Shown here in pieces: positions 1 through 56,806 of a DNA stretch of 56,806 nt (positions are counted from its first letter, which is position 1; the number at the start of each line of letters is the position of its first letter). The position numbers were made by a program, and so were the translations under genes. The stretch is taken from assembly GCF_024345415.1 (NCBI RefSeq), contig NZ_JAGQBB010000019.1, positions 1 to 56,806 on the forward strand, in the 5' to 3' direction. Origin of the DNA: Synechococcus sp. Tobar12-5m-g. Its GTDB lineage: Bacteria; Cyanobacteriota; Cyanobacteriia; PCC-6307; Cyanobiaceae. The notes under the pieces were generated by a model that worked only from the letters and a program-made list of their open reading frames with translations, did no database searches and was not told the origin of the DNA.

Positions 1-128
1 CCGGAGATGGGCAAGATTTCGTGTCGCCGGAAAGAGGTTGTCGTCAAAGGCAACCGCAGAGCAGCTCAGGGGGCCTCACCGGCCAACTTGATTGACGCCA
101 AACGGCCAAGGGGCTTGACGCGAGACAG

Positions 129-1415
129 ATGGCCGCCTTTCTGCGGCGCTGCCTGGAGGTGGGCGACCGGGGTCGCACGATTGAGCAGATCCGCGATGGC
201 AAGGCCAAACCCAGCCAGCAACTGGCCGATGCGGTGGAGCGCATGCTCAAGGGAAACACCGAATTCGTGCTGATCGATGAGCAGAAGGTGGTTTACGAGA
301 AGGCCCTGGCCCTGGCGCGGCACCTGCGGGAGGGACGCCATTGCGTGCTGCTGGTGCAGGGCGGGCCAGGAACGGGAAAGTCAGTGGTGGCCGTGAACCT
401 GCTGGCCAAGCTGCTGGGCCTGGGCCTGAACGCCCGTTACGTGAGCAAGAACGCGGCGCCGCGGGCGGTGTACCGGGCCAAGCTCACCGGATCACTCCAG
501 AAGAACGAGTACGACAACCTCTTCAGCGGTTCGGCCTGTTTCGTGGGCGTTGCGGAGGGCTACTACGACGCGTTGATCGTGGATGAGAGCCACCGGCTGA
601 TGACCAAGACCATCTACAACAAGGAGGGCGAGAACCAGATCAAGGAGATCATCCACGCCAGCAAGCTGGCGGTGTTCTTCCTCGATGAAGACCAGCGCGT
701 CACCTTCGACGACATCGGCAGCACCGCCGAGATCGAGAAGTGGAGTCAGTACCACGAGGCCGAGCTGCACCGCGATGAACTGCCATCGCAGTTCCGCTGC
801 AGCGGCTCCGATGGCTACCTGGCCTGGCTGGATCAGACCCTGGGGATCCGTTCCACCGCCAACGACCAGCTGGACCCTGGCAGCTACGACATTCGGGTGT
901 TCGACGATCCCGTCGCCCTGCACCAGGCGATCCGCGAGAGCAACGGCTCCAACCAGGCGCGCATGGTGGCGGGCTACTGCTGGAACTGGGCGTCCAAACA
1001 TCACCCCAGCGCCTGGGACATCACGATCGAGCCCTACGGCTACCGGGCCCGCTGGAACCTCAGCAAGGACAGCAGCCTCTGGATCATGACGCCGGGCACG
1101 GTGGAGCAGGTGGGCTGCATCCACACCTGCCAGGGCCTGGAGCTGGAGACCATCGGCGTGATCATCGGGCCGGATCTGGCCGTCCGCGATGGCGAGGTGG
1201 TCACGGTGCCATCAGCGCGGGCGCGCACGGACCAATCGCTCAAGGGCTACAAGGTGGGCCTGACCCGCGATCCCCAGGGGATTCGCCGCAAGGCGGACGC
1301 GATCATCCGCAACACCTACCGCACGCTGATGAGCCGGGGCACGAAGGCGTGTTTTGTGTTTGCCTGTGATCCCGAGTTGAACGAGTACTTGAGGCGGGCT
1401 GTGGCGGCGGAGTGA
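129..1415 (+). CDS. DUF2075 family ATPase/helicase-like protein, N-terminally truncated
   Basis: The 428-residue product has a Walker A motif GGPGTGKS (about residues 77-84), a Walker B-like IVDESH (about 147-152) and the C-terminal helicase-type motif NTYRTLMSRG (about 393), in the order seen in DUF2075 proteins. Full-length relatives carry roughly 200 extra N-terminal residues with a nuclease-like fold. Here the homologous reading frame continues a few codons upstream of the ATG (LDARQ) and then meets a stop at 93-95, so that domain is absent. The family is linked to DNA/RNA processing and phage defence, but no exact role is established. The neighbours are all defence or TA debris, so this is probably a decayed or shortened defence gene. 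Bases 1-128 hold no other supportable gene. Confidence 0.75.
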   Translation: MAAFLRRCLEVGDRGRTIEQIRDGKAKPSQQLADAVERMLKGNTEFVLIDEQKVVYEKALALARHLREGRHCVLLVQGGPGTGKSVVAVNLLAKLLGLGLNARYVSKNAAPRAVYRAKLTGSLQKNEYDNLFSGSACFVGVAEGYYDALIVDESHRLMTKTIYNKEGENQIKEIIHASKLAVFFLDEDQRVTFDDIGSTAEIEKWSQYHEAELHRDELPSQFRCSGSDGYLAWLDQTLGIRSTANDQLDPGSYDIRVFDDPVALHQAIRESNGSNQARMVAGYCWNWASKHHPSAWDITIEPYGYRARWNLSKDSSLWIMTPGTVEQVGCIHTCQGLELETIGVIIGPDLAVRDGEVVTVPSARARTDQSLKGYKVGLTRDPQGIRRKADAIIRNTYRTLMSRGTKACFVFACDPELNEYLRRAVAAE

Positions 1416-1464
1416 GGAGTCCAGCGGAAGGGCATGAACTGGCCCCGATTCCCAGCCTGACTCC

Positions 1465-1600
1465 ATGACCGGCGCCGACGTCCGCTGGCAGCAGCGCAGC
1501 CTCAGCACCCACACCCTGGCCAGCCTCAAGGTCGCCTTCAACGGTCGGCTGCTGCCCTGCCGCATTGACCCGATCAAGCGCAGGAGGGAGGCAGGCAGTA
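1465..1600 (+). pseudogene. Remnant of a HI0074-type HEPN gene (nucleotidyltransferase partner)
   Basis: The first 11 codons (MTGADVRWQQR) match the start of the intact HEPN gene at 5586 (MTGADIRWQQR). The approximately 45 bases before the ATG are also clearly related to those before 5586, with a shared CAGCGG-AGGGCATG block and CAGCCTGAC before the ATG. After codon 11 the similarity fades, the HEPN core with its RX4H motif is missing, and the frame runs on without resembling the family. No nucleotidyltransferase partner follows. This is best read as the 5' stub of a duplicated TA locus; the right boundary is approximate. Confidence 0.6.
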
Positions 1601-1699
1601 CTCGGTTTTTCCTGCATCGACAGGCCAACTTTTCCTGCATCAGCAGCTCGACGTTTCCAGCATTAGAGTTCCGACATCTGCTGCATCGGCACGCCCGCC

Positions 1700-2956
1700 A
1701 TGGCCTCCGGCTACCGCCCCCGCATCGCTGACGGCGAGCTGCGCGCCTGCCTGGCTTCCGCCGGCGCGGTGGTGATCGAAGGACCGAAAGCCTGCGGCAA
1801 GACCCGCCTGGCCCAGCAGCTGGCCGCCTCCACGGTGCTGCTGGATGTGGACACCGCCGCCCGCCAGGCGCTGGCGGTGGATCCGGCCCTGGTGCTGGCG
1901 GGTCCTCGGCCTCGCCTGCTGGATGAGTGGCAGGTGGAGCCGGCGCTCTGGAACCAGGTGCGGAGGGCCGTGGATGCCGTCGAGGCGCCTGGGCAATTTC
2001 TGCTCACTGGTTCGGCGGTGCCGGCCGATGACGCCGAGCGACACACCGGGGCGGGTCGCTTTTCGTTTCTGCGGCTGCGGCCGATGAGCCTGGTGGAAAG
2101 TGGCGCCGGCCAGGGTGGCGTCTCGCTGGCAGCGCTGCTGGCGGGGGAGCCGCCGAGCTGCGCCGATCCGGGGTTGGCGGTGGCGGATCTGGCCGAGCTG
2201 GTCTGCCGCGGCGGTTGGCCGGCCCAGCTGGAGCGGCCCCTGGCGGCGGCCTCCCGGGCCGCCCGCGACTACCTGGAGCAGGTGCGCCAGGTGGATGTGC
2301 AGCGGGTGGATGGGCGGCGGCGGGATCCCCAGCGGCTGGGAGCCCTGCTGCGTTCCCTCGGCCGCAACGTGGCCACCGAGGTGAGCCTGGCCACCCTGGC
2401 GGCCGATGCCGGCGGCGCCGATGGGCCGCTCGACCCGCGCACCGTGGCCGATCACCTGCAGGCCCTGGAGCGGTTGATGGTGCTGGAGAACCAGGCCGCC
2501 TGGCGGCCCCATCTGCGTTCGAAAGCAGCCCTGCGCCAGGCACCCCGGCGCCACTTTTGCGACCCCTCCCTGGCGGTGGCGGCCCTCGGCGGCAGCCCCG
2601 ATCGCCTGCTCAAGGATCTGGAGTGGCTGGGGTTGCTGTTCGAGTCGCTCGTGATCCGCGACCTGAGGGTGCTGGCACAGGCGCTGGAGGGCGAGGTATT
2701 CCACTACCGCGACCAGTACGGCGTTGAGGTGGACGCGATCGTGCAGCTGCGCGATGGCCGATGGGGCGCGATCGAGGTCAAGCTCGGCCCGGGCCAGGTG
2801 GAGGCCGCCGCCGAAGGCCTGCTGCGCTTTCGCCAGCAGATCGACACCCGCCGCACCGGCGAACCCGGCTTCCTGGCGGTGGTCTGCGGCAGCGGCTATG
2901 GATACCGGCGGGCGGATGGCATCGCCGTGGTGCCGGTGGGGGCACTGGGGCTGTGA
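1700..2956 (+). CDS. AAA-family ATPase with DUF4143 / nuclease-like C-terminus
   Basis: 418 residues. The N-terminal AAA_14-type ATPase has Walker A GPKACGKT at about residues 27-34 and the DEWQ Walker B region near residue 73. The C-terminal DUF4143 part contains VEVDAIV followed about 12 residues later by AIEVK, a D-(E)xK arrangement typical of the PD-(D/E)XK-like fold in this family. Such ATPases are very common in bacteria and archaea; their substrate is unknown. The frame is complete and starts at an ATG. Two parts of this gene (around 1820-1878 and 2336-2410) are copied, joined together, inside the PIN toxin gene at 6618. It stands alone on its strand, with TA remnants on both sides. 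Confidence 0.85.
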   Translation: MASGYRPRIADGELRACLASAGAVVIEGPKACGKTRLAQQLAASTVLLDVDTAARQALAVDPALVLAGPRPRLLDEWQVEPALWNQVRRAVDAVEAPGQFLLTGSAVPADDAERHTGAGRFSFLRLRPMSLVESGAGQGGVSLAALLAGEPPSCADPGLAVADLAELVCRGGWPAQLERPLAAASRAARDYLEQVRQVDVQRVDGRRRDPQRLGALLRSLGRNVATEVSLATLAADAGGADGPLDPRTVADHLQALERLMVLENQAAWRPHLRSKAALRQAPRRHFCDPSLAVAALGGSPDRLLKDLEWLGLLFESLVIRDLRVLAQALEGEVFHYRDQYGVEVDAIVQLRDGRWGAIEVKLGPGQVEAAAEGLLRFRQQIDTRRTGEPGFLAVVCGSGYGYRRADGIAVVPVGALGL

Positions 2957-2999
2957 TCAGGCCGCAGGCAAAGCCAGCATCCCACGCGAAACTGGCCCC

Positions 3000-3382
3000 A
3001 TGACACCGACGGCACGCCCCTCCAGCTACACCTACGTGGTGGATGAGCCTCTGCTGCGCACGATCGCGGCCGAGATCCAGGAGGCGATTCCGGGCGCCGA
3101 GGTGCACCTGTTCGGCTCCCGTGCCCGCGGCACCGAGCGGCCCGATTCCGAGCTCGATCTGCTGGTCACCGTGCCGGATGAATGGTTGGCCAGCCATTCG
3201 CGCTTCGTGGAAACCGATGCCCTGGGATGGAAGTTGGCCCACCACAGACTGCCTATTGAGTTGCTGGTCTACTCCGCCAGTGAGGGGAGGAGCGGCGCCA
3301 TGGACGAACCAATGTGATTGCTGAGGCCTTCCGTTACGGACGGCGACTGGAGCCAGAAGATTCTCGGCATGGCGCCAGCTGA
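3000..3382 (+). pseudogene. MNT-type nucleotidyltransferase antitoxin, frameshifted
   Basis: This is a close paralogue of the intact gene at 7133; both proteins share VVDEPLLRTIAAEIQ and GSRARGTERPDS. The reading frame opened by the ATG at 3000 stops at 3317, but from about 3284 the frame one base back encodes the expected C-terminus (NVIAEAFRYGRRL, compared with HVVTEAYRYGREL in the sister) and ends at 3380-3382. A single base has been lost at or next to the gggg run at 3284-3287. The catalytic GSX10DXD motif is also altered: the first Asp is Glu (SELD). The family normally acts as antitoxin to a HEPN RNase; this copy looks inactive. Its HEPN partner begins in the overlap at 3369. Confidence 0.8.
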
Positions 3383-3430
3383 CTCGTCGACCGGCTTTCT
3401 GCGCATTGCGCAACGCGATCTGCGTGCCGC
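3369..3430 (+). pseudogene. 5' stub of a HEPN-domain toxin gene
   Basis: An ATG at 3369 lies inside the restored end of the upstream nucleotidyltransferase, the usual overlap in MNT/HEPN pairs. It opens a frame whose first residues (STGFLRIAQRDLRAA) look like the N-terminus of HEPN proteins. The likeness ends near 3425-3430, where a different frame encoding the HsdR C-terminus takes over, so the HEPN gene is cut off after about 20 codons by a deletion or recombination junction. The open frame itself continues without meaning to 3506. Confidence 0.5.
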
Positions 3431-4000
3431 TACGGCGATGGCAAGGAGCGCTCGATCCAGCACATGCTGGTCACCTCCTTCTGGCATCCCGATGGCCGGC
3501 CCATGAGCTCCCAGCAGTTCATCGAGCTGCTCTACGTCCAGCTGCCGGAGTTCGTGAAGGATGAGGCCGAGCTGCGGCAGCTCTGGAGTGCACCTGACAC
3601 CCGCCGCAAGCTGCTGCAGGGCCTGGAGGAGAAGGGCTTCGGCGCCGATCAGCTGGCGGAGATGCAGCGGATCATCGAGGCCGAGAACAGCGATCTGTTC
3701 GATGTGCTCGCCCATGTGGCCTATGCCCTGCCGCCTGTTCCCCGCCAGGAGCGCGCCAAGAACGCCCGCCTCTACATCCACTCCAAATTCACCAGCAAGC
3801 AGGAGGTGTTCCTCAACTTCGTGCTGCAGCACTACGTGAGCACGGGGGTGCAGGAACTGGCCACCGAGAAGCTCACCCCCCTGCTGCAGCTCCGCTACCA
3901 GAACTCAATCGCCGATGCCTTGGCTGATCTGGGGCCGGCAGCGGAGATCGGCCAGGTGTTTGCCGGGTTTCAGCGGTATCTCTATGAGCGGGTGGGGTGA
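3425..4000 (+). pseudogene. hsdR: Type I restriction enzyme HsdR, C-terminal fragment
   Basis: From codon 3425 the frame reads CRYGDGKERSIQHMLVTSFW and continues to residues typical of the HsdR C-terminus: EKGFGADQLAEMQRII, NSDLFDVLAHVAYAL, FTSKQEVFLNFVLQHYV and a terminal FAGFQRYLYE. In this family these lie after the helicase motor, in the helical region that docks on the methyltransferase. The nuclease and motor domains (more than 700 residues) are gone, and no hsdM or hsdS is nearby. The fragment begins exactly where the HEPN stub ends, so one event probably joined the two. The 178 codons from the ATG at 3464 remain open, so a short product is possible but not expected to function. Confidence 0.75.
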
Positions 4001-4131
4001 GCTGCCAATCAACGACAAGCTCTGATACCGCAGGCTTTTGGAGCCGTTGGTTGACACCCCTAGACTGAAGCAGCCAGCTCAGCGAGCCCATCTCCGCCCC
4101 TGCGGTCACCCCCTCCACCAGTCGCTCTGAG

Positions 4132-4410
4132 GTGGTTGCGAGGTTGCGTCAGCACTATCCGGATCTGGCCTCCCGCTTCAAGGTGAGCAGCCTGGCGCTG
4201 TTTGGATCCTTCGCTCGCGATGAGCAAACGGCCGCCAGTGATGTGGATCTGCTGGTGAGCTTCTCCGAGCCCGTGGGGTTTGCCTTCATCCACCTGGCCG
4301 ACCATCTGGAAACCCTTCTCGGTCGTCGTGTCGACCTGGTGGCGTCCGATGGGATCAAGGAGAACAGGCGTTCCTTCATCCTGAGCAGCCGCATTCATGT
4401 CGCGCCGTGA
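4132..4410 (+). CDS. MntA-type nucleotidyltransferase antitoxin
   Basis: 92 residues from a GTG start. The motif GSFARDEQTAASDVD fits GSX10DXD of minimal nucleotidyltransferases. In the MntA-HepT (type VII) systems this family AMPylates the HEPN toxin and so silences it. The end of the gene (about 14 bases) overlaps the ATG of the HEPN gene at 4397, the normal arrangement. The GTG is the best start I can find; upstream sequence in the same frame has no ATG. The protein looks intact, but its partner is interrupted by a stop codon, so the pair may no longer work as a TA module. Bases 4001-4131 contain nothing I recognise. Confidence 0.75.
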   Translation: MVARLRQHYPDLASRFKVSSLALFGSFARDEQTAASDVDLLVSFSEPVGFAFIHLADHLETLLGRRVDLVASDGIKENRRSFILSSRIHVAP

Positions 4411-4741
4411 ATGGAGGCTGTTCGTTGCCGACATGCTGGAAGCATCCGGCAAGATCAATGGCTACATCAGTGGGTTGAACTTTTAGGAGTTCCAAGCAGA
4501 CAGTCGCACCGTAGATGCCGTGGTGCGCAATCTGGAGATCATCGGCGAGGCTGCCCGGGCGATTCCTGTTGAGATGAAGGAGGAGCGTCCTGCAATTGAT
4601 TGGTCGGCGCTCAATGGCTTGCGCAATCGCATTGTCCATGAATACTTCGGCCTCAGCTTGCCCATCATCTGGACGATCGTTGTCCACGATCTGCCGGTGC
4701 TTGATGCTCAGCTCAGGGACTGGATCAAAGAGCATCAATGA
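4397..4741 (+). pseudogene. HepT-like HEPN (DUF86) toxin with an internal amber stop
   Basis: The ATG at 4397 opens a DUF86/HepT frame that meets TAG at 4484-4486 (codon 30) and continues in the same frame to 4741. Around the stop the protein reads GLNF-stop-EFQADSRT; relatives normally have an acidic residue there, so a GAG-to-TAG change explains it. The rest is well preserved, including NLEIIGEAAR and the RNase motif R-N-R-I-V-H (RX4H) at about codons 76-81. Translation could in principle restart at GTG 4520, giving 73 residues that keep the RX4H motif. Loss of the toxin next to an intact antitoxin is the direction of decay expected for TA modules. Confidence 0.8.
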
Positions 4742-4876
4742 ACCCTGGAAGACGTCCCCCTCAGGCCTCGACGGCCTCCTCCTGGGCTTTGCTATCAGGA
4801 ATCGCCGGACTCCTTCCAGGGGACTTTGCTGAATCCTGATTCCCTTGGCCGTTGAGGTGCCGTTCAGCGACATCCC

Positions 4877-5551
4877 TTGACCAACACTTCCCAGATCACT
4901 GTGGTCGGCATTGACGTGGGCGGCGCCCGCAAGGGCTTCCACGCCGTCGCCCTCACCGGCGGCACCTACGCCTGCCAGCTGGCCACCGGCGACGCGCAGG
5001 AACTCGCCCATTGGTGCCGCTCGGTGGTGCGCGCCAGCGTGATCGCCATCGATGCCCCCTGCCGCTGGAGCAGCGACGGCCGCGCCCGACCCTGCGAACG
5101 AGAGCTCATGCAGAAGGGGATCTGGTGTTTTTCCTCCCCCACCCATCAGAAGGCCCACACCCCCCATCGCACCAACTACTACGGCTGGATGCTGCAGGGG
5201 GAGGTACTCTATCTGGCCCTGGAGGGCGGCGCACCGGAGCAGGCCTATCCCCTGCTGCACACCCTGCCCCACAGCGACCGCGGCTGCTTCGAAACCTTCC
5301 CCCACGCCATCACCTGGCACCTGCGCGGCGGTCAGGCCCAGGCTGCCCAGAAGCGCATCCAGCGGCGCGAGCTGCTGGCGCAGGCGGGCATCGATCTCGT
5401 CCCCCTCACGAGCATCGACTGGATCGATGCGGCCCTCTGTGCCCTCACGGCTCACCAGGTTGCCATCGGTGGGGAGTGCGTCAGCTATGGGGAGCGGGAG
5501 ACCGGGTGGATCGTGGTCCCCAGGGGGCTGGTGGCAGGAGTTCAGCGGTAG
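4877..5551 (+). CDS. DUF429 domain-containing protein
   Basis: 224 residues from a TTG codon, chosen because the conserved VVGIDVGGARKGF begins ten residues downstream. The fold is RNase H/actin-like in this family: GIDVGG near the N-terminus, AIDAPCRWS around residue 57, GCFETFPHAI around 136 and a late DAALCALTA helix fit DUF429. No biochemical role is firmly known. It is preceded by about 135 bases without a gene and followed 34 bases later by an intact HEPN/MNT pair; whether they share a transcript cannot be told. It appears complete, unlike most of its neighbours. Confidence 0.8.
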   Translation: MTNTSQITVVGIDVGGARKGFHAVALTGGTYACQLATGDAQELAHWCRSVVRASVIAIDAPCRWSSDGRARPCERELMQKGIWCFSSPTHQKAHTPHRTNYYGWMLQGEVLYLALEGGAPEQAYPLLHTLPHSDRGCFETFPHAITWHLRGGQAQAAQKRIQRRELLAQAGIDLVPLTSIDWIDAALCALTAHQVAIGGECVSYGERETGWIVVPRGLVAGVQR

Positions 5552-5585
5552 GGCATGGTTGGGCCCCACTCCTTAGCCTGACCCC

Positions 5586-6005
5586 ATGACAGGCGCAGAC
5601 ATCCGCTGGCAGCAACGCTTCGGCAACTTCCGGCAGGCACTTGCGCGGTTGAAGCAAGCGGTGGAGCTCTCCCAGCAGCGCCCCCTCAGTGACCTGGAGC
5701 GTCAGGGGTTGATCAAGGCCTTCGAGTTCACCCATGAACTCAGCTGGAAAACCCTCAAGGATTTCCTGGCCTCCCGCGGCGTGTCCGACCTGTTTGGTCC
5801 CCGCGACACCACCCGTGAAGCCTTTGCCCAGGGGTTGATCAGCGATGGCGAGGCCTGGATGGAGATGATCCGCCATCGCAACCTCAGCGCCCACACCTAC
5901 GACGAGGCGACGGTGATGGAGATCGTGGCGGCGGTTGTGACCACCTATCTCGGAGCCTTCGAGGAGCTGGAATCCAGGCTCCAGGCACAGGAGGCCCTGC
6001 CATGA
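5586..6005 (+). CDS. HEPN toxin, HI0074 family (nucleotidyltransferase substrate-binding)
   Basis: 139 residues, mostly helical, matching the HI0074-like family that pairs with HI0073-like minimal nucleotidyltransferases. The HEPN RNase motif RX4H is present as R-N-L-S-A-H at residues 98-103. GLIKAFEFTHELSWKTLKDF is the other recognisable block. It overlaps the nucleotidyltransferase gene by four bases (ATGA), so the two are translationally coupled, with the order toxin first. This is the only MNT/HEPN pair in the window in which both partners look intact. Its 5' end and leader are duplicated as a remnant at 1465. Confidence 0.85.
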   Translation: MTGADIRWQQRFGNFRQALARLKQAVELSQQRPLSDLERQGLIKAFEFTHELSWKTLKDFLASRGVSDLFGPRDTTREAFAQGLISDGEAWMEMIRHRNLSAHTYDEATVMEIVAAVVTTYLGAFEELESRLQAQEALP

Positions 6006-6337
6006 CCGCCCAGGCCTCCACCACCAGCTATGGATTGCCCATCGCTGCGGTGGCGAAGATCCAGGCCACCCTCGCCGCCTTCCCGGCCATCGAGCAGGCC
6101 ACCCTCTACGGCTCCAGGGCCCTCGGGCGCCACCGCCCCGGCTCCGACATTGACCTCACCCTCTCCGGCGTCGACCTCGATCCGCGCACCCTTGCCCGCC
6201 TCGATGCGGCCCTCGATGATCTGCTGCTGCCCTGGCGCTTTGATCTGTCGTTGCAGGTCTCGCTCCAATCCCCCGAGTTGATTGACCACATCAAGCGAGC
6301 GGGGGTGGTGTTCTACCGGCGTGGGGATCGGCCCTGA
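6002..6337 (+). CDS. MNT-domain nucleotidyltransferase antitoxin
   Basis: 111 residues with the GSX10DXD motif GSRALGRHRPGSDID at about residues 37-51. The partner is the HEPN protein encoded just upstream with an ATGA overlap. In related pairs the nucleotidyltransferase adenylylates the HEPN protein near its RX4H active site and neutralises it; the same is inferred here. The C-terminus (SPELIDHIKRAGVVFY) is typical of the family. The gene is complete and has no visible promoter of its own. Confidence 0.85.
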   Translation: MTAQASTTSYGLPIAAVAKIQATLAAFPAIEQATLYGSRALGRHRPGSDIDLTLSGVDLDPRTLARLDAALDDLLLPWRFDLSLQVSLQSPELIDHIKRAGVVFYRRGDRP

Positions 6338-6393
6338 ACCGAGAACAGGGCCTCAATCAATAGGCCCATTACGATCGCCCAATAGACATTTCC

Positions 6394-6621
6394 GTGACCG
6401 AGTTCCGCGCCCACTGCCTGGAGTTGATCCGGCAGGTGGAGAGCGGCGGCGAGGTGGTGGAGATCACCCGTCACGGCAAGCTGGTGGCACGCCTTACGCC
6501 GCCTGCGGCGAGTTCTGGCGCGAGCCCCCACCCCTGGGCGGCCCTGCGCTGTTCCGTTGTGCTGCACGCTGAACCCGAGGAATCCGTGCTGGAGGCCCAG
6601 GCCTTCGATGCCCTGCGGTGA
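6394..6621 (+). CDS. Phd/YefM-type antitoxin
   Basis: 75 residues from GTG 6394. VTEFRAHCLELIRQVESGGE and ITRHGKLVARL match the DNA-binding N-terminal part of Phd/YefM antitoxins, which form dimers, repress their own promoter and wrap the toxin with the C-terminal tail. The start could lie a few codons upstream (the frame reads DIS before the GTG, giving the usual I-S-x-T-E-F pattern), but no ATG is available. The stop overlaps the GTG start of the PIN toxin gene by four bases. The protein looks complete, whereas the toxin is abnormal. Confidence 0.75.
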   Translation: MTEFRAHCLELIRQVESGGEVVEITRHGKLVARLTPPAASSGASPHPWAALRCSVVLHAEPEESVLEAQAFDALR

Positions 6622-7094
6622 AGGTCCTGCTGGACACCCATGTCTGGCTGCGGCAGGCCGCTTCCACGGTGCTGCTGGATTTTGGACAGCGGTGGCCGCC
6701 AGGCGCTGGCGGTGGGCTGGCGGCGCTGGTGCGCTTCCTGGGCAGCAACGTGGCCACCGAGGTGAGCCTGGCCACCCTGGCGGCCGATACCGGTGGTGCC
6801 GGTGGGGGCTCTGGGGCCTTGAGGCTCTGGGAGATCGCGATCAAGCACGCCCTGGCCCGCAGTGCCATGCCCCTGTCGGCTCACGAGGCCATCCCCTGGG
6901 CAGAGCAATCTGGCTTTGCGTTCCTCCCGATCGAACTTCCCCATCTGCTGGTGCTCGAACAACTGCCCCTGCACCACCGCGATCCGTTTGATCGTCTGCT
7001 GGTGGCCCAAGCCATCAGCGGCCCTTTCACCCTGCTCAGTGCCGATGCGGCGTTTACCGCCTATGGCTGTCCGCAGCAGGATGCGCGCAGCTGA
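6618..7094 (+). CDS. VapC-like PIN toxin interrupted in frame by ATPase-derived sequence
   Basis: The ends are a normal PIN-domain RNase: MKVLLDTHVWLR at the N-terminus and LWEIAIKHALAR, DPFDRLLVAQA and LLSADAAF further on, carrying the acidic residues (D6, E, D, D) that bind Mg. Between residue 12 and the LWEIA block lie about 56 residues (nucleotides near 6654-6821) that do not belong to the family. They match two separated parts of the DUF4143 ATPase gene at 1700: around 1820-1878 and 2336-2410, including a 42-base stretch (6747-6788) identical to 2366-2407. The product is 158 residues against about 130 for the family. The insert replaces part of the first PIN helices, so the toxin is probably inactive although the frame is open. 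GTG start overlaps the antitoxin stop. Confidence 0.8.
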   Translation: MKVLLDTHVWLRQAASTVLLDFGQRWPPGAGGGLAALVRFLGSNVATEVSLATLAADTGGAGGGSGALRLWEIAIKHALARSAMPLSAHEAIPWAEQSGFAFLPIELPHLLVLEQLPLHHRDPFDRLLVAQAISGPFTLLSADAAFTAYGCPQQDARS

Positions 7095-7132
7095 AGCAGG
7101 CAAAGCCCAGCGACCCACGCCAAACTGGCCCC

Positions 7133-7495
7133 ATGACCGCCTCAGCCCGCCCCTCCAGCACTTCCTACGTGGTGGATGAGCCGCTGCTGCGCACGATTGC
7201 GGCCGAGATCCAGGCGGCGATTCCCGGCGCCGAAGTGCGCCTGTTTGGCTCCCGCGCCCGCGGCACCGAGCGCCCCGATTCCGATCTGGATCTGCTGGTG
7301 ACCGTGCCCGATGAATGGTCGTCGACCCACTCGCGCTTCGAGGAAACGGGGGATCTGAGTCGAAAGTTGGCCCATCACAGAATTCCACTTGATCTGCTCC
7401 TCTATTCCGATACAGAAGTGCAGGAGCGACCTCAGTACAGCCAGCATGTGGTGACCGAGGCCTATCGATACGGAAGAGAGCTTTATGCCCTCTGA
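7133..7495 (+). CDS. MNT-domain nucleotidyltransferase antitoxin (intact paralogue)
   Basis: 120 residues with GSRARGTERPDSDLD (GSX10DXD) at about residues 38-52; this copy keeps both Asp residues, unlike the frameshifted paralogue at 3000. The 30-odd bases before both ATGs are also alike (CAGGCAAAGCC, then CCCACGC-AAACTGGCCCC), so the two loci arose by duplication including the promoter region. An ATG at 7485 inside the 3' end marks where its HEPN partner should begin, but that partner is degraded. The antitoxin is therefore probably an orphan. Confidence 0.8.
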   Translation: MTASARPSSTSYVVDEPLLRTIAAEIQAAIPGAEVRLFGSRARGTERPDSDLDLLVTVPDEWSSTHSRFEETGDLSRKLAHHRIPLDLLLYSDTEVQERPQYSQHVVTEAYRYGRELYAL

Positions 7496-7679
7496 CCGAC
7501 AGCGCGAAGCGGCTCGTCTTGCCCCACTTTCCCTGCAGCGTGAGGGCCTGCAGATGCTCGCCGGAGTTGCAATTCCTGGGTGGCGTTGCCACCATGAGGC
7601 GCCTGACTTCCCTACTTCACCCCCTCAGCCGATGCCGGTTCTGCAGAGATTGAGCACGTCGGCCATGGAGCGGATCTGA
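7485..7679 (+). pseudogene. Degraded HEPN partner of the 7133 nucleotidyltransferase
   Basis: The ATG at 7485 overlaps the end of the nucleotidyltransferase gene in the same way as the HEPN stub at 3369 overlaps its partner (ATG, a few codons, then the TGA of the upstream frame). Only the first handful of residues (MPSDRQREAAR) could be HEPN-like; the remainder shows no RX4H motif, and the frame runs into the 3' end of relA on the other strand. I read it as a remnant, mostly from position and by analogy. Confidence 0.3.
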
Positions 7680-9991
7680 TCCATGGTGGTGCGCAACTGG
7701 GCGGCGTTGATCAGTTCCACCTTCAGGTCGATGCAGGCCGGTTTGCCATAGGCGGTGCGCACCCTTGCATCACTCACGTTGATGCGGCTGTCGGAGAGAC
7801 GGGTGAGGATGTCCTTGAGCACCCCCACCCGGTCAAGCACCTCGATGCGAATCTGAACCGGATAGCGGCGCCGCGCCGGATCGGCCAGAGGGTTCCAGCG
7901 CACCGGCAGGCGACGCTCCACCGGCATCTGGTTGACGTTGGCGCACTCCTGGCGGTGGATCGTGATCCCATGGTTGCCGAGGGCCACGCTGCCCACGATC
8001 GCTTCGCCCGGCAAAGGACAGCAACAGCCACCCAGGCGATACTCCAGCCCCTCCAGGCCGAGGATGGCGCCGCCGCTGGTGTCGGCCGTGGCTGGCGTCT
8101 CAGCCTGGGCGGCACCGGCTTTGGCCGCCACGCTGCGGGCCAGGTCTTCGTTGGAGAGCACCGGGGCCGCGGCCGCACTGGCCAGCCGCACCTCTTCTCT
8201 CAGCCGGTTGAGCACCTGGTGCAGGGTGACGCCGCCGAAGCCGAGCGACGCCAGCAGATCCTCGGTGCTCACCAGGTTGCAGCGGCGGGCCACCTTGGCG
8301 AGGGCCTCGCCGTTGAGCAGGGCATCGAAGCCGTTGCGGCCCAGCTCCCGCTCCAGCAGTTCGCGGCCCCGCAGGATGTTCTCCTGGCGGTGGCTGCGCT
8401 TGTACCACTGGCGGATGCGGTTGCGCGCCGTCGGCGTCGCCACAAAATTGAGCCAGTCGAGGCTGGGCCGGGCCGTCTTGGTGGTGATGACCTGGACGAA
8501 ATCGCCGTTCTGCAGCGGCGTGGCCAGGGGACAGAGACGGTCGTTGATGCGCACCCCCTGGCAATGATTTCCCACCTCCGAGTGAATCCGGTAGGCGAAA
8601 TCAACGGCGGTGGAACCGGTGCGCAACCCCACCACATCCCCCTTGGGCGTGAACACGAACACCTCCTCATCGAAGAGGTCTTCCTTGATCGAGGCCAGGT
8701 AGTCGCTGCTGTCTTCGCCGCCGCCGTCCTGCTGCCAGTCGACCAGCTGCCGCAGCCAGTTGAAGCGGTCGGTGTCGCCGCCGGTGGCCGGTGATCCCCC
8801 CTCCTTGTACTTCCAGTGGGCGGCAATGCCGTACTCGGCCACCTGGTGCATCTCGGTGGTGCGGATCTGCACTTCCACCGGCCTGTGGCGGCCGATCACG
8901 GCGGTGTGCAGCGACTGATAGCCGTTCGGCTTGGGCAGGCCGATGTAGTCCTTGAAGCGGCCGGGGATCGGCCGGAAGGTGTCGTGCACCACGGCGAGGG
9001 CCCGGTAGCACCCTTCCACGTTGGCAGTGAGGATGCGCAGGGCCGCCACATCGAAGATTTCGTGGAAGGCCTTCTGCTGGTGGCGCATCTTGCTCCAGAT
9101 GCCATAGAGATGCTTCGGCCGGCCCGTCACCTCGCACTGGGTGAGGCCCGCCGCGCCAAGGCGTTCCTTGAGCAGGGCCACGGTGACCGCCAGCCGGTCT
9201 TCGCGGTCGCTGCGCTTGCTGGCCACCTCCTGCTTGATCTCCCGGTAGGACTCGGGCTCAAGCACCTTGAAGGCCAGATCCTCCAGTTCCCATTTGAAGC
9301 GGCCGATGCCGAGCCGGTTGGCCAGGGGCGCATAGATCTCGCGGGTTTCGCGGGCAATCCGCTGCTGCTTCTCAGGCTTGAGCGCCCCCAGGGTGCGCAT
9401 GTTGTGGAGCCGGTCGGCCAGCTTGACCAGCACGACGCGGATGTCACTGGCCATGGCCAGAAACATGCGGCGCAGATTCTCGGCCTGGGCCTCGGTGTGG
9501 TTGGTGAAATGAATGCCTCCCAGCTTGGTGACGCCCTCCACCAGCGCCCGCACCTCGGCGCCAAAATGGGCTTCCAGCTGCTCGGAGCTCACTTCGGTGT
9601 CCTCGACCACGTCGTGGAGGAAACCGGCGGCAATCACGCAGGGACTTGCGCCGATGTCACGGAGCAGATCGGCGACGGCGATCGGATGGATGATGTACGG
9701 CTCGCCGGTGGCTCTCACCTGACCGGCGTGGAGCTGGTAGGCGAAATCAAAGGCGCTGGCCAGCAGCGCGTCGGCATCGTTCGGGCAGGTTTCGCCGTCC
9801 CCGGGGGGCACCCGCTCGATGCAGGCCCGCAACCAGTTCGGCAGGGCGACGCCGTAGTCGGCCGCGACCTTGATGCGCTTCCGGCCGAGGGCGAACGGTG
9901 GAGCGTTGATCGCCGAACCCAGGCCAGCGCTGATCACCGTTGGGGATTCGCCCCGGGCGCGGGTGATCAGGGAGCCGGCGAATTCGGTCAT
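7625..9991 (-). CDS. relA: Bifunctional (p)ppGpp synthetase/hydrolase RelA/SpoT
   Basis: 788 residues from ATG 9991; a TTG at 10042 would add 17. The order is the long RSH architecture: an HD hydrolase domain with HDVVED at about residue 125, a synthetase domain with GRFKDYIGLPKPNGYQSLHT near residue 350, a TGS domain (EVFVFTPKGDVVGL, near 450) and a C-terminal ACT domain (ending at LNLCRTGIG). Both catalytic halves look intact, so the enzyme should both make and degrade (p)ppGpp in the stringent response to starvation and darkness. Conserved sequence starts only near KVAADYG, so the first ~35 residues are uncertain. It is divergent from the ABC ATPase gene, with about 100 bases between starts. 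Confidence 0.93.
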   Translation of the reverse strand: MTEFAGSLITRARGESPTVISAGLGSAINAPPFALGRKRIKVAADYGVALPNWLRACIERVPPGDGETCPNDADALLASAFDFAYQLHAGQVRATGEPYIIHPIAVADLLRDIGASPCVIAAGFLHDVVEDTEVSSEQLEAHFGAEVRALVEGVTKLGGIHFTNHTEAQAENLRRMFLAMASDIRVVLVKLADRLHNMRTLGALKPEKQQRIARETREIYAPLANRLGIGRFKWELEDLAFKVLEPESYREIKQEVASKRSDREDRLAVTVALLKERLGAAGLTQCEVTGRPKHLYGIWSKMRHQQKAFHEIFDVAALRILTANVEGCYRALAVVHDTFRPIPGRFKDYIGLPKPNGYQSLHTAVIGRHRPVEVQIRTTEMHQVAEYGIAAHWKYKEGGSPATGGDTDRFNWLRQLVDWQQDGGGEDSSDYLASIKEDLFDEEVFVFTPKGDVVGLRTGSTAVDFAYRIHSEVGNHCQGVRINDRLCPLATPLQNGDFVQVITTKTARPSLDWLNFVATPTARNRIRQWYKRSHRQENILRGRELLERELGRNGFDALLNGEALAKVARRCNLVSTEDLLASLGFGGVTLHQVLNRLREEVRLASAAAAPVLSNEDLARSVAAKAGAAQAETPATADTSGGAILGLEGLEYRLGGCCCPLPGEAIVGSVALGNHGITIHRQECANVNQMPVERRLPVRWNPLADPARRRYPVQIRIEVLDRVGVLKDILTRLSDSRINVSDARVRTAYGKPACIDLKVELINAAQLRTTMDQIRSMADVLNLCRTGIG

Positions 9992-10098
9992 CAGAATGGT
10001 CTGATCAACCCATCGTAGGCAATCCTGCCAGTCATTGAGCAAGAACAGGACCCATCCACCATGCTGGGCCTGCCGTTTCCCAGCGCTTCGCCCGCCCC

Positions 10099-11718
10099 AT
10101 GGCCGCCCCCCGCAGCGCCGGCCCGGTGCTGGCGATCCACGATCTGGTCGTGCGCTATCCAGGCCCTGCCGTCGCGCCCACCCTCCAGGGTCTGGATTTG
10201 CAGCTGGAACCGGGCGACCGGCTGGCCCTGGTGGGCCCCTCCGGCTGCGGCAAGAGCACCGTGGCCAGGGCCGTGCTCGCGCTGCTGCCGACCGGAAGCG
10301 TCTGCAGCGGTGATCTGCTGCTGGCCGGCCAGGATCCCCGCCGCCTGAACCGCCCGGCCCTGCGGCGGCTGCGGGGGGAGGCGGTGGGCCTGGTGTTCCA
10401 GGACCCGATGACCCGGCTCAACCCCCTGCTGCGGGTGGGGGACCACCTCACCGACACCCTGGCGGCCCATCGGCCCGCTTGGGCGCGCCGGCGGATCCGG
10501 CAGCGGGCCGTGGAGCTGCTGGAGCGGGTGGGAATCAGCTCGGAGCGCTATCGCAGCTACCCCCACGAGTTCAGCGGCGGCATGCGCCAACGGCTGGCGA
10601 TCGCCCTGGCGATGGCGCTGGAGCCCGCCCTGGTGATCGCCGATGAACCCACCACCAGCCTGGATGTGGCGGTGGCGGCCCAGGTGATGGCCGAACTCAC
10701 CGGCCTCTGCCGCGACAGCGGCAGCGCACTGTTGCTGATCAGCCACGACCTGGCAATGGCCGGCCGGTGGTGCGACCAGATCGCCGTGCTGGATCAGGGC
10801 CGTCTGGTGGAGCAGGCAGCCTCCGCGGAACTGCTCACCCAGCCCCAGGCGCCCCTGACCCGCAGGTTGGTGGCCGCGGCCCGTTTGCGGGAAGGGGGCC
10901 GCACCCCCCGGGCACGTGAGGCCCCGCTGCTGCTGGAGGTGGAGACGTTGCGCTGCTGGCACCCGCTGCCCTCGCTGCCCTGGCAACCGCGCTGGCTGAA
11001 GGCCGTGGACGGGGTGAGCCTTCAGCTGCGGGAGGGCGAAACCGTGGGGGTTGTGGGGGCCTCCGGCTGTGGCAAGAGCACCCTCTGCCGCGCCCTGATG
11101 GGCCTCACCCCCGTGCGCGGCGGGGCCGTGCGGCTGCAGGGTCGCAACCTGCGGGAGTTGGGCGGCCGCGAGCTGCGCCAGGCGAGGCGCCGGATCCAGA
11201 TGGTCTTTCAGGACCCGCTCGCCTGTCTCAACCCCGCCATGACCGTGGGGGAAGCGGTGGCCGATCCCCTGCTGATCCATGGCCTGGCCCGCCGCCCGGC
11301 TGCGCGGGAGCGGGCGCGGCAACGGCTCGAGGCCGTGGGGTTGAGCCCCGCCACGGCCTTCGAGAGCCGCCTGCCGCGCCAGCTCTCCGGCGGCCAGCAG
11401 CAACGGGTGGCGATTGCCCGGGCCCTGATCCTGGAGCCGGCCGTGCTGCTCTGCGACGAGAGCGTCAGCATGCTCGACGCCGAGGTGCAGGCGGAGGTGC
11501 TGGCCCTGTTGCGGGAACTGCAGGAGCGGCTGGGGCTGGGGATGCTGTTCATCACCCACGACCTCTCGGTGGCGAGCGGCTTCTGCCAGCGGGTGATCGT
11601 GCTCGACGGCGGCCGCATCGTGGAGGAGGGCCCCGGCGATCGGCTGCTGGAGCACCCCGAAGCGGCGATCACCCGCCTGCTGGTGGCCGCCTCGCCGCGG
11701 CTGCCGGCGTTGGTCTGA
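10099..11718 (+). CDS. Tandem ABC transporter ATPase (DppD-DppF-like fusion)
   Basis: 539 residues with two complete nucleotide-binding domains. The first has Walker A GPSGCGKST (near residue 47), signature FSGGMRQR and Walker B LVIADEPTTSLD; the second has GASGCGKST (near 320), LSGGQQQR and VLLCDESVSMLD. The ordering and the VFQDP blocks fit the oligopeptide/dipeptide/nickel importer ATPases that are separate D and F proteins in many bacteria and fused in some. No permease or binding-protein genes lie beside it, so the membrane partners must be elsewhere and the substrate is unknown. The next gene (ClC) starts only 4 bases after its stop, which suggests co-transcription. Confidence 0.88.
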   Translation: MAAPRSAGPVLAIHDLVVRYPGPAVAPTLQGLDLQLEPGDRLALVGPSGCGKSTVARAVLALLPTGSVCSGDLLLAGQDPRRLNRPALRRLRGEAVGLVFQDPMTRLNPLLRVGDHLTDTLAAHRPAWARRRIRQRAVELLERVGISSERYRSYPHEFSGGMRQRLAIALAMALEPALVIADEPTTSLDVAVAAQVMAELTGLCRDSGSALLLISHDLAMAGRWCDQIAVLDQGRLVEQAASAELLTQPQAPLTRRLVAAARLREGGRTPRAREAPLLLEVETLRCWHPLPSLPWQPRWLKAVDGVSLQLREGETVGVVGASGCGKSTLCRALMGLTPVRGGAVRLQGRNLRELGGRELRQARRRIQMVFQDPLACLNPAMTVGEAVADPLLIHGLARRPAARERARQRLEAVGLSPATAFESRLPRQLSGGQQQRVAIARALILEPAVLLCDESVSMLDAEVQAEVLALLRELQERLGLGMLFITHDLSVASGFCQRVIVLDGGRIVEEGPGDRLLEHPEAAITRLLVAASPRLPALV

Positions 11719-11722
11719 GCCG

Positions 11723-13042
11723 ATGACGGTGACACCGTTCGATCGACGCCGCAAGCTGCGCCGCCTGCTGGGCCTGTTTCTGCTGGTGAACGCGATCGGT
11801 CTCGGTGTGGCCGGGGCGATCTGGATCTATGCCCGGGAGATCCAGGCGGTGAATGCCCTGCGGCTGCAGCTGGCCACCCACCTGCCGCGGCCGCTGGTGC
11901 TCCCCCTGATGGGGGTGCTGGGAGGCGGCATCGCCGGCGGACTGATCGCCTTCCTGGAGCCGGGGGCGAAGGGCTCGGGGATCGTGCAGGTGATGCTCTG
12001 GATGCGGGGTGTGCCGATCCCGATGGGCTGGCGGGTGGCGGTGGTGAAGCTGCTGGCCAGCGGCATCGCAATCGGCGGTGGCATTCCGGTGGGTCCGGAG
12101 GGACCCTCGATCCAGATCGGCGCCTCGCTGGCCAAGGAATCCGCCGGCGCGCTCCAGGCCGATGGCGGTGATCGCCGCCTGGCGGTGGCGATCGGCAGCG
12201 GCGCCGGCCTGGCCGCCATCTTCCATGCGCCCCTGGGGGGCCTGGCCTACAGCCTCGAGGAACTGCTGAAGCGGGCCGACATCCGGACGAACACGATCGT
12301 CGCCTTCGCCACCTTTGCCACCGTGGCCTGGACCCGGCTGCTGGCCGGCCATGGCGGCGGGCCTGCCTGGCTGAAGGAGCTGGCGCCGATCATCAGCTTC
12401 CCCAGCCGGCTGAACGAATTCCGGCTGGTGGATGTGCCGGTGCTGCTGCTGCTGGGGGCCCTCGCCGGGCTGCTGGCCATGCAGTATCAGCGCTGGATCG
12501 TGCGGATGCGACAGGGCTTCTTCCGGCTGCGGCTGCCGAGCTGGCAGTTGCTGCCCCTGGTGGGACTGGCGATCGGGCTGGGCTGGTCGCTGCTGCCACC
12601 CTCCTTCGACGACCCCGACAGCCTCGGCTTCGACGCCCTGCTTGGCCTGGACACCCCGCTCAAGGCCCTGGCCGCCCTGGCGGTGCAGGCGGCCGGAACG
12701 GCGGTGGCAGTGGCGGCGGAAGCCCCCGGCGGCTTCCTGGCCCCGGCCCTGGTGGTGGGCGCCTGCCTCGGCACCCTGCTGGAGCAGGTGTGCCTGCTGC
12801 TGTTCCACGATGCCCCGTCCACCCTGCTGTTCGCCGGCGGCGGCGCCTTCCTCGGGGCGCTCACCCGCACGCCGCTCACGGCGATCCTGCTGACCTTCGA
12901 ACTCAGCAAGGACTACGCCCTGCTGCTCCCGATCGGCTTCGCCACCCTCACGGCGATCGCCGTGGCCGACCTGTTCGAGCGCGAGACGATCTTCGACCTG
13001 CTGCGGCGGGAGGCGCTGCGCGAGAGGGGACCGGGGAAGTGA
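11723..13042 (+). CDS. ClC-family chloride channel / H+/Cl- antiporter
   Basis: 439 residues, polytopic. The three hallmark ion-pathway segments are visible: GAKGSGIVQV near residue 90, GGGIPVGPEGPS near 115-126 (GxEGP, with the gating Glu), and GAFLGALTRTPLTA near 375. GAGLAAIFHAPLGG is also typical. ClC proteins move chloride or exchange it for protons in the plasma membrane; the presence of the gating Glu leaves both modes possible. No C-terminal CBS domains. It follows the double ABC ATPase by 4 bases, an arrangement whose functional meaning is unclear. Confidence 0.88.
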   Translation: MTVTPFDRRRKLRRLLGLFLLVNAIGLGVAGAIWIYAREIQAVNALRLQLATHLPRPLVLPLMGVLGGGIAGGLIAFLEPGAKGSGIVQVMLWMRGVPIPMGWRVAVVKLLASGIAIGGGIPVGPEGPSIQIGASLAKESAGALQADGGDRRLAVAIGSGAGLAAIFHAPLGGLAYSLEELLKRADIRTNTIVAFATFATVAWTRLLAGHGGGPAWLKELAPIISFPSRLNEFRLVDVPVLLLLGALAGLLAMQYQRWIVRMRQGFFRLRLPSWQLLPLVGLAIGLGWSLLPPSFDDPDSLGFDALLGLDTPLKALAALAVQAAGTAVAVAAEAPGGFLAPALVVGACLGTLLEQVCLLLFHDAPSTLLFAGGGAFLGALTRTPLTAILLTFELSKDYALLLPIGFATLTAIAVADLFERETIFDLLRREALRERGPGK

Positions 13043-13209
13043 ACCAAGACGCAGCCAGAGGGGGGCAGTGCCGCAGCCGTGGGGAGGACGAGGCGCTGCA
13101 AGAGCCAACCGGCGCTTCCCACCATTCACTGGTATCGCTTTTGGCTGTCGCGACAGGATTGGTCGTTTCCTCTGTCTGCGTCCCTTTCATGCAAAAGCGC
13201 CTGATTCTC

Positions 13210-13235
13210 GCCTGCGATGCGGCATCGCGGCAGGC
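13210..13235. other. Hairpin between the ClC gene and the tRNA-Lys pair
   Basis: GCCTGC-GATGC pairs with GCATC-(GCG bulge)-GCAGGC around one central base, a stem of about 11 pairs. There is no T-run on either side, so it is at best a weak or Rho-assisted terminator for the ClC gene or for a tRNA transcript. The rest of 13043-13305 holds nothing I can name. Confidence 0.3.
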
Positions 13236-13305
13236 GCAGAGTCTTCAAGGCCGGTATCGGCACGACGCGCCGGCTGAGCCTTCGATCAATGGTTGATTCA
13301 AAGCA

Positions 13306-13377
13306 TGGGTCGCCTGAGATTCGAACTCAGGACCAGTCGGTTAAAAGCCGAATGCTCTACCGCTGAGCTAGCGACCC
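13306..13377 (-). tRNA. trnK: tRNA-Lys (anticodon UUU)
   Basis: The reverse strand folds as a full cloverleaf: acceptor GGGTCGC/GCGACCC (perfect), D-arm GCTCAGCGGTAGAGC, anticodon loop CTTTTAA in a TCGG/CCGA stem, and T-arm CTGAG-TTCGAAT-CTCAG, with discriminator A. The CCA end is not encoded. The loop gives anticodon TTT, reading AAA/AAG. It lies 138 bases from a second, very similar tRNA-Lys on the same strand. Confidence 0.95.
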
Positions 13378-13515
13378 GCCCCTTTGGGCCAGGAGCGAAC
13401 GTATCACAGGGGTGCGGGCTGGCCTGCGGCTCTCTTTCCACCGATGGGCGCTGAGAGACCTATGTCAGCCGGCACCAAGCTGGCATTCACCAAGCTGGGA
13501 TTGGGGAAAAGAGAG

Positions 13516-13587
13516 TGGGCCGCCTCGGATTCGAACCGAGGACCGATCGGTTAAGAGCCGACTGCTCTACCGCTGAGCTAGCGACCC
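13516..13587 (-). tRNA. trnK: tRNA-Lys (anticodon CUU)
   Basis: A full cloverleaf on the reverse strand with anticodon loop CTCTTAA, hence anticodon CTT (codon AAG). The D-arm and 5' acceptor strand are identical to the UUU gene next door; the 3' acceptor strand has one change (GCGGCCC), making a U-G pair at position 4-69. The T-arm is CTCGG-TTCGAAT-CCGAG. The likeness implies duplication followed by anticodon change. A dedicated AAG reader is sensible in a high-GC genome; with the other gene it would cover Lys codons redundantly. Confidence 0.95.
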
Positions 13588-13625
13588 AGTGCCTGTAGGC
13601 GATCCATGAACGTACCACGGTGAGA

Positions 13626-14180
13626 ATGGGTGCATTCGCCAGGCCCCTCGCCGTGTCCGCCCCCCGTTTGCCCTGGCCCGAGCCCCGCATCCACCCCGAG
13701 GCCTGGGTGGCCCCCAGCGCCCTGGTGGTGGGGGCGGTGACCCTGTCGGCCGGGGCCAGCCTCTGGCCGATGGCCGTGGCCCGCGGCGATCTGGCCGCGA
13801 TCCTGGTGGGTGAGGACAGCAACGTGCAGGACGGCGCCGTGCTCCACGGCGATCCCGACCAGCCGGTGTTGATCGGCGCAGAAGTCACGATCGGCCACCG
13901 GGCGGTGGTCCATGGGGCCGTGATCGAGGACGGCTGCCTGATCGGCATCGGCGCCGTGGTGCTCAACGGGGTGACGGTGGGAGAAGGCGCCTTGGTGGCG
14001 GCCGGCGCCGTCGTCACCGGCAACGTGCCGCCCCGCACCCTGGTGGCCGGTGTGCCCGCCAAGCCCCGCCGGGAGCTGAGCGAGGCGGAGGTGAGGGAGC
14101 AACGGCACCATGCCCGCCGCTACCGCATCCTCGCTGAGGCCCATGCCGGCCGCAGCGAGCGGACTGGCTTCGAGGGCTGA
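13626..14180 (+). CDS. Gamma-carbonic-anhydrase-like hexapeptide-repeat protein
   Basis: 184 residues from ATG 13626 (GTG 13620 is also in frame). The centre is a left-handed beta-helix of hexapeptide repeats (for example [20 protein letters not shown]), with His residues in VLHGD and in IGHRAVVHG at the usual metal-ligand positions of the gamma-CA/YrdA group. It ends with the helical [18 protein letters not shown]. Most family members bind a metal; only some show carbonic anhydrase activity, so activity here is not assured. It precedes psbY and trmFO on the same strand with a gap of about 110 bases. Confidence 0.85.
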
Positions 14181-14293
14181 ACGTGCAGACAGGCTCGGCG
14201 CGATCGATTGCTGCGATTTCGATCAACCCAAACCGGTGGTCCCTGGCCTGGCCATCTGCCTCCGTAGGATCAATCAACGCTGCTCTGGCCCCG

Positions 14294-14416
14294 ATGGACG
14301 CTCGGCTCCTGCTGGTTTCCGCCCCGATCCTGCTGGCCGTCGGCTGGGCGGTGTTCAACATCGGCCGGGCGGCCGTGGGTCAGCTCCAACTGCTGATCAA
14401 ACGCTCCCGCGCCTGA
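14294..14416 (+). CDS. psbY: Photosystem II protein PsbY
   Basis: 40 residues starting [16 protein letters not shown], with one transmembrane helix and the basic C-terminus LLIKRSRA. The MDARLL start, FNIGRAA and length match PsbY, a small manganese-associated PSII subunit located beside cytochrome b559. The gene was placed at the internal ATG 14294 because the longer open frame upstream has no similarity to PsbY. Its stop overlaps the start of trmFO by one base (TGATG), so the two are probably co-transcribed and coupled. Confidence 0.85.
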
Positions 14417-15804
14417 TGATCCAGGTGATCGGTGCCGGCCTCGCCGGCACTGAAGCGGCCTGGCAGATCGCCCGCGCGGGCCTGGCGGTGCGGCTGGTGG
14501 AAATGCGCCCCGTCCGCCGCTCCCCCGCCCACCACAGCAGCGATTTCGCCGAGCTGGTCTGCAGCAACAGCTTCGGCGCCCTCTCCAGCGACCGGGCCGC
14601 CGGCCTCCTGCAGGAGGAACTGCGTCAGCTGAGCTCCCTGGTGATCATCGCCGCCGATGCCCACGCCGTTCCCGCCGGTGGCGCCCTCGCCGTGGACAGG
14701 GGCCGCTTCAGTGCCGCCCTCACTGCCGCCCTGGAGCGGCACCCGCTGGTCACCGTGGAGCGTCGGGAACAGTGCGAACTGCCGCCGCCCGCTGAGATCA
14801 CCGTGCTGGCCACCGGCCCGCTGACCAGCGACCCCCTCGCCGAAGCCCTGCGCGCCTTCACCGGCCGGGCCGATTGCCACTTCTTCGATGCGGCCAGCCC
14901 GATCGTGGAGGGGGAGAGCATCGACATGGAGCGGGCCTTTCGCGCCAGCCGCTACGACAAGGGCGACGCCGATTACATCAACTGCCCGATGGACCTGGAG
15001 CAGTACGGCGCCTTTCGCCAGGCCCTGCTGGAGGCGGAACAGGCCGAGCGCAAGGATTTCGATCCGCAGAGCGCCCTGTTTTTCGAAGGCTGCCTGCCGA
15101 TCGAGGAGCTGGCCCGCCGCGGCGAAGACACCATGCGCTATGGGCCGCTCAAGCCGATCGGACTCTGGGATCCGCGCTGGGGCGACCTTTACGACACCGA
15201 CGTGCGGCGGGCCAGGCGCGCCCACGCCGTGGTGCAGCTCCGCCAGGAGGACAGGGATGGCCGGCTCTGGAACCTGGTGGGCTTCCAGACCAACCTCAAA
15301 TGGGGCGAGCAGAAGCGGGTGCTGCGGCTGATCCCGGGGCTGGAGCACGCAGAGTTCGTGCGCTTTGGGGTGATGCACCGCAACACCTTCCTGGAATCCC
15401 CCCAGCTGCTCGAGGCCACCCTGCAGTTCCGGCTGCGGCCCACCCTGCTGGCGGCGGGCCAGATCACCGGCACTGAGGGGTATGCCGCAGCAGTGGCCGG
15501 TGGCTGGCTGGCCGGCACGAACGCAGCCCGGCTGGCCCGGGGCCTGGAGCCGCTCGTGCTGCCGTCCACCACGATGATCGGCGCGCTCACCCACTTCATC
15601 GCCACGGCCCCCAGCAGCACCGGTGGAAGCAAGCGACAATTCCAGCCAATGCCGCCGAACTTCGGCCTGCTGCCCGAGCTGGCGGAGCGCATCCGCGACA
15701 AGCGGCGCCGCTACGGCGCCTACCGCGACCGGGCCCTGGCAGCGCTGGAGCCGTTCCACTCCGCCGAACCTGCCCTTGCCCCCGTCGCTTCCCTGGTGGG
15801 CTGA
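14416..15804 (+). CDS. trmFO: Methylenetetrahydrofolate-tRNA (uracil-54-C5) methyltransferase TrmFO
   Basis: 462 residues. The N-terminal FAD motif is [16 protein letters not shown], followed by [20 protein letters not shown] with the first conserved Cys, [11 protein letters not shown] with the second, and the C-terminal [18 protein letters not shown] and GALTHFI. TrmFO uses folate and FAD to make ribothymidine at position 54 of the T-loop in tRNA, and is the usual enzyme in cyanobacteria and Gram-positives. The start at 14416 immediately precedes the FAD motif; longer in-frame extensions run through psbY in another frame and are not credible. Confidence 0.95.
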
Positions 15805-15808
15805 AGGA

Positions 15809-16243
15809 TCAGGACCGCAACAGCGTCAGTTGGTGGGGTCGCAGAAGCTGGCGGAAGCCCTGATCGAAGCTCACCAGGTGTTCGTGGTTGGCCAGCACGG
15901 CCGCCGCGATCCAGGCATCGGGGATCGCATTGCCAGCCAGGGAATGCTGCTGGCAGAGATGCTCGAACAGGGGCCACTCGTCCCCAAGGGGCATCAGCCC
16001 CACACCAGGGTTGTCCTCGATCGCCGTAAGAAAGTCCTGCGCCTGAGCCAACGGCGTGGGCTGAAGGAAGACCTTCGGGTGGGTGACCAGGCACAGGAAT
16101 CCGGCCGCGACCATGGGCAACAGGCTGAACCGCTGGCCGCGGTCACAGGCCAGCAGGGCTTCCTGCAGCCAGGCCAGGGCTGGCCGATGGTGCGGATGGT
16201 CCGTGCGTGAGGCAGCCACCAGCACGTTGACATCCGGCGTCAC
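15809..16243 (-). CDS. vapC: VapC-family PIN toxin
   Basis: 144 residues from a GTG that overlaps the stop of the antitoxin gene (GTGA). It belongs to the PIN subgroup that begins TPDVNVLVAASRTDHPHH; later acidic residues sit in AIPDAWIAAAVLANH and LVSFDQGFRQL. PIN toxins cut tRNA or rRNA when freed from the antitoxin. The gene ends 4 bases from the convergent trmFO stop. Both partners look complete, making this one of two apparently working VapBC-type modules in the 15.8-17.3 kb island. Confidence 0.85.
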   Translation of the reverse strand: MTPDVNVLVAASRTDHPHHRPALAWLQEALLACDRGQRFSLLPMVAAGFLCLVTHPKVFLQPTPLAQAQDFLTAIEDNPGVGLMPLGDEWPLFEHLCQQHSLAGNAIPDAWIAAAVLANHEHLVSFDQGFRQLLRPHQLTLLRS

Positions 16244-16494
16244 GGCTCCACGAGCCCATCGGCCGCATCCCGCAGGGCTCGATTGCTGGAGGGATCGCCA
16301 ATGGCCGGATTCAGCCCCCCGACACCGGCATGGACGGGAACGGCCACCCCCTTTGAGTTGGAGCGCTCCGATCTGGGGCGCAGGCGCAACGCCAACCCCT
16401 CTTCGATCAGCCGCGTCAGCGGCACATGCTCCCGTGCCGCCTGCGCCTTGGCTGCGGCCAGGAGGGAGTCGTTGATGTCGAGCGTCGTACGCAC
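16240..16494 (-). CDS. vapB: VapB-type antitoxin
   Basis: 84 residues from GTG 16494, chosen because the conserved VRTTLDINDSLLAAAKAQAA begins exactly there; a longer frame to 16593 adds residues with no family likeness. The N-terminus is a ribbon-helix-helix-like DNA-binding part, and the Pro-rich, charged tail (ADGLVEP at the end) should bind the toxin. It is translationally coupled to vapC by a four-base overlap and most likely represses its own promoter. Confidence 0.75.
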   Translation of the reverse strand: MRTTLDINDSLLAAAKAQAAREHVPLTRLIEEGLALRLRPRSERSNSKGVAVPVHAGVGGLNPAIGDPSSNRALRDAADGLVEP

Positions 16495-16664
16495 CAGGCA
16501 CGATGCAGATTTCTGCACTCTAGGGTCATCGAGGGCCTGCTCACGAAGGGCAGGCAAGGGCGAAGGCGGGATCCATGTCATGCAGACAGCCATGGCTGAT
16601 TGGAAGTTCAGGTTCTGATCAGCCCGAGTCGCGGCTTCATCGCCATGGTTTGGTCGGGGCGAGC

Positions 16665-17066
16665 TCAGGCCCTTGCGTCCTCACAAGTCAACGGGCCTGG
16701 CCAGCGCAGGACGGCCTGATCAGCCGTCAACAGGGTGGCGCCCGCGGCCAGGGCGGTTCCCACGATGAACCGATCGGCCGGATCCGGATGAAACGCGTCG
16801 AGGGCTGCGGCATGCAGTGCCGCGGGGCCATCGAGCGGCTGCTCGAGCAGCCCGGCCTCCAGCCAGTCCCGACGCCATCCGGTTGGCGGTTGGGGCAGCA
16901 CGATCCGCCCCGTGATATCCAGCATCGCCACCTCCCAGAAGGAGATGGCGCTCACCGCCACCGCACCGGCCTTCCAGGCGCTCTCGATGGCAGCGCGGCT
17001 GCCGGCGCCTAGGGCCGGGTCATCCCGATCCAGCCAGAGCAGCACATGGGTGTCGAGCAGGATCAC
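16665..17066 (-). CDS. VapC-like PIN toxin paired with a Phd antitoxin
   Basis: 133 residues: MILLDTHVLLWLDRDD with D5, SAISFWEVAML with the Glu, PDPADRFIVGTALA and LLTADQAVLRW with the last Asp residues, a complete PIN active site. It is about the usual length for the family. It overlaps the antitoxin gene upstream by four bases. This intact copy shows what the disrupted PIN gene at 6618 should look like. The predicted role is ribonuclease toxin of a type II TA module. Confidence 0.87.
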   Translation of the reverse strand: MILLDTHVLLWLDRDDPALGAGSRAAIESAWKAGAVAVSAISFWEVAMLDITGRIVLPQPPTGWRRDWLEAGLLEQPLDGPAALHAAALDAFHPDPADRFIVGTALAAGATLLTADQAVLRWPGPLTCEDARA

Positions 17067-17293
17067 CCCAGAACGTCCCAGGGTTCGGCCAGCGGGGCGA
17101 TCACATCGCCGCGGATCACAAGGCTGGGGTGGAGTCCGAAGGTGGTGTCGCGCCGCGGGCCTGGGCAGGGGTGCAGCTCGGCCACGGGGCGGCCGTTCTT
17201 GGTGATCACCAGCACCTCACCGCTGGCCGCCACCTGATCCATCAGACCCAGGCAGCGGGCCTTGAACTGGGAGGCGCTGATCTGATGGGTCAT
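17063..17293 (-). CDS. Phd/YefM-type antitoxin
   Basis: 76 residues from ATG 17293. ISASQFKARCLGLMDQVAAS and VITKNGRPVAELHP form the Phd/YefM DNA-binding fold, with a C-terminal tail (SLVIRGDVIAPLAEPWDVLG) typical of toxin-binding antitoxins of this type. The stop overlaps the ATG of the PIN toxin. The start was placed at 17293 because this is where Phd-like sequence begins; the ORF extending to 17392 adds unrelated residues. Confidence 0.85.
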   Translation of the reverse strand: MTHQISASQFKARCLGLMDQVAASGEVLVITKNGRPVAELHPCPGPRRDTTFGLHPSLVIRGDVIAPLAEPWDVLG

Positions 17294-17392
17294 GGCCCCT
17301 CGGGTTGAGAGGCCCTCAAAATGTAGTCCTTTCAAACCATGGTGCTGACCATGGTCATAACTCGTGCGTTCCCCTGCTGGGCGCCTGATCAA

Positions 17393-17686
17393 TCAGCCTC
17401 CCTTCCGCTCTGACAGCAGCAGGGCATCCAGATCGGTGTACCGCTGGAAGTTGCGATCGAATGTCACCAGGGGCAGCCGGCGGCTCAGGGCCAGCGCCCC
17501 AGCCTCGTTGAGCTCGGCATAGGCGGCAGCGAGTCGACGCTGCCACTGCAGATCGCGCCACTGCTCCAGGGCCTCGCTGATGGCCGCGGAGCGGTTGGCC
17601 GTGGTCTCGTCGAGGAAGCGAACGAGATCCTTGTCCAGCGTCGCGGAAATCTGGCGGGTCGACAAGGTGATCATCTTGATCATCAT
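17393..17686 (-). pseudogene. In-frame fusion of a CopG/RHH antitoxin N-terminus with a PIN toxin C-terminus
   Basis: 97 codons. Residues about 7-58 (TRQISATLDKDLVRFLDE, then RSAAISEALEQWRD) are a ribbon-helix-helix antitoxin. From about residue 61 the protein reads EAGALALSRRLPLVTFDRNF and then DLDALLL, which is the last 30-odd residues of a VapC/PIN toxin including its final Asp. The antitoxin C-terminus and some 90 residues of the toxin are missing. One deletion has joined the two genes in frame, leaving no PIN active site. The DNA-binding part may survive, so the product could still act as a repressor (inference). Confidence 0.7.
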
Positions 17687-17765
17687 GATTCAAAGGATCA
17701 GTGGCATGGGACGGCCCCCCAGCGGCAGCACTCCCTAGGGTCATCTCCGGCGCTATCCCGATCGT

Positions 17766-19343
17766 TTGACCGCTCCTTCCAGCCGCCCTTTCTCCCTTTC
17801 CGCTGCCCCACCCGTCGCGGCAACCCTCCAGCGCGACTGGGACGCGGTGGTGATCGGTTCAGGCATCGGCGGCCTCGTCACCGCCACCCAGCTGGCCGCC
17901 AAAGGGGCGAAGGTGCTGGTGCTGGAGCGCTACCTGATCCCGGGCGGCTCAGGCGGCAGCTTCAGGCGCGAGGGGTACACCTTCGATGTGGGCGCCTCGA
18001 TGATCTTCGGCTTCGGCGAGAAGGGCCACACCAACCTGCTCACCCGCGCCCTGGCCAGCGTGGGCGAACACCAGGACACGATTCCCGATCCGGCCCAGCT
18101 CCAATACCACCTGCCGGGCGGGCTCAACCTGGCGGTGGACCGGAACTACGACATCTTCCTTGCCGAACTCACCGCCCTTTTCCCCCACGAAGCGAAAGGC
18201 ATCCGCGCCTTCTACGACACCTGCGCTCAGGTGTTTCGCTGCCTCGACGCGATGCCGCTGCTGTCCCTGGAGGATCCCGCCTACCTGGCAAAGGTGTTCT
18301 TCAAGGCGCCCCTGGCCTGCCTGGGCCTGGCCCGTTGGCTGCCGGTGAACGCCGGCGACGTGGCGCGCCGGCACATCACCGATCCCCAGCTGCTGAAGTT
18401 CATCGACATGGAGTGCTTCTGCTGGTCGGTGATGCCGGCCGACCGCACGCCGATGATCAACGCCGGCATGGTGTTCTCGGATCGCCATGCCGGCGGCATC
18501 AACTACCCCAAGGGAGGCGTCGGCACGATCGCCCAGCACCTTGTGCGCGGCCTGGAGCGCCACCGCGGCGCCATCCGCTACCGCGCCCGCGTCATCCGGG
18601 TGGTGCTCGAGCACGGTCAGGCGGTGGGGGTGGAGCTGGCCGGTGGCGAGCAGATCCGCGCCCGCCGGGTGATCTCCAACGCCACCCGCTGGGACACCTT
18701 CGGCACGCTGGTGGGCGCCGCCCACACCCCGGATGCCGAGCGCACCTGGCGCAAGCGCTACAAGCCCTCGCCGTCGTTCCTGTCGCTCCATCTGGGGGTG
18801 AAAACCGCCGCAATCCCCCCAGGCAGCCATGTGCACCACCTGTTGCTGGAGCGCTGGGAGGACATGGAAGCCGAGCAGGGAACGGTGTTCGTGTCGATCC
18901 CCACCCTGTTGGATTCTTCCCTGGCACCGGCCGGCCACCAGATCGTTCATGCCTTCACCCCGTCCTCGATGGAGGCGTGGCAGGGGCTCTCCCCAAGCAC
19001 CTACGCAGCGAAGAAACAGGCCGATGCCGACCGGCTGATCGGCCGCCTTGAAGCGGTCCTGCCGGGCTTGGCCGGGGCGATCATCCACAAGGAGGTCGGC
19101 ACCCCCCGCAGCCACCGCCGCTTCCTCGGCCGCCACCAGGGAAGCTATGGGCCGGTTCCGGCCCTGCGACTGCCGGGGCTGCTGCCGATGCCGTTCAACC
19201 GCACCGCCATCCCGGGCCTGTACTGCGTGGGGGATTCCTGCTTCCCGGGCCAGGGGCTCAACGCCGTGGCCTTCAGCGGATTTGCCTGCGCCCACCGCGT
19301 CGGTGCCGACCTGGGCCTCAACCCCTGGGCCCTGCCCGACTGA
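17766..19343 (+). CDS. crtH: Carotenoid isomerase (CRTISO type)
   Basis: 525 residues from a TTG start. The FAD-binding motif VIGSGIGGLVTATQLAAKGA lies near residue 31; the phytoene-desaturase-like C-terminus has GLYCVGDSCFPGQGLNAVAF. Stretches such as FDVGASMIFGFGEKGHTNLL and HAGGINYPKGGVGTIAQ mark the CrtH/CRTISO branch rather than CrtI or CrtO. The enzyme converts poly-cis lycopene (prolycopene) to all-trans lycopene in the plant-type carotenoid route of cyanobacteria, using reduced FAD. Single gene, divergent from the TA island. Confidence 0.9.
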   Translation: MTAPSSRPFSLSAAPPVAATLQRDWDAVVIGSGIGGLVTATQLAAKGAKVLVLERYLIPGGSGGSFRREGYTFDVGASMIFGFGEKGHTNLLTRALASVGEHQDTIPDPAQLQYHLPGGLNLAVDRNYDIFLAELTALFPHEAKGIRAFYDTCAQVFRCLDAMPLLSLEDPAYLAKVFFKAPLACLGLARWLPVNAGDVARRHITDPQLLKFIDMECFCWSVMPADRTPMINAGMVFSDRHAGGINYPKGGVGTIAQHLVRGLERHRGAIRYRARVIRVVLEHGQAVGVELAGGEQIRARRVISNATRWDTFGTLVGAAHTPDAERTWRKRYKPSPSFLSLHLGVKTAAIPPGSHVHHLLLERWEDMEAEQGTVFVSIPTLLDSSLAPAGHQIVHAFTPSSMEAWQGLSPSTYAAKKQADADRLIGRLEAVLPGLAGAIIHKEVGTPRSHRRFLGRHQGSYGPVPALRLPGLLPMPFNRTAIPGLYCVGDSCFPGQGLNAVAFSGFACAHRVGADLGLNPWALPD

Positions 19344-19445
19344 TTGCTTGGCCCGGGGACGGGAAATCGATCCCAAACAGCTCAGACTCCGACCACGGCA
19401 ACGGGCCTTGACCCATAGGATCGAATCAATTCGAAACATTGGCCG

Positions 19446-19691
19446 ATGGGAAGCTCCCCCAGCTCCGAAGATCTGGCCCGTTACCTCGAGCAGAAGGGGG
19501 CCCTCACCAAGCCCTGGCTGCTGATGCAACTGCGGCTCAGCAAGCTCAAGGAAGAAAAGGAGGCCATGGGGCAGGACGAATACATTCTGCGGGTTCAGGA
19601 CGCCCACGCCGATCTGATGCGGATGGGGGAGTTCTGGCGCGGCCAGGAGCGGGAGACCTTTGGAGCCTCCGCTGGGCCCACCGCCCTCTGA
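19446..19691 (+). CDS. Conserved cyanobacterial protein of unknown function
   Basis: 81 residues, soluble and charged (LARYLEQKGALTKPWLLMQL then LKEEKEAMGQDEYILRVQDA), largely predicted helical. The residue pattern and its position look like the short hypothetical proteins kept in Synechococcus/Prochlorococcus, but I cannot name a family. The ATG at 19446 is the first in frame. The next gene starts 1 base after its stop on the same strand, suggesting an operon. Confidence 0.6.
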   Translation: MGSSPSSEDLARYLEQKGALTKPWLLMQLRLSKLKEEKEAMGQDEYILRVQDAHADLMRMGEFWRGQERETFGASAGPTAL

Positions 19692-19692
19692 G

Positions 19693-20253
19693 ATGGCTGA
19701 CGAGAGGCCTCGCCAAGAATCAGCCAGTTCGATGCGTTACCCGATCGCTCCCCTGATCCGCTTCACCTTGTTGACCCTCTATCTGGCCCTGGTGCTGCCA
19801 CTCCCCATGGTGGCTCCCCCCGAGCTGAAGCCTTGGCTCTGGGCCGCCTTGCCCCTCGGCCTCCTACCGGTGGGAGCCATGCTCAGCGAACAGGTCGTTC
19901 TCGATGCCGATGGGATTCACGTGGGTTATCCCGCTTGGTGCGGTTGGCTGTTGCGCCGGGGTTGGCAACTGAGCTGGGCTGAGATTGCCGGCCTGGTGCC
20001 GATCACCACCAGCCAGGGCGGCACGGTCCACTACGTGAAATCCAGGCATGGAAGCCACTACCTCCTGCCCCAGCGGGTGGGCCGCTTCCCGGATTTCCTG
20101 GAACGCTTCCAGCAGGGCAGCGGACTCGACACCCTGCGGATCGGGCGAATCACGCCCCCCTGGACCTACTGGACCCTTGCCGTCCTCAGCTTGCTTCTCT
20201 TGATCGGTGAAGTGGGAGCAATCAGCAGAGCCCCATGGATGCAGGTCAACTGA
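19693..20253 (+). CDS. Membrane protein of unknown function
   Basis: 186 residues from ATG 19693 (ATG 19732 is an alternative, before MRYPIAPLIRFTLLTLYLAL). Two hydrophobic segments near the N-terminus and one near the C-terminus (WTLAVLSLLLLIGEVGAI) flank a soluble PH-like stretch with repeated Trp (GWLLRRGWQLSWAEIAGL). That layout resembles small cyanobacterial membrane proteins with a bacterial-PH-like domain, though this is only suggestive. It directly follows the 81-residue gene and is convergent with the response-regulator gene. Confidence 0.6.
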   Translation: MADERPRQESASSMRYPIAPLIRFTLLTLYLALVLPLPMVAPPELKPWLWAALPLGLLPVGAMLSEQVVLDADGIHVGYPAWCGWLLRRGWQLSWAEIAGLVPITTSQGGTVHYVKSRHGSHYLLPQRVGRFPDFLERFQQGSGLDTLRIGRITPPWTYWTLAVLSLLLLIGEVGAISRAPWMQVN

Positions 20254-20270
20254 TCAGGCTGGTCAGCTGA

Positions 20271-21086
20271 TCAGTTGGGGCTGGCAACGGGCCGAAGCGA
20301 AAGGTTGCCGGATAGGGCACCCGCAGCTTCCGGAAGGGTTTCAAGGCTGAAGCGATAGCCCTGTTGCCGCACGGTTTCAATGCCGCCCCCCTCGCCAAGA
20401 CCGGCCAACTCGAGCTTGCGGCGAAGGGTGAGCACCTGGGTGTCAACGGAGCGGGGCCCACCACTGAAGGGGGGCCAGGCCATCCGCAGCAGCTCCTGGC
20501 GGCTGCGCACGATTCCGGGGGGCATCAGCAGCGCGCAGAGCAGGGCGAATTCCCGGGGGCTGAGTTCCACCGGCTGGTCCCGCAGCATCACCTGGCGGAG
20601 CAGCAGATGCACCTCCAGGGGGCCGACGCAGACCCGTTCCTGCAGACCACTGCCGCTGCGCCGCAACAGGCTGCGGCAACGGGCCGCCAGCTCCTCCAGT
20701 CCGAAGGGCTTGCGCAGCACATCATCGGCGCCAGCATCCAGCATCGCCACCACGGGATCGGCCCCTGCTCGGGCCGTGAGCACCATCACCGGACAGCGCA
20801 GATGGGCGGCCAGACGAAGAGCGGAGCTCTCCTCCAGCAACTCGGCGCTCACCAGAAGATCGGGCATCTGGTCTTCACAGAGCTGAAGAGCCTCGGCCGC
20901 CGTCGCCACGGCAGCTGCCAGATGGCCGTCCTGGCGCAGCCGCTGGGCCAGGACGGTTCGCAGGGTGGGGTGCGGATCCACCACCAGGATTCGCTTCAGG
21001 GGAGCGGCGGTGCTGCGACGTTCACCAGCCCCGGGGCCATCAGACTGGGGAGGATGGTCAGGGTTCTGGCTGGGCCTGAGCTCCAC
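20271..21086 (-). CDS. OmpR-family response regulator with a degenerate receiver
   Basis: 271 residues from GTG 21086; a longer open frame to 21212 exists. The receiver starts at RILVVDPHPTLRTVL and ends in MVLTARAGADPV and DDVLRKPFGLEELAARC, so the switch Thr and Lys are present. At the phosphoacceptor position, where PhoB in this window reads DLVLLDLML, this protein reads DLLVSAELL: the Asp is replaced by Ala. The acidic pair near the N-terminus is also reduced (VVDPH instead of VVDDD). The C-terminal winged helix (LSPREFALLCALL, VRQQGYRFSLE) is complete. It should bind DNA but is unlikely to be switched by phosphorylation. Confidence 0.85.
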   Translation of the reverse strand: MELRPSQNPDHPPQSDGPGAGERRSTAAPLKRILVVDPHPTLRTVLAQRLRQDGHLAAAVATAAEALQLCEDQMPDLLVSAELLEESSALRLAAHLRCPVMVLTARAGADPVVAMLDAGADDVLRKPFGLEELAARCRSLLRRSGSGLQERVCVGPLEVHLLLRQVMLRDQPVELSPREFALLCALLMPPGIVRSRQELLRMAWPPFSGGPRSVDTQVLTLRRKLELAGLGEGGGIETVRQQGYRFSLETLPEAAGALSGNLSLRPVASPN

Positions 21087-21183
21087 ATCGGGTCCCTGAG
21101 GATTCCCTAGGCTACTCGCTATCCGGGAAGCGGCCACCGGCTGCTCGGTGCCCCCAGCCCCTGCCCCAGGCCAAAGCCTCACC

Positions 21184-21450
21184 ATGACTGCGCTGCAGAA
21201 CCCTGAAGCCATCCGCCACTTCCAGTCGCTCTGCGACGCCTGCCAGGACCTGGTGAGCCGGTACCACAGCCCTTCGGAACTGCGCCTCTACGCCGATGGA
21301 TACCTCCACGCCTTGAGGCGCACGGGGGTGCTGGATGCCCAGTCCCAACACAGGCTGGAGGAACTCATCGATCGTTGGATCCTTGATCCCTCCGGCTTCA
21401 TCGGCCCCGAAGGTGATCTCAGCACCCTGTACCACAGCGGCAGGAACTGA
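21184..21450 (+). CDS. DUF6761-like small cyanobacterial protein
   Basis: 88 residues from ATG 21184, helical: TALQNPEAIRHFQSLCDACQ, SRYHSPSELRLYADGYLHAL and DRWILDPSGFIGPEGD. This composition and length match a small protein family confined to cyanobacteria whose role is unknown. It is divergent from the degenerate response regulator with about 100 bases between the starts, so the two may share a control region. Confidence 0.65.
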   Translation: MTALQNPEAIRHFQSLCDACQDLVSRYHSPSELRLYADGYLHALRRTGVLDAQSQHRLEELIDRWILDPSGFIGPEGDLSTLYHSGRN

Positions 21451-21535
21451 TCAGCGACAATCCACCTCAACGCGACGCCTGCTTGACCCAGCCGGTTCGA
21501 ACAGCGGTCTGAACGGATGGGACCCAGAGGCCGCC

Positions 21536-21859
21536 TCAGGAGGCCAGCGCCACGGCAAGGGTTTCACGAAGCTCACCGGAGTTGTACAGCTCGATGAGAA
21601 TGTCCGAGCCGCCGATGAACTCTCCGTTCAGGTAAACCTGGGGAATGGTGGGCCATTCGGAGAACTCCTTGATGCCATTGCGGATCTCAGGATCGGAGAG
21701 GACATCGAAGGTTTCGAAGGGCACCCCCAGGGCATTGAGGATCTGCACGACGTTGTTGGAGAAGCCGCATTGCGGCATCAACTTCGTTCCCTTCATGAAC
21801 ACCACCACCGGGGTACTGTTCACCAGGGTCTTGATGCGTTGCTCGGTGGCGGTGTCCAT
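21536..21859 (-). CDS. grxD: Monothiol glutaredoxin, Grx4/GrxD type
   Basis: 107 residues with the CGFS active site ([14 protein letters not shown], near residue 31), the FMKG glutathione-binding start, [19 protein letters not shown] and a C-terminal helix. CGFS glutaredoxins bind a [2Fe-2S] cluster with glutathione and work in iron-sulfur cluster delivery and iron sensing, commonly with BolA partners. The bolA-type gene lies 5 bases upstream on the same strand, the arrangement expected for a Grx-BolA complex. Confidence 0.95.
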
Positions 21860-21864
21860 GGGAA

Positions 21865-22098
21865 TCAGGATGGAATGGAAGTCTGGAGGGCCAGGGCATG
21901 AATGGCCTCGCTGGCCAGTTCACGGCGCAGGGCTCCGTAAACCAACTGGTGCTGTTTGATCCGGGAGAGTCCGGCAAAAGCCGAGGAGGTCACCTTGACC
22001 TGGAGATGGTCGCCCCCACCGGTGAGGTCATCCACCTCCACCTGGGCATCCGGCAGGCTGCCGCAGATCGCCGCTCTGACCTGATCCGCTTGCACCAT
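21865..22098 (-). CDS. BolA-family protein
   Basis: 77 residues from ATG 22098. [20 protein letters not shown] and the preceding HLQVKV are the BolA signature region, with the conserved His of the cluster-binding site in [10 protein letters not shown]. Partner of the CGFS glutaredoxin encoded immediately downstream; together such pairs hold a shared [2Fe-2S] cluster. Complete and of normal length. Confidence 0.9.
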
Positions 22099-22165
22099 GG
22101 TTGGGTTCGTGGTCCATTGGCCAGGAATCTAGAAGCTGGTGCGCCCGTTCTGGCTGATCAGCGGC

Positions 22166-22708
22166 TCACTTCGAACCTGTGGAGGGAGCTGGCTCGCCAG
22201 CGGTGTAGGGGGTGGTGGCGAAGCCAAGCTCCACCAGGCTCTGATACGCCCTGCGTCCCTCCTCGCGGGCCGGCGTCATGATCTTGATCACTTCCACCAG
22301 CAGCGGCACCGCCACCTCCGGCTGATTCTGACGGCGCAACAGGGCCGCAAGCCGCAGGTTGGCCTGGGCCAGCACCTCCAGCGACTCCCGGCCCTTCTGG
22401 TCCATCTCCCTGGGAATCCTGGCATCGAGGCCCCGGAAGGAGCCACTCAGGTCGCGGTAGAAACCGAGCAACCGCAGGCTGGCATCGCGGGCGAGGTCGT
22501 AATCCTTGCGGGCGGCAGCCAGATCACCCCGGGCCACGGCGGCATCGCCCCGGGCCAGCAACCCATTGATCGAGGCCAGGTTGAAGCCGATGCTGGAGCC
22601 CTCCAGCACTTTGGCTGGTTCGCTCTGTGCCGAGGCCCCCGCAGCGGAGAAGAGTGGAACAAGGGTTGCCGCCAGGGCAAGCCCGAGGGCGACATGGGGC
22701 CGGCGCAC
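22166..22708 (-). CDS. Secreted helical protein of unknown function
   Basis: 180 residues from GTG 22708, chosen because a signal peptide starts there: basic VRRPH, a hydrophobic run [19 protein letters not shown] and a likely cleavage after ASA (ASAQSEP). The mature part is alpha-helical with TPR-like spacing ([36 protein letters not shown]). It resembles short exported proteins of unknown role found in Synechococcus and should act in the periplasm or thylakoid lumen. Same strand as the acyltransferase gene upstream (28 bases away). Confidence 0.65.
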
Positions 22709-22736
22709 AGTGAATGTTCGAATGATCCGAACGACT

Positions 22737-23462
22737 CTAAGGGGCGTCGATCGGGCGGCCCACGGCCCGGCGGGCCGCCTGCTCGGCTGCTTGCATCGCC
22801 ACCGCCAGACGTTCATTCAGTGCCTTCACCGCGGCCCGCCCCTGGCCCTCCACGCCCAGAACGGAGCCGAAGCAGAGGGCCGCCCGGCTCCGGGGGTGGG
22901 GGCGCTCCTGTTCGTAACCGATTCCCACTGGGACCACCTGCACCGCCACCCCCTGGCTGGACGCCAGAACAGCCAGGCGAGCCAATCCCTGATGCAGGCG
23001 GATCGGTCCGTCCTGGCGGCGGATCTGACCTTCCGGGAAGACGACCAGTTGCTGCCCTGCCGCCAGCAAATCCACCGCGTAGCGCAGGGTGGTGGTGCCG
23101 GGCCTGCCCTGGTCGACGGGGAAACAGCCGAGGCGATGCAGGAACCAGCCCTGCACCCCCTGCATCTCCGTCCGGGTGACCATGAAGCGGCAATCCCGGC
23201 CGCTGACGCGACGGCCGGCGGCCCGGGGAATCAGCAGGGCGTCCCAACGGGCCCGGTGGGTGGGGGCCAACAGCACGGCGCCCTGGCTGGGCAGGTGCTC
23301 GGAGCCGATCACCTCGATCTGGCGGAACTGGAACGGCAGGGCAAGGTCCTGGGTGACCAGCATGGCCAGCGGCGCCAGGGCCGGACTGATCCCGGCACAG
23401 ATCCGGCGCTCCCGAAGCATCAGAGCGGGTTCGGCGGGGCACGGCTCGGTGCGGCTCGCCAT
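22737..23462 (-). CDS. 1-acyl-glycerol-3-phosphate acyltransferase (PlsC-like)
   Basis: 241 residues from ATG 23462. The acyltransferase HX4D motif is H-R-A-R-W-D ([16 protein letters not shown]), and the substrate motif is [33 protein letters not shown] and VVPVGIGY are further matches to the PlsC superfamily. The likely reaction adds the second acyl chain to lysophosphatidic acid at the membrane. The family has several paralogues per cyanobacterium, so the exact acceptor is uncertain. Confidence 0.85.
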
Positions 23463-23621
23463 TGGGGGGATGGCATCCTGCCGCGATTGCACTGCCACCT
23501 GCCTGCGCTGAACTATCGGCAAGCTAGGGGGCCTTCATCCGCATCGATCAGCACGACGGGCAGTTGGCACTGCGGCCTGGAGCCGATCCATAGGATCACC
23601 CCAGACGCCTGCGTTTCTGCC

Positions 23622-24371
23622 ATGGCCAGCCTTGGCGTGAACATCGACCACATCGCCCAGGTGCGGCAGGCCCGCCGGGCCGTGGAGCCCGATCCGGTCA
23701 GCCTGGCCTTGCTGGCGGAGCTGGGCGGGGCCGATGGCATCACCGTGCATCTGCGCGAGGACCGCCGCCACATCCAGCTCCGCGATCTCGAGCTGCTGCG
23801 GGCCACGGTGCGCAGCCGCCTCAACCTGGAGATGGCCGCCACGGCCGAAATGGAGGCGATCGCCCTGGAGATCAGACCCGACCTGGTCACCCTGGTGCCG
23901 GAGAAGCGCCAGGAGGTGACCACCGAGGGGGGACTGGATGTGGCGGCCCAGCACGATTCGATCGGGGCGCTGGTGCGGCGGCTGCAGGCGGCCGGCATCC
24001 CCGTGAGCCTGTTCGTGGACCCGGAGCCCGGCCAGCTGGAGGCCAGCCGCGCCAGTGACGCCCGCTGGGTGGAGCTCCACACCGGCGCCTACGCCGAAGC
24101 GAGCTGGGCAGGCCAACCGCGCGAACTGGCCCGGCTCACCGAGGGCACCGCCCTGGCCTGCCAACTCGGACTGCGGGTGAATGCGGGCCATGGGCTCACG
24201 TACCAGAACGTGGAGCCGGTCGCTGCGATCGAGGGGATCGAGGAGTTGAACATCGGCCACACGATCGTGGCCCGGGCCCTGGCCGTGGGCCTTCAAGAGG
24301 CGGTGCGGCAGATGAAGACGCTGGTTCAGAATCCTCGCCACGACCCCCTGTTCGGTGGCATCAGCCCATGA
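23622..24371 (+). CDS. pdxJ: Pyridoxine 5'-phosphate synthase PdxJ
   Basis: 249 residues, a TIM barrel. [16 protein letters not shown] at the start, [45 protein letters not shown] and [12 protein letters not shown] are the family's conserved blocks with the catalytic His and Glu residues. The enzyme condenses 1-deoxy-D-xylulose 5-phosphate with 3-amino-1-phosphohydroxyacetone to form the vitamin B6 ring. The start at 23622 is the ATG just before conserved sequence. The stop overlaps the ycf54 start (ATGA). Confidence 0.95.
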
Positions 24372-24703
24372 GCGCCTCTTCCCCCACCACCTATTACTTC
24401 GTCGCCGCCAGCGAGGCGTTTCTCACCGTCGAGGAACCGCTGGAGGAAGTGTTGCGGGAGCGGGTGCGCAACTATGGAGAGGTGGGCAAGCCGATCGATT
24501 TCTGGCTCATCCACTCCCCCGCATTTCTGGCAGCTGCTGAGCTCCAACCGGTTGCAGGCACCGTTCCCAGGCCTGCCGCGGCCGTGGTGTCCACCGATCC
24601 CAAATTCATCGACTTTCTGAAACTGCGGCTCGAGTTCGTGGCCAAGGGCAGTTTCCTGGCCCCAAGCGCTTCGATCCCCGATCCCCTCGCCTCGGACTCC
24701 TAA
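24368..24703 (+). CDS. ycf54: Ycf54 (DUF2488), Mg-protoporphyrin monomethyl ester cyclase factor
   Basis: 111 residues. [49 protein letters not shown] and IPDPLAS match Ycf54, a chloroplast-and-cyanobacteria protein needed for assembly and activity of the oxygen-dependent cyclase AcsF, which forms ring E of chlorophyll. It is coupled to pdxJ by a four-base overlap and ends in a four-base overlap with the convergent gene at 24700. Confidence 0.93.
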
Positions 24704-24906
24704 GCCGCCTGTTGCTGCTTTCCGATCACCCAGCTCGCCATGAGCAGCAGCTGCACTTCGTCGAGGGTCTGATCCGCCAGCAGGCGCTCGCTCAGACGCT
24801 CAACGTCCTCCGGGTGGAGTTCACCGTTGGCCTGCCAGTGGAGATGGGTGGGAATCAAGGTGTTGGGTTGCTGACGCGCCAGATGGATCATCGTCTCAGA
24901 TTCCAT
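24700..24906 (-). CDS. Small conserved protein of unknown function
   Basis: 68 residues, helical and acidic in the middle (HPEDVERLSERLLADQTLDE, then [16 protein letters not shown]). The composition suggests a real gene of cyanobacterial type, but I know no function. Convergent with ycf54, sharing four bases. An internal Met (MIHLARQ) is an alternative start. Confidence 0.55.
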   Translation of the reverse strand: MESETMIHLARQQPNTLIPTHLHWQANGELHPEDVERLSERLLADQTLDEVQLLLMASWVIGKQQQAA

Positions 24907-24974
24907 GGCCCTCCAGGGGCCCTGAATCCGTTGACTTTCTGCAGAGTTGCCAAAGCTGTGGGCGCCGCCGGGAG

Positions 24975-25304
24975 TCAGAACAGGCCGAGAAAACGGCGGC
25001 GGCCGTCAGGGGGCTTCCGATCGGGCCCATCCCTGCCGTCCTGCTGGTGGCGCGGCCGTTGATCGCCGACCGTCAACAGGGCTTCCTTGTTCTTCCACCA
25101 GATCCAGTCCCGGATCGGGGGCGTGGCGAGCAGATCGGCGCGACTCAGCCGCAGCCCGAGCTTGGACGAGGCGGCGAGCAGCACCTCCACCATCGCCTCT
25201 CCATCGGCACAGGCCGCCAGGGCTTCGTTGGTGCGCTTTGCACCGTTCAGTGCCTTCACCAGCAGCTGCACCCGCTGGGAGGTGGAAAGGGAGGCAGGTT
25301 CCAT
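24975..25304 (-). CDS. Small protein, possibly Nif11-like
   Basis: 109 residues from ATG 25304. The central part (RVQLLVKALNGAKRTNEALA, then LGLRLSRADLLATP) has the layout of Nif11-type domains: a helical start, a variable loop, then a hydrophobic-acidic helix. Family membership is tentative and there is no double-Gly leader cleavage site or peptide-modification gene nearby. The C-terminus is basic and low-complexity (RKPPDGRRRFLGLF). The frame continues to 25349, but the extension has no support. Confidence 0.5.
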   Translation of the reverse strand: MEPASLSTSQRVQLLVKALNGAKRTNEALAACADGEAMVEVLLAASSKLGLRLSRADLLATPPIRDWIWWKNKEALLTVGDQRPRHQQDGRDGPDRKPPDGRRRFLGLF

Positions 25305-25431
25305 GGGCGCGCAACCGAAGCCCTGATTCGAGGGTGAATCAGCTGGCAACGGTTGTCATTATCGATCAGCCAGCATCATTCCAAACCGCTGAGCTGTCGA
25401 CTGAACCGTCGATCCGTTCGATGGATTGTTG

Positions 25432-26291
25432 CTATCGCGCCGGGCTCAGGAGGCGTCTCCGATAGACCCCCACCACCATCGCCAGGATCAGGGCAATGGC
25501 CAGCAGCAGCATCGGCAGCAGGACGGTGCCCACGCTGAACCCTCCCGCCAGAGCTGCCAGCAGCATCGCCGCAGCGCAGGCCAGCGCGCAGGCGGCGCCA
25601 AGGACGAGCAGGCGCGCCTGCCCCAGCCGCACCACCAAGCGGTTCACCAGGATCGCCCCCACGAGATAGGCGCCGGTGAGGCTCAGCGAGAGATTGCCGA
25701 AGGTGGTGCGGCTCAGTCCCAGCCTGGTTTCGAGATCGAAGGGACTCACCGTGTCGTAGAGGGCGATCATCCCGGTGGCGAGCGTGGAGACGGCTGCCTG
25801 CAGCAGGAAACGGGGATCGGCCAGCAGGATGAAGTCCGCCCGTCAGGAGGCGATCCGCGCGATCTGCCCCCCCACGAAGGGGGCGAAACCGAGGGCGCCA
25901 GCGAAGCAGACGCTCACCCACGACATCGCCTTTGCGAGCCGCCGGTCGCTGAACACGTCGCGCAGAGTCGCCCGCGACACCGAGGTGCCGCAGCCCGCCC
26001 CCACCCCCTGCACAGGCGCAGGGCCTGGAAGGGCGCGAACCCGGGCACGACGACGAGCGCGACGCTGAAGAGGACCATCCCCGCCAGGGCCACGGGACGC
26101 CGTCCGAAGCGGTCTGCCAGCGCGCCCCAGAGCAGCTGCGAGAACCCCTAGCCCAGGGCGTAGGTGGCGATCGTGGACTGGGCGCCCGCGGCGTCGATCC
26201 GGAAGTCCGCGGCCAGATCGGGGAGCGAAGGCAGGTCGATGAACAGTCCGCTCTGCCCCAGCACCGCGCCCAGGCAGGCGAAGAGGATCAC
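25432..26291 (-). pseudogene. MFS drug exporter (Bcr/CflA type), multiply inactivated
   Basis: Read from 26291 downwards, the frame gives an MFS N-terminus (VILFACLGAVLGQSGLFIDL) and then stops at TAG (26148-26150) within ALG-stop-GFSQLLWGALADRFGRRP, where relatives have Tyr. The sequence continues through the DRFGRRP loop, shifts frame near 26020, runs on as VQGVGAGCGTSVSRATLRDV, and meets TGA (25843-25845) where ASWRADF is expected (Trp to stop). Part of the central loop is missing before DPRFLLQAAV, after which the C-terminal helices are intact and end at 25432. At least three lesions plus a deletion make it a clear pseudogene. The 300 bases between it and the next gene hold nothing recognised. 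Confidence 0.85.
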
Positions 26292-26590
26292 CGTTCGGTT
26301 GTCTATTCCTGGGTTCCGTTAAGCCTCATCCTCATCCTGCTGGCAGCGGCTGACGCAGCAGCAATCCGCAGCGTTACGCCTCCGCCTTCGACCCCTTGCA
26401 CGGGTTGGGACAGGGAGAACTGGGATACCAACCTGCGCGGCCATGGCTTCAGCACGGCGGATGCAGTCTCTGGATCTCTCCCACCGCCCGGCACTCTGGG
26501 GCCCCCTCTTCATCGACTGCCAGGAGCGTCCTGCAGGTCTCTCAGCGGCAGGAAAAGCCAGAGGGGAGAGCGCCACTTCTGAAGATCTGC

Positions 26591-27631
26591 TCAGTAGTCG
26601 CTGGGCCAGAGATCGGGCTGATCGATCATGGGCTGCCGCATTGGCAGAACGTGAAACCGGCGGCGGATCTCGAGCAGCGGTTCCGCGGCGATGGACAGAT
26701 GATCCAACTGGCTGAAGTCACCCCGGCAGGCCGCGCCCCGCACGAGAGATTCCGCGAAGAGCTCCGCTGAGCCCGGAAGATCGAGAGCGCCCCGGCGGCC
26801 GTCGACGCCGTGATAAGGCTCTCCGCCGCCGCCGTAGGGGATGAACTGCAGGTCGGTGCCGTGCTTGAAGAGACCCACCTCATGGATCAGGAAGTTCGTG
26901 AGTGAGGCCATCCAGTTGGCATCGCTGTTGTTCAGGGCCAGCTTGAACGCTCCCAGGGCGATTTCCCCGGGGCCCGTGGGTTCGTAGCCGGTGATCACAT
27001 GATTCATGTCATGGCAGACGTAATACCCGGGATTCGGCGTGTTGCGACTCGGCACGGTCATGCCGTTGCGTTCATAGAGCTGGATGAAGGCCCACCCCAG
27101 GCTGCCGTAGGGCATCCCGGCCAATTGTTCGATGGCTTCGAAGAAGGAATCGTCGTAGTCCTGCTTGCCGCTGCCAGTCTGATGATCCTGATGCTCGGAG
27201 AGTTCGGGCATGTAGTTGTCGTACATGCGAACGAATTTGGCCGTTGCCTCCGCTGCTGAGAGATGGGCAAAATCGCGCACGATCTCGAGTTGCGGTGGAT
27301 CGATCCGCAGGGCCTCCGCATAAATTTCCAGTCGCTTCAGCTGAGCTTCGCTCTTGGGATGTCGGCAAAGATCCAGGATGATGGCCATCTGGAGAAACAG
27401 CCGGCGCCAGGGGGAATTCTCCAGCTCCTCAGCCAGCCGGTCAGGGGTGAGGGGTTCCATCGTCGCCAGCGTGCTCGCCTGCTGCCCAAGCAGATGGGTG
27501 GCCAGGACCGTGAAGACCCGTTGCTGCTCCGCTGTCGGTCCGCCGTCGACCTCCATCAATCCGCGCAGACCACGCGTCAGGGCCCGAGCGGCCGTCGGCA
27601 TCACCGGAAAGGGAATGGTGGCGAGCGTCAC
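26591..27631 (-). CDS. Coq4-like protein
   Basis: 346 residues. Near the middle it has YYVCHDMNHVITGYEPTGPG followed by EIALGAFKL, matching the HDxxHx11E metal-binding signature of Coq4 proteins. Coq4 organises or catalyses a decarboxylation/hydroxylation step in ubiquinone synthesis in mitochondria and proteobacteria. Cyanobacteria make plastoquinone rather than ubiquinone, so the role here must differ or is unknown. The N-terminal 150 residues are helical (VFTVLATHLLGQQASTLATM) and not part of Coq4 proper. The gene stands alone, upstream of the molybdenum cluster on the opposite strand. Confidence 0.7.
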   Translation of the reverse strand: MTLATIPFPVMPTAARALTRGLRGLMEVDGGPTAEQQRVFTVLATHLLGQQASTLATMEPLTPDRLAEELENSPWRRLFLQMAIILDLCRHPKSEAQLKRLEIYAEALRIDPPQLEIVRDFAHLSAAEATAKFVRMYDNYMPELSEHQDHQTGSGKQDYDDSFFEAIEQLAGMPYGSLGWAFIQLYERNGMTVPSRNTPNPGYYVCHDMNHVITGYEPTGPGEIALGAFKLALNNSDANWMASLTNFLIHEVGLFKHGTDLQFIPYGGGGEPYHGVDGRRGALDLPGSAELFAESLVRGAACRGDFSQLDHLSIAAEPLLEIRRRFHVLPMRQPMIDQPDLWPSDY

Positions 27632-28108
27632 GGCAGCGGATCAATGCGGTGTTGAGCGTGGAGATTACGGCGGAAGCCTGCTCTGATGCGTCCAGCGATG
27701 CATTCCAGCCATGGAGTCATCCATGGGGTGATCAATGGATCACGGAGATCATGCTGTCGAGTCGTCACTACAGCCGTCGACGAGCGAACACATCTTGTGA
27801 AGGCCAGGGTTGGATCTGCCAGGGATTGATCTGGACGATGTCCTCGCCCAGCAGCCGCAAGCTACGCAGAATGGCGATGATGCTTTTCTACGGATTGCCA
27901 TGGTTGCTGCGACGCCACTGTTTGTAGCGGGCATCATCCAGCAGAAGGTTGCCGAGGTCTCCGTGGCCATGGCCGGGGCCTTTCAGTTGAGCCGTCCGAC
28001 CGCCATCTCATGATTTGAGTGGCACCGCCTGGGGGCATTGTTCAGCAGGGCCAACTGAGTCAGTTAGGGACGGGTGGCGCCAGAGTGGATCGCAGTGACA
28101 CCGGTGCC
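27632..28108. other. Intergenic region without a supportable gene
   Basis: About 480 bases between the divergent Coq4-like and FdhF/YdeP-like genes. Short open frames exist on both strands but look unlike any protein I know and have no good ribosome binding sites. It presumably carries the promoters of both genes; I see no convincing operator or hairpin. Confidence 0.5.
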
Positions 28109-30430
28109 ATGGGGGACAGCCACGACCCGACGTCGGCGAGCCACCCGGCATCCGAGCCATGCACCCCCGGCATGGGCGGCGGCTGGCCCGTCATCGATGG
28201 CTGGGCCAAGGCCAGCCTTTCGCCGAAGGGGCCCCTGCTCTGGCAGACGCTGCTGCACAAGAGCGCCTGCCTCTCCTGCGCCTGGGGCACCGGCGGCCAG
28301 AACGGCGGCTTCGTCGACGAGCTGGGCGAACCGCTGCAGCGCTGCCTCAAAAGTGTGGAAGCGATCTCGGCGGAACTGCAGGCCGCCGTGCCGGAGCGGG
28401 TATTCGGCCAGCGCAGCCTCAGCCAGCTGCGGGAGCTCAGCTCCCTGGAGGCCGACCGGCTGGGGCGATTGAGCCACCCTCTGATCCTGCGGGAGGGCCG
28501 CAGCCACTACGAGCGCCTCGGCTGGGACGACGTCTTCGAGCTCACCGAAGCGGCCTTCCGCATCCCGCCCGAGCGGCTGGCCTCCTACAGCTCCGGTCGC
28601 TCCTCCAACGAGGCCGCCTACCTGCTGCAACTGCTGCTGCGGGCCCTGGGCTCCAACAACCTGGCCGACTGCTCCGACCTCTGCCACGCCCCCTCCACCG
28701 TGGGGCTGGGTGAGGTGTTCGGTTCGGGCACCTCGATGGTGAGCCTGGAGAGCCTCAAGCAGGCCGACTGTGTGGTGCTGGTGGGCTCCAACGCCCCCGC
28801 CAACCACCCGCGCCTGATGAACGAGCTGATCCAGCTGCGGGAGCGTGGCGGCACGGTGATCGTGATCAACCCGGTGCTGGAGGTGGGCCTGCTCAGGTTC
28901 GGCTCGCCCGCCTTCCCGATCCGCTCGATGCTGAAGGGATCGCCGATCGCCTCGATCTTCCTGCAGCCGATCCCGGGCAGCGACACCGCCGTGTTCGTGG
29001 GGATTCAGAAGGCCCTGCTGGAGGCCAATCAGATCCGCCGGGAGTTCCTCTCGGCCCACGCCGAGGGCTGGGAGGCGGTGCTGGAGCAGGCCCGCGCCAC
29101 CTCCTGGGAGGCGATCAGCAACTGCTGCGGCCTCTGCCGCGAGGAACTGGCCCACGCCGCCGCTGCGATCGGCCGCGCCCAAGGGGTGGTGTTCGCCTGG
29201 GCGATGGGCATCACCCACCACGCCAACGGCACCACCAACGTGCATGCCATCGCCAACACCGCCCTGCTCACGGGCAACGTGGGCAAGCCCGGGGCGGGCA
29301 CGATGCCGATCCGCGGCCACTCCAACGTGCAGGGCTTCGGCTCGATGGGGGTCACCGTGAAGCTGCGCGCCGCGATGCAGCAGGCCCTGGAGGAGCTGCT
29401 CGGCCGGCAGCTCAGCCCCGTGCCCGGCTACGACACCCGCGCCCTGATCGAGGCCGCCGAAGCCGGCCGGGTCGACACGCTGCTGTGCCTGGGCGGCAAC
29501 CTCTGGGGCGCGAATCCCGATTCCAGCCAGGCCCGCCGCGCCCTCGGTCGGATCGACACGATCGCGTATCTGGCCACCAAGCCCAACCAGGGCCATTTCC
29601 ACGGTCTGGCGGCGAAGAACACCCTGCTGCTGCCGGTGTTCAACCGCTTCGAGACGCCCCACCGCACCACCACCGAATCGGGCAACAACTTCGTGCGCCT
29701 CAATGAACCCGGCAGCACCCATCTCAAAGCCGCCGACCTGATCAGCGAGGTGGGCTTCCTGGCCGAACTGGCGCGGCGGCTGCTGGGCAGCGACCCAATC
29801 GACTGGGGCCGCCTGCAGGATCCCGTTTACGTGCGCCAGCTGATCGCCCGCACCGTGCCGGGCTACGGCCCGATCGCCGCGATCGATGCCACCAGGCGCG
29901 AATTCAGCGTGGAAGGACGGGTGTTCGAGCGGCCCAGCTTCCCCACGCCATCAGGGAAAGCACGGATGGAGCCCACACCCCTGCCGGCGCTGGAGCTCCC
30001 TGAGCCGGCCCACTTCGGCGGCCTGGCGCCGGGGGAGCCGGGCCTGGTGCTGGTCCTGATCACGGCCCGCAGCTACGGCCAGCACAACACCGTGGTCTAC
30101 AAGGCGGGCGATGCCTACAGGGCCATGCCCCACCGTCAGACGATCCTGATGAACCGAACCGATCTGGCCCGCTCCGGCCTGGCCGCCCACCAGCAGGTGA
30201 CGGTGCAGGGCGAGGCCGGCCGCCTGGAGGGCATCGAGATCATCCCTGGCGAGATCCGCGAAGGTGCCGCGCTGATGTTCTATCCGGAGGTGAACGCGAT
30301 CATCCGCGTCCCGGTGGATCGCCGCAGCGGCACCCCCGCCTTCAAGCGGGCGCCGGTGCTGGTGCGGGGGGGGCTCAGGCCGGCGGTGGCGGCGCCAGGC
30401 GCCGCGTCAGCTGGTGCAGGGGCAGGCTGA
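28109..30430 (+). CDS. FdhF/YdeP-family molybdopterin oxidoreductase
   Basis: 773 residues from ATG 28109 (frame open from 28019). The molybdopterin core is evident: SYSSGRSSNEAAYLLQLLLR, DLCHAPSTVGLGEVFGSGT, NTALLTGNVGKPGAGTMPIR, and near the C-terminus TARSYGQHNTVVYKAGDAYR with the molydopterin-binding domain. The N-terminus has only SACLSCAWG instead of the four-Cys [4Fe-4S] motif of true formate dehydrogenase, as in YdeP-like proteins, whose substrates are unknown (YdeP is linked to acid tolerance). Maturation would need the moaA and mobA encoded 4-5 kb downstream. The 3' end overlaps the convergent permease gene by 56 bases. Confidence 0.85.
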   Translation: MGDSHDPTSASHPASEPCTPGMGGGWPVIDGWAKASLSPKGPLLWQTLLHKSACLSCAWGTGGQNGGFVDELGEPLQRCLKSVEAISAELQAAVPERVFGQRSLSQLRELSSLEADRLGRLSHPLILREGRSHYERLGWDDVFELTEAAFRIPPERLASYSSGRSSNEAAYLLQLLLRALGSNNLADCSDLCHAPSTVGLGEVFGSGTSMVSLESLKQADCVVLVGSNAPANHPRLMNELIQLRERGGTVIVINPVLEVGLLRFGSPAFPIRSMLKGSPIASIFLQPIPGSDTAVFVGIQKALLEANQIRREFLSAHAEGWEAVLEQARATSWEAISNCCGLCREELAHAAAAIGRAQGVVFAWAMGITHHANGTTNVHAIANTALLTGNVGKPGAGTMPIRGHSNVQGFGSMGVTVKLRAAMQQALEELLGRQLSPVPGYDTRALIEAAEAGRVDTLLCLGGNLWGANPDSSQARRALGRIDTIAYLATKPNQGHFHGLAAKNTLLLPVFNRFETPHRTTTESGNNFVRLNEPGSTHLKAADLISEVGFLAELARRLLGSDPIDWGRLQDPVYVRQLIARTVPGYGPIAAIDATRREFSVEGRVFERPSFPTPSGKARMEPTPLPALELPEPAHFGGLAPGEPGLVLVLITARSYGQHNTVVYKAGDAYRAMPHRQTILMNRTDLARSGLAAHQQVTVQGEAGRLEGIEIIPGEIREGAALMFYPEVNAIIRVPVDRRSGTPAFKRAPVLVRGGLRPAVAAPGAASAGAGAG

Positions 30431-31751
30431 GCAGGATCAGGCCGAGGGCGCCGGCGCTGTTTGCGGTGTCGTTGCGGATCGCGGCAATCAGAAAGGCCAG
30501 GGAGCCCAACCAGACGATCGCGGCGCTGATCGGGTAGCCAGGATCGCGGAAGGGCCGCTCCAGACCAGGCTCGCGCCAGCGCAGCAGCAACAGCGAGCTG
30601 ATGCCGCTCAGATACAGCAACACATAGAGGAAGGAGGCAATACCCAGCAGGATCGTGAAATCGCCGAAGGCCACCAGCAAGCCAGCGGTGCCGGCCGTCA
30701 CCACCAGCCCGAGCACGGGCGTGCCACTGGCACTCACGGCAGCGAACTGGGGCAGGAACAAGCCATCACGGCTGAGGCCGTAGAGGATGCGTGGCGCGCC
30801 CATCACCACGGCATTGACGAGGCCGAACGAGGAGATCAAGGCCAGCACCACGATCAGCTGAGCGCTCCAGGCTCCGAAGATCACCTCGGCGGCATCGGCC
30901 AGCGGCAGCACCGATCCGGCGATCCGCGAAACCGGCAGCAGCCGCAGCAGCGCCAGATTCACCAGTAGATACAGCCCTGCCACGCTGAGCACACCGCCCA
31001 CCAGGGAGCGGGGCAGATCCTTGCTGGGTTCGGCGAATTCCTCGGCGAAGTAGATCGGACTGTGCCAGCCGTCGTAGGTGGTGATCACGGCCTGCATGGC
31101 AAACACAGCGCCGATGCCGAGGCTGATCCCTCCAGCCGCCACCGGCTCAGCGGGGCCCGGGGCTTCCAGCAGCGGTTCGGCCAGGCCCGCCAGATCCTGC
31201 ACCGGAGCATGCAGAAAGCAGGCCGTGATCAGGCCGAGGAAGGCGATGGCCTTGCCGAGGCTGAGGATCTTCTGGCTGAGGCTTCCGGCCTCCAGACCCA
31301 GCCGCTGGATCAACGCGAAGGCCAGCAGCACCAGCAGGGCCACCACTTTGCTGCCTACGGGCAGGGCCGGCAGCAGGCCGATCGTGTAGTCGCCGATGGT
31401 GACCGCCACCCAGGCCAGGCCGGCGCAGTGGCCCACCCAGTCGATCCAGCCCACGGAGAAGCCGGCCTGATCCCCCAGGGCCCGCCGGGCATAGACGGTC
31501 CAGCCGCCGGCCCGGGGCAGGCTGGCGCTCAGTTCGGCCACGGCAAAAGCCCCGAGCAGGGCGTAGAGCGCCCCCGCCACCCAGGCGGCCACGATCAGGG
31601 GAGCGCTGCCGAGCTGCTCGGCCACCAGGCCCGGGGTGCGCAGAATGCCGGCCCCGATCGTGCCCCCCACCGCCCCGGCGATCCCGAAACTGACCCCCAG
31701 GATCTGCAGCAGCGAACCCGGCTGGGCTGGCGCTGATTCGGGTGTGGACAT
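30375..31751 (-). CDS. APC-superfamily amino acid permease
   Basis: 458 residues from ATG 31751. About 12 hydrophobic helices; the first helix region GIAGAVGGTIGAGILRTPG is the substrate-binding unwound segment typical of APC permeases, followed by SLPRAGGWTVYARRALGDQA. It should import an amino acid or amine across the plasma membrane. Downstream of, and on the same strand as, the glutamine-synthetase-like gene (100 bases apart), which suggests uptake of that enzyme's substrate. The frame could start at 31796, but the extension is not family-like. Confidence 0.87.
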   Translation of the reverse strand: MSTPESAPAQPGSLLQILGVSFGIAGAVGGTIGAGILRTPGLVAEQLGSAPLIVAAWVAGALYALLGAFAVAELSASLPRAGGWTVYARRALGDQAGFSVGWIDWVGHCAGLAWVAVTIGDYTIGLLPALPVGSKVVALLVLLAFALIQRLGLEAGSLSQKILSLGKAIAFLGLITACFLHAPVQDLAGLAEPLLEAPGPAEPVAAGGISLGIGAVFAMQAVITTYDGWHSPIYFAEEFAEPSKDLPRSLVGGVLSVAGLYLLVNLALLRLLPVSRIAGSVLPLADAAEVIFGAWSAQLIVVLALISSFGLVNAVVMGAPRILYGLSRDGLFLPQFAAVSASGTPVLGLVVTAGTAGLLVAFGDFTILLGIASFLYVLLYLSGISSLLLLRWREPGLERPFRDPGYPISAAIVWLGSLAFLIAAIRNDTANSAGALGLILLSLPLHQLTRRLAPPPPA

Positions 31752-31851
31752 CGGGCCCCGTGCGATCGCCGCTGGCGGAACCCAGCAGGCTCCCACCAGC
31801 GGCGAGTCTGCTCGGCGGCCCGACGTTCAGGGGGTGCCGTGGCTGGACTGG

Positions 31852-33255
31852 TCAGGAGGGCCAGGCGCGGGTGGAGGCGATCAACGCCTCATCGGTGAGG
31901 GCGTCACTGCGGCGCACCTCCGCCAGGCGGGCCTCCACCACGGTGCGCTGGAGCTGCTCACCCATCGCTTCCCCCAGCACCGCACTGGCCTCGAAGGCCC
32001 GAACCGCCTCGGTGAGGGTCTGGGGAAGCCTCGGGGCCACGGCGGCAGCCGCGGCAGCTGGATCACCCGACAGCGGCGGCGGCAGGACCCGGGGCTGCTG
32101 CAGGGCGTTCTGCGCCACCGCGAGCACCGCACCCACCAGCAGATAGGGGTTGGCGCTGAGGTCGGCCACCTTGAACTCCAGGTGGCCGGGCTCGCCCCCG
32201 CCGGCCGGCACGAGGCGCAGGGCCGCCTCCCGGTTCTCCACCCCCCACACCTGGAAAGGCGCCGCCCAGCGGCCCGGGGCCAGCCGCTCGTACGACACCG
32301 CCAGGGCGCAGGCCAGGGGCATCAGGGCCGGCAGCTGCTCCAGCAGACCCGCCAGCAGCGCCTCCCCCCGGGCCGTGAGGCCGGCGGTGCCCATGCCGCC
32401 ACCCAGGAGCGGGACGCCCTGGTCCGTCACGCTCAGATGCAGGTGGCCGCCGTTGCCCACCAGATCAGCCGTCACCAAGGGGGCAAAGCTGGAGATCCAG
32501 CCGAAGCGGCGGCTCACCTGCTGGATCACCAGGCGCGCCGCCACAAGGCGATCGGCGGCCTCGAGCGGCGGCGACGCCGCCAGCGACAGCTCGAACTGGC
32601 CGGCGCCGTACTCGGGGTGCAGCTGCAGCCAGGGCAGCTCGGCCGCATCGAGGGCCTCTGCCACGGCGGTGAGGTAATCGAGCCCCTGCACCAGGCGATC
32701 AGCGCCGTAGGGGCCACCCACCACCGCCGGCGTCCAGCCCCCGGCACTGCCAACCGGCTGGGGCAGCCCCACCATCCACTCGATCTCGAAGCCAGCCAGG
32801 GCGCTCAGGCCGGCAGCCGCGAAAGCCGCCTGCTGCCTGGCGCAGAAGCCCCGTTGATCCAGGCTATAGACCTCACCATCACGGCCATGGCGGACGCCCG
32901 GAGCCCAGGCCCAGCCGGAGGCAGGATCGAGCGGGCGCAGGGCGGTGAGATCGGGCTTGAGGCGCAGGTCGCCATCCGGGCGGGCCAGGCTCTGCTGCGG
33001 ATCGATCAGACCCGTGGCCCCGAAGGCATCGGCCACCGGTGAGAAGCCCACTCCCTGGCTTGCCACCAGCGCCAGGCGTTCCAGCGGCACCCCCTTCACC
33101 AGCACCGATCCGGCGTGGTTCACGAAGGTGATCGCCAGCCGGCGCAGGCCGCGCTGCATCAGTTCGGTGGTCTGGGCAGTGGCGCTGGGGAGCTCCGGCA
33201 CGGCAGGGCAGCCACGGGCCAGGAAATCATTGCCCGATTCGGCGCCACAGGCCAT
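31852..33255 (-). CDS. Glutamine-synthetase-family ligase (GlnT-like)
   Basis: 467 residues from ATG 33255; ATG 33159 (435 residues) is an equally good start because conserved sequence begins at LRRLAITFVNHAGSVLVKG. Catalytic-domain hallmarks are EYGAGQFELSLA (metal-binding Glu), GNGGHLHLSV (ATP/glutamate loop) and VENREAALRL followed by HLEFKVADLSANPYLL. These fit the GlnT/GlnA-like branch, many members of which join glutamate to an amine rather than ammonia. With an amino-acid permease downstream and an amidohydrolase-like gene divergent, use of an organic nitrogen compound is a reasonable inference, not a demonstration. Confidence 0.83.
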   Translation of the reverse strand: MACGAESGNDFLARGCPAVPELPSATAQTTELMQRGLRRLAITFVNHAGSVLVKGVPLERLALVASQGVGFSPVADAFGATGLIDPQQSLARPDGDLRLKPDLTALRPLDPASGWAWAPGVRHGRDGEVYSLDQRGFCARQQAAFAAAGLSALAGFEIEWMVGLPQPVGSAGGWTPAVVGGPYGADRLVQGLDYLTAVAEALDAAELPWLQLHPEYGAGQFELSLAASPPLEAADRLVAARLVIQQVSRRFGWISSFAPLVTADLVGNGGHLHLSVTDQGVPLLGGGMGTAGLTARGEALLAGLLEQLPALMPLACALAVSYERLAPGRWAAPFQVWGVENREAALRLVPAGGGEPGHLEFKVADLSANPYLLVGAVLAVAQNALQQPRVLPPPLSGDPAAAAAAVAPRLPQTLTEAVRAFEASAVLGEAMGEQLQRTVVEARLAEVRRSDALTDEALIASTRAWPS

Positions 33256-33256
33256 C

Positions 33257-33940
33257 GTGGAAGCCACAGCCCCTGCTCCCTTGGCTCCTGCAGCCTTGCT
33301 CCTGGTCGATGTCCAGAACGGCACCTGCGGACCGGCTGGTCCCGCGGGCAACGCAGAAGCCACCCCGCTGCCCCCCTCCCCGCGGCCGCCCCGTCCACCC
33401 GGCTTCGACGCCCACTTCCAGGAGGCGGTCCTGCCCCGGCTGGAGCAGGCGCTGGAGCACGCCCGCTCCAGCGGCCTGGAGGTGATCCACACCGTGATCG
33501 CCAACCTCACCGCCGATGGCCGCGACCGCAGCCTCGATTACAAGCGCTCCGGCCTGGGCTTTGCCCCGGGCAGCTGGGAAGCCAGGGTGATCGAGGCCCT
33601 CGCTCCTCGGCCCGACGAACTGGTGCTGCCGAAAAGCTCCTCCTCCCCCTTCCACTCCACCAACCTCGATTACATCCTGCGCAACATCGGCATCACCGAG
33701 CTGGTGGTGGCGGGCCTGCTCACGGATCAGTGCATCGATCACACCGTGAAGGATGCGGCAGATCGCGGCTATGGCGTGACATGCCTGATCGATGCCTGCA
33801 TGGCCGAATCGGCCGAGCGGCACCGGGCCGCCCTCAGCTGCTTTCGGGGCTACTGCCGCGAGCTCCGCGTGGCTGAGTTCACCAGCAGCTTGTCCGGCCG
33901 AGATCAACGGCCCGCACCGGCTGATCACCCCCCCAGATAG
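33257..33940 (+). CDS. Isochorismatase-fold cysteine hydrolase
   Basis: 227 residues from GTG 33257. The catalytic triad of the family is visible: Asp in LLLVDVQNG (near residue 18), Lys in VLPKSSSSPF (near 125) and Cys in GLLTDQCIDHTVKDAAD (near 160). Members hydrolyse amides or vinyl ethers (for example ureidoacrylate, biuret, nicotinamide). The start codon lies one base from the start of the divergent glutamine-synthetase-like gene if both upstream starts are used. The 3' end overlaps the convergent moaA by 16 bases. The substrate cannot be told from sequence. Confidence 0.87.
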   Translation: MEATAPAPLAPAALLLVDVQNGTCGPAGPAGNAEATPLPPSPRPPRPPGFDAHFQEAVLPRLEQALEHARSSGLEVIHTVIANLTADGRDRSLDYKRSGLGFAPGSWEARVIEALAPRPDELVLPKSSSSPFHSTNLDYILRNIGITELVVAGLLTDQCIDHTVKDAADRGYGVTCLIDACMAESAERHRAALSCFRGYCRELRVAEFTSSLSGRDQRPAPADHPPR

Positions 33941-35001
33941 GCCATCTCGGCATGGGAGCGCTGGGTTGTGACAGTGCCTGAAGCAGGCTCTTCAGCGCGC
34001 TCCTCGCTGTACCGGTCGTGGCGATGGCTCCACAGACTCCCCATGGCCCCGCTCAGGGTCTCCCCGGCGGCTGCCGGCGAGCGCAGCCAGGGTTTGAGAT
34101 CCAGGCCACTGGAGGCGAACAGACACGTGAAGGCCACCCCATCAGCGGTGACGCGCAGCCGGTCGCAGTCGCCACAGAAGGGAGCGGAGATCGAGGCCAC
34201 CACGGCCAGATGGCCCCCGCCATCGCGGTAGCGCCAACGGCTGGCCGTGCCATGGGCCTGGCGACCCAGGGGCACCAGGGGCCAGCGGGCGCCGATCCGC
34301 CGCACCATCTCTGCGGCGGGCAGCACCAGATCCGGCTGCCAGCCATTGCGGTTGCCCACGTCCATGAACTCGATCAAGCGCAGCTCGATCCCCCGTTGCC
34401 GGGCCAGCTCCGCCAGGGGCAGCAGCTGATCCTCGTTGCGGCCCCTGGCGATCACGGCGTTGAGCTTGAGGGCCCCTCGGGCGGGATCAAACCCCGCCGC
34501 CCGGGCATGCTCCAGCGCGGCGAGCACCTTCTCGAGCAAGGCCGCTCCGGCCGCCGCCCCAGCGGCGAGGCCCGCCATGCGCGCCACGCTGGCGCCATCG
34601 GTGCCATCGAGGCTCACCGTGATCCGATCCAGGCCCGCCGCCCGCAGGTCCCGGGCCCGCTCGGCGCTCAGCAAAACCCCATTGGTGGTGAGGGCGATCT
34701 CGCGCAACCCCGGCAAACCCGGGCTGCTCTGCCCTCCGCGCAGGGGCTCCAGGGCCGCCACCAGCTCCTCCAGACCCTGATGCAGCAGCGGTTCCCCGCC
34801 GGTGAGCCGCAACAGGCGGAAGCCCAGCTCCGTTGCCACGCCCACCAGCTGGACCCGCTCCGCCAGGGTCAGCAACTCGGGCGGGTCCTCGCTGTCGGGG
34901 CAGCAATAAGGGCAGGCGAGGTTGCAGCGGGCCGTCAAGGAAAGGCGCAACACCCCTGGCGGGCGGCCGAGGCGATCGCGCAGGGAGGCCATCTCGAGCA
35001 T
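33925..35001 (-). CDS. moaA: GTP 3',8-cyclase MoaA
   Basis: 358 residues. The radical-SAM cluster motif C-N-L-A-C-P-Y-C lies near residues 26-33, TGGEPLLH follows, and the second cluster is in PFCGDCDRLRVTADGVAFTC. The C-terminus ends in Gly-Gly (MAYLGG), the conserved tail that enters the active site. MoaA converts GTP to 3',8-cH2GTP, the first step of molybdopterin synthesis. mobA is 45 bases upstream on the same strand, and a molybdopterin oxidoreductase lies in the same cluster. Other moa genes are outside the window. Confidence 0.95.
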   Translation of the reverse strand: MLEMASLRDRLGRPPGVLRLSLTARCNLACPYCCPDSEDPPELLTLAERVQLVGVATELGFRLLRLTGGEPLLHQGLEELVAALEPLRGGQSSPGLPGLREIALTTNGVLLSAERARDLRAAGLDRITVSLDGTDGASVARMAGLAAGAAAGAALLEKVLAALEHARAAGFDPARGALKLNAVIARGRNEDQLLPLAELARQRGIELRLIEFMDVGNRNGWQPDLVLPAAEMVRRIGARWPLVPLGRQAHGTASRWRYRDGGGHLAVVASISAPFCGDCDRLRVTADGVAFTCLFASSGLDLKPWLRSPAAAGETLSGAMGSLWSHRHDRYSEERAEEPASGTVTTQRSHAEMAYLGG

Positions 35002-35046
35002 CGGGAACGGCTTGGCACGGCACCGGTCAACAAGCCTGGCGCGGCC

Positions 35047-35670
35047 TCAGCCCGATTGGTTGCCGCGTGGCGGCCAGTCGGACGGGGTGTTGGCGTTGAT
35101 CAGTTGGAGAGGATCGAGGGCCACGGCGCTGAAGTTCCGGCTCTGGCGCAACCAGCGCAGCAGGCTGCGGCCGCCACGGGCGGTGAAGGCCTCGGCGGAG
35201 TTGCAGTGGGTGGCCGTGGCCGGATAGAGCCCGAGCAGGGGCTGGAGCCGCTGGCCGTCATGGGCAACCTGGATCGTCTCCGGGTTCTCCAGCCCGGCCT
35301 CCACCAGTTGTTGCAGGGTCTCGAAACGAAGCCAGGGCATGTCCACCGGGGCCAGCAGCAGCCGTTGGCCCCGGTGGTGAGCCATCAGGCGGGTGAGGGC
35401 CAGCAGGGGACCTTCCCAGGGGGCCGGCTCCACCAGCACCTCGATGCAGAGGCCTTGGCGCTCAGCAAGCTGGCGGGCCAGCAGGCCGTGGTGGGGGTGC
35501 CGACTCAGCAGGGTGACCGGCTGCCCCAGCCTGCCCAGCAACCCCAGGCCGTGCTCCAGCCAGGTGCCGCCGCCTGGGTGAGCCAACAGGGCCTTGTCAG
35601 TACCCATGCGAAGGCTCTGGCCACCGCTCAGCAGGCAGGGGCGGAGCTGGGCGGTGGACGGCGGGGGCAT
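35047..35670 (-). CDS. mobA: Molybdenum cofactor guanylyltransferase MobA
   Basis: 207 residues with the nucleotidyl-transfer motif LSGGQSLRMGTDKALL near residue 14 and LLLAPVDMPWL (metal-binding Asp) near 105. MobA links GMP to molybdopterin, giving the MGD cofactor used by DMSO-reductase-family enzymes such as the FdhF/YdeP-like protein in this cluster and by nitrate reductase. Followed by moaA in the same direction, so probably an operon. Confidence 0.9.
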   Translation of the reverse strand: MPPPSTAQLRPCLLSGGQSLRMGTDKALLAHPGGGTWLEHGLGLLGRLGQPVTLLSRHPHHGLLARQLAERQGLCIEVLVEPAPWEGPLLALTRLMAHHRGQRLLLAPVDMPWLRFETLQQLVEAGLENPETIQVAHDGQRLQPLLGLYPATATHCNSAEAFTARGGRSLLRWLRQSRNFSAVALDPLQLINANTPSDWPPRGNQSG

Positions 35671-35870
35671 GGGGTCAGGCTGTCAGAAAGGCGGGGATCC
35701 GCTTCGGTGCCACTCCACCCCTGGGGACCTGGCTGTCGCAACGAAGGGTGCCGCCAGGGATGCCCGAACCAAGGTTCCCAACATTCTCAGCGCAAGGCAA
35801 TGGACTCCTCTTCATCGCCTCAATAGGGTGATGAAATCAGGGCGAAAAGCTCTGATAGCTTGATTTTTAG

Positions 35871-36008
35871 ATGTCGCCTTTCTCCATTCCTGATCCCCAT
35901 CGAATCCACGCATTGAGCCTCACCGACAAGGTCAAGATAGTGGCCAGGGATCTAGCCGGCAAGGGCAAGAAAGCTCAATCCTCAAGCCTGCGTGGGCATT
36001 CGCCCTGA
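35871..36008 (+). CDS. Short ORF with CsbD-like segment
   Basis: 45 residues from ATG 35871, or 31 from TTG 35913. The stretch SLTDKVKIVARDLAGKGKKA resembles the N-terminal third of CsbD-type stress proteins, but the rest of that family's repeat is missing. It sits in an unusually AT-rich stretch for this genome, and the ribosome binding site is poor. It may be a fragment or chance. The surrounding 35671-36064 holds no other gene that I can support. Confidence 0.3.
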   Translation: MSPFSIPDPHRIHALSLTDKVKIVARDLAGKGKKAQSSSLRGHSP

Positions 36009-36064
36009 CAGGCGCGGGCCCTGCGTCAAGCAGGGCAACCGTTGCGAAAATCCCGACATTTCTT

Positions 36065-36089
36065 ACTGAACAGTGACCCACTGTTCAGT
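36065..36089. promoter_or_regulatory. Perfect 11-bp inverted repeat, operator-like
   Basis: ACTGAACAGTG, three bases (ACC), then CACTGTTCAGT: 11 of 11 bases pair. There is no T-run, so it is not an intrinsic terminator. Arm length and small spacer fit a dimeric repressor such as a TetR-family protein. It lies about 80 bases before the 38-codon ORF at 36168 and is the only evident control element in the gap after mobA. Confidence 0.6.
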
Positions 36090-36167
36090 TTCCGCAATCC
36101 TCCGATAGCGTGAGTTGCCGTCGCAGGTCCGCTGCTGGCGATCACTCCCAGCCCAGGAGGTCCGCCG

Positions 36168-36284
36168 ATGATTCCCACCCGCTTCATGGTCGCCTCCAAC
36201 CTGCTGGAGTGTGCTGGCAGGCTCGCCTTGCTAAGCGGCGTCCTGGCACTGGTCGCTGAAGCTGCCCTGCTGGCTTGCCTCTGA
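36168..36284 (+). CDS. Small hydrophobic membrane peptide (38 residues), putative
   Basis: ATG 36168 is preceded by a perfect AGGAGG (36155-36160) at 7 bases. The product starts MIPTRFMVASNLLECAGRL and continues with one hydrophobic helix (LALLSGVLALVAEAALLACL), ending in Cys-Leu. It overlaps the 3' end of the multicopper oxidase gene on the other strand by 54 bases. An inverted repeat 80 bases upstream could control it. It is too short for a family assignment; a membrane peptide, a regulatory subunit or a type I toxin-like peptide are all possible. The ideal ribosome binding site is the main reason to call it. Confidence 0.45.
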   Translation: MIPTRFMVASNLLECAGRLALLSGVLALVAEAALLACL

Positions 36285-37553
36285 CCGCCAGCTCCAGCGC
36301 TGAACGTACGGCGCTCTGCGGACAGTTCGATCCATCTGATTTCCGTGGCGACGCCTGACGGTGAACATGGCGTGCATGCCCGCTTCCATGTGATCGTTCA
36401 CATGGCAATGGAACATCCACATGCCGGGCCGATCGGGCGTCATGTCCAGCGTTCTGCTGCTCGCCGGGAAGATCTCCGTGGTATCGAGCCGCCGGCCGTT
36501 CTCCAGGAGCGTGGCGCCATGCCAGTGGGGGGTGTGGATGTCGATCTCCGTGCCCATGCTCATCACATGCCAGCGCACATGCTCCCCCTCCGCCATCGTG
36601 AGACCGGGGAGATCTCCATACACGAAGCCGTTGATGCCATGCATCAGGTTGCTCTCGACGAACTCCTCGTCTTCCGGATTGATCGGGGCGTTGCCGAGAA
36701 ACTCCCTCATGTTCGTCTCGAGGTAAAGGCTCTTGTTTTCATCGGTCACCGTGAACAGGTTCACGAATTGGCGATCCACGCCCTTGGGCAGCTGCCGTCG
36801 TTCGTCCAGGCTGCCGCGTCGGTGGATCACGATGGCCCCCACAAGACCGGCGCTGGTGTCGCCCACCTCGTTCACATGGGAGTGATAGGGCCAGGCGATC
36901 GAGTCCGGATCGGCCGGTCCCGGTCCTGAGCGGGGAGGCACCTGCCATCGGTAGGTGAAGGTGCCACCAGCCGGCACGGCATGGCCAGGGCTGCCGCCAC
37001 CATGGACCTGATGGGCCCGATGGGAGCCAGTGGAATCCCTCGAGCTAACGGCATAGCCGGAACCTTCATTCGCTTTGTCGTAGGCCACCCCATGGGGGTG
37101 GAGGCTCACCGGAAAACGGGTTTCGTTGCGGACATGCACCACGATCGTGTCGCCCACCTCGGCGCGTAGGATCGGTCCGAGCGCGCCGAGATGCTCCTCG
37201 CGCGAGCCCGGCCTGCGAACCCGGCCCCCATCAGGATTCGCCCCGCCGGAGGGCTGGGGACCATCGAGCAGCGTGTCGAAGTTCGGCCCATAGGAGCGGA
37301 ACACGGCCTTGCGGTAGATCCGACCGATGCGGTCGGGCCCCGGCTTGAGGAACACCAGTTCCTTCTCCCCGAACGGTGCGGCCGTCATCCGATTGATCGG
37401 ATAGGAGGGGGAATAACTCCAGAGCATCTCCTCCGCCTTGATCCAGTACTCCCGTGAATGGGAACGCCAGGGTCCAAGCCAGGCAAGCAGCAGAACCGCT
37501 GCCACGATGAGAAGCAGCACCCAGGAGGCTGACCTGCGAAGCACTCCTGGCAT
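36231..37553 (-). CDS. Membrane-anchored multicopper oxidase
   Basis: 440 residues from ATG 37553, which directly precedes an N-terminal membrane segment (SASWVLLLIVAAVLLLAWL). Copper ligands occur in all four expected motifs: LHPHGVAYD, WPYHSHVNE, HTPHWHG and MFHCHVNDHMEAGM, the last with the type 1 Cys. The domain order and spacing resemble the ceruloplasmin-like two/three-domain oxidases. It probably faces the periplasm and oxidises Cu(I), Fe(II) or an organic substrate. A CRP-like palindrome lies about 80 bases upstream. Not part of the EamA/CueO-like operon, which starts further along on the same strand. Confidence 0.87.
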   Translation of the reverse strand: MPGVLRRSASWVLLLIVAAVLLLAWLGPWRSHSREYWIKAEEMLWSYSPSYPINRMTAAPFGEKELVFLKPGPDRIGRIYRKAVFRSYGPNFDTLLDGPQPSGGANPDGGRVRRPGSREEHLGALGPILRAEVGDTIVVHVRNETRFPVSLHPHGVAYDKANEGSGYAVSSRDSTGSHRAHQVHGGGSPGHAVPAGGTFTYRWQVPPRSGPGPADPDSIAWPYHSHVNEVGDTSAGLVGAIVIHRRGSLDERRQLPKGVDRQFVNLFTVTDENKSLYLETNMREFLGNAPINPEDEEFVESNLMHGINGFVYGDLPGLTMAEGEHVRWHVMSMGTEIDIHTPHWHGATLLENGRRLDTTEIFPASSRTLDMTPDRPGMWMFHCHVNDHMEAGMHAMFTVRRRHGNQMDRTVRRAPYVQRWSWRSEASQQGSFSDQCQDAA

Positions 37554-37631
37554 GACGAACGACCAAACCCCAGCGCAGGGAAACGTAGGGCGCTGCGCGG
37601 ATCCGGCCTCCACCATTCACTGCTTGTCGGC

Positions 37632-37645
37632 GTGACATTTGTCAC
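37632..37645 (-). promoter_or_regulatory. CRP/FNR-like palindrome GTGA-N6-TCAC
   Basis: GTGACATTTGTCAC is a perfect 14-base palindrome and contains the CRP core GTGA-N6-TCAC. It lies about 80 bases upstream of the multicopper oxidase start. A CRP-family regulator is encoded at 53007 in this window, but which CRP-type protein binds here cannot be told from sequence. Confidence 0.55.
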
Positions 37646-38010
37646 CAGCAATTGATTAATCCGTCACCATCAAGGGCGCAGGGATGATCTTTGGACCTCG
37701 GCTACCAGGCATGATTCACGCAGGATCCAGAGTTTGCAGTGGCAAAGAATCAACGGATCCTCCAGCGTGATTGCCTACGCAACTCTGCGCACAAGCGCCT
37801 GAAAGAGCAGTGTGCCGTAGGCCGAAGAGCTTGTCGTTTCCCGACTTCATTGCCGGCGAACATACCTGCTTACGCCGGATTGCTTGATTGATGGTCTCCA
37901 GATAAGGCAATTCCGCTCCACCCAATGGGACTGCTCTAGCCGGTTCTTGGAGGTGATCAGCCAAGAGCTGGCCATTGATCCGGATCTGAGGCTTAGGCAG
38001 AGCCGTCGGG
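37646..38010. other. Intergenic region without a supportable gene
   Basis: About 365 bases between the multicopper oxidase promoter and the end of the EamA-type gene. Small open frames are present but show no protein-like composition or ribosome binding site, and I find no convincing hairpin. It probably contains the transcript end of the EamA operon. Confidence 0.4.
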
Positions 38011-39099
38011 TCAGTGCTGATGGCGGTGGTGCACATCGCTGACGTGGGGGTGCTCGTGGGCCAGCGGGTCATGGCGATGGCGATGGCTGTGCCAGAAGGG
38101 TTGGTCAGGCTCGAGGTCCGCGAGTTCCTCCGGTCGGTGGGGATGAATGTGGTGAGCATCGCCGTTTACAGGGGCGTGGAAGTGGCGGTGCTGGTGATCG
38201 AGTTCGGCATGGCGGTGCCAGTGGCCATGGCTGGATCGCAGCAGCAAGCCTGTACTGACCGCCATGGCGGCCGCCGCCAGCACAAGCGATGGACTGAGCG
38301 GTGAACCCAGCAGGGCCACCGCCACCAGGGCACCAAGGAAGGGCGCGGTGGAGAAGACCACGGCTTCCCTGGCGGCGCCAAGGGAGGCCAGGGCCACCAT
38401 GTCGAGCCAGATCGACACGCCATAGCCCAGGCTGCCGATGCCGAGCAGGGCGGCGCTCATCCAGACGAACGGAACCGGGTGCCCCTGCAGCTGGGCCACG
38501 GCCAGCATCGGCAGGGCAGCCCCGAGGGCCTTGGCGGCGGAGATCTGCAGGGGGTTGCGCAGGCTGAGGCGCTGGGCGAGGTTGTTGTCGATGCCCCAGC
38601 ACAGGCAGGCCAGGGCGATCCACAGCACGCCCTGCCACTGGCTGCCGCCCAGGGGACCAGCCGAGAGCACCAGGGCTCCGCAGAGCGTCAGGGCGGCCGC
38701 CGCCCAGCCGTCACGGCCGAGATGCTCCTTCCCCACCCCCACGGCGATCAGCACCGTGAACACCGCCTCCAGGTTGAGCAGCAACGCCGAGGCCCCCGGG
38801 GTGAGCAGCGCCAGGCCCTTGACCAGGGCGATCGGACCGGCGATGCCGCCCAGCAGGGTGATCAGCCCCAACAGGGGGAGATCCTGCCGCTGGATCGGAG
38901 CGTGGCGGCTGGTCGGGGCCTCGGCCACGGCCAGGGGCAACAGCACCAACGCCGCACCGGCGTACAGCAGACCCGCCACGAGTACGGGGGAAGGCCCGTG
39001 GCTGAAGCTGCCGATCAGCGGAGCGCTGGAGCCGAACAGCGCGGCTGAGGCGAGTCCGGCCATCCAACCGCGGTGCGATTGATCAACCTGCCTGAGCAT
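38011..39099 (-). CDS. EamA/DMT-family transporter with a His-rich C-terminal tail
   Basis: 362 residues. Ten hydrophobic helices with the two EamA repeats (LASAALFGSSAPLIGSF; GVLWIALACLCWGIDNN) end near residue 290. The last 70 residues are a soluble tail crowded with His: HGHWHRHAELDHQHRHFH, then HHIHPHRPEE and HSHRHRHDPLAHEHPH. Such tails bind Ni, Zn, Co or Cu and are unusual on EamA proteins. The gene overlaps the multicopper oxidase stop by 17 bases, so both are read from the MerR-type promoter at 40560-40591. Metal or metal-chelate export is inferred. Confidence 0.85.
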   Translation of the reverse strand: MLRQVDQSHRGWMAGLASAALFGSSAPLIGSFSHGPSPVLVAGLLYAGAALVLLPLAVAEAPTSRHAPIQRQDLPLLGLITLLGGIAGPIALVKGLALLTPGASALLLNLEAVFTVLIAVGVGKEHLGRDGWAAAALTLCGALVLSAGPLGGSQWQGVLWIALACLCWGIDNNLAQRLSLRNPLQISAAKALGAALPMLAVAQLQGHPVPFVWMSAALLGIGSLGYGVSIWLDMVALASLGAAREAVVFSTAPFLGALVAVALLGSPLSPSLVLAAAAMAVSTGLLLRSSHGHWHRHAELDHQHRHFHAPVNGDAHHIHPHRPEELADLEPDQPFWHSHRHRHDPLAHEHPHVSDVHHRHQH

Positions 39100-40513
39100 C
39101 GATCTGCAACACCCCCATCAGCCCCAGATCCTCGTGGTCGAGGTTGTGGCAGTGATACACGGTGCGCCCTGGAAAATCCCGGAACGTCGCCCGGATGCGC
39201 ACCTCCTCTCCCGCTTTCACGAGCACAGTGTCCTTCCAGCGGCGCTGGTCTTCAGGGCGGCCCGCGCGGCTGATCACCTGGAAGGGGTTGACGTGCAGAT
39301 GGAAGGGATGGTCCATCACGTCGTGATTGACGATCAACCAGTCTTCCGTGCTGCCCAGCGACACCCGGGTGTCAATGCGATCGGGATCGAAGGGCTGGCC
39401 ATTGATCACGAAGCCCATGCCACCAGCGCCCATTCCCATCCCCATGGCATGGGCCAGGGAGAACCGGCGCGTGCGCTCCGGCTGCGGCAGGGCCGGCACA
39501 GGCAGCAGGGCCGCCGGCAGCGGCAGTGGAACCACTGTTCCGGCGTAACGGAGGGTGGCCAGGGTCTGGGGGCCGTTCGCGGCGGGCGCCACCTGGCCCA
39601 TCCCGCCGTGACCACTGCGTTGATACGGGAGATCGAGCAGGCGGTAGCTGCCGGGCGTCTGGTTGCCCTGCACCAGCACATCCGCCCGCTCGCCAGGGGC
39701 CAGCAGAATTTCGTCGAGGGGCTCAGGGGTCGCGATCGCGCCGCCATCGGTGGCGATCAGCACCAGCCGGTGCCCTTCCAGGGCAAGGCGGTAGATGCGG
39801 GCATTGGAGGCATTCAGCAGACGGAGGCGCAGCAGGCCGCCGCTGGGGATCGCCAGGCCGGGATTGAGCTCTCCGTTCACCGTGAGCAGTGGACCTTCCC
39901 TGCCGAGCATTCGCTCCATGCCCATGCCCATGCCCATGCCGGCTTCACCTGTGGTGGCGGCGCTGGCGAAATCCTTGAGCACCAACACGGTTTCACTGGC
40001 AGCCGCGACTTCAGGAATCCGGTCGAGATCGCCGCGCACCACCAGGCCGCCGCCGAGGCCGCCGAACACCTGATCGGCCGAGTGGCCGTGGTGGTGGGGG
40101 TGCAGATAAAAGAGGCCGGCCGGGTGATCGCCTGCCACCTGGAAGGCATAGGTGGTGGACCCGCCGGGCGGCACGGTCAGGAAGACGTTGTCGCCTGATC
40201 CGGTGGGCGGGATGTGCAGCCCGTGGAAGTGCAGGTTGGTGGGCTCCTGGAGGTCGTTGCGCAGCAGGAGCCGCACCTGATCGCCGGCATTCACCTCAAG
40301 CAGCGGGCCGGGCGAGCGGCCGTTGTAGGTGAGCAGCGTGGCGGGGCCACCGGGAACCATTCCCGGCGTTGCGCGGGCCACCAGCTCCAGATCGGCGAGG
40401 CCGCCACGGGAGGCCAGCCGGTCTTGGCCCCAGAGGGCAGGCCCGGCCACCGCCGCACCCAGGCCGGCGAGCCCCAGGCCCAGCACCTGCCGGCGCTTGA
40501 GGGAAGAGGTCAT
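39083..40513 (-). CDS. CueO-like multicopper oxidase with Tat signal
   Basis: 476 residues from ATG 40513. The N-terminus (SLKRRQVLGLGLAGLGAAVA) is a twin-arginine signal, so it is exported folded with copper. All ligand motifs are present: LHFHGLH (near residue 94), LHPHHHGHS, DHPFHLHVNPF and YHCHNLDHEDLGLM. Short Met-rich stretches (GMGMGMGMERM; AMGMGMGAGGMG) resemble the Cu(I)-binding segments of CueO. It should oxidise toxic Cu(I) to Cu(II) in the periplasm. First gene of an operon with the EamA transporter; the promoter with the TTGACTCTCC element lies about 50 bases upstream. Confidence 0.93.
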   Translation of the reverse strand: MTSSLKRRQVLGLGLAGLGAAVAGPALWGQDRLASRGGLADLELVARATPGMVPGGPATLLTYNGRSPGPLLEVNAGDQVRLLLRNDLQEPTNLHFHGLHIPPTGSGDNVFLTVPPGGSTTYAFQVAGDHPAGLFYLHPHHHGHSADQVFGGLGGGLVVRGDLDRIPEVAAASETVLVLKDFASAATTGEAGMGMGMGMERMLGREGPLLTVNGELNPGLAIPSGGLLRLRLLNASNARIYRLALEGHRLVLIATDGGAIATPEPLDEILLAPGERADVLVQGNQTPGSYRLLDLPYQRSGHGGMGQVAPAANGPQTLATLRYAGTVVPLPLPAALLPVPALPQPERTRRFSLAHAMGMGMGAGGMGFVINGQPFDPDRIDTRVSLGSTEDWLIVNHDVMDHPFHLHVNPFQVISRAGRPEDQRRWKDTVLVKAGEEVRIRATFRDFPGRTVYHCHNLDHEDLGLMGVLQIDAQAG

Positions 40514-40559
40514 CAGCGGTCCTCCGAACAGCCAGAGGGAGCCGCAGCTCCCTGGATTC

Positions 40560-40591
40560 AAGGTAGGGCTTCCAGTCGAGGGGAGAGTCAA
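40560..40591 (-). promoter_or_regulatory. MerR-type promoter of the multicopper oxidase operon
   Basis: On the minus strand: -35 TTGACT (40586-40591), a 20-base spacer beginning CTCC and containing GGAAGCCC, then -10 TACCTT (40560-40565). The long spacer and TTGACTCTCC element are shared with three other promoters in this region. MerR-family activators act on such overlong spacers by underwinding the DNA. Confidence 0.65.
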
Positions 40592-40641
40592 GTCCTGGAG
40601 GACCGACATCGGCCGGCGCGGATTTGCTGCACCCTTGCCCC

Positions 40642-40673
40642 TTGACTCTCCAGCCAAGAGGAGACCATACGGT
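40642..40673 (+). promoter_or_regulatory. MerR-type promoter of the first DUF305 gene
   Basis: -35 TTGACT (40642-40647), a 20-base spacer (CTCC, eight bases, GGAGACCA), then -10 TACGGT (40668-40673), ending 22 bases before the ATG at 40696. Same element and spacing as the promoters at 40560, 43947 and 44865. Confidence 0.7.
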
Positions 40674-40695
40674 GAGGTGGCCTCAATCTGCCGTC

Positions 40696-41400
40696 ATGCG
40701 CCCATCCCGCTTAACCGCCACCTTGATCGGGCTCGGCTCTGCCCTCAGCGTAGCGGCTCCTGCCCTGGCCCAGATGCCCGGTGGCATGAATCACGAAGGG
40801 CACCAAGGCATGCCAGGGATGGCCGCCCCGGCCCATGCGGGCCATGCCCATGACGTGGGCCCCGCCGGTGCCACCTACGACCTGCGCTTCATCGATGGGA
40901 TGGTGCAGCACCACACCGGGGCGCTGCGGATGAGCGAATTCGTCTTCGGCATCGGTGCGCCTGGCGTGGGAGCCCTCGGCAAGACGATCTGGCGCGATCA
41001 AGCCAACGAGATCCGGGCCATGGGGCTGTGGCGCAAGGTCTGGTACCCCCAGGCGCCCGTCTATCCGGTGGCGCTGGCAGCTGGCGGCGATCCCAACAGC
41101 CTGTCTGGTCTGACCCGCATGAGCCAGGCCCAGATCGACGGCATGCGGATGATGGGCGAGCTCCCCACCAGGGACAACCGGGTGGTGTGGTTCCTCGAAG
41201 GCATGCTCCACCACCACGGCGGGGCGCTGATCATGGCCCACGACGCCCTGGCCAAAAGCACCAATCCCACGATCCGCCGTTTCGCGCGAGGCGTGATCGT
41301 GGCCCAACGGGCCGAGATCATCGAACTGCGGAGGATGCTGGCGGTGGAGGGATTACGCAAGAGCGAATATCACAATTACGACGCCCTTTTTGCGCTCTGA
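40696..41400 (+). CDS. Secreted DUF305 protein (His/Met-rich)
   Basis: 234 residues from ATG 40696, with a signal peptide (LTATLIGLGSALSVAAPALA) cut before QMPGG. A Met/His-rich linker (NHEGHQGMPGMAAPAHAGHA) follows. The DUF305 ferritin-like helical bundle has FIDGMVQHHTGALRMSEF and WFLEGMLHHHGGALIMAHDA. DUF305 proteins are often found with copper-resistance genes and are suspected to bind Cu in the periplasm. It has its own MerR-type promoter. Convergent with, and overlapping by 25 bases, the cupredoxin gene. Confidence 0.87.
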   Translation: MRPSRLTATLIGLGSALSVAAPALAQMPGGMNHEGHQGMPGMAAPAHAGHAHDVGPAGATYDLRFIDGMVQHHTGALRMSEFVFGIGAPGVGALGKTIWRDQANEIRAMGLWRKVWYPQAPVYPVALAAGGDPNSLSGLTRMSQAQIDGMRMMGELPTRDNRVVWFLEGMLHHHGGALIMAHDALAKSTNPTIRRFARGVIVAQRAEIIELRRMLAVEGLRKSEYHNYDALFAL

Positions 41401-41839
41401 TTGTTGGCCCTCTCCTCCACCACCTCCAGCACGCCTCGCACCATGTTCATGCCGCAGTGGAAGGGATAGACGCCGGCTTCGGAGGGGGGCAACTCCAGGC
41501 TGGTGGTGGCCTCAAGGGGCAGATCAAGGGTCTTGTGGAAATCGGGGAAGATCACCTGGGCAACGCAGCCGCTCGGATCGATCCGGTGAAACGACAGCCT
41601 CAGAGGCCTGCCTGCCTTCACTTTGATTCTTGAGGGCGCGTAGCCGCCATCGACGGTGATGGTGATTTCCTGCAAGCCCGCCTCGCTCTCGCGGGCCACC
41701 ACGCCACCGCCATGGCGACCGAGGAACCACCACAGTTCCCAGGCGATGAGCAGCAAGCCAACCATGGCCACCAGCCCTTTGAGGGCCACGGGTTGGTCGA
41801 TGGTGCGCCAGAGGGGCACTGCGGCAGCAAGGATCAGCA

Positions 41840-41840
<1 letters not shown>
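41376..41840 (-). CDS. Cupredoxin-domain membrane protein
   Basis: 154 residues from ATG 41840. One or two N-terminal membrane segments (LKGLVAMVGLLLIAWELWWF) precede a cupredoxin fold with copper-binding residues in FHRIDPSGCVAQVIFPDFH and FHCGMNMVRG. These small membrane cupredoxins commonly accompany CopA-like ATPases. Its start overlaps the stop of copA by one base (TGATG), so it is coupled to the ATPase. Likely a periplasmic or lumenal copper carrier. Confidence 0.83.
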
Positions 41841-43939
<2,099 letters not shown>

Positions 43940-43946
43940 TCCTTCA

Positions 43947-43978
43947 AGCTAGTGGTGTCCAGTTAGATGGAGAGTTAT
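43947..43978 (-). promoter_or_regulatory. MerR-type promoter of copA (divergent copy)
   Basis: On the minus strand: -35 ATAACT (43973-43978), a 20-base spacer beginning CTCC and containing GGACACCA, and -10 CTAGCT (43947-43952), just upstream of the copA ATG. It keeps ACTCTCC-N8-GG and the spacing, but both hexamers are weaker than in the other three copies. It overlaps the last four bases of the gene at 43975. Confidence 0.5.
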
Positions 43979-44301
43979 GTCCCGTGATTTTCGTATCCTG
44001 GTTCCTGATCTTTTGCCTTTGAGCTCAGTGATGTTGCTCCCTTTCGGGGGCCGCCGAGCAGCAGGCCGACGCCTGAGATGGCAATGATCAACGTGAGTAT
44101 TCCGATGATCGCCGAGTAATAGGGCTGCAGGTTGAGCATCCCGAAGTTGCCCGTGTGGACCTTGAGCAGCCAGAAGGCATCGATGTTGTTCGCCAGCATC
44201 AGTCCATAGATCGAACCCGACAGCGCGGTGATGATCAGGGGGACCGCTGCGATCGGCACCAGGGCTCGATGGATGCGGCGGCGCAGGTGGCGGCGGCTCA
44301 T
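43975..44301 (-). CDS. Small PepSY-like membrane protein
   Basis: 108 residues with two transmembrane helices (LVPIAAVPLIITALSGSIYG; AIIGILTLIIAISGVGLLLG) joined by FWLLKVHTGNFGMLNLQPYY. The basic RRHLRRRIHR start and HTG motif recall the membrane anchors of PepSY-associated proteins, which occur with metal reductases. A function is not established. It follows the two DUF3721 genes on the same strand and precedes copA. Confidence 0.65.
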   Translation of the reverse strand: MSRRHLRRRIHRALVPIAAVPLIITALSGSIYGLMLANNIDAFWLLKVHTGNFGMLNLQPYYSAIIGILTLIIAISGVGLLLGGPRKGATSLSSKAKDQEPGYENHGT

Positions 44302-44325
44302 GGGGATCCCCGGCGGCGCTTGGAG

Positions 44326-44580
44326 TCAGTTGTTCTGCAGGGCCTTATGGAGCGCCTGCTCATTGGCACAGGGCATCCACAGCGAGCCCATGGCAAAGGC
44401 GCCCTTGCACTTGAGCTCGACGGCGCGTTGCTCCGCCTCCTGCTTGGTCTTGAACATGCCCTTCATGTGCGCCGCAGCGGGTGCAGTGGTGAGGAGCGGG
44501 GCGAAGGCCACCGCCGACAGGGCGACCAGCAAGGCCCACCGGTAGGGCTGTTGGAGGGGGCTGCTGTCGTGCTGGGTCAT
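44326..44580 (-). CDS. Secreted DUF3721 protein
   Basis: 84 residues from ATG 44580, with a signal peptide (WALLVALSAVAFAPLLTTAP, cleavage after AAA). The mature part is the DUF3721 motif: MFKTKQEAEQRAVELKCKGA, then AMGSLWMPCANE, with two conserved Cys and several Met. Unknown function, restricted mainly to cyanobacteria; position inside a copper island suggests metal binding. Sister of the gene at 44622 and read in the same direction. Confidence 0.83.
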   Translation of the reverse strand: MTQHDSSPLQQPYRWALLVALSAVAFAPLLTTAPAAAHMKGMFKTKQEAEQRAVELKCKGAFAMGSLWMPCANEQALHKALQNN

Positions 44581-44621
44581 CGAGTTTTCGCGGGGATGGT
44601 CAGAGAAAGGAGCCACTGGTG

Positions 44622-44837
44622 TCACTTTTCCCGGGAGACGGCCTTCTCGTAGAGATCAAAGTTCTTGCAGGGCATCCACTCCTTGCCCATCGCGAAGGCA
44701 CCGCTGCACTTGAGTTCCTTGGCTCGCTTTTCCGCAGCGGCCTGGCTCGGAAACATGTCGTTGGCCTGGGCCCGAACGACGCCGGGGCTCAGCAAGGCAC
44801 CAGCCGACAGGAGGAGAGCCAGAGCGATGCGGTTCAC
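44622..44837 (-). CDS. Secreted DUF3721 protein
   Basis: 71 residues. Signal peptide IALALLLSAGALLSPGVVRA with cleavage before QANDMF; mature DUF3721 repeat FPSQAAAEKRAKELKCSGAF, then AMGKEWMPCKNF. The two Cys are about 18 residues apart as in the other copy. It is the first gene downstream of the best-formed MerR-type promoter (44865-44896), and the second DUF3721 gene and the PepSY-like gene probably follow in the same transcript. Confidence 0.85.
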   Translation of the reverse strand: MNRIALALLLSAGALLSPGVVRAQANDMFPSQAAAEKRAKELKCSGAFAMGKEWMPCKNFDLYEKAVSREK

Positions 44838-44864
44838 GGTGTGATGGAGGAGCAGTCCTTGATC

Positions 44865-44896
44865 AGTTTAGAGTCTCCCCACGGGTGGAGAGTCAA
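44865..44896 (-). promoter_or_regulatory. MerR-type promoter/operator between merR and the DUF3721 operon
   Basis: On the minus strand: -35 TTGACT (44891-44896), a 20-base spacer, -10 TAAACT (44865-44870). The spacer carries an inverted repeat, GAGTCTCC and GGAGAGTC (plus strand) eight bases apart, with one mismatch. The operator ends four bases before the merR ATG, so the same site may also control merR. Confidence 0.75.
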
Positions 44897-44900
44897 GCCC

Positions 44901-45305
44901 ATGGCAGCCGTTGGCATGAAGATCGGGGCCCTCGCCGGCCGCAGTGGCCTGCCGGTCAAGACGCTCCGCTACTACGAGGATCTCGGCCTGCTGCCGGCGA
45001 TCGGCCGCAGCGAAGGCGGTTACCGCCTGTTCGGTGAGGAGAGCCTGCGGCGCCTGGAATTCATCCGGCGGCTCAAGAGCCTCGGTCTGACCCTTGATGA
45101 CATTCAGGAGTGTCTGGCGGTGCACGATGCCGGAGAACTGCCCTGCGGCGACATCCAGCGGCAGCTCCAACGGCAGATCGATCTGGTGGACGAAAGGCTG
45201 CGGGAGCTGCGTCTGTTCAGGAAGGAACTGCAAAGCCTTCTGCAGAACTGGCAGAGCGATCCAGCGCCAAACACGGCCGTGATCTGCCCCAATCTCAACG
45301 TCTGA
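44901..45305 (+). CDS. MerR-family heavy-metal-responsive regulator
   Basis: 134 residues from ATG 44901. The winged-helix N-terminus reads KIGALAGRSGLPVKTLRYYE followed by SEGGYRLF and LKSLGLTLDDIQECL; a coiled-coil dimer helix follows. Metal-type Cys residues are in GELPCGDIQ (near residue 82) and AVICPNLNV at the C-terminus, a spacing seen in ZntR/CadR/PbrR-like regulators rather than in classical CueR (two Cys close together). The regulon (copA, multicopper oxidase, cupredoxin) argues for copper. The operator lies directly upstream; divergent from the DUF3721 genes. Confidence 0.87.
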   Translation: MAAVGMKIGALAGRSGLPVKTLRYYEDLGLLPAIGRSEGGYRLFGEESLRRLEFIRRLKSLGLTLDDIQECLAVHDAGELPCGDIQRQLQRQIDLVDERLRELRLFRKELQSLLQNWQSDPAPNTAVICPNLNV

Positions 45306-45413
45306 GCAGCCCCCGGCCGGCGGAGGTCGCATGAACATTCGGCTGAATTGTCAAGCCATTCGCTAACCCATGGCCACCGTGGAGATGGACGGTAAGCGAG
45401 CGGTGTCAAAAGG

Positions 45414-46103
45414 ATGACCAACAACGATCCACGCCGAAGAATCTTCGGACGGCCAGCCCTTCTGCTGCTGGCCACGGGAGGCATCATCACGGTCTCCCTT
45501 TGGACAGGCACCCGGTGCCTGTCCCAGGGTTGGGGCGGTGCCGGCATGCCCGGGTACGGAAGCGGCGTGGGTGGCCCGGGTCAGATGGGGATGGGCCATT
45601 CGGATCAGCAGTTCATCGTGATGATGATCCCCCACCACGACGGGGCGATCGCCATGGCCGATCTCGCCCTCACCCGCGCCAAGCGGCCCGAGATCAAGGA
45701 GCTGGCGAAGAACATCAAGGTCAGTCAGACCCGCGAGAACGCCCAGATGCGCGCCTGGTACCGGCAGTGGTTTGGCAAAGATGTGCCCAGTTGGGGGCCG
45801 GGCACAGGCTGGGGTTGGCAGAACGGCATGGGCATGGGTGGAGGAATGGGCATGGGCGGGGGTATGGGACAGATGGGTGGTGGCACGAACCTCTCTGCCC
45901 TGAGCGCAGCCCCTGACTTCGACCGTGCCTTCATCGAGCAGATGATTCCCCACCACCAGATGGGCGTGATGATGGCCTCGATGGCCCAGACCAATTCCCA
46001 GCAACCGGAGCTTCGTGAGTTGCAGCAGGCCATGGTGCGGGTGCAGAGCGATGAAATCCAGCAGATGGCCCAGTGGTATCGCAGTTGGTACGGCACACGC
46101 TGA
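45414..46103 (+). CDS. DUF305 protein with two repeats
   Basis: 229 residues from ATG 45414, with an N-terminal membrane segment (PALLLLATGGIITVSLW). Two DUF305 units are visible: FIVMMIPHHDGAIAMADLAL and FIEQMIPHHQMGVMMASMAQ. They are joined by a Gly/Met-rich linker (GMGMGGGMGMGGGMGQMGGG), a likely Cu(I)-binding segment. Exported or anchored in the periplasm. No TTGACTCTCC element was found upstream, so it may be controlled differently from the gene at 40696. The DUF302 gene follows 8 bases after its stop. Confidence 0.87.
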   Translation: MTNNDPRRRIFGRPALLLLATGGIITVSLWTGTRCLSQGWGGAGMPGYGSGVGGPGQMGMGHSDQQFIVMMIPHHDGAIAMADLALTRAKRPEIKELAKNIKVSQTRENAQMRAWYRQWFGKDVPSWGPGTGWGWQNGMGMGGGMGMGGGMGQMGGGTNLSALSAAPDFDRAFIEQMIPHHQMGVMMASMAQTNSQQPELRELQQAMVRVQSDEIQQMAQWYRSWYGTR

Positions 46104-46111
46104 GCCCACCG

Positions 46112-46504
46112 ATGGATCCGTACTTCATCCTCGACACGCCGAAATCCTTCGAGGAAGCGAGCGCCGCTCTGCAAGAGGCGGTGGAGGAGCATGGCTTCGG
46201 CGTGCTGGCCGTGCATGATCTGGGCAGCACCCTGCGCAGCAAAGGCCTGCCGTTCCCGGAGCAGTGCCGCATCTTTGAGGTGTGCAACCCCCAGCAGGCC
46301 GCCGCGGTGCTCAGCACCACGATGGCGCTCAACATGGCTCTGCCCTGCCGGATCTCGGTGTACACCGAAACCGGCACGACCCGCATCGGCATGATCCGCC
46401 CCGAGGCGATGCTCGCCAGCCTCTCAGCCGATCCCTCCATGGGGGAGGTGGCCCGAGCGGTGGAAGCCTCTACCACGGCGATCATCGAGGCCGCTGCGGC
46501 CTGA
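46112..46504 (+). CDS. DUF302 domain protein
   Basis: 130 residues from ATG 46112. The DUF302 fold is recognised from SFEEASAALQEAVEEHGFGV, LPFPEQCRIFEVCNPQQAAA, MALPCRISVYTETGTTRIGM and the closing VEASTTAIIEAA. DUF302 proteins are small and often seen with heavy-metal and sulfur-stress genes; the function is unknown. No signal peptide, so cytoplasmic. Co-directional with DUF305 (8 bases apart), probably one operon. Confidence 0.83.
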   Translation: MDPYFILDTPKSFEEASAALQEAVEEHGFGVLAVHDLGSTLRSKGLPFPEQCRIFEVCNPQQAAAVLSTTMALNMALPCRISVYTETGTTRIGMIRPEAMLASLSADPSMGEVARAVEASTTAIIEAAAA

Positions 46505-46695
46505 CTGCGGCGTGCCATCAGGCTTTTCCAGCTGACTCCAATCGATCCGGAACGCCTGATCCGGCTGTCTTTCGATGGAGCACCGAGGCTTGATCAGCTG
46601 GCTTCCGAGAACAGCAACGGCTTTTGATCAGCCAACCATTGGAGTGAACCTCACCAAGCCCTGCAACCGGCCCTAGCCCTTGGCTTCTGCGCAGC

Positions 46696-46725
46696 AGTAG
46701 GGCGCCCGACAAGGGGCGCCCTACT
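46696..46725 (+). terminator. Strong hairpin after the DUF305-DUF302 operon
   Basis: AGTAGGGCGCC and GGCGCCCTACT pair over 11 bases with an 8-base loop. A run of Ts is missing, so it may work as a Rho-type or weak terminator. The gap 46505-46850 contains no gene that I can support. Confidence 0.45.
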
Positions 46726-46850
46726 CATTGGAGCCGTCCACCACACTCCTGTTGCAGTGCATCGAGTCCGAGATGTTGTCTGGGTCCCGCCAGTGTCATG
46801 CCGGCTCAGAAGGCCATGCCTAGCGTTTGGGCAGTGCCGCCGGGTGGGCC

Positions 46851-47240
46851 ATGGCCGTGGTGAACCGCTGCGCGGTGGGGATCTACCCCAGCGGGCAACT
46901 GCTCGACTGGGCCCGGCAGCTCGATCTGGATGTGGAGGTTGCTGGAGCCAGTGAGCCCTGCCTGTACCTGATCCCTGACTACGACACGCAAGAGGAGGCC
47001 GAAGAAATCCTCGAGGAGGTCTACGAGGCGATCTTTGAAGCCGAGCTCGACTACTGGCATCGCGACACCGGCACCTGGCCGGCGGAGCGCACTTACGCGG
47101 TGTTCCGCAAATGGTTCGAGGTGCGCTTCTACCCCCTGATCCAGGACCTGGTCGGTGATGAGCTCACCGCCACCGAGCTGGATGAGGAGTTCATCGGTGA
47201 GCTGCGCACGGCGCTGGAGGGAGTGGAGCCGCTCCCCTGA
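46851..47240 (+). CDS. Conserved acidic protein of unknown function
   Basis: 129 residues from ATG 46851 (frame open from 46827). Rich in Glu and aromatic residues: YDTQEEAEEILEEVYEAIFE, LDYWHRDTGTWPAERTYAVF, KWFEVRFYPLIQDL. Predicted alpha/beta, soluble. It resembles short proteins conserved in cyanobacteria, but no function is known to me. Convergent with arsJ, 101 bases away. Confidence 0.65.
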   Translation: MAVVNRCAVGIYPSGQLLDWARQLDLDVEVAGASEPCLYLIPDYDTQEEAEEILEEVYEAIFEAELDYWHRDTGTWPAERTYAVFRKWFEVRFYPLIQDLVGDELTATELDEEFIGELRTALEGVEPLP

Positions 47241-47341
47241 GCAAGGCCAGACGGCAAAAGCGTCGGCCCCCACAATGGGGTGATGCCCCTGAGCCAGCGC
47301 CTGCATCTCGCTCTGTTGGTGGTGGAGGCTGATGCCTGAAA

Positions 47342-48595
47342 TCAGGCCGGCTTGAGCTGCTGCCGCAGGGGCGGCGGCAGGCGAATCCCCGAGAGGAAGG
47401 CCAGGGCCACCAGCAGGCAGGAGGCCCACAGGCAGGCCTGCAGGCCTCCCACCAGGAACAGGGCGCCGGAGAGCAACGTGCCCACCAGCCGGCCGGCCGC
47501 ATTGGCCATGTAATAGAAGCCCACGTTGAGGCTCACCGATTCGGCATCGGTGTAGGCCAGCACCATGTAGCTGTGAATCGAGGAATTCATCGCGAACACG
47601 GCCCCAAAGGCCGCCAGGCCCACCACCACGGCAACGCCGGGGTTGCCCACATCGCGCCACAGGCTGATCGCAATTAAGGCGGGGATGGCCGTCAGCACGG
47701 CGCTCCAGAACTGCACGGCGGACACCCCCGGAGGTGCACTTTTCCCCCAGCTGCGCCGCAGGGCCGGGGCCGAGGCCTGAATGATCCCGTAGCCGATCAC
47801 CCAGAGGCCCATGAAGCCTCCCACCTCCCAGTACTTCCAGCCCAGGACCGCCTGCAGGAACACCGGCAGGGCCACCACGAACCAGACATCACGGGCGCCG
47901 AACAGGAAGAAGCGGGCTGTCGAGAGCACATTGATGCCCTTCGATTTCGAGAACAGGGCCATGATGGCGGGCTTCTCCTTCATGCGCCCGATCTCGCCGG
48001 GCAGCACCAGGGTCATCAGGAAGGAGAGAAACAGGCCGGCGGCCATGGCCCCAACGGCGGCGCTGAAGCCGATCGTGGTGAGCAGCAATCCCCCCAGAAA
48101 GAACCCCACCCCCTTGAGGGCGTTCTTGGAGCCGGTGAGGATCGCCACCCATTTGAACAACTGGGTCTCGCCCCGGCTGTAGTCCTCGGGGGTTTCCGGC
48201 ACCACGGTCTTGATGGCGCTCTTGGCACTCATCTTGTTCAGGTCCTTGGCGATGCCGCTGATCGCCTGGGCCACCATCACGTAGGCCACACTCCACAAGC
48301 GCGGCCAGCTGTCGGCCACCGGAATCAGCATCAGCAGGGCAGCCACCTGCATCAGCGTTCCGGCCCAGAGGGTGAGCCGCAGCCCGAAGCGGGCCCCCAG
48401 CCAGCCGCCGTAGAGGTTGGTGACGATCCCGAAGAATTCGTAGAAGAGGAACAGAAAGGCGATCTCCAGGGTGGAGTAGCCGAGCTGGTGGAAGTGGAAC
48501 ACCACGAGCATGCGCAGGGCCCCATCGGTGAGGGTGAAGGCCCAGTAGTTGGCCGTGACGACCGCGTACTGCTGCAATCCCGTGAGGTGCTTCAT
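47342..48595 (-). CDS. arsJ: Organoarsenical efflux MFS transporter ArsJ
   Basis: 417 residues from ATG 48595, about 11-12 helices. [53 protein letters not shown] and [20 protein letters not shown] are typical ArsJ sequence. ArsJ exports 1-arseno-3-phosphoglycerate made by the GAPDH encoded immediately upstream, removing arsenate. The four-base ATGA overlap with that gene couples them. Divergent from arsR across the ars operator. Confidence 0.95.
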
Positions 48596-49638
48596 CGGGC
48601 GGGACCCTCCAGGACGGCACTTTCGAACGCAGCCACGTGACAGGCCAGATCGGCCATGCGGCAGCTGTAGCCCCACTCGTTGTCGTACCAGGCGTAGACC
48701 TTGAGCTGGGTGCCGTTGATCACCATCGTGGAGAGGGCATCAACGATGGCGCTGCGCGAATCGTTGACGTAGTCGATCGACACCAGGGGCCTGGTTTCGT
48801 AGCCAAGGATTCCCTTCAGGGGCCCGTTGGCGGCGGCCTCGAAGGCGGCGTTGACCTCGTCCGCAGTCACGGCACGCTCCAACTCGAACACCGCGTCGGT
48901 GAGGGCAGCATTGAGCAGCGGCACCCGCACGGCATGGCCGTTGAGCTTTCCCTGCAACTCGGGGAAGATCAGGCCAATCGCCCGGGCCGAGCCGGTGGTG
49001 GTGGGGATCAACGACTGCAGGCAGGAACGGGCCCGGCGCAGGTCGCTCTTGAACGCATCCACCACCACCTGGGTATTGGTGACATCGTGCAGGGTGGTGA
49101 TCGAGCCGTGGCGGATCCCGAAGCTTTCCTGCACCACCTGCACCACCGGTGCCAGGCAGTTGGTGGTGCAGGAGGCGGCGGTGAGCAGTCGGTGGCGGCT
49201 GGGGTCGTACAGGTGGTGGTTGACGCCGTAGACGATGTTGAGTGCTTCTTCTCCGGCGATCACACCCTTCACCGGGCAGGCCACGATCACGCGCTTGAGG
49301 CCCGCCGCGGTGAAGTAGGGCTCGAGGGTTTCGGGGGTTTTGATCTTGCCGCTGCATTCGAGCACCAGATCCACACCGGCGTCAAGCCAGGGCACGGCGG
49401 TGGGATCCTTCTGCTGGCTGTAGCCCACGGGCTGGCCCTCCACCAGGAAGCCCGTCCCGTTCGCTTCCACGGCCTGGGGCCAGCGGCCATGCACCGAGTC
49501 GAATTCCAGTAGGTGGGCGGCGGCGGCGGCATCGCCTCCCGGATCGTTGACGTGCACCAGGGAAATGCCGGGCCGGCCCCAGAGGGCGCGGAACACCAGG
49601 CGGCCGATGCGGCCGAAGCCGTTGATGCCGATCTTCAT
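48592..49638 (-). CDS. gap: ArsJ-associated glyceraldehyde-3-phosphate dehydrogenase
   Basis: 348 residues from ATG 49638: [15 protein letters not shown] (NAD motif), [14 protein letters not shown] with the catalytic Cys, and [11 protein letters not shown] and [11 protein letters not shown] near the end. A housekeeping-type GAPDH fold, but its position in an ars operon marks the arsenate-detoxifying form: it uses arsenate in place of phosphate to give 1-arseno-3-phosphoglycerate. The gene lies downstream of the ArsR operator, with its ATG about 30 bases from it. Confidence 0.95.
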
Positions 49639-49667
49639 TCGGAAAGCCCGCGGTGCTACGAACATAG

Positions 49668-49683
49668 ATCAACTAGAGTTGAT
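49668..49683. promoter_or_regulatory. ArsR operator palindrome
   Basis: ATCAACT-AG-AGTTGAT is a perfect 16-base palindrome matching the ATCAA-N6-TTGAT box of ArsR/SmtB repressors. It lies between the divergent gap-arsJ and arsR-acr3 genes and can control both directions. Confidence 0.85.
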
Positions 49684-49704
49684 TCAAGACGTGTTGCCGA
49701 TCAC

Positions 49705-50037
49705 ATGGCCGATCCAGGGGCTGTTGCCAGTCCGCCGATCCAATCCGAGCAGGCCCGGGCCCTGCTCAAGGCCCTCGCCGAGCCGCTGCGCCTGAGGGTG
49801 ATCGAGGCCCTGGGCGGCGGCGAGCGCTGTGTCTGTGATCTCACCGCCGATCTCGGGCTGGCCCAGTCGAAGCTCTCGTTCCACCTCAAGGTGCTCAAGG
49901 AAGCCGGGCTGCTGGCCGATCGGCAGGAGGGCCGCTGGATCTACTACAGCCTGCGCCCGGAAGCGATCGAACAGCTGCGCAGTTGGCTGGCGGAGCTGGG
50001 CGCCCAGTGCAGCAAGCCCGCCGCTCCTTGCACATGA
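49705..50037 (+). CDS. arsR: ArsR-family repressor
   Basis: 110 residues from ATG 49705. The winged-helix reads LLKALAEPLRLRVIEAL, SKLSFHLKVLKEAGLL and RWIYYSLRPEAI. The As(III)-binding Cys-Val-Cys motif is present as ERCVCDL; two more Cys sit at the C-terminus (QCSKPAAPC). It should repress both ars transcripts until As(III) binds. The stop overlaps the acr3 start (ATGA). Confidence 0.95.
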   Translation: MADPGAVASPPIQSEQARALLKALAEPLRLRVIEALGGGERCVCDLTADLGLAQSKLSFHLKVLKEAGLLADRQEGRWIYYSLRPEAIEQLRSWLAELGAQCSKPAAPCT

Positions 50038-51191
50038 GCGACCTGACCCCGGCCCCGACCGGCCATTGCCGGACTGCCGAAGAACGTGCCGTGCTGGCCA
50101 GGCTGTCGTTGCTGGATCGGTTCCTGCCGCTGTGGATCCTGCTGGCGATGGCGGGCGGGCTGCTGCTGGGCCGCTTCTTCCCCGCCATCCAGGGGGTTCT
50201 CGATGCGGTGCGGATCGGCAACACCTCCCTGCCGATCGCCCTGGGACTGCTGCTGATGATGTACCCGGTGCTGGCGAAGGTGCACTACGAGGAGCTGGGC
50301 CGGGCTGCGCGCGATCGTCGCCTGCTGCGGCTCTCGCTGCTCCTGGTCTGGGGCCTGGGACCGGCGCTGATGTTCGCCCTGGCCTGGATCTTTCTTCCGG
50401 GGCAGCCGGAGTTCCGCACCGGGTTGATCCTGATCGGCCTGGCCCCCTGCATCGCCATGGTGCTGATCTGGATCGATCTGGCCCAGGGCGACCGGGAGGC
50501 GGCCGCCCTGCTGGTGGCGATCAACTCGATCATCCAGGTGCTGGCCTATGCCCTGCTGGGTGGCTTCTACCTCAAGATCCTGCCCGGCTGGCTTGGCCTG
50601 GCCACCCAGGACGTGGCCTTTTCGATGGCGGAGATCGCCAAGGCGGTGCTGGTGTTTCTGGGGCTGCCCTTGCTGGGGGGCTACCTCAGCCGCCGGATCG
50701 GCCTGAGCCTCAAGGGACCCCGCTGGTACGAGCAGCGCTTCATCCCGTTCATCAGCCCTTTTGCGCTCTACGGCCTGCTGTTCACGATCGTGGTGATGTT
50801 CGCTCTGCAGGGGCAGGCGATCACCTCCGATCCGCTCACGGTGGCCAGGGTGGCGGTGCCGTTGCTGCTCTATTTCACAATCATGTGGACCGTGGCCTTC
50901 GCGGTCGGTCGCCGCAACGGCCTGAGCTATGCGAAAACAGCGACGCTTGCCTTCACCGCCGCCGGCAACAACTTCGAGTTGGCCATTGCCGTGAGCATCA
51001 GCGTCTGGGGGGTCAGCTCCCGCCAGGCCCTGGCCGGGGTGATCGGCCCGCTGATTGAGGTGCCGGTGCTGGTGGCGCTGGTGTATGTGTCGCTGTGGTT
51101 GCGGAGCCTCACACCCCTTTTGGCAGCACCAGCTCCACCACGGCGCCGCCGCCCGGGTGGTTGCGGGCCTGAACCCGGCCCCCGTGGGTGA
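50034..51191 (+). CDS. acr3: Arsenite efflux transporter, ACR3 family
   Basis: 385 residues from ATG 50034, ten helices. LGLLLMMYPVLAKVHYEEL, LIGLAPCIAMVLIWIDLAQG with the conserved Cys, and TAAGNNFELAIAVSI are ACR3 signatures. Exports arsenite using the proton motive force. The last ~20 residues (APAPPRRRRPGGCGPEPGPR) are Pro/Arg/Gly-rich, not family-like, and overlap the 3' end of the convergent histidine kinase gene by 83 bases; the normal stop was probably lost and the frame read on into antisense sequence. Confidence 0.93.
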   Translation: MSDLTPAPTGHCRTAEERAVLARLSLLDRFLPLWILLAMAGGLLLGRFFPAIQGVLDAVRIGNTSLPIALGLLLMMYPVLAKVHYEELGRAARDRRLLRLSLLLVWGLGPALMFALAWIFLPGQPEFRTGLILIGLAPCIAMVLIWIDLAQGDREAAALLVAINSIIQVLAYALLGGFYLKILPGWLGLATQDVAFSMAEIAKAVLVFLGLPLLGGYLSRRIGLSLKGPRWYEQRFIPFISPFALYGLLFTIVVMFALQGQAITSDPLTVARVAVPLLLYFTIMWTVAFAVGRRNGLSYAKTATLAFTAAGNNFELAIAVSISVWGVSSRQALAGVIGPLIEVPVLVALVYVSLWLRSLTPLLAAPAPPRRRRPGGCGPEPGPRG

Positions 51192-52239
51192 GGGCGATCT
51201 GCTCCACGATCGCCAGGCCAAGGCCGCTGCCGGAGCGGTTGCTGCGCACCCGGGAGGGATCGCCGCGATAAAAGCGCTCGAAGAGATGCTCCAGATCCTC
51301 CTCGCTGAAGCCGGAGCCGTGGTCGCGCACCTCCAGCTCCCACCACTGCGGGCTTCCCGTCAAACGCACCTCCACCTCCGCCTGATCGGGGCTGTAGCGC
51401 AGGGCATTGTCGAGCAAGTTGAGCAGGGCCCGGTGCAAGCGTGAGGCGTCCCCCCAGAGCAGGCTGGAGGGTCGATTGGGGAAAGCGAGCCCGACACCGC
51501 GCTGCTCGGCCAACGGGCGCAGCATCGACCAGACCTCCTCCACCAGCTCGCCGAGGTCGAGCACCTCATAGCGCAACTCATCGCGGGGAAGGCTGTTCTC
51601 CAGCCTCGAGAGCTCCAGCAGATCCCCCACCAGCCGCTGCAACCGTTGCAGCTCGCGCTGCAACCGCTCGACCATCACGCCAGGGGTGCCGTTGGACTGG
51701 GCGGCCAGGCTGTCCCCCAGCAGCAGCAGGGAGGTCAGCGGGGTCTTGAGCTCGTGGGCCACATCGCTCACCCAACGGCCCTGCTGATCGAGCTGGGATT
51801 CCAGCGACCGCCGGCTGCTCAGCCACAGCGCCAACCAGCCCCCCTCCGCAGGTAGCAGGGTGGCCTCCATCGGCTCCTCGCCCTCCTGCCACTCGACGCG
51901 CTCAGGGCGCTGCTGGCGCAGGGCGCTGCGAACGGCCTCCTCCACGAGCGGGGCGTCGATCAACGCCGACAGGGGCTGGCCGCGGACCAGGGGAGCGGGA
52001 CCCAGCTCGAGCAGCCGCTCGGCTCTGGCGTTGATGGAACGAATCGTGAGCTGCCCGTCGAGCAGGAGCAAACCGAGCGGGGCTTCTTCGAGAACCCTGA
52101 GCAGCAAGCTGGGTGGGCAGGGGGGGTCCTGGGGGGGACGGCCGGGGAGCCAACGGCGCCGCGCCGGCCTGGAGCCCAGCCAGAAGCCGCCCCCCAACCC
52201 CAGGCCAAGGGCAACGACAAGGGCAAGGGCAGCGGCCAA
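51109..52239 (-). CDS. phoR: Phosphate-sensing histidine kinase PhoR (SphS)
   Basis: 376 residues from a TTG (start uncertain). One N-terminal membrane segment (ALALVVALGLGLGGGFWLG), a PAS-like domain (EEAPLGLLLLDGQLTIRSIN), the phosphorylated His in VSDVAHELKTPLTSLL and a full HATPase domain (LLNLLDNALRYSPDQ, DHGSGF, GSGLGLAIVEQI). The adjacent phoB ends 13 bases upstream, so they form one operon. The PhoR kinase of cyanobacteria senses phosphate limitation with the Pst system. Convergent overlap with acr3. Confidence 0.9.
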   Translation of the reverse strand: MAAALALVVALGLGLGGGFWLGSRPARRRWLPGRPPQDPPCPPSLLLRVLEEAPLGLLLLDGQLTIRSINARAERLLELGPAPLVRGQPLSALIDAPLVEEAVRSALRQQRPERVEWQEGEEPMEATLLPAEGGWLALWLSSRRSLESQLDQQGRWVSDVAHELKTPLTSLLLLGDSLAAQSNGTPGVMVERLQRELQRLQRLVGDLLELSRLENSLPRDELRYEVLDLGELVEEVWSMLRPLAEQRGVGLAFPNRPSSLLWGDASRLHRALLNLLDNALRYSPDQAEVEVRLTGSPQWWELEVRDHGSGFSEEDLEHLFERFYRGDPSRVRSNRSGSGLGLAIVEQIALTHGGRVQARNHPGGGAVVELVLPKGV

Positions 52240-52252
52240 AGCGGCGCCGCCC

Positions 52253-52957
52253 TCAGCCGAATCGGTAGCCGAAGCCCCGAACGGTGAGGAGATGCTGCGG
52301 CGCTGAGGGATTCGCCTCCAGCTTCTCCCTCAGCCAGCGGATGTGAACATCCACCGTTTTGGTATCCACCACGTAATCGGTGCCCCACACCTGATCGATC
52401 AGTTGGTTGCGGTTCCAGACCCGGCCGGGATTCTGCATGAAGAACTCCAGCAGCCTGTACTCCTTGGGGGATAGCGACACGGTCTGACCGTCGCGGGTGA
52501 CGCGGAACTCATCCGGATACAGGCTGAGCTCGGCGTGGTGGAGCACCGCGCCCACCGGAAACTTTTCGCCACCCTGCTGCGAGCGCCGCAACAGGGCCCG
52601 GCACCGGGCCACCAGTTCCCGCAGTCCGAAGGGTTTGATCAGATAGTCGTCGGCGCCGAGTTCAAGGCCAAGCACCCGATCGGTTTCGGTGTCCCGGGCA
52701 CTCACCATCAGGATCGGCGTGCGGGAGTCGGCGCGGCGCAGGTGGCGGCAGACATCCAGGCCGCCAATGCCCGGCAGCATCAGATCCAGCAACACCAGAT
52801 CGAATCCACCGGTGCCCTGGGCCTGCCGCGCGTCGAACTGCTGGATCGCCTGGCGTCCGTCGGAGGCGCAGACCACTTCAAAACCCTCTTGGTGCAGGGC
52901 TTCTGCCAGGGTGGTGCGGATGCTTTCGTCGTCATCGACGATGAGCAGACGCGGCAT
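52253..52957 (-). CDS. phoB: Phosphate response regulator PhoB (SphR)
   Basis: 234 residues from ATG 52957 (an in-frame GTG at 52975 is possible). The receiver is complete: LLIVDDDES, phosphoacceptor Asp in LVLLDLMLPG, the switch Ser in MVSARD, and Lys in YLIKPFG. The winged-helix ends VDVHIRWLREKLE and LLTVRGFGYRFG. It is expected to bind Pho boxes such as the one upstream of pstS at 54885. First gene of the phoB-phoR operon. Confidence 0.92.
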   Translation of the reverse strand: MPRLLIVDDDESIRTTLAEALHQEGFEVVCASDGRQAIQQFDARQAQGTGGFDLVLLDLMLPGIGGLDVCRHLRRADSRTPILMVSARDTETDRVLGLELGADDYLIKPFGLRELVARCRALLRRSQQGGEKFPVGAVLHHAELSLYPDEFRVTRDGQTVSLSPKEYRLLEFFMQNPGRVWNRNQLIDQVWGTDYVVDTKTVDVHIRWLREKLEANPSAPQHLLTVRGFGYRFG

Positions 52958-53006
52958 GCCGATGGCGCTGGTCACGAACCTGACGCTAGGCCATTGGCGG
53001 TTGTCA

Positions 53007-53642
53007 TCAACGTCGTTTCGGCAGGTGGCTGATCACCAGGTGGCGCTGGCCATCGATCTGTAGCCAGCCCTCATCCCGCAGCAGGCCGATCACCCGGGTC
53101 ACGGTGACCCGGGTGGTGCACAGGGCGCTGGCCAGTTCCTGGTGGGTGAGGCGAAGGTTGAGGCGCAGGCCCTGGTCGCAGGGCTGGCCGTACTCCTGGG
53201 CCAGCAATTCCAGAAAGCCCCGCACCCGCTCCTCGACGCGTCGCAGGCCCAGCAGCGAGAGCATGGTTTCCGCCTGGCGGTAGCGGCTGACCACCGCCTG
53301 CATCATTGCCATGGCCAGATGGGGCGACTGCTCGATCTCGGCGCAGGTCAGGCAGAGCAGGTCGCTGTCGGTCAGGGTGAAGGCCTCATAGGCCAGCACG
53401 TTGGTGAGCGGTTCCCCGAACGGCTCGTTCGGCCCGGCCAGCCCCAGCAGGAGGGGATCTCCATGGATGGTGACAGCCTCCAGCTTCACCATGCCCCGCA
53501 CGACGAGCCAGATGCAGTTCTTGAGCAGGGGAACGGCGCTGCCCGCCGTGATGTGGAGCAGGTTGCGGTTGCGGTAACTGGTTTCCAGGACCTCGCGAAT
53601 CGCGTCGCTGCGGCCGGCATGGCGAAAGGGGCTCGAAACCAT
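53007..53642 (-). CDS. CRP/FNR-family regulator, PtrA-like
   Basis: 211 residues from ATG 53642 (GTG 53648 is in frame). An N-terminal cyclic-nucleotide-binding-like fold (IWLVVRGMVKLEAVTIHGD) is followed by a long helix and a helix-turn-helix (LTHQELASALCTTRVTVTRV). In marine Synechococcus a CRP-type regulator called PtrA sits next to phoBR and pstS and drives part of the phosphate response; this gene has the same place, so the identification is by context. Its effector is unknown. It might bind CRP-like sites such as the one at 37632. Confidence 0.8.
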   Translation of the reverse strand: MVSSPFRHAGRSDAIREVLETSYRNRNLLHITAGSAVPLLKNCIWLVVRGMVKLEAVTIHGDPLLLGLAGPNEPFGEPLTNVLAYEAFTLTDSDLLCLTCAEIEQSPHLAMAMMQAVVSRYRQAETMLSLLGLRRVEERVRGFLELLAQEYGQPCDQGLRLNLRLTHQELASALCTTRVTVTRVIGLLRDEGWLQIDGQRHLVISHLPKRR

Positions 53643-53776
53643 GGTCACGACGCGGGGACACCAGCGGAGTGTATGGAGGGCGACAGACAGGGGGGCAAAG
53701 GTGGGATGAGCGACTGATTAACCCGAGGCTAAGAAGCTGGTCCCACTCCGGAGCCATAGATTCCCAGCGAGACAAG

Positions 53777-53800
53777 AAAAAAGGGGGGCCTCAGCCCCCC
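53777..53800 (-). terminator. Intrinsic terminator of pstS
   Basis: On the minus strand a GGGGGGC-TGAG-GCCCCCC stem-loop (53783-53800) is followed at once by six Ts (53777-53782). It lies 50 bases after the pstS stop and separates it from the CRP-family gene. Confidence 0.85.
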
Positions 53801-53849
53801 GGTGAACCTTGGTTCCCCCAGCGGCTGAGGGAAGGAGCGGCTGGCTGGA

Positions 53850-54830
53850 TCAGGAGCCGATGTTCGCCACCGCCTTCTTGGAACTGTTGAGAATGGATCC
53901 ACGCAGGGGCACGTAGCCGAGATCGTCGGCCTTGCCCTGGGCGGCGGGGCTGAGCAGATGGCTCATGGCCTTGCGGATGTCCCCAGCCTTGGCCCCATTG
54001 CCCTTTCTGTAGGCCAGAATCCAAGTGAGGGTGGAAATGGGATAGCTTTCAGCACCGGCCGGGTTGAAGTCCTCACCAGCCAACATGCCATCAAGCTTGA
54101 TGTTGTTGAGGGCGGCGGCGCCACTCTTGAGGTTGGGAAGCACGAATTTTCCAGCCTTGTTCTGAAGAGCGGCCGCCTTGACGCTGCCCTTCACAAAAGC
54201 CTGATTGACGTAGCCGATCGAGCCCGGAGTGTTCTGGATCACCCCAGCCACACCCTCGTTGCCCTTGCCGCCGACTCCCACAGGCCAATTGACGGATTTG
54301 CCCGCACCCACCTTGCTTTTCCAGGCAGGCGAGAAGGCCGAGAGGGAACTGGTGAACGCGAAGGTGGTGCCGGAACCGTCGGAGCGGTGAGCCACGGTGA
54401 TCTTGCCGGGCTTGCAGCCGACCTGCTTCCAATCCTTGATCTCGCCAAGGAAGATATCGGCAAGCTGCTTCTGGGTGAGCTTGAGGGTGCAGCCCGGGTT
54501 GTTGAAGCCCACCGCAATCGTGCCGCCAACGGAGGGGAATTGCACCACCCCGCGGCTCACCTTGGCGGCGTCAGCGGAGCTGATCGGCTCATCAGTGGCA
54601 CCAAAATCCACGGTGCCGGCGATGAACTGGCGCACCCCTGCGCCTGAGCCCACCGATTGATAGTTCACCTTGGGCCCACCAGCGGCGGCCAGATCAGCGA
54701 AGGCGCGCTGATAAAAAGGGGCTGGGAAAGAGGCTCCTGCGCCGTTGAGGGCGCTTTGAGCCGAAACCGTTGCGCCTGTGCCGAGGATGGCAAGAACGGA
54801 GAAGATCGAGGCCTTCTTGGCGAAGGTCAT
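53850..54830 (-). CDS. pstS: Phosphate ABC transporter substrate-binding protein PstS
   Basis: 326 residues from ATG 54830, with a signal peptide (FSVLAILGTGATVSA) before QSALNG. The phosphate pocket is recognised in NGAGASFPAPFYQRAFADL, SVGSGAGVRQFIAGTVDFG and HRSDGSGTTFAF. A long form (GSIGYVNQAFVKG, then YPISTLTWILAYRK) close to other cyanobacterial PstS. Captures phosphate in the periplasm for PstCAB, which is encoded elsewhere. A Pho box lies 55 bases upstream and a strong terminator follows, so it is a single-gene phosphate-starvation unit. Confidence 0.95.
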   Translation of the reverse strand: MTFAKKASIFSVLAILGTGATVSAQSALNGAGASFPAPFYQRAFADLAAAGGPKVNYQSVGSGAGVRQFIAGTVDFGATDEPISSADAAKVSRGVVQFPSVGGTIAVGFNNPGCTLKLTQKQLADIFLGEIKDWKQVGCKPGKITVAHRSDGSGTTFAFTSSLSAFSPAWKSKVGAGKSVNWPVGVGGKGNEGVAGVIQNTPGSIGYVNQAFVKGSVKAAALQNKAGKFVLPNLKSGAAALNNIKLDGMLAGEDFNPAGAESYPISTLTWILAYRKGNGAKAGDIRKAMSHLLSPAAQGKADDLGYVPLRGSILNSSKKAVANIGS

Positions 54831-54884
54831 CAGAGAAGCCAATCAAGTTTCCACCGAATTATTAGCAGGCAAGGAGGATCGTTT

Positions 54885-54903
54885 GAGTTATGCCTAGATT
54901 AAG
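54885..54903 (-). promoter_or_regulatory. Pho box upstream of pstS
   Basis: On the minus strand CTTAATCT-AGG-CATAACTC: two 8-base units matching the cyanobacterial PyTTAAPyPyT direct repeat with the usual 3-base gap (the second unit is weaker). It lies about 55 bases before the pstS ATG and should be the PhoB (SphR) binding site. Confidence 0.65.
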
Positions 54904-55053
54904 AAGGCGTCAAGGTTGGTGCGTCAATCCAATTTTTGGTTCGCACCGTCACAACGCATTCCCTGCGCACGTCACCTTGGGCGAAACCCGTCAGCGACGA
55001 TCCCGCCTCTCCCATTCGGTGACAATGCCCCAGCCGCTGGCCTGAATCTCCGC

Positions 55054-55707
55054 ATGGTGCTCCAGCTCCCTCCCTTTGAGCCCCTCCCCCCCCCGCCCGA
55101 CTCCCCGAAGCAGTTGTTGGAGGTGCCGGTGGCGCAGCTTCAGCCCACCCAGCTCTGCGTCGGATTGGCGGAGGTGCGCCACCGCCGCGCCGACTTCGCC
55201 GGTGAGAGCGCCAAGGATCGTCGCCGCTACCTGCGCGGCAAGCCCGTCCCGCTTGTGCGCAGCGCCGCGGGGGAGCTGTGGATGCTCGACCGACATCACC
55301 GCCTCAGCGGCCTGATCGCGGTGGACCCCGACGCCACCGCCTTCGGCTACGTGGTGCTGGAGCTGGATCTCGCGGTTCGTCGAGATGTTCTGGAGGCCCT
55401 GCTCCATCGGGGCTGGCTGTACCTCTACGACGCCCGGGGCCAGGGGCCGCAATCACCCCAACGGCTGCCCACCGGGCTCCATGACCTCCAGGATGACCCC
55501 TATCGCAGCCTCGTCTGGGCCCTCAAGCAGGAGAAGCTGATCGAGGCGGCGCCGCTGATTCCCTTCCACGAATTCCGCTGGGGGGCCTGGCTGCGCAGCC
55601 GCAGCCTGCCACCGTTCAGCTCGTTGCGGCTGGAGCCCGCCCTGCCCGCCGCCCGGGCCCTGGTCCGTTCCCGGGCCGCCTCCCAGCTGGCCGGCTGGAT
55701 CGGCTAA
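55054..55707 (+). CDS. ParB-like (ParBc_2) protein
   Basis: 217 residues from ATG 55054. VPVAQLQPTQLCVGLAEVRH, LRGKPVPLVRSAAGELWMLD and RHHRLSGLI match the ParBc_2 group of ParB-like nuclease-fold proteins; DRHHRL is the usual motif. There is no helix-turn-helix or partner parA, so it is not a chromosome partition ParB. The function of this group is unknown. It ends in a four-base overlap with the convergent HAD gene. Confidence 0.8.
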   Translation: MVLQLPPFEPLPPPPDSPKQLLEVPVAQLQPTQLCVGLAEVRHRRADFAGESAKDRRRYLRGKPVPLVRSAAGELWMLDRHHRLSGLIAVDPDATAFGYVVLELDLAVRRDVLEALLHRGWLYLYDARGQGPQSPQRLPTGLHDLQDDPYRSLVWALKQEKLIEAAPLIPFHEFRWGAWLRSRSLPPFSSLRLEPALPAARALVRSRAASQLAGWIG

Positions 55708-56456
55708 CCCCAACCAAGCAGGCCCGGCAGATCCGCCACGCTCGCGATCAACCGGGCCTCTGGAGGCAGGCGTTCCCGGTCGGAGGGCACATACTTCCCT
55801 GTTTGCACCAGGCAGCCCCCCAGGCCCGCCGCCATGGCGCCGATCACATCGGCCTCCAGGTCATCGCCAACCATGAAGCAATCCCCGGGTTGCAGGCCCA
55901 CGGAGCTCACCAGCTCCTGGAAGTATGCCACCGCTGGTTTTCCCATCACCACCGCCTCGACACCGGCGGCCCATTCGATCGCCTGGAGAAATGCGCCGGC
56001 ATCGAGGAGCAACTGGCCCCCTTCCCGGAAATAGCGATTTCTACCGATGCCGATCAGCGGCATGCCCTGCTGAACCAGCTGAAACACCCGATTCAGCGCT
56101 CCATAGGTGAAGCCATCGCGGGCATCCCCGAGAACCACGCAGTTCGGCTGGCACACGGCGAGATCGGCAAAGCTGGCGGCGATGGCGGGATGAACCAGGG
56201 CATGGGGACGCAGCCGGTGGCGCATCAGGTACTGGCGTGTGGCCAGCGGAGCCGTGAACAACTCAGCGGCTTCGAGGTCGAAACCCAGCCCATGCAATTC
56301 GGCCTGGATGGTGGCCTGGTCCTTCGTCGCCGTGTTGGTCACCAGGCGGATCGGCACCCCCCGCTGCCGCGCCCGCGCAACCAGCCCGAGGGCACCGGGA
56401 ATGGGCAGGCCGTCTTCCACCAGCACCCCATTGATGTCAAGGAAGAGAGCCTGCAT
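55704..56456 (-). CDS. HAD-IIA family phosphatase (NagD/LHPP-like)
   Basis: 250 residues from ATG 56456. Motif I is LFLDINGVLVEDG: the nucleophile Asp is present, but the second Asp is Asn (DIN), as is seen in several LHPP/HDHD2-type members. Motif II is LVTNTATK, the C2a cap follows, and motif IV is DCFMVGDDLEADVIGA. Likely a small-molecule phosphatase, with substrate unknown. The gap between it and the IS element (56457-56681) has nothing I can support. Confidence 0.87.
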   Translation of the reverse strand: MQALFLDINGVLVEDGLPIPGALGLVARARQRGVPIRLVTNTATKDQATIQAELHGLGFDLEAAELFTAPLATRQYLMRHRLRPHALVHPAIAASFADLAVCQPNCVVLGDARDGFTYGALNRVFQLVQQGMPLIGIGRNRYFREGGQLLLDAGAFLQAIEWAAGVEAVVMGKPAVAYFQELVSSVGLQPGDCFMVGDDLEADVIGAMAAGLGGCLVQTGKYVPSDRERLPPEARLIASVADLPGLLGWG

Positions 56457-56681
56457 GGGATCGCTCCGGAGGAAGGGCGGATCAGGCCAGCGGCCGCCGC
56501 TGGTGGGAACAGGCCGCTTCAATCATCACCCCGGGGTGCTCATTGACAGCGTTAAGGCAGAACACAATCACCCCAGGACATTGGCGCCTTTTGATGAAGA
56601 AAATGGCGCCAACCCAGCCCCAGAAGGTTGACAACCCGACGGATTGACGGTCCCGCTTCACAATCCCCACTGGCCAATGGC

Positions 56682-56806
56682 CTAGGGAGACTCTGGAAAA
56701 CCCCACCACCCTGCGCGAGAATGGCCGTGTGATCGCAGGCGTGAACAGGGTTCATGGGCATCAAGCAGCTCGGCTTTGGTGATTACGAGCAGTCCACGGC
56801 CAAAAA
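56682..56806 (+). mobile_element. Left end of an IS5-family insertion sequence (truncated by window)
   Basis: CTAG (56682-56685) fits the YTAR target preferred by IS5 elements. The IS seems to begin at 56686 with GGAGACTCTGGAAAACC, the probable left inverted repeat, and runs off the window. The right end and the duplicated target cannot be seen, so the boundary is inferred. Confidence 0.5.
56754..56806 (+). CDS. IS5-family transposase, 5' part only
   Basis: The first 17 codons (MGIKQLGFGDYEQSTAK) are a well-known start of IS5-group transposases; the DDE catalytic domain lies outside the window. The gene is read rightward, about 70 bases from the inferred left end of the element. Confidence 0.75.
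   Translation, partial: MGIKQLGFGDYEQSTAK

Follow-up and report, generated by a model that had tools for sequence, protein, structure and literature searches.

Does the short hydrophobic reading frame that runs into the end of a multicopper oxidase gene in Synechococcus sp. Tobar12-5m-g encode a protein, what might such a protein do, and is it governed by the palindrome ahead of it? The window, by which we mean the whole stretch of DNA analysed (56,806 nucleotides of contig NZ_JAGQBB010000019.1), had been described in a sequence-only reading as holding a perfect 11-bp inverted repeat, an AGGAGG at 7 nt from a start codon and a 38-codon hydrophobic ORF overlapping the 3′ end of the oxidase gene on the other strand; all of these are present as described. 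The gene for the 38-residue, predicted single-helix membrane peptide occupies 36168..36284 of the plus strand, stop codon included, and is assigned from the ORF, a profile match obtained without the window sequence, the family alignment, the conservation of start and stop, and a helix model. Its AGGAGG ribosome-binding site, assigned from the sequence, lies at 36155..36160 on the same strand, followed by 7 nt and the ATG at 36168, and the last 54 nt of the ORF (36231–36284) are antisense to the 3′ end of the oxidase ORF. The AGGAGG-ATG-ORF combination by itself, leaving homology aside, is near chance and is weak evidence: AGGAGG-N(4-10)-ATG followed by an ORF of at least 25 aa occurs 5 times in the window, where 20 Markov sequences give 3.0 on average, a difference that is not significant. 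The peptide ORF is significant because the protein is conserved, not because of this arrangement.

Among 201 genomes, a search with the peptide alone as query found start-aligned relatives (48–58% identity, E < 1e-3) in 6 besides its own. A profile (A1) made from 15 sequences was then searched in 400 genomes of the same taxonomic family and matched in 51 of them at E <= 1e-4, the window genome (G000) included, as counted from the listing; at E <= 0.1 the figure was 78 of 400, the extra rows being nearly all short partial matches. Four weaker matches (G352, G070, G383 and G342) were accepted since they begin at position 1 and sit behind c0, the partner gene described below, giving at least 55 accepted carriers among the 400 genomes, in 10 genera. 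The A1 counts are lower bounds, since in many genomes the first-look candidates were scored only in part. The most doubtful member is L168 (from G342; E 0.016), which has neither E31 nor L12 and was retained because it stands behind c0, and peptide-query matches in long frames or missed by the profile (among them loci L072, L091 and L096) were left out. Among 194 genomes drawn from the class, none outside the family gave a match better than E 0.0097, and of 54 pattern matches in viral contigs none was a relative. We use the name MIP, coined here, for sequences with an [MVL]-I-P start and an overall profile match, in which L12, A27 and E31 are nearly constant; judged from these alignments, MIP is apparently an unnamed picocyanobacterial family of membrane peptides of ~40 residues, limited, as far as searched, to the taxonomic family of the window organism.

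The ends of the frame and its internal residues are both kept. In the 54 other members the start codon is ATG (44), GTG (8) or TTG (2), Ile2-Pro3 follows it in all 54, and the constant residues, counted by position, are L12 in 51, A27 in 53 and E31 in 52; one of the exceptions, L094, departs only through a one-residue shift. The stop falls at 38–48 codons in 53 of the 54, the remaining frame reaching 95. The window peptide, at 38 codons, lies within the family length of ~38–48 and has the family start together with L12, A27 and E31. A profile of 53 members from which the window sequence was absent, and from which the 95-aa frame (L147) had been excluded, matched the window frame with an E value of 8.7e-14 and 47.5 bits, the next best of 1199 window segments being 0.1; this test is not wholly independent, since the queries used to collect the members consisted of the window sequence or had it among them. 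Changes among close relatives fall at codon positions 1, 2 and 3 in the numbers 62, 34 and 137 (137 of 233 at the third), as counted in seven groups covering 43 of the 54 loci, the other 11 being left out, and the median dN/dS is 0.27–0.34 in four groups. The third-position excess and the low dN/dS mean that the peptide frame is under purifying selection. ORF 36168–36284 is thus very probably a genuine protein-coding gene missed by annotation, as the sequence-only reading had proposed for a small membrane protein, of which the membrane part is a prediction. For sister strains, in which the same reading would have taken a lack of conservation as refuting, the result was negative: the three congeners examined carry neither the palindrome nor the peptide (every peptide candidate was scored, the best being a partial match at E 0.08). 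The peptide frame is conserved in other genera instead.

The best 19-residue Kyte-Doolittle mean of the peptide is 2.29, over residues 19–37, and AlphaFold2 (18 sequences) models it as one helix spanning residues 4–37 with a mean pLDDT of 90.9, so that by hydropathy and by structure prediction the window peptide has the single hydrophobic helix of the MIP family. High-light-inducible and other single-helix chlorophyll-binding proteins are marked by a helix that carries ExxNxR or ExxHxR; neither form was seen, on reading by eye, in the 38 residues, and assignment of the peptide to that group was rejected for this reason. Of the MIP members, 2 were scanned with Pfam, 4 with NCBIfam and 2 with PHROGs, and none matched a family model, in keeping with the earlier impression that the peptide is unreported. 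FeoC and the other named Feo accessory proteins were likewise set aside, the peptide having no row in Pfam (2 members) or NCBIfam (4 members). The MIP profile matched none of the solved chains. Full-text literature searches with the peptide and c0 motifs returned nothing, and searches by topic brought up general papers on small proteins and the one on PSHCP, discussed below; public databases may nonetheless list the peptide as a hypothetical protein.

The peptide is usually encoded behind a second small gene. In 48 of the 54 other MIP loci, c0, an SH3-like protein of ~60–70 residues with a near-constant WxRRWP core (for example 61 residues at L211:4022–4207), is encoded on the same strand within 450 nt upstream. 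At 16 of these 48 loci the stop codon of c0 and the peptide start overlap (by 4 nt in 14 and by 1 nt in 2), and in a further 15 loci c0 ends 34 nt before that start. The c0 protein is far commoner than the peptide, occurring in 174 of 201 family genomes, and because of this the co-occurrence of the two in genomes says little. Beyond the family, two genomes matched it with E values close to 1e-16 and three others matched more weakly. Six of the 54 other members have no c0 (genomes G193, G149, G150, G285, G315 and G107; loci L095, L145, L147, L148, L156 and L162), and in one of these carriers, G150, which is 78% complete, no c0 match was found at all. Other sequence lies upstream in these six members, and at least two of the loci without c0 (L095 and L147) have in common another conserved-looking upstream frame.

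As with the peptide, library searches with c0 gave nothing above cut-off: 16 c0 sequences run against Pfam had matches only below it, one run against NCBIfam had none, and one run against PHROGs had none above it. By sequence, the solved chains gave a single, unrelated row (E 0.67). Structure prediction gives c0 a small barrel of five strands, whose closest folds are NusG/KOW, Tudor, NdhS and PsaE; Foldseek with the c0 model gave no row at E <= 0.001. NdhS and PsaE are SH3-like stromal subunits of photosynthetic complexes. The c0 model is similar to NdhS (Ssl0352; 3c4s) with Z 8.2 and rmsd 1.6 over 53 aligned residues, with no sequence match, and photosystem I chains E, which we take to be PsaE, are among its best Foldseek rows. 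The function of c0 is not deducible from its fold, because the small SH3-like barrel is very common. A candidate identity was PSHCP, described as a hyper-conserved 62-aa Prochlorococcus/Synechococcus protein, 100% conserved in nearly all genomes and encoded beside rpl19 (PMC4215834). The two are alike in clade, size and weak SH3-like similarity. They differ in that PSHCP is so strictly conserved and is said to have no Cys or His for zinc binding (PMC4215834), whereas the c0 rows are 34–70% identical to the first and are marked by the near-constant WxRRWP core; c0 as PSHCP was rejected on that description (PMC4215834).

In the window genome the two genes stand apart. Its c0 gene lies on contig C1 and is followed by no peptide gene, and the same holds for c0 in the congeners G003 and G001 where inspected. 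Neither c0 nor a relic of it is present in the 450 nt upstream of the window peptide ORF, and the window copy is a MIP family member that is not part of a paired c0-MIP unit. A gene that looks by eye like an AbrB-like regulator lies upstream of c0 at L212:4572–4943 in congener G003, and at several of the loci L079–L086 in genus g6. This arrangement suggests an older gene order, out of which the peptide has dropped in the genus of the window organism.

The genes that follow the peptide differ between lineages and often have no recognisable metal role; those outside the Pfam and NCBIfam runs were named by eye. FeoA is downstream in 9 of the 54 other loci (Pfam confirmation for one sequence), an ABC permease, named by eye, in 16, and a P-type ATPase, also by eye, is ~1.3 kb away in two. 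The neighbours in the window suit a metal setting: their products include multicopper oxidases, a protein of cupredoxin type, a P-type ATPase for copper, DUF305 and DUF302 proteins, GAPDH, MFS and SBF-type transporters and a two-component system. Within 47342–51191 the MFS transporter, GAPDH and SBF-type transporter (ACR3-like by eye) genes are adjacent and resemble an arsenic resistance set; after them come genes for a histidine kinase, a response regulator, a Crp-like regulator and a phosphate-binding-type protein. The FeoA, ABC permease and copper-gene neighbours suggest a connection of MIP with metals that rests on few clades; as they are clade-specific, with many non-metal neighbours elsewhere, the link may be accidental. 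A specific link with the oxidase was rejected: the oxidase is found in 3 of 201 family genomes (E <= 1e-30), the oxidase-bearing genomes of L013–L015 have the peptide elsewhere, and G108 has the oxidase with no convincing peptide.

A full reading that, in our estimate, has about an even chance of being right takes the ORF to be a real gene of a conserved family, whose product would partner c0, anchor it or act as an accessory helix, and which here is separated from c0 beside copper genes. Ordinarily the peptide would come from a unit of two genes, its own following immediately on that of c0 and often overlapping it, and would insert in the membrane as one helix, with its Ile-Pro start and its nearly constant L12, A27 and E31. 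The helix may then hold c0 to the membrane, as an anchor or as a docking partner, a tentative proposal to which we give somewhat less than an even chance. Alternatively, it could belong to a neighbouring membrane complex as a small accessory subunit. That complex may be a metal transporter in several lineages, although a role as an accessory to a metal transporter appears doubtful. In the window genome the peptide would be produced apart from c0, from a gene with its own ribosome-binding site at a junction beside copper-handling genes.

Several known small proteins offer comparisons. AcrZ, KdpF and MgtS are single-helix bacterial membrane proteins that tune transporters and, like MIP, have one predicted or known hydrophobic helix. 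The transporter-tuning small proteins are not known to be related in sequence to MIP, whose usual gene partner is an SH3-like protein and whose transporter neighbours vary between lineages. MntS-type transporter-tuning proteins share with MIP a small size, the lack of a catalytic domain and an occasional place beside transporter genes (PMC4361602), and the cyanobacterial micro-proteins share its clade and size class (PMC5126843, PMC7760959). A more speculative extension, which we consider improbable as it stands, would make c0 and MIP a two-part picocyanobacterial membrane module, an SH3-like cytoplasmic piece held on a helix with a conserved glutamate, which would attach to transporters that take up or expel metals (ferrous iron, Mn/Zn ABC or copper, according to lineage) and tune them, the helix having been recruited alone beside the copper/arsenic island of the window.

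The palindrome raises a separate set of alternatives. It occupies 36065..36089 (unstranded), with fully (100%) complementary arms at 36065–36075 and 36079–36089 and 3 nt between them, and ends 78 nt before the peptide ATG. If perfect repeats are counted whose arms span 11 nt or more and whose loop does not exceed 8, the window has 4, while 20 Markov sequences average 0.3; the repeat is unusual, yet one of several in the window. The other three, with arms of 11–12 nt, lie at 46696–46725, 53091–53115 and 45502–45524. The leader region folds more strongly than 200 shuffles of it (z -4.35), and the repeat may act as an operator, as a 5′-leader hairpin or as a hairpin of minus-strand transcripts. 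That it is an RNA hairpin ending or stabilising the minus-strand oxidase transcripts, the peptide gene being unconnected with it, seems rather unlikely: on the minus strand the repeat lies 141 nt beyond the oxidase stop and, as RNA from either strand, it would form a hairpin of -14.5 kcal/mol, but the minus strand has no T-run after it and it was not called as a terminator. Rfam found two tRNAs in the window and nothing else.

The setting of the peptide gene bears on whether it is still in use. On its left is a mobA-like gene (35047..35670, minus strand; PF12804) and on its right the multicopper oxidase gene (36231..37616, minus strand; PF07731/PF07732). Between them, two ends of synteny delimit a junction segment of ~0.67 kb (35690..36358, unstranded) that holds the repeat and the peptide gene and separates a molybdenum-cofactor region from the copper/arsenic block. 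The window is syntenic with congener G003 as far as 35689, immediately 5′ of mobA, and a metagenome-derived genome (L013) is 91.7% identical to the window over 36358–39076. No convincing homologous DNA for 35690–36358 was found among the loci compared (best blastn E 0.001 over 26 nt), and in 60 genomes (G000 and 59 relatives) other copies of 35980–36320 were absent beyond short low-scoring matches. The oxidase extends 41 residues past a conserved ...MFTV, whereas the seven homologues examined end 3–12 residues past the same point; this non-homologous C-terminal tail (36231..36358, minus strand, delimited by the homologue ends and the end of L013 similarity) is partly antisense to the peptide gene. 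The overlap (36231–36284) looks like a by-product and is most simply explained if the oxidase gene, having lost its normal end, now reads through. The contig could contain an assembly error at 35690 or 36358. A right boundary of the island, proposed from a match of 56684–56806 to congener G001, was discarded since its orientation does not fit. Of the earlier placement of the peptide in a metal island, it holds that metal genes adjoin it, but the peptide gene lies outside the island block in common with L013, which ends at 36358.

Recombination may have brought the peptide gene into this junction and left it there as a non-expressed remnant stranded without c0, as its position between two synteny breaks, the missing upstream c0 and the lack of a peptide in the congeners would allow. 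We nonetheless think this unlikely, given an intact frame that retains the constant residues of the family, an AGGAGG at good spacing and the score of 47.5 bits against a profile that excludes the window sequence.

Regulation of the peptide by the palindrome, as the sequence-only reading had suggested, fared less well. An operator for a dimeric repressor of the peptide gene would suit perfect 11-bp arms ending upstream of the ATG and containing TGAACA/TGTTCA, a core of ArsR/SmtB operators, but the 9-bp spacing does not suit those operators. No sigma-70-like site was detected in 35500–36900, and the 25 window ORFs scanned gave no ArsR- or TetR-type match, a Crp-like protein and a response regulator being present. 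The repeat is single-copy in its own genome at up to 3 mismatches, and a 3-mismatch version occurs in one of 200 other family genomes; with this one genome copy, and with the search for 35980–36320 giving nothing beyond short low-scoring matches, its interpretation as a repeated element or one of an operator set was rejected. Within 400 nt upstream of the other MIP members, an exact half-site occurs in none of the 54, one at 1 mismatch in a single locus and one at up to 2 mismatches in 17. Perfect repeats of other kinds do precede some members (among them L146, 11-bp arms, 42 nt before the start; L155, 12-bp arms, 281 nt), and were not counted as kept since their sequences differ from that in the window. 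An operator is therefore, on this evidence, distinctly unlikely. Finally, that the ORF is a hydrophobic frame arising by chance on the strand facing a GC-rich gene, which the near-chance number of AGGAGG-ATG-ORF sets would permit, is scarcely credible and in our view already refuted, as judged from the profile E value of 8.7e-14 and from homologues aligned at start and stop with other genes downstream where listed.

The analysis turns a guessed ORF into a conserved protein family that is absent from the libraries searched and has a frequent partner gene and constant residues. It also provides an example of how, at a recombination junction, a small gene can be separated from the gene it is usually paired with, and another of read-through in a neighbouring gene producing an apparent antisense overlap. 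With so frequent a partner gene and such clear constant residues, the function of MIP is testable.
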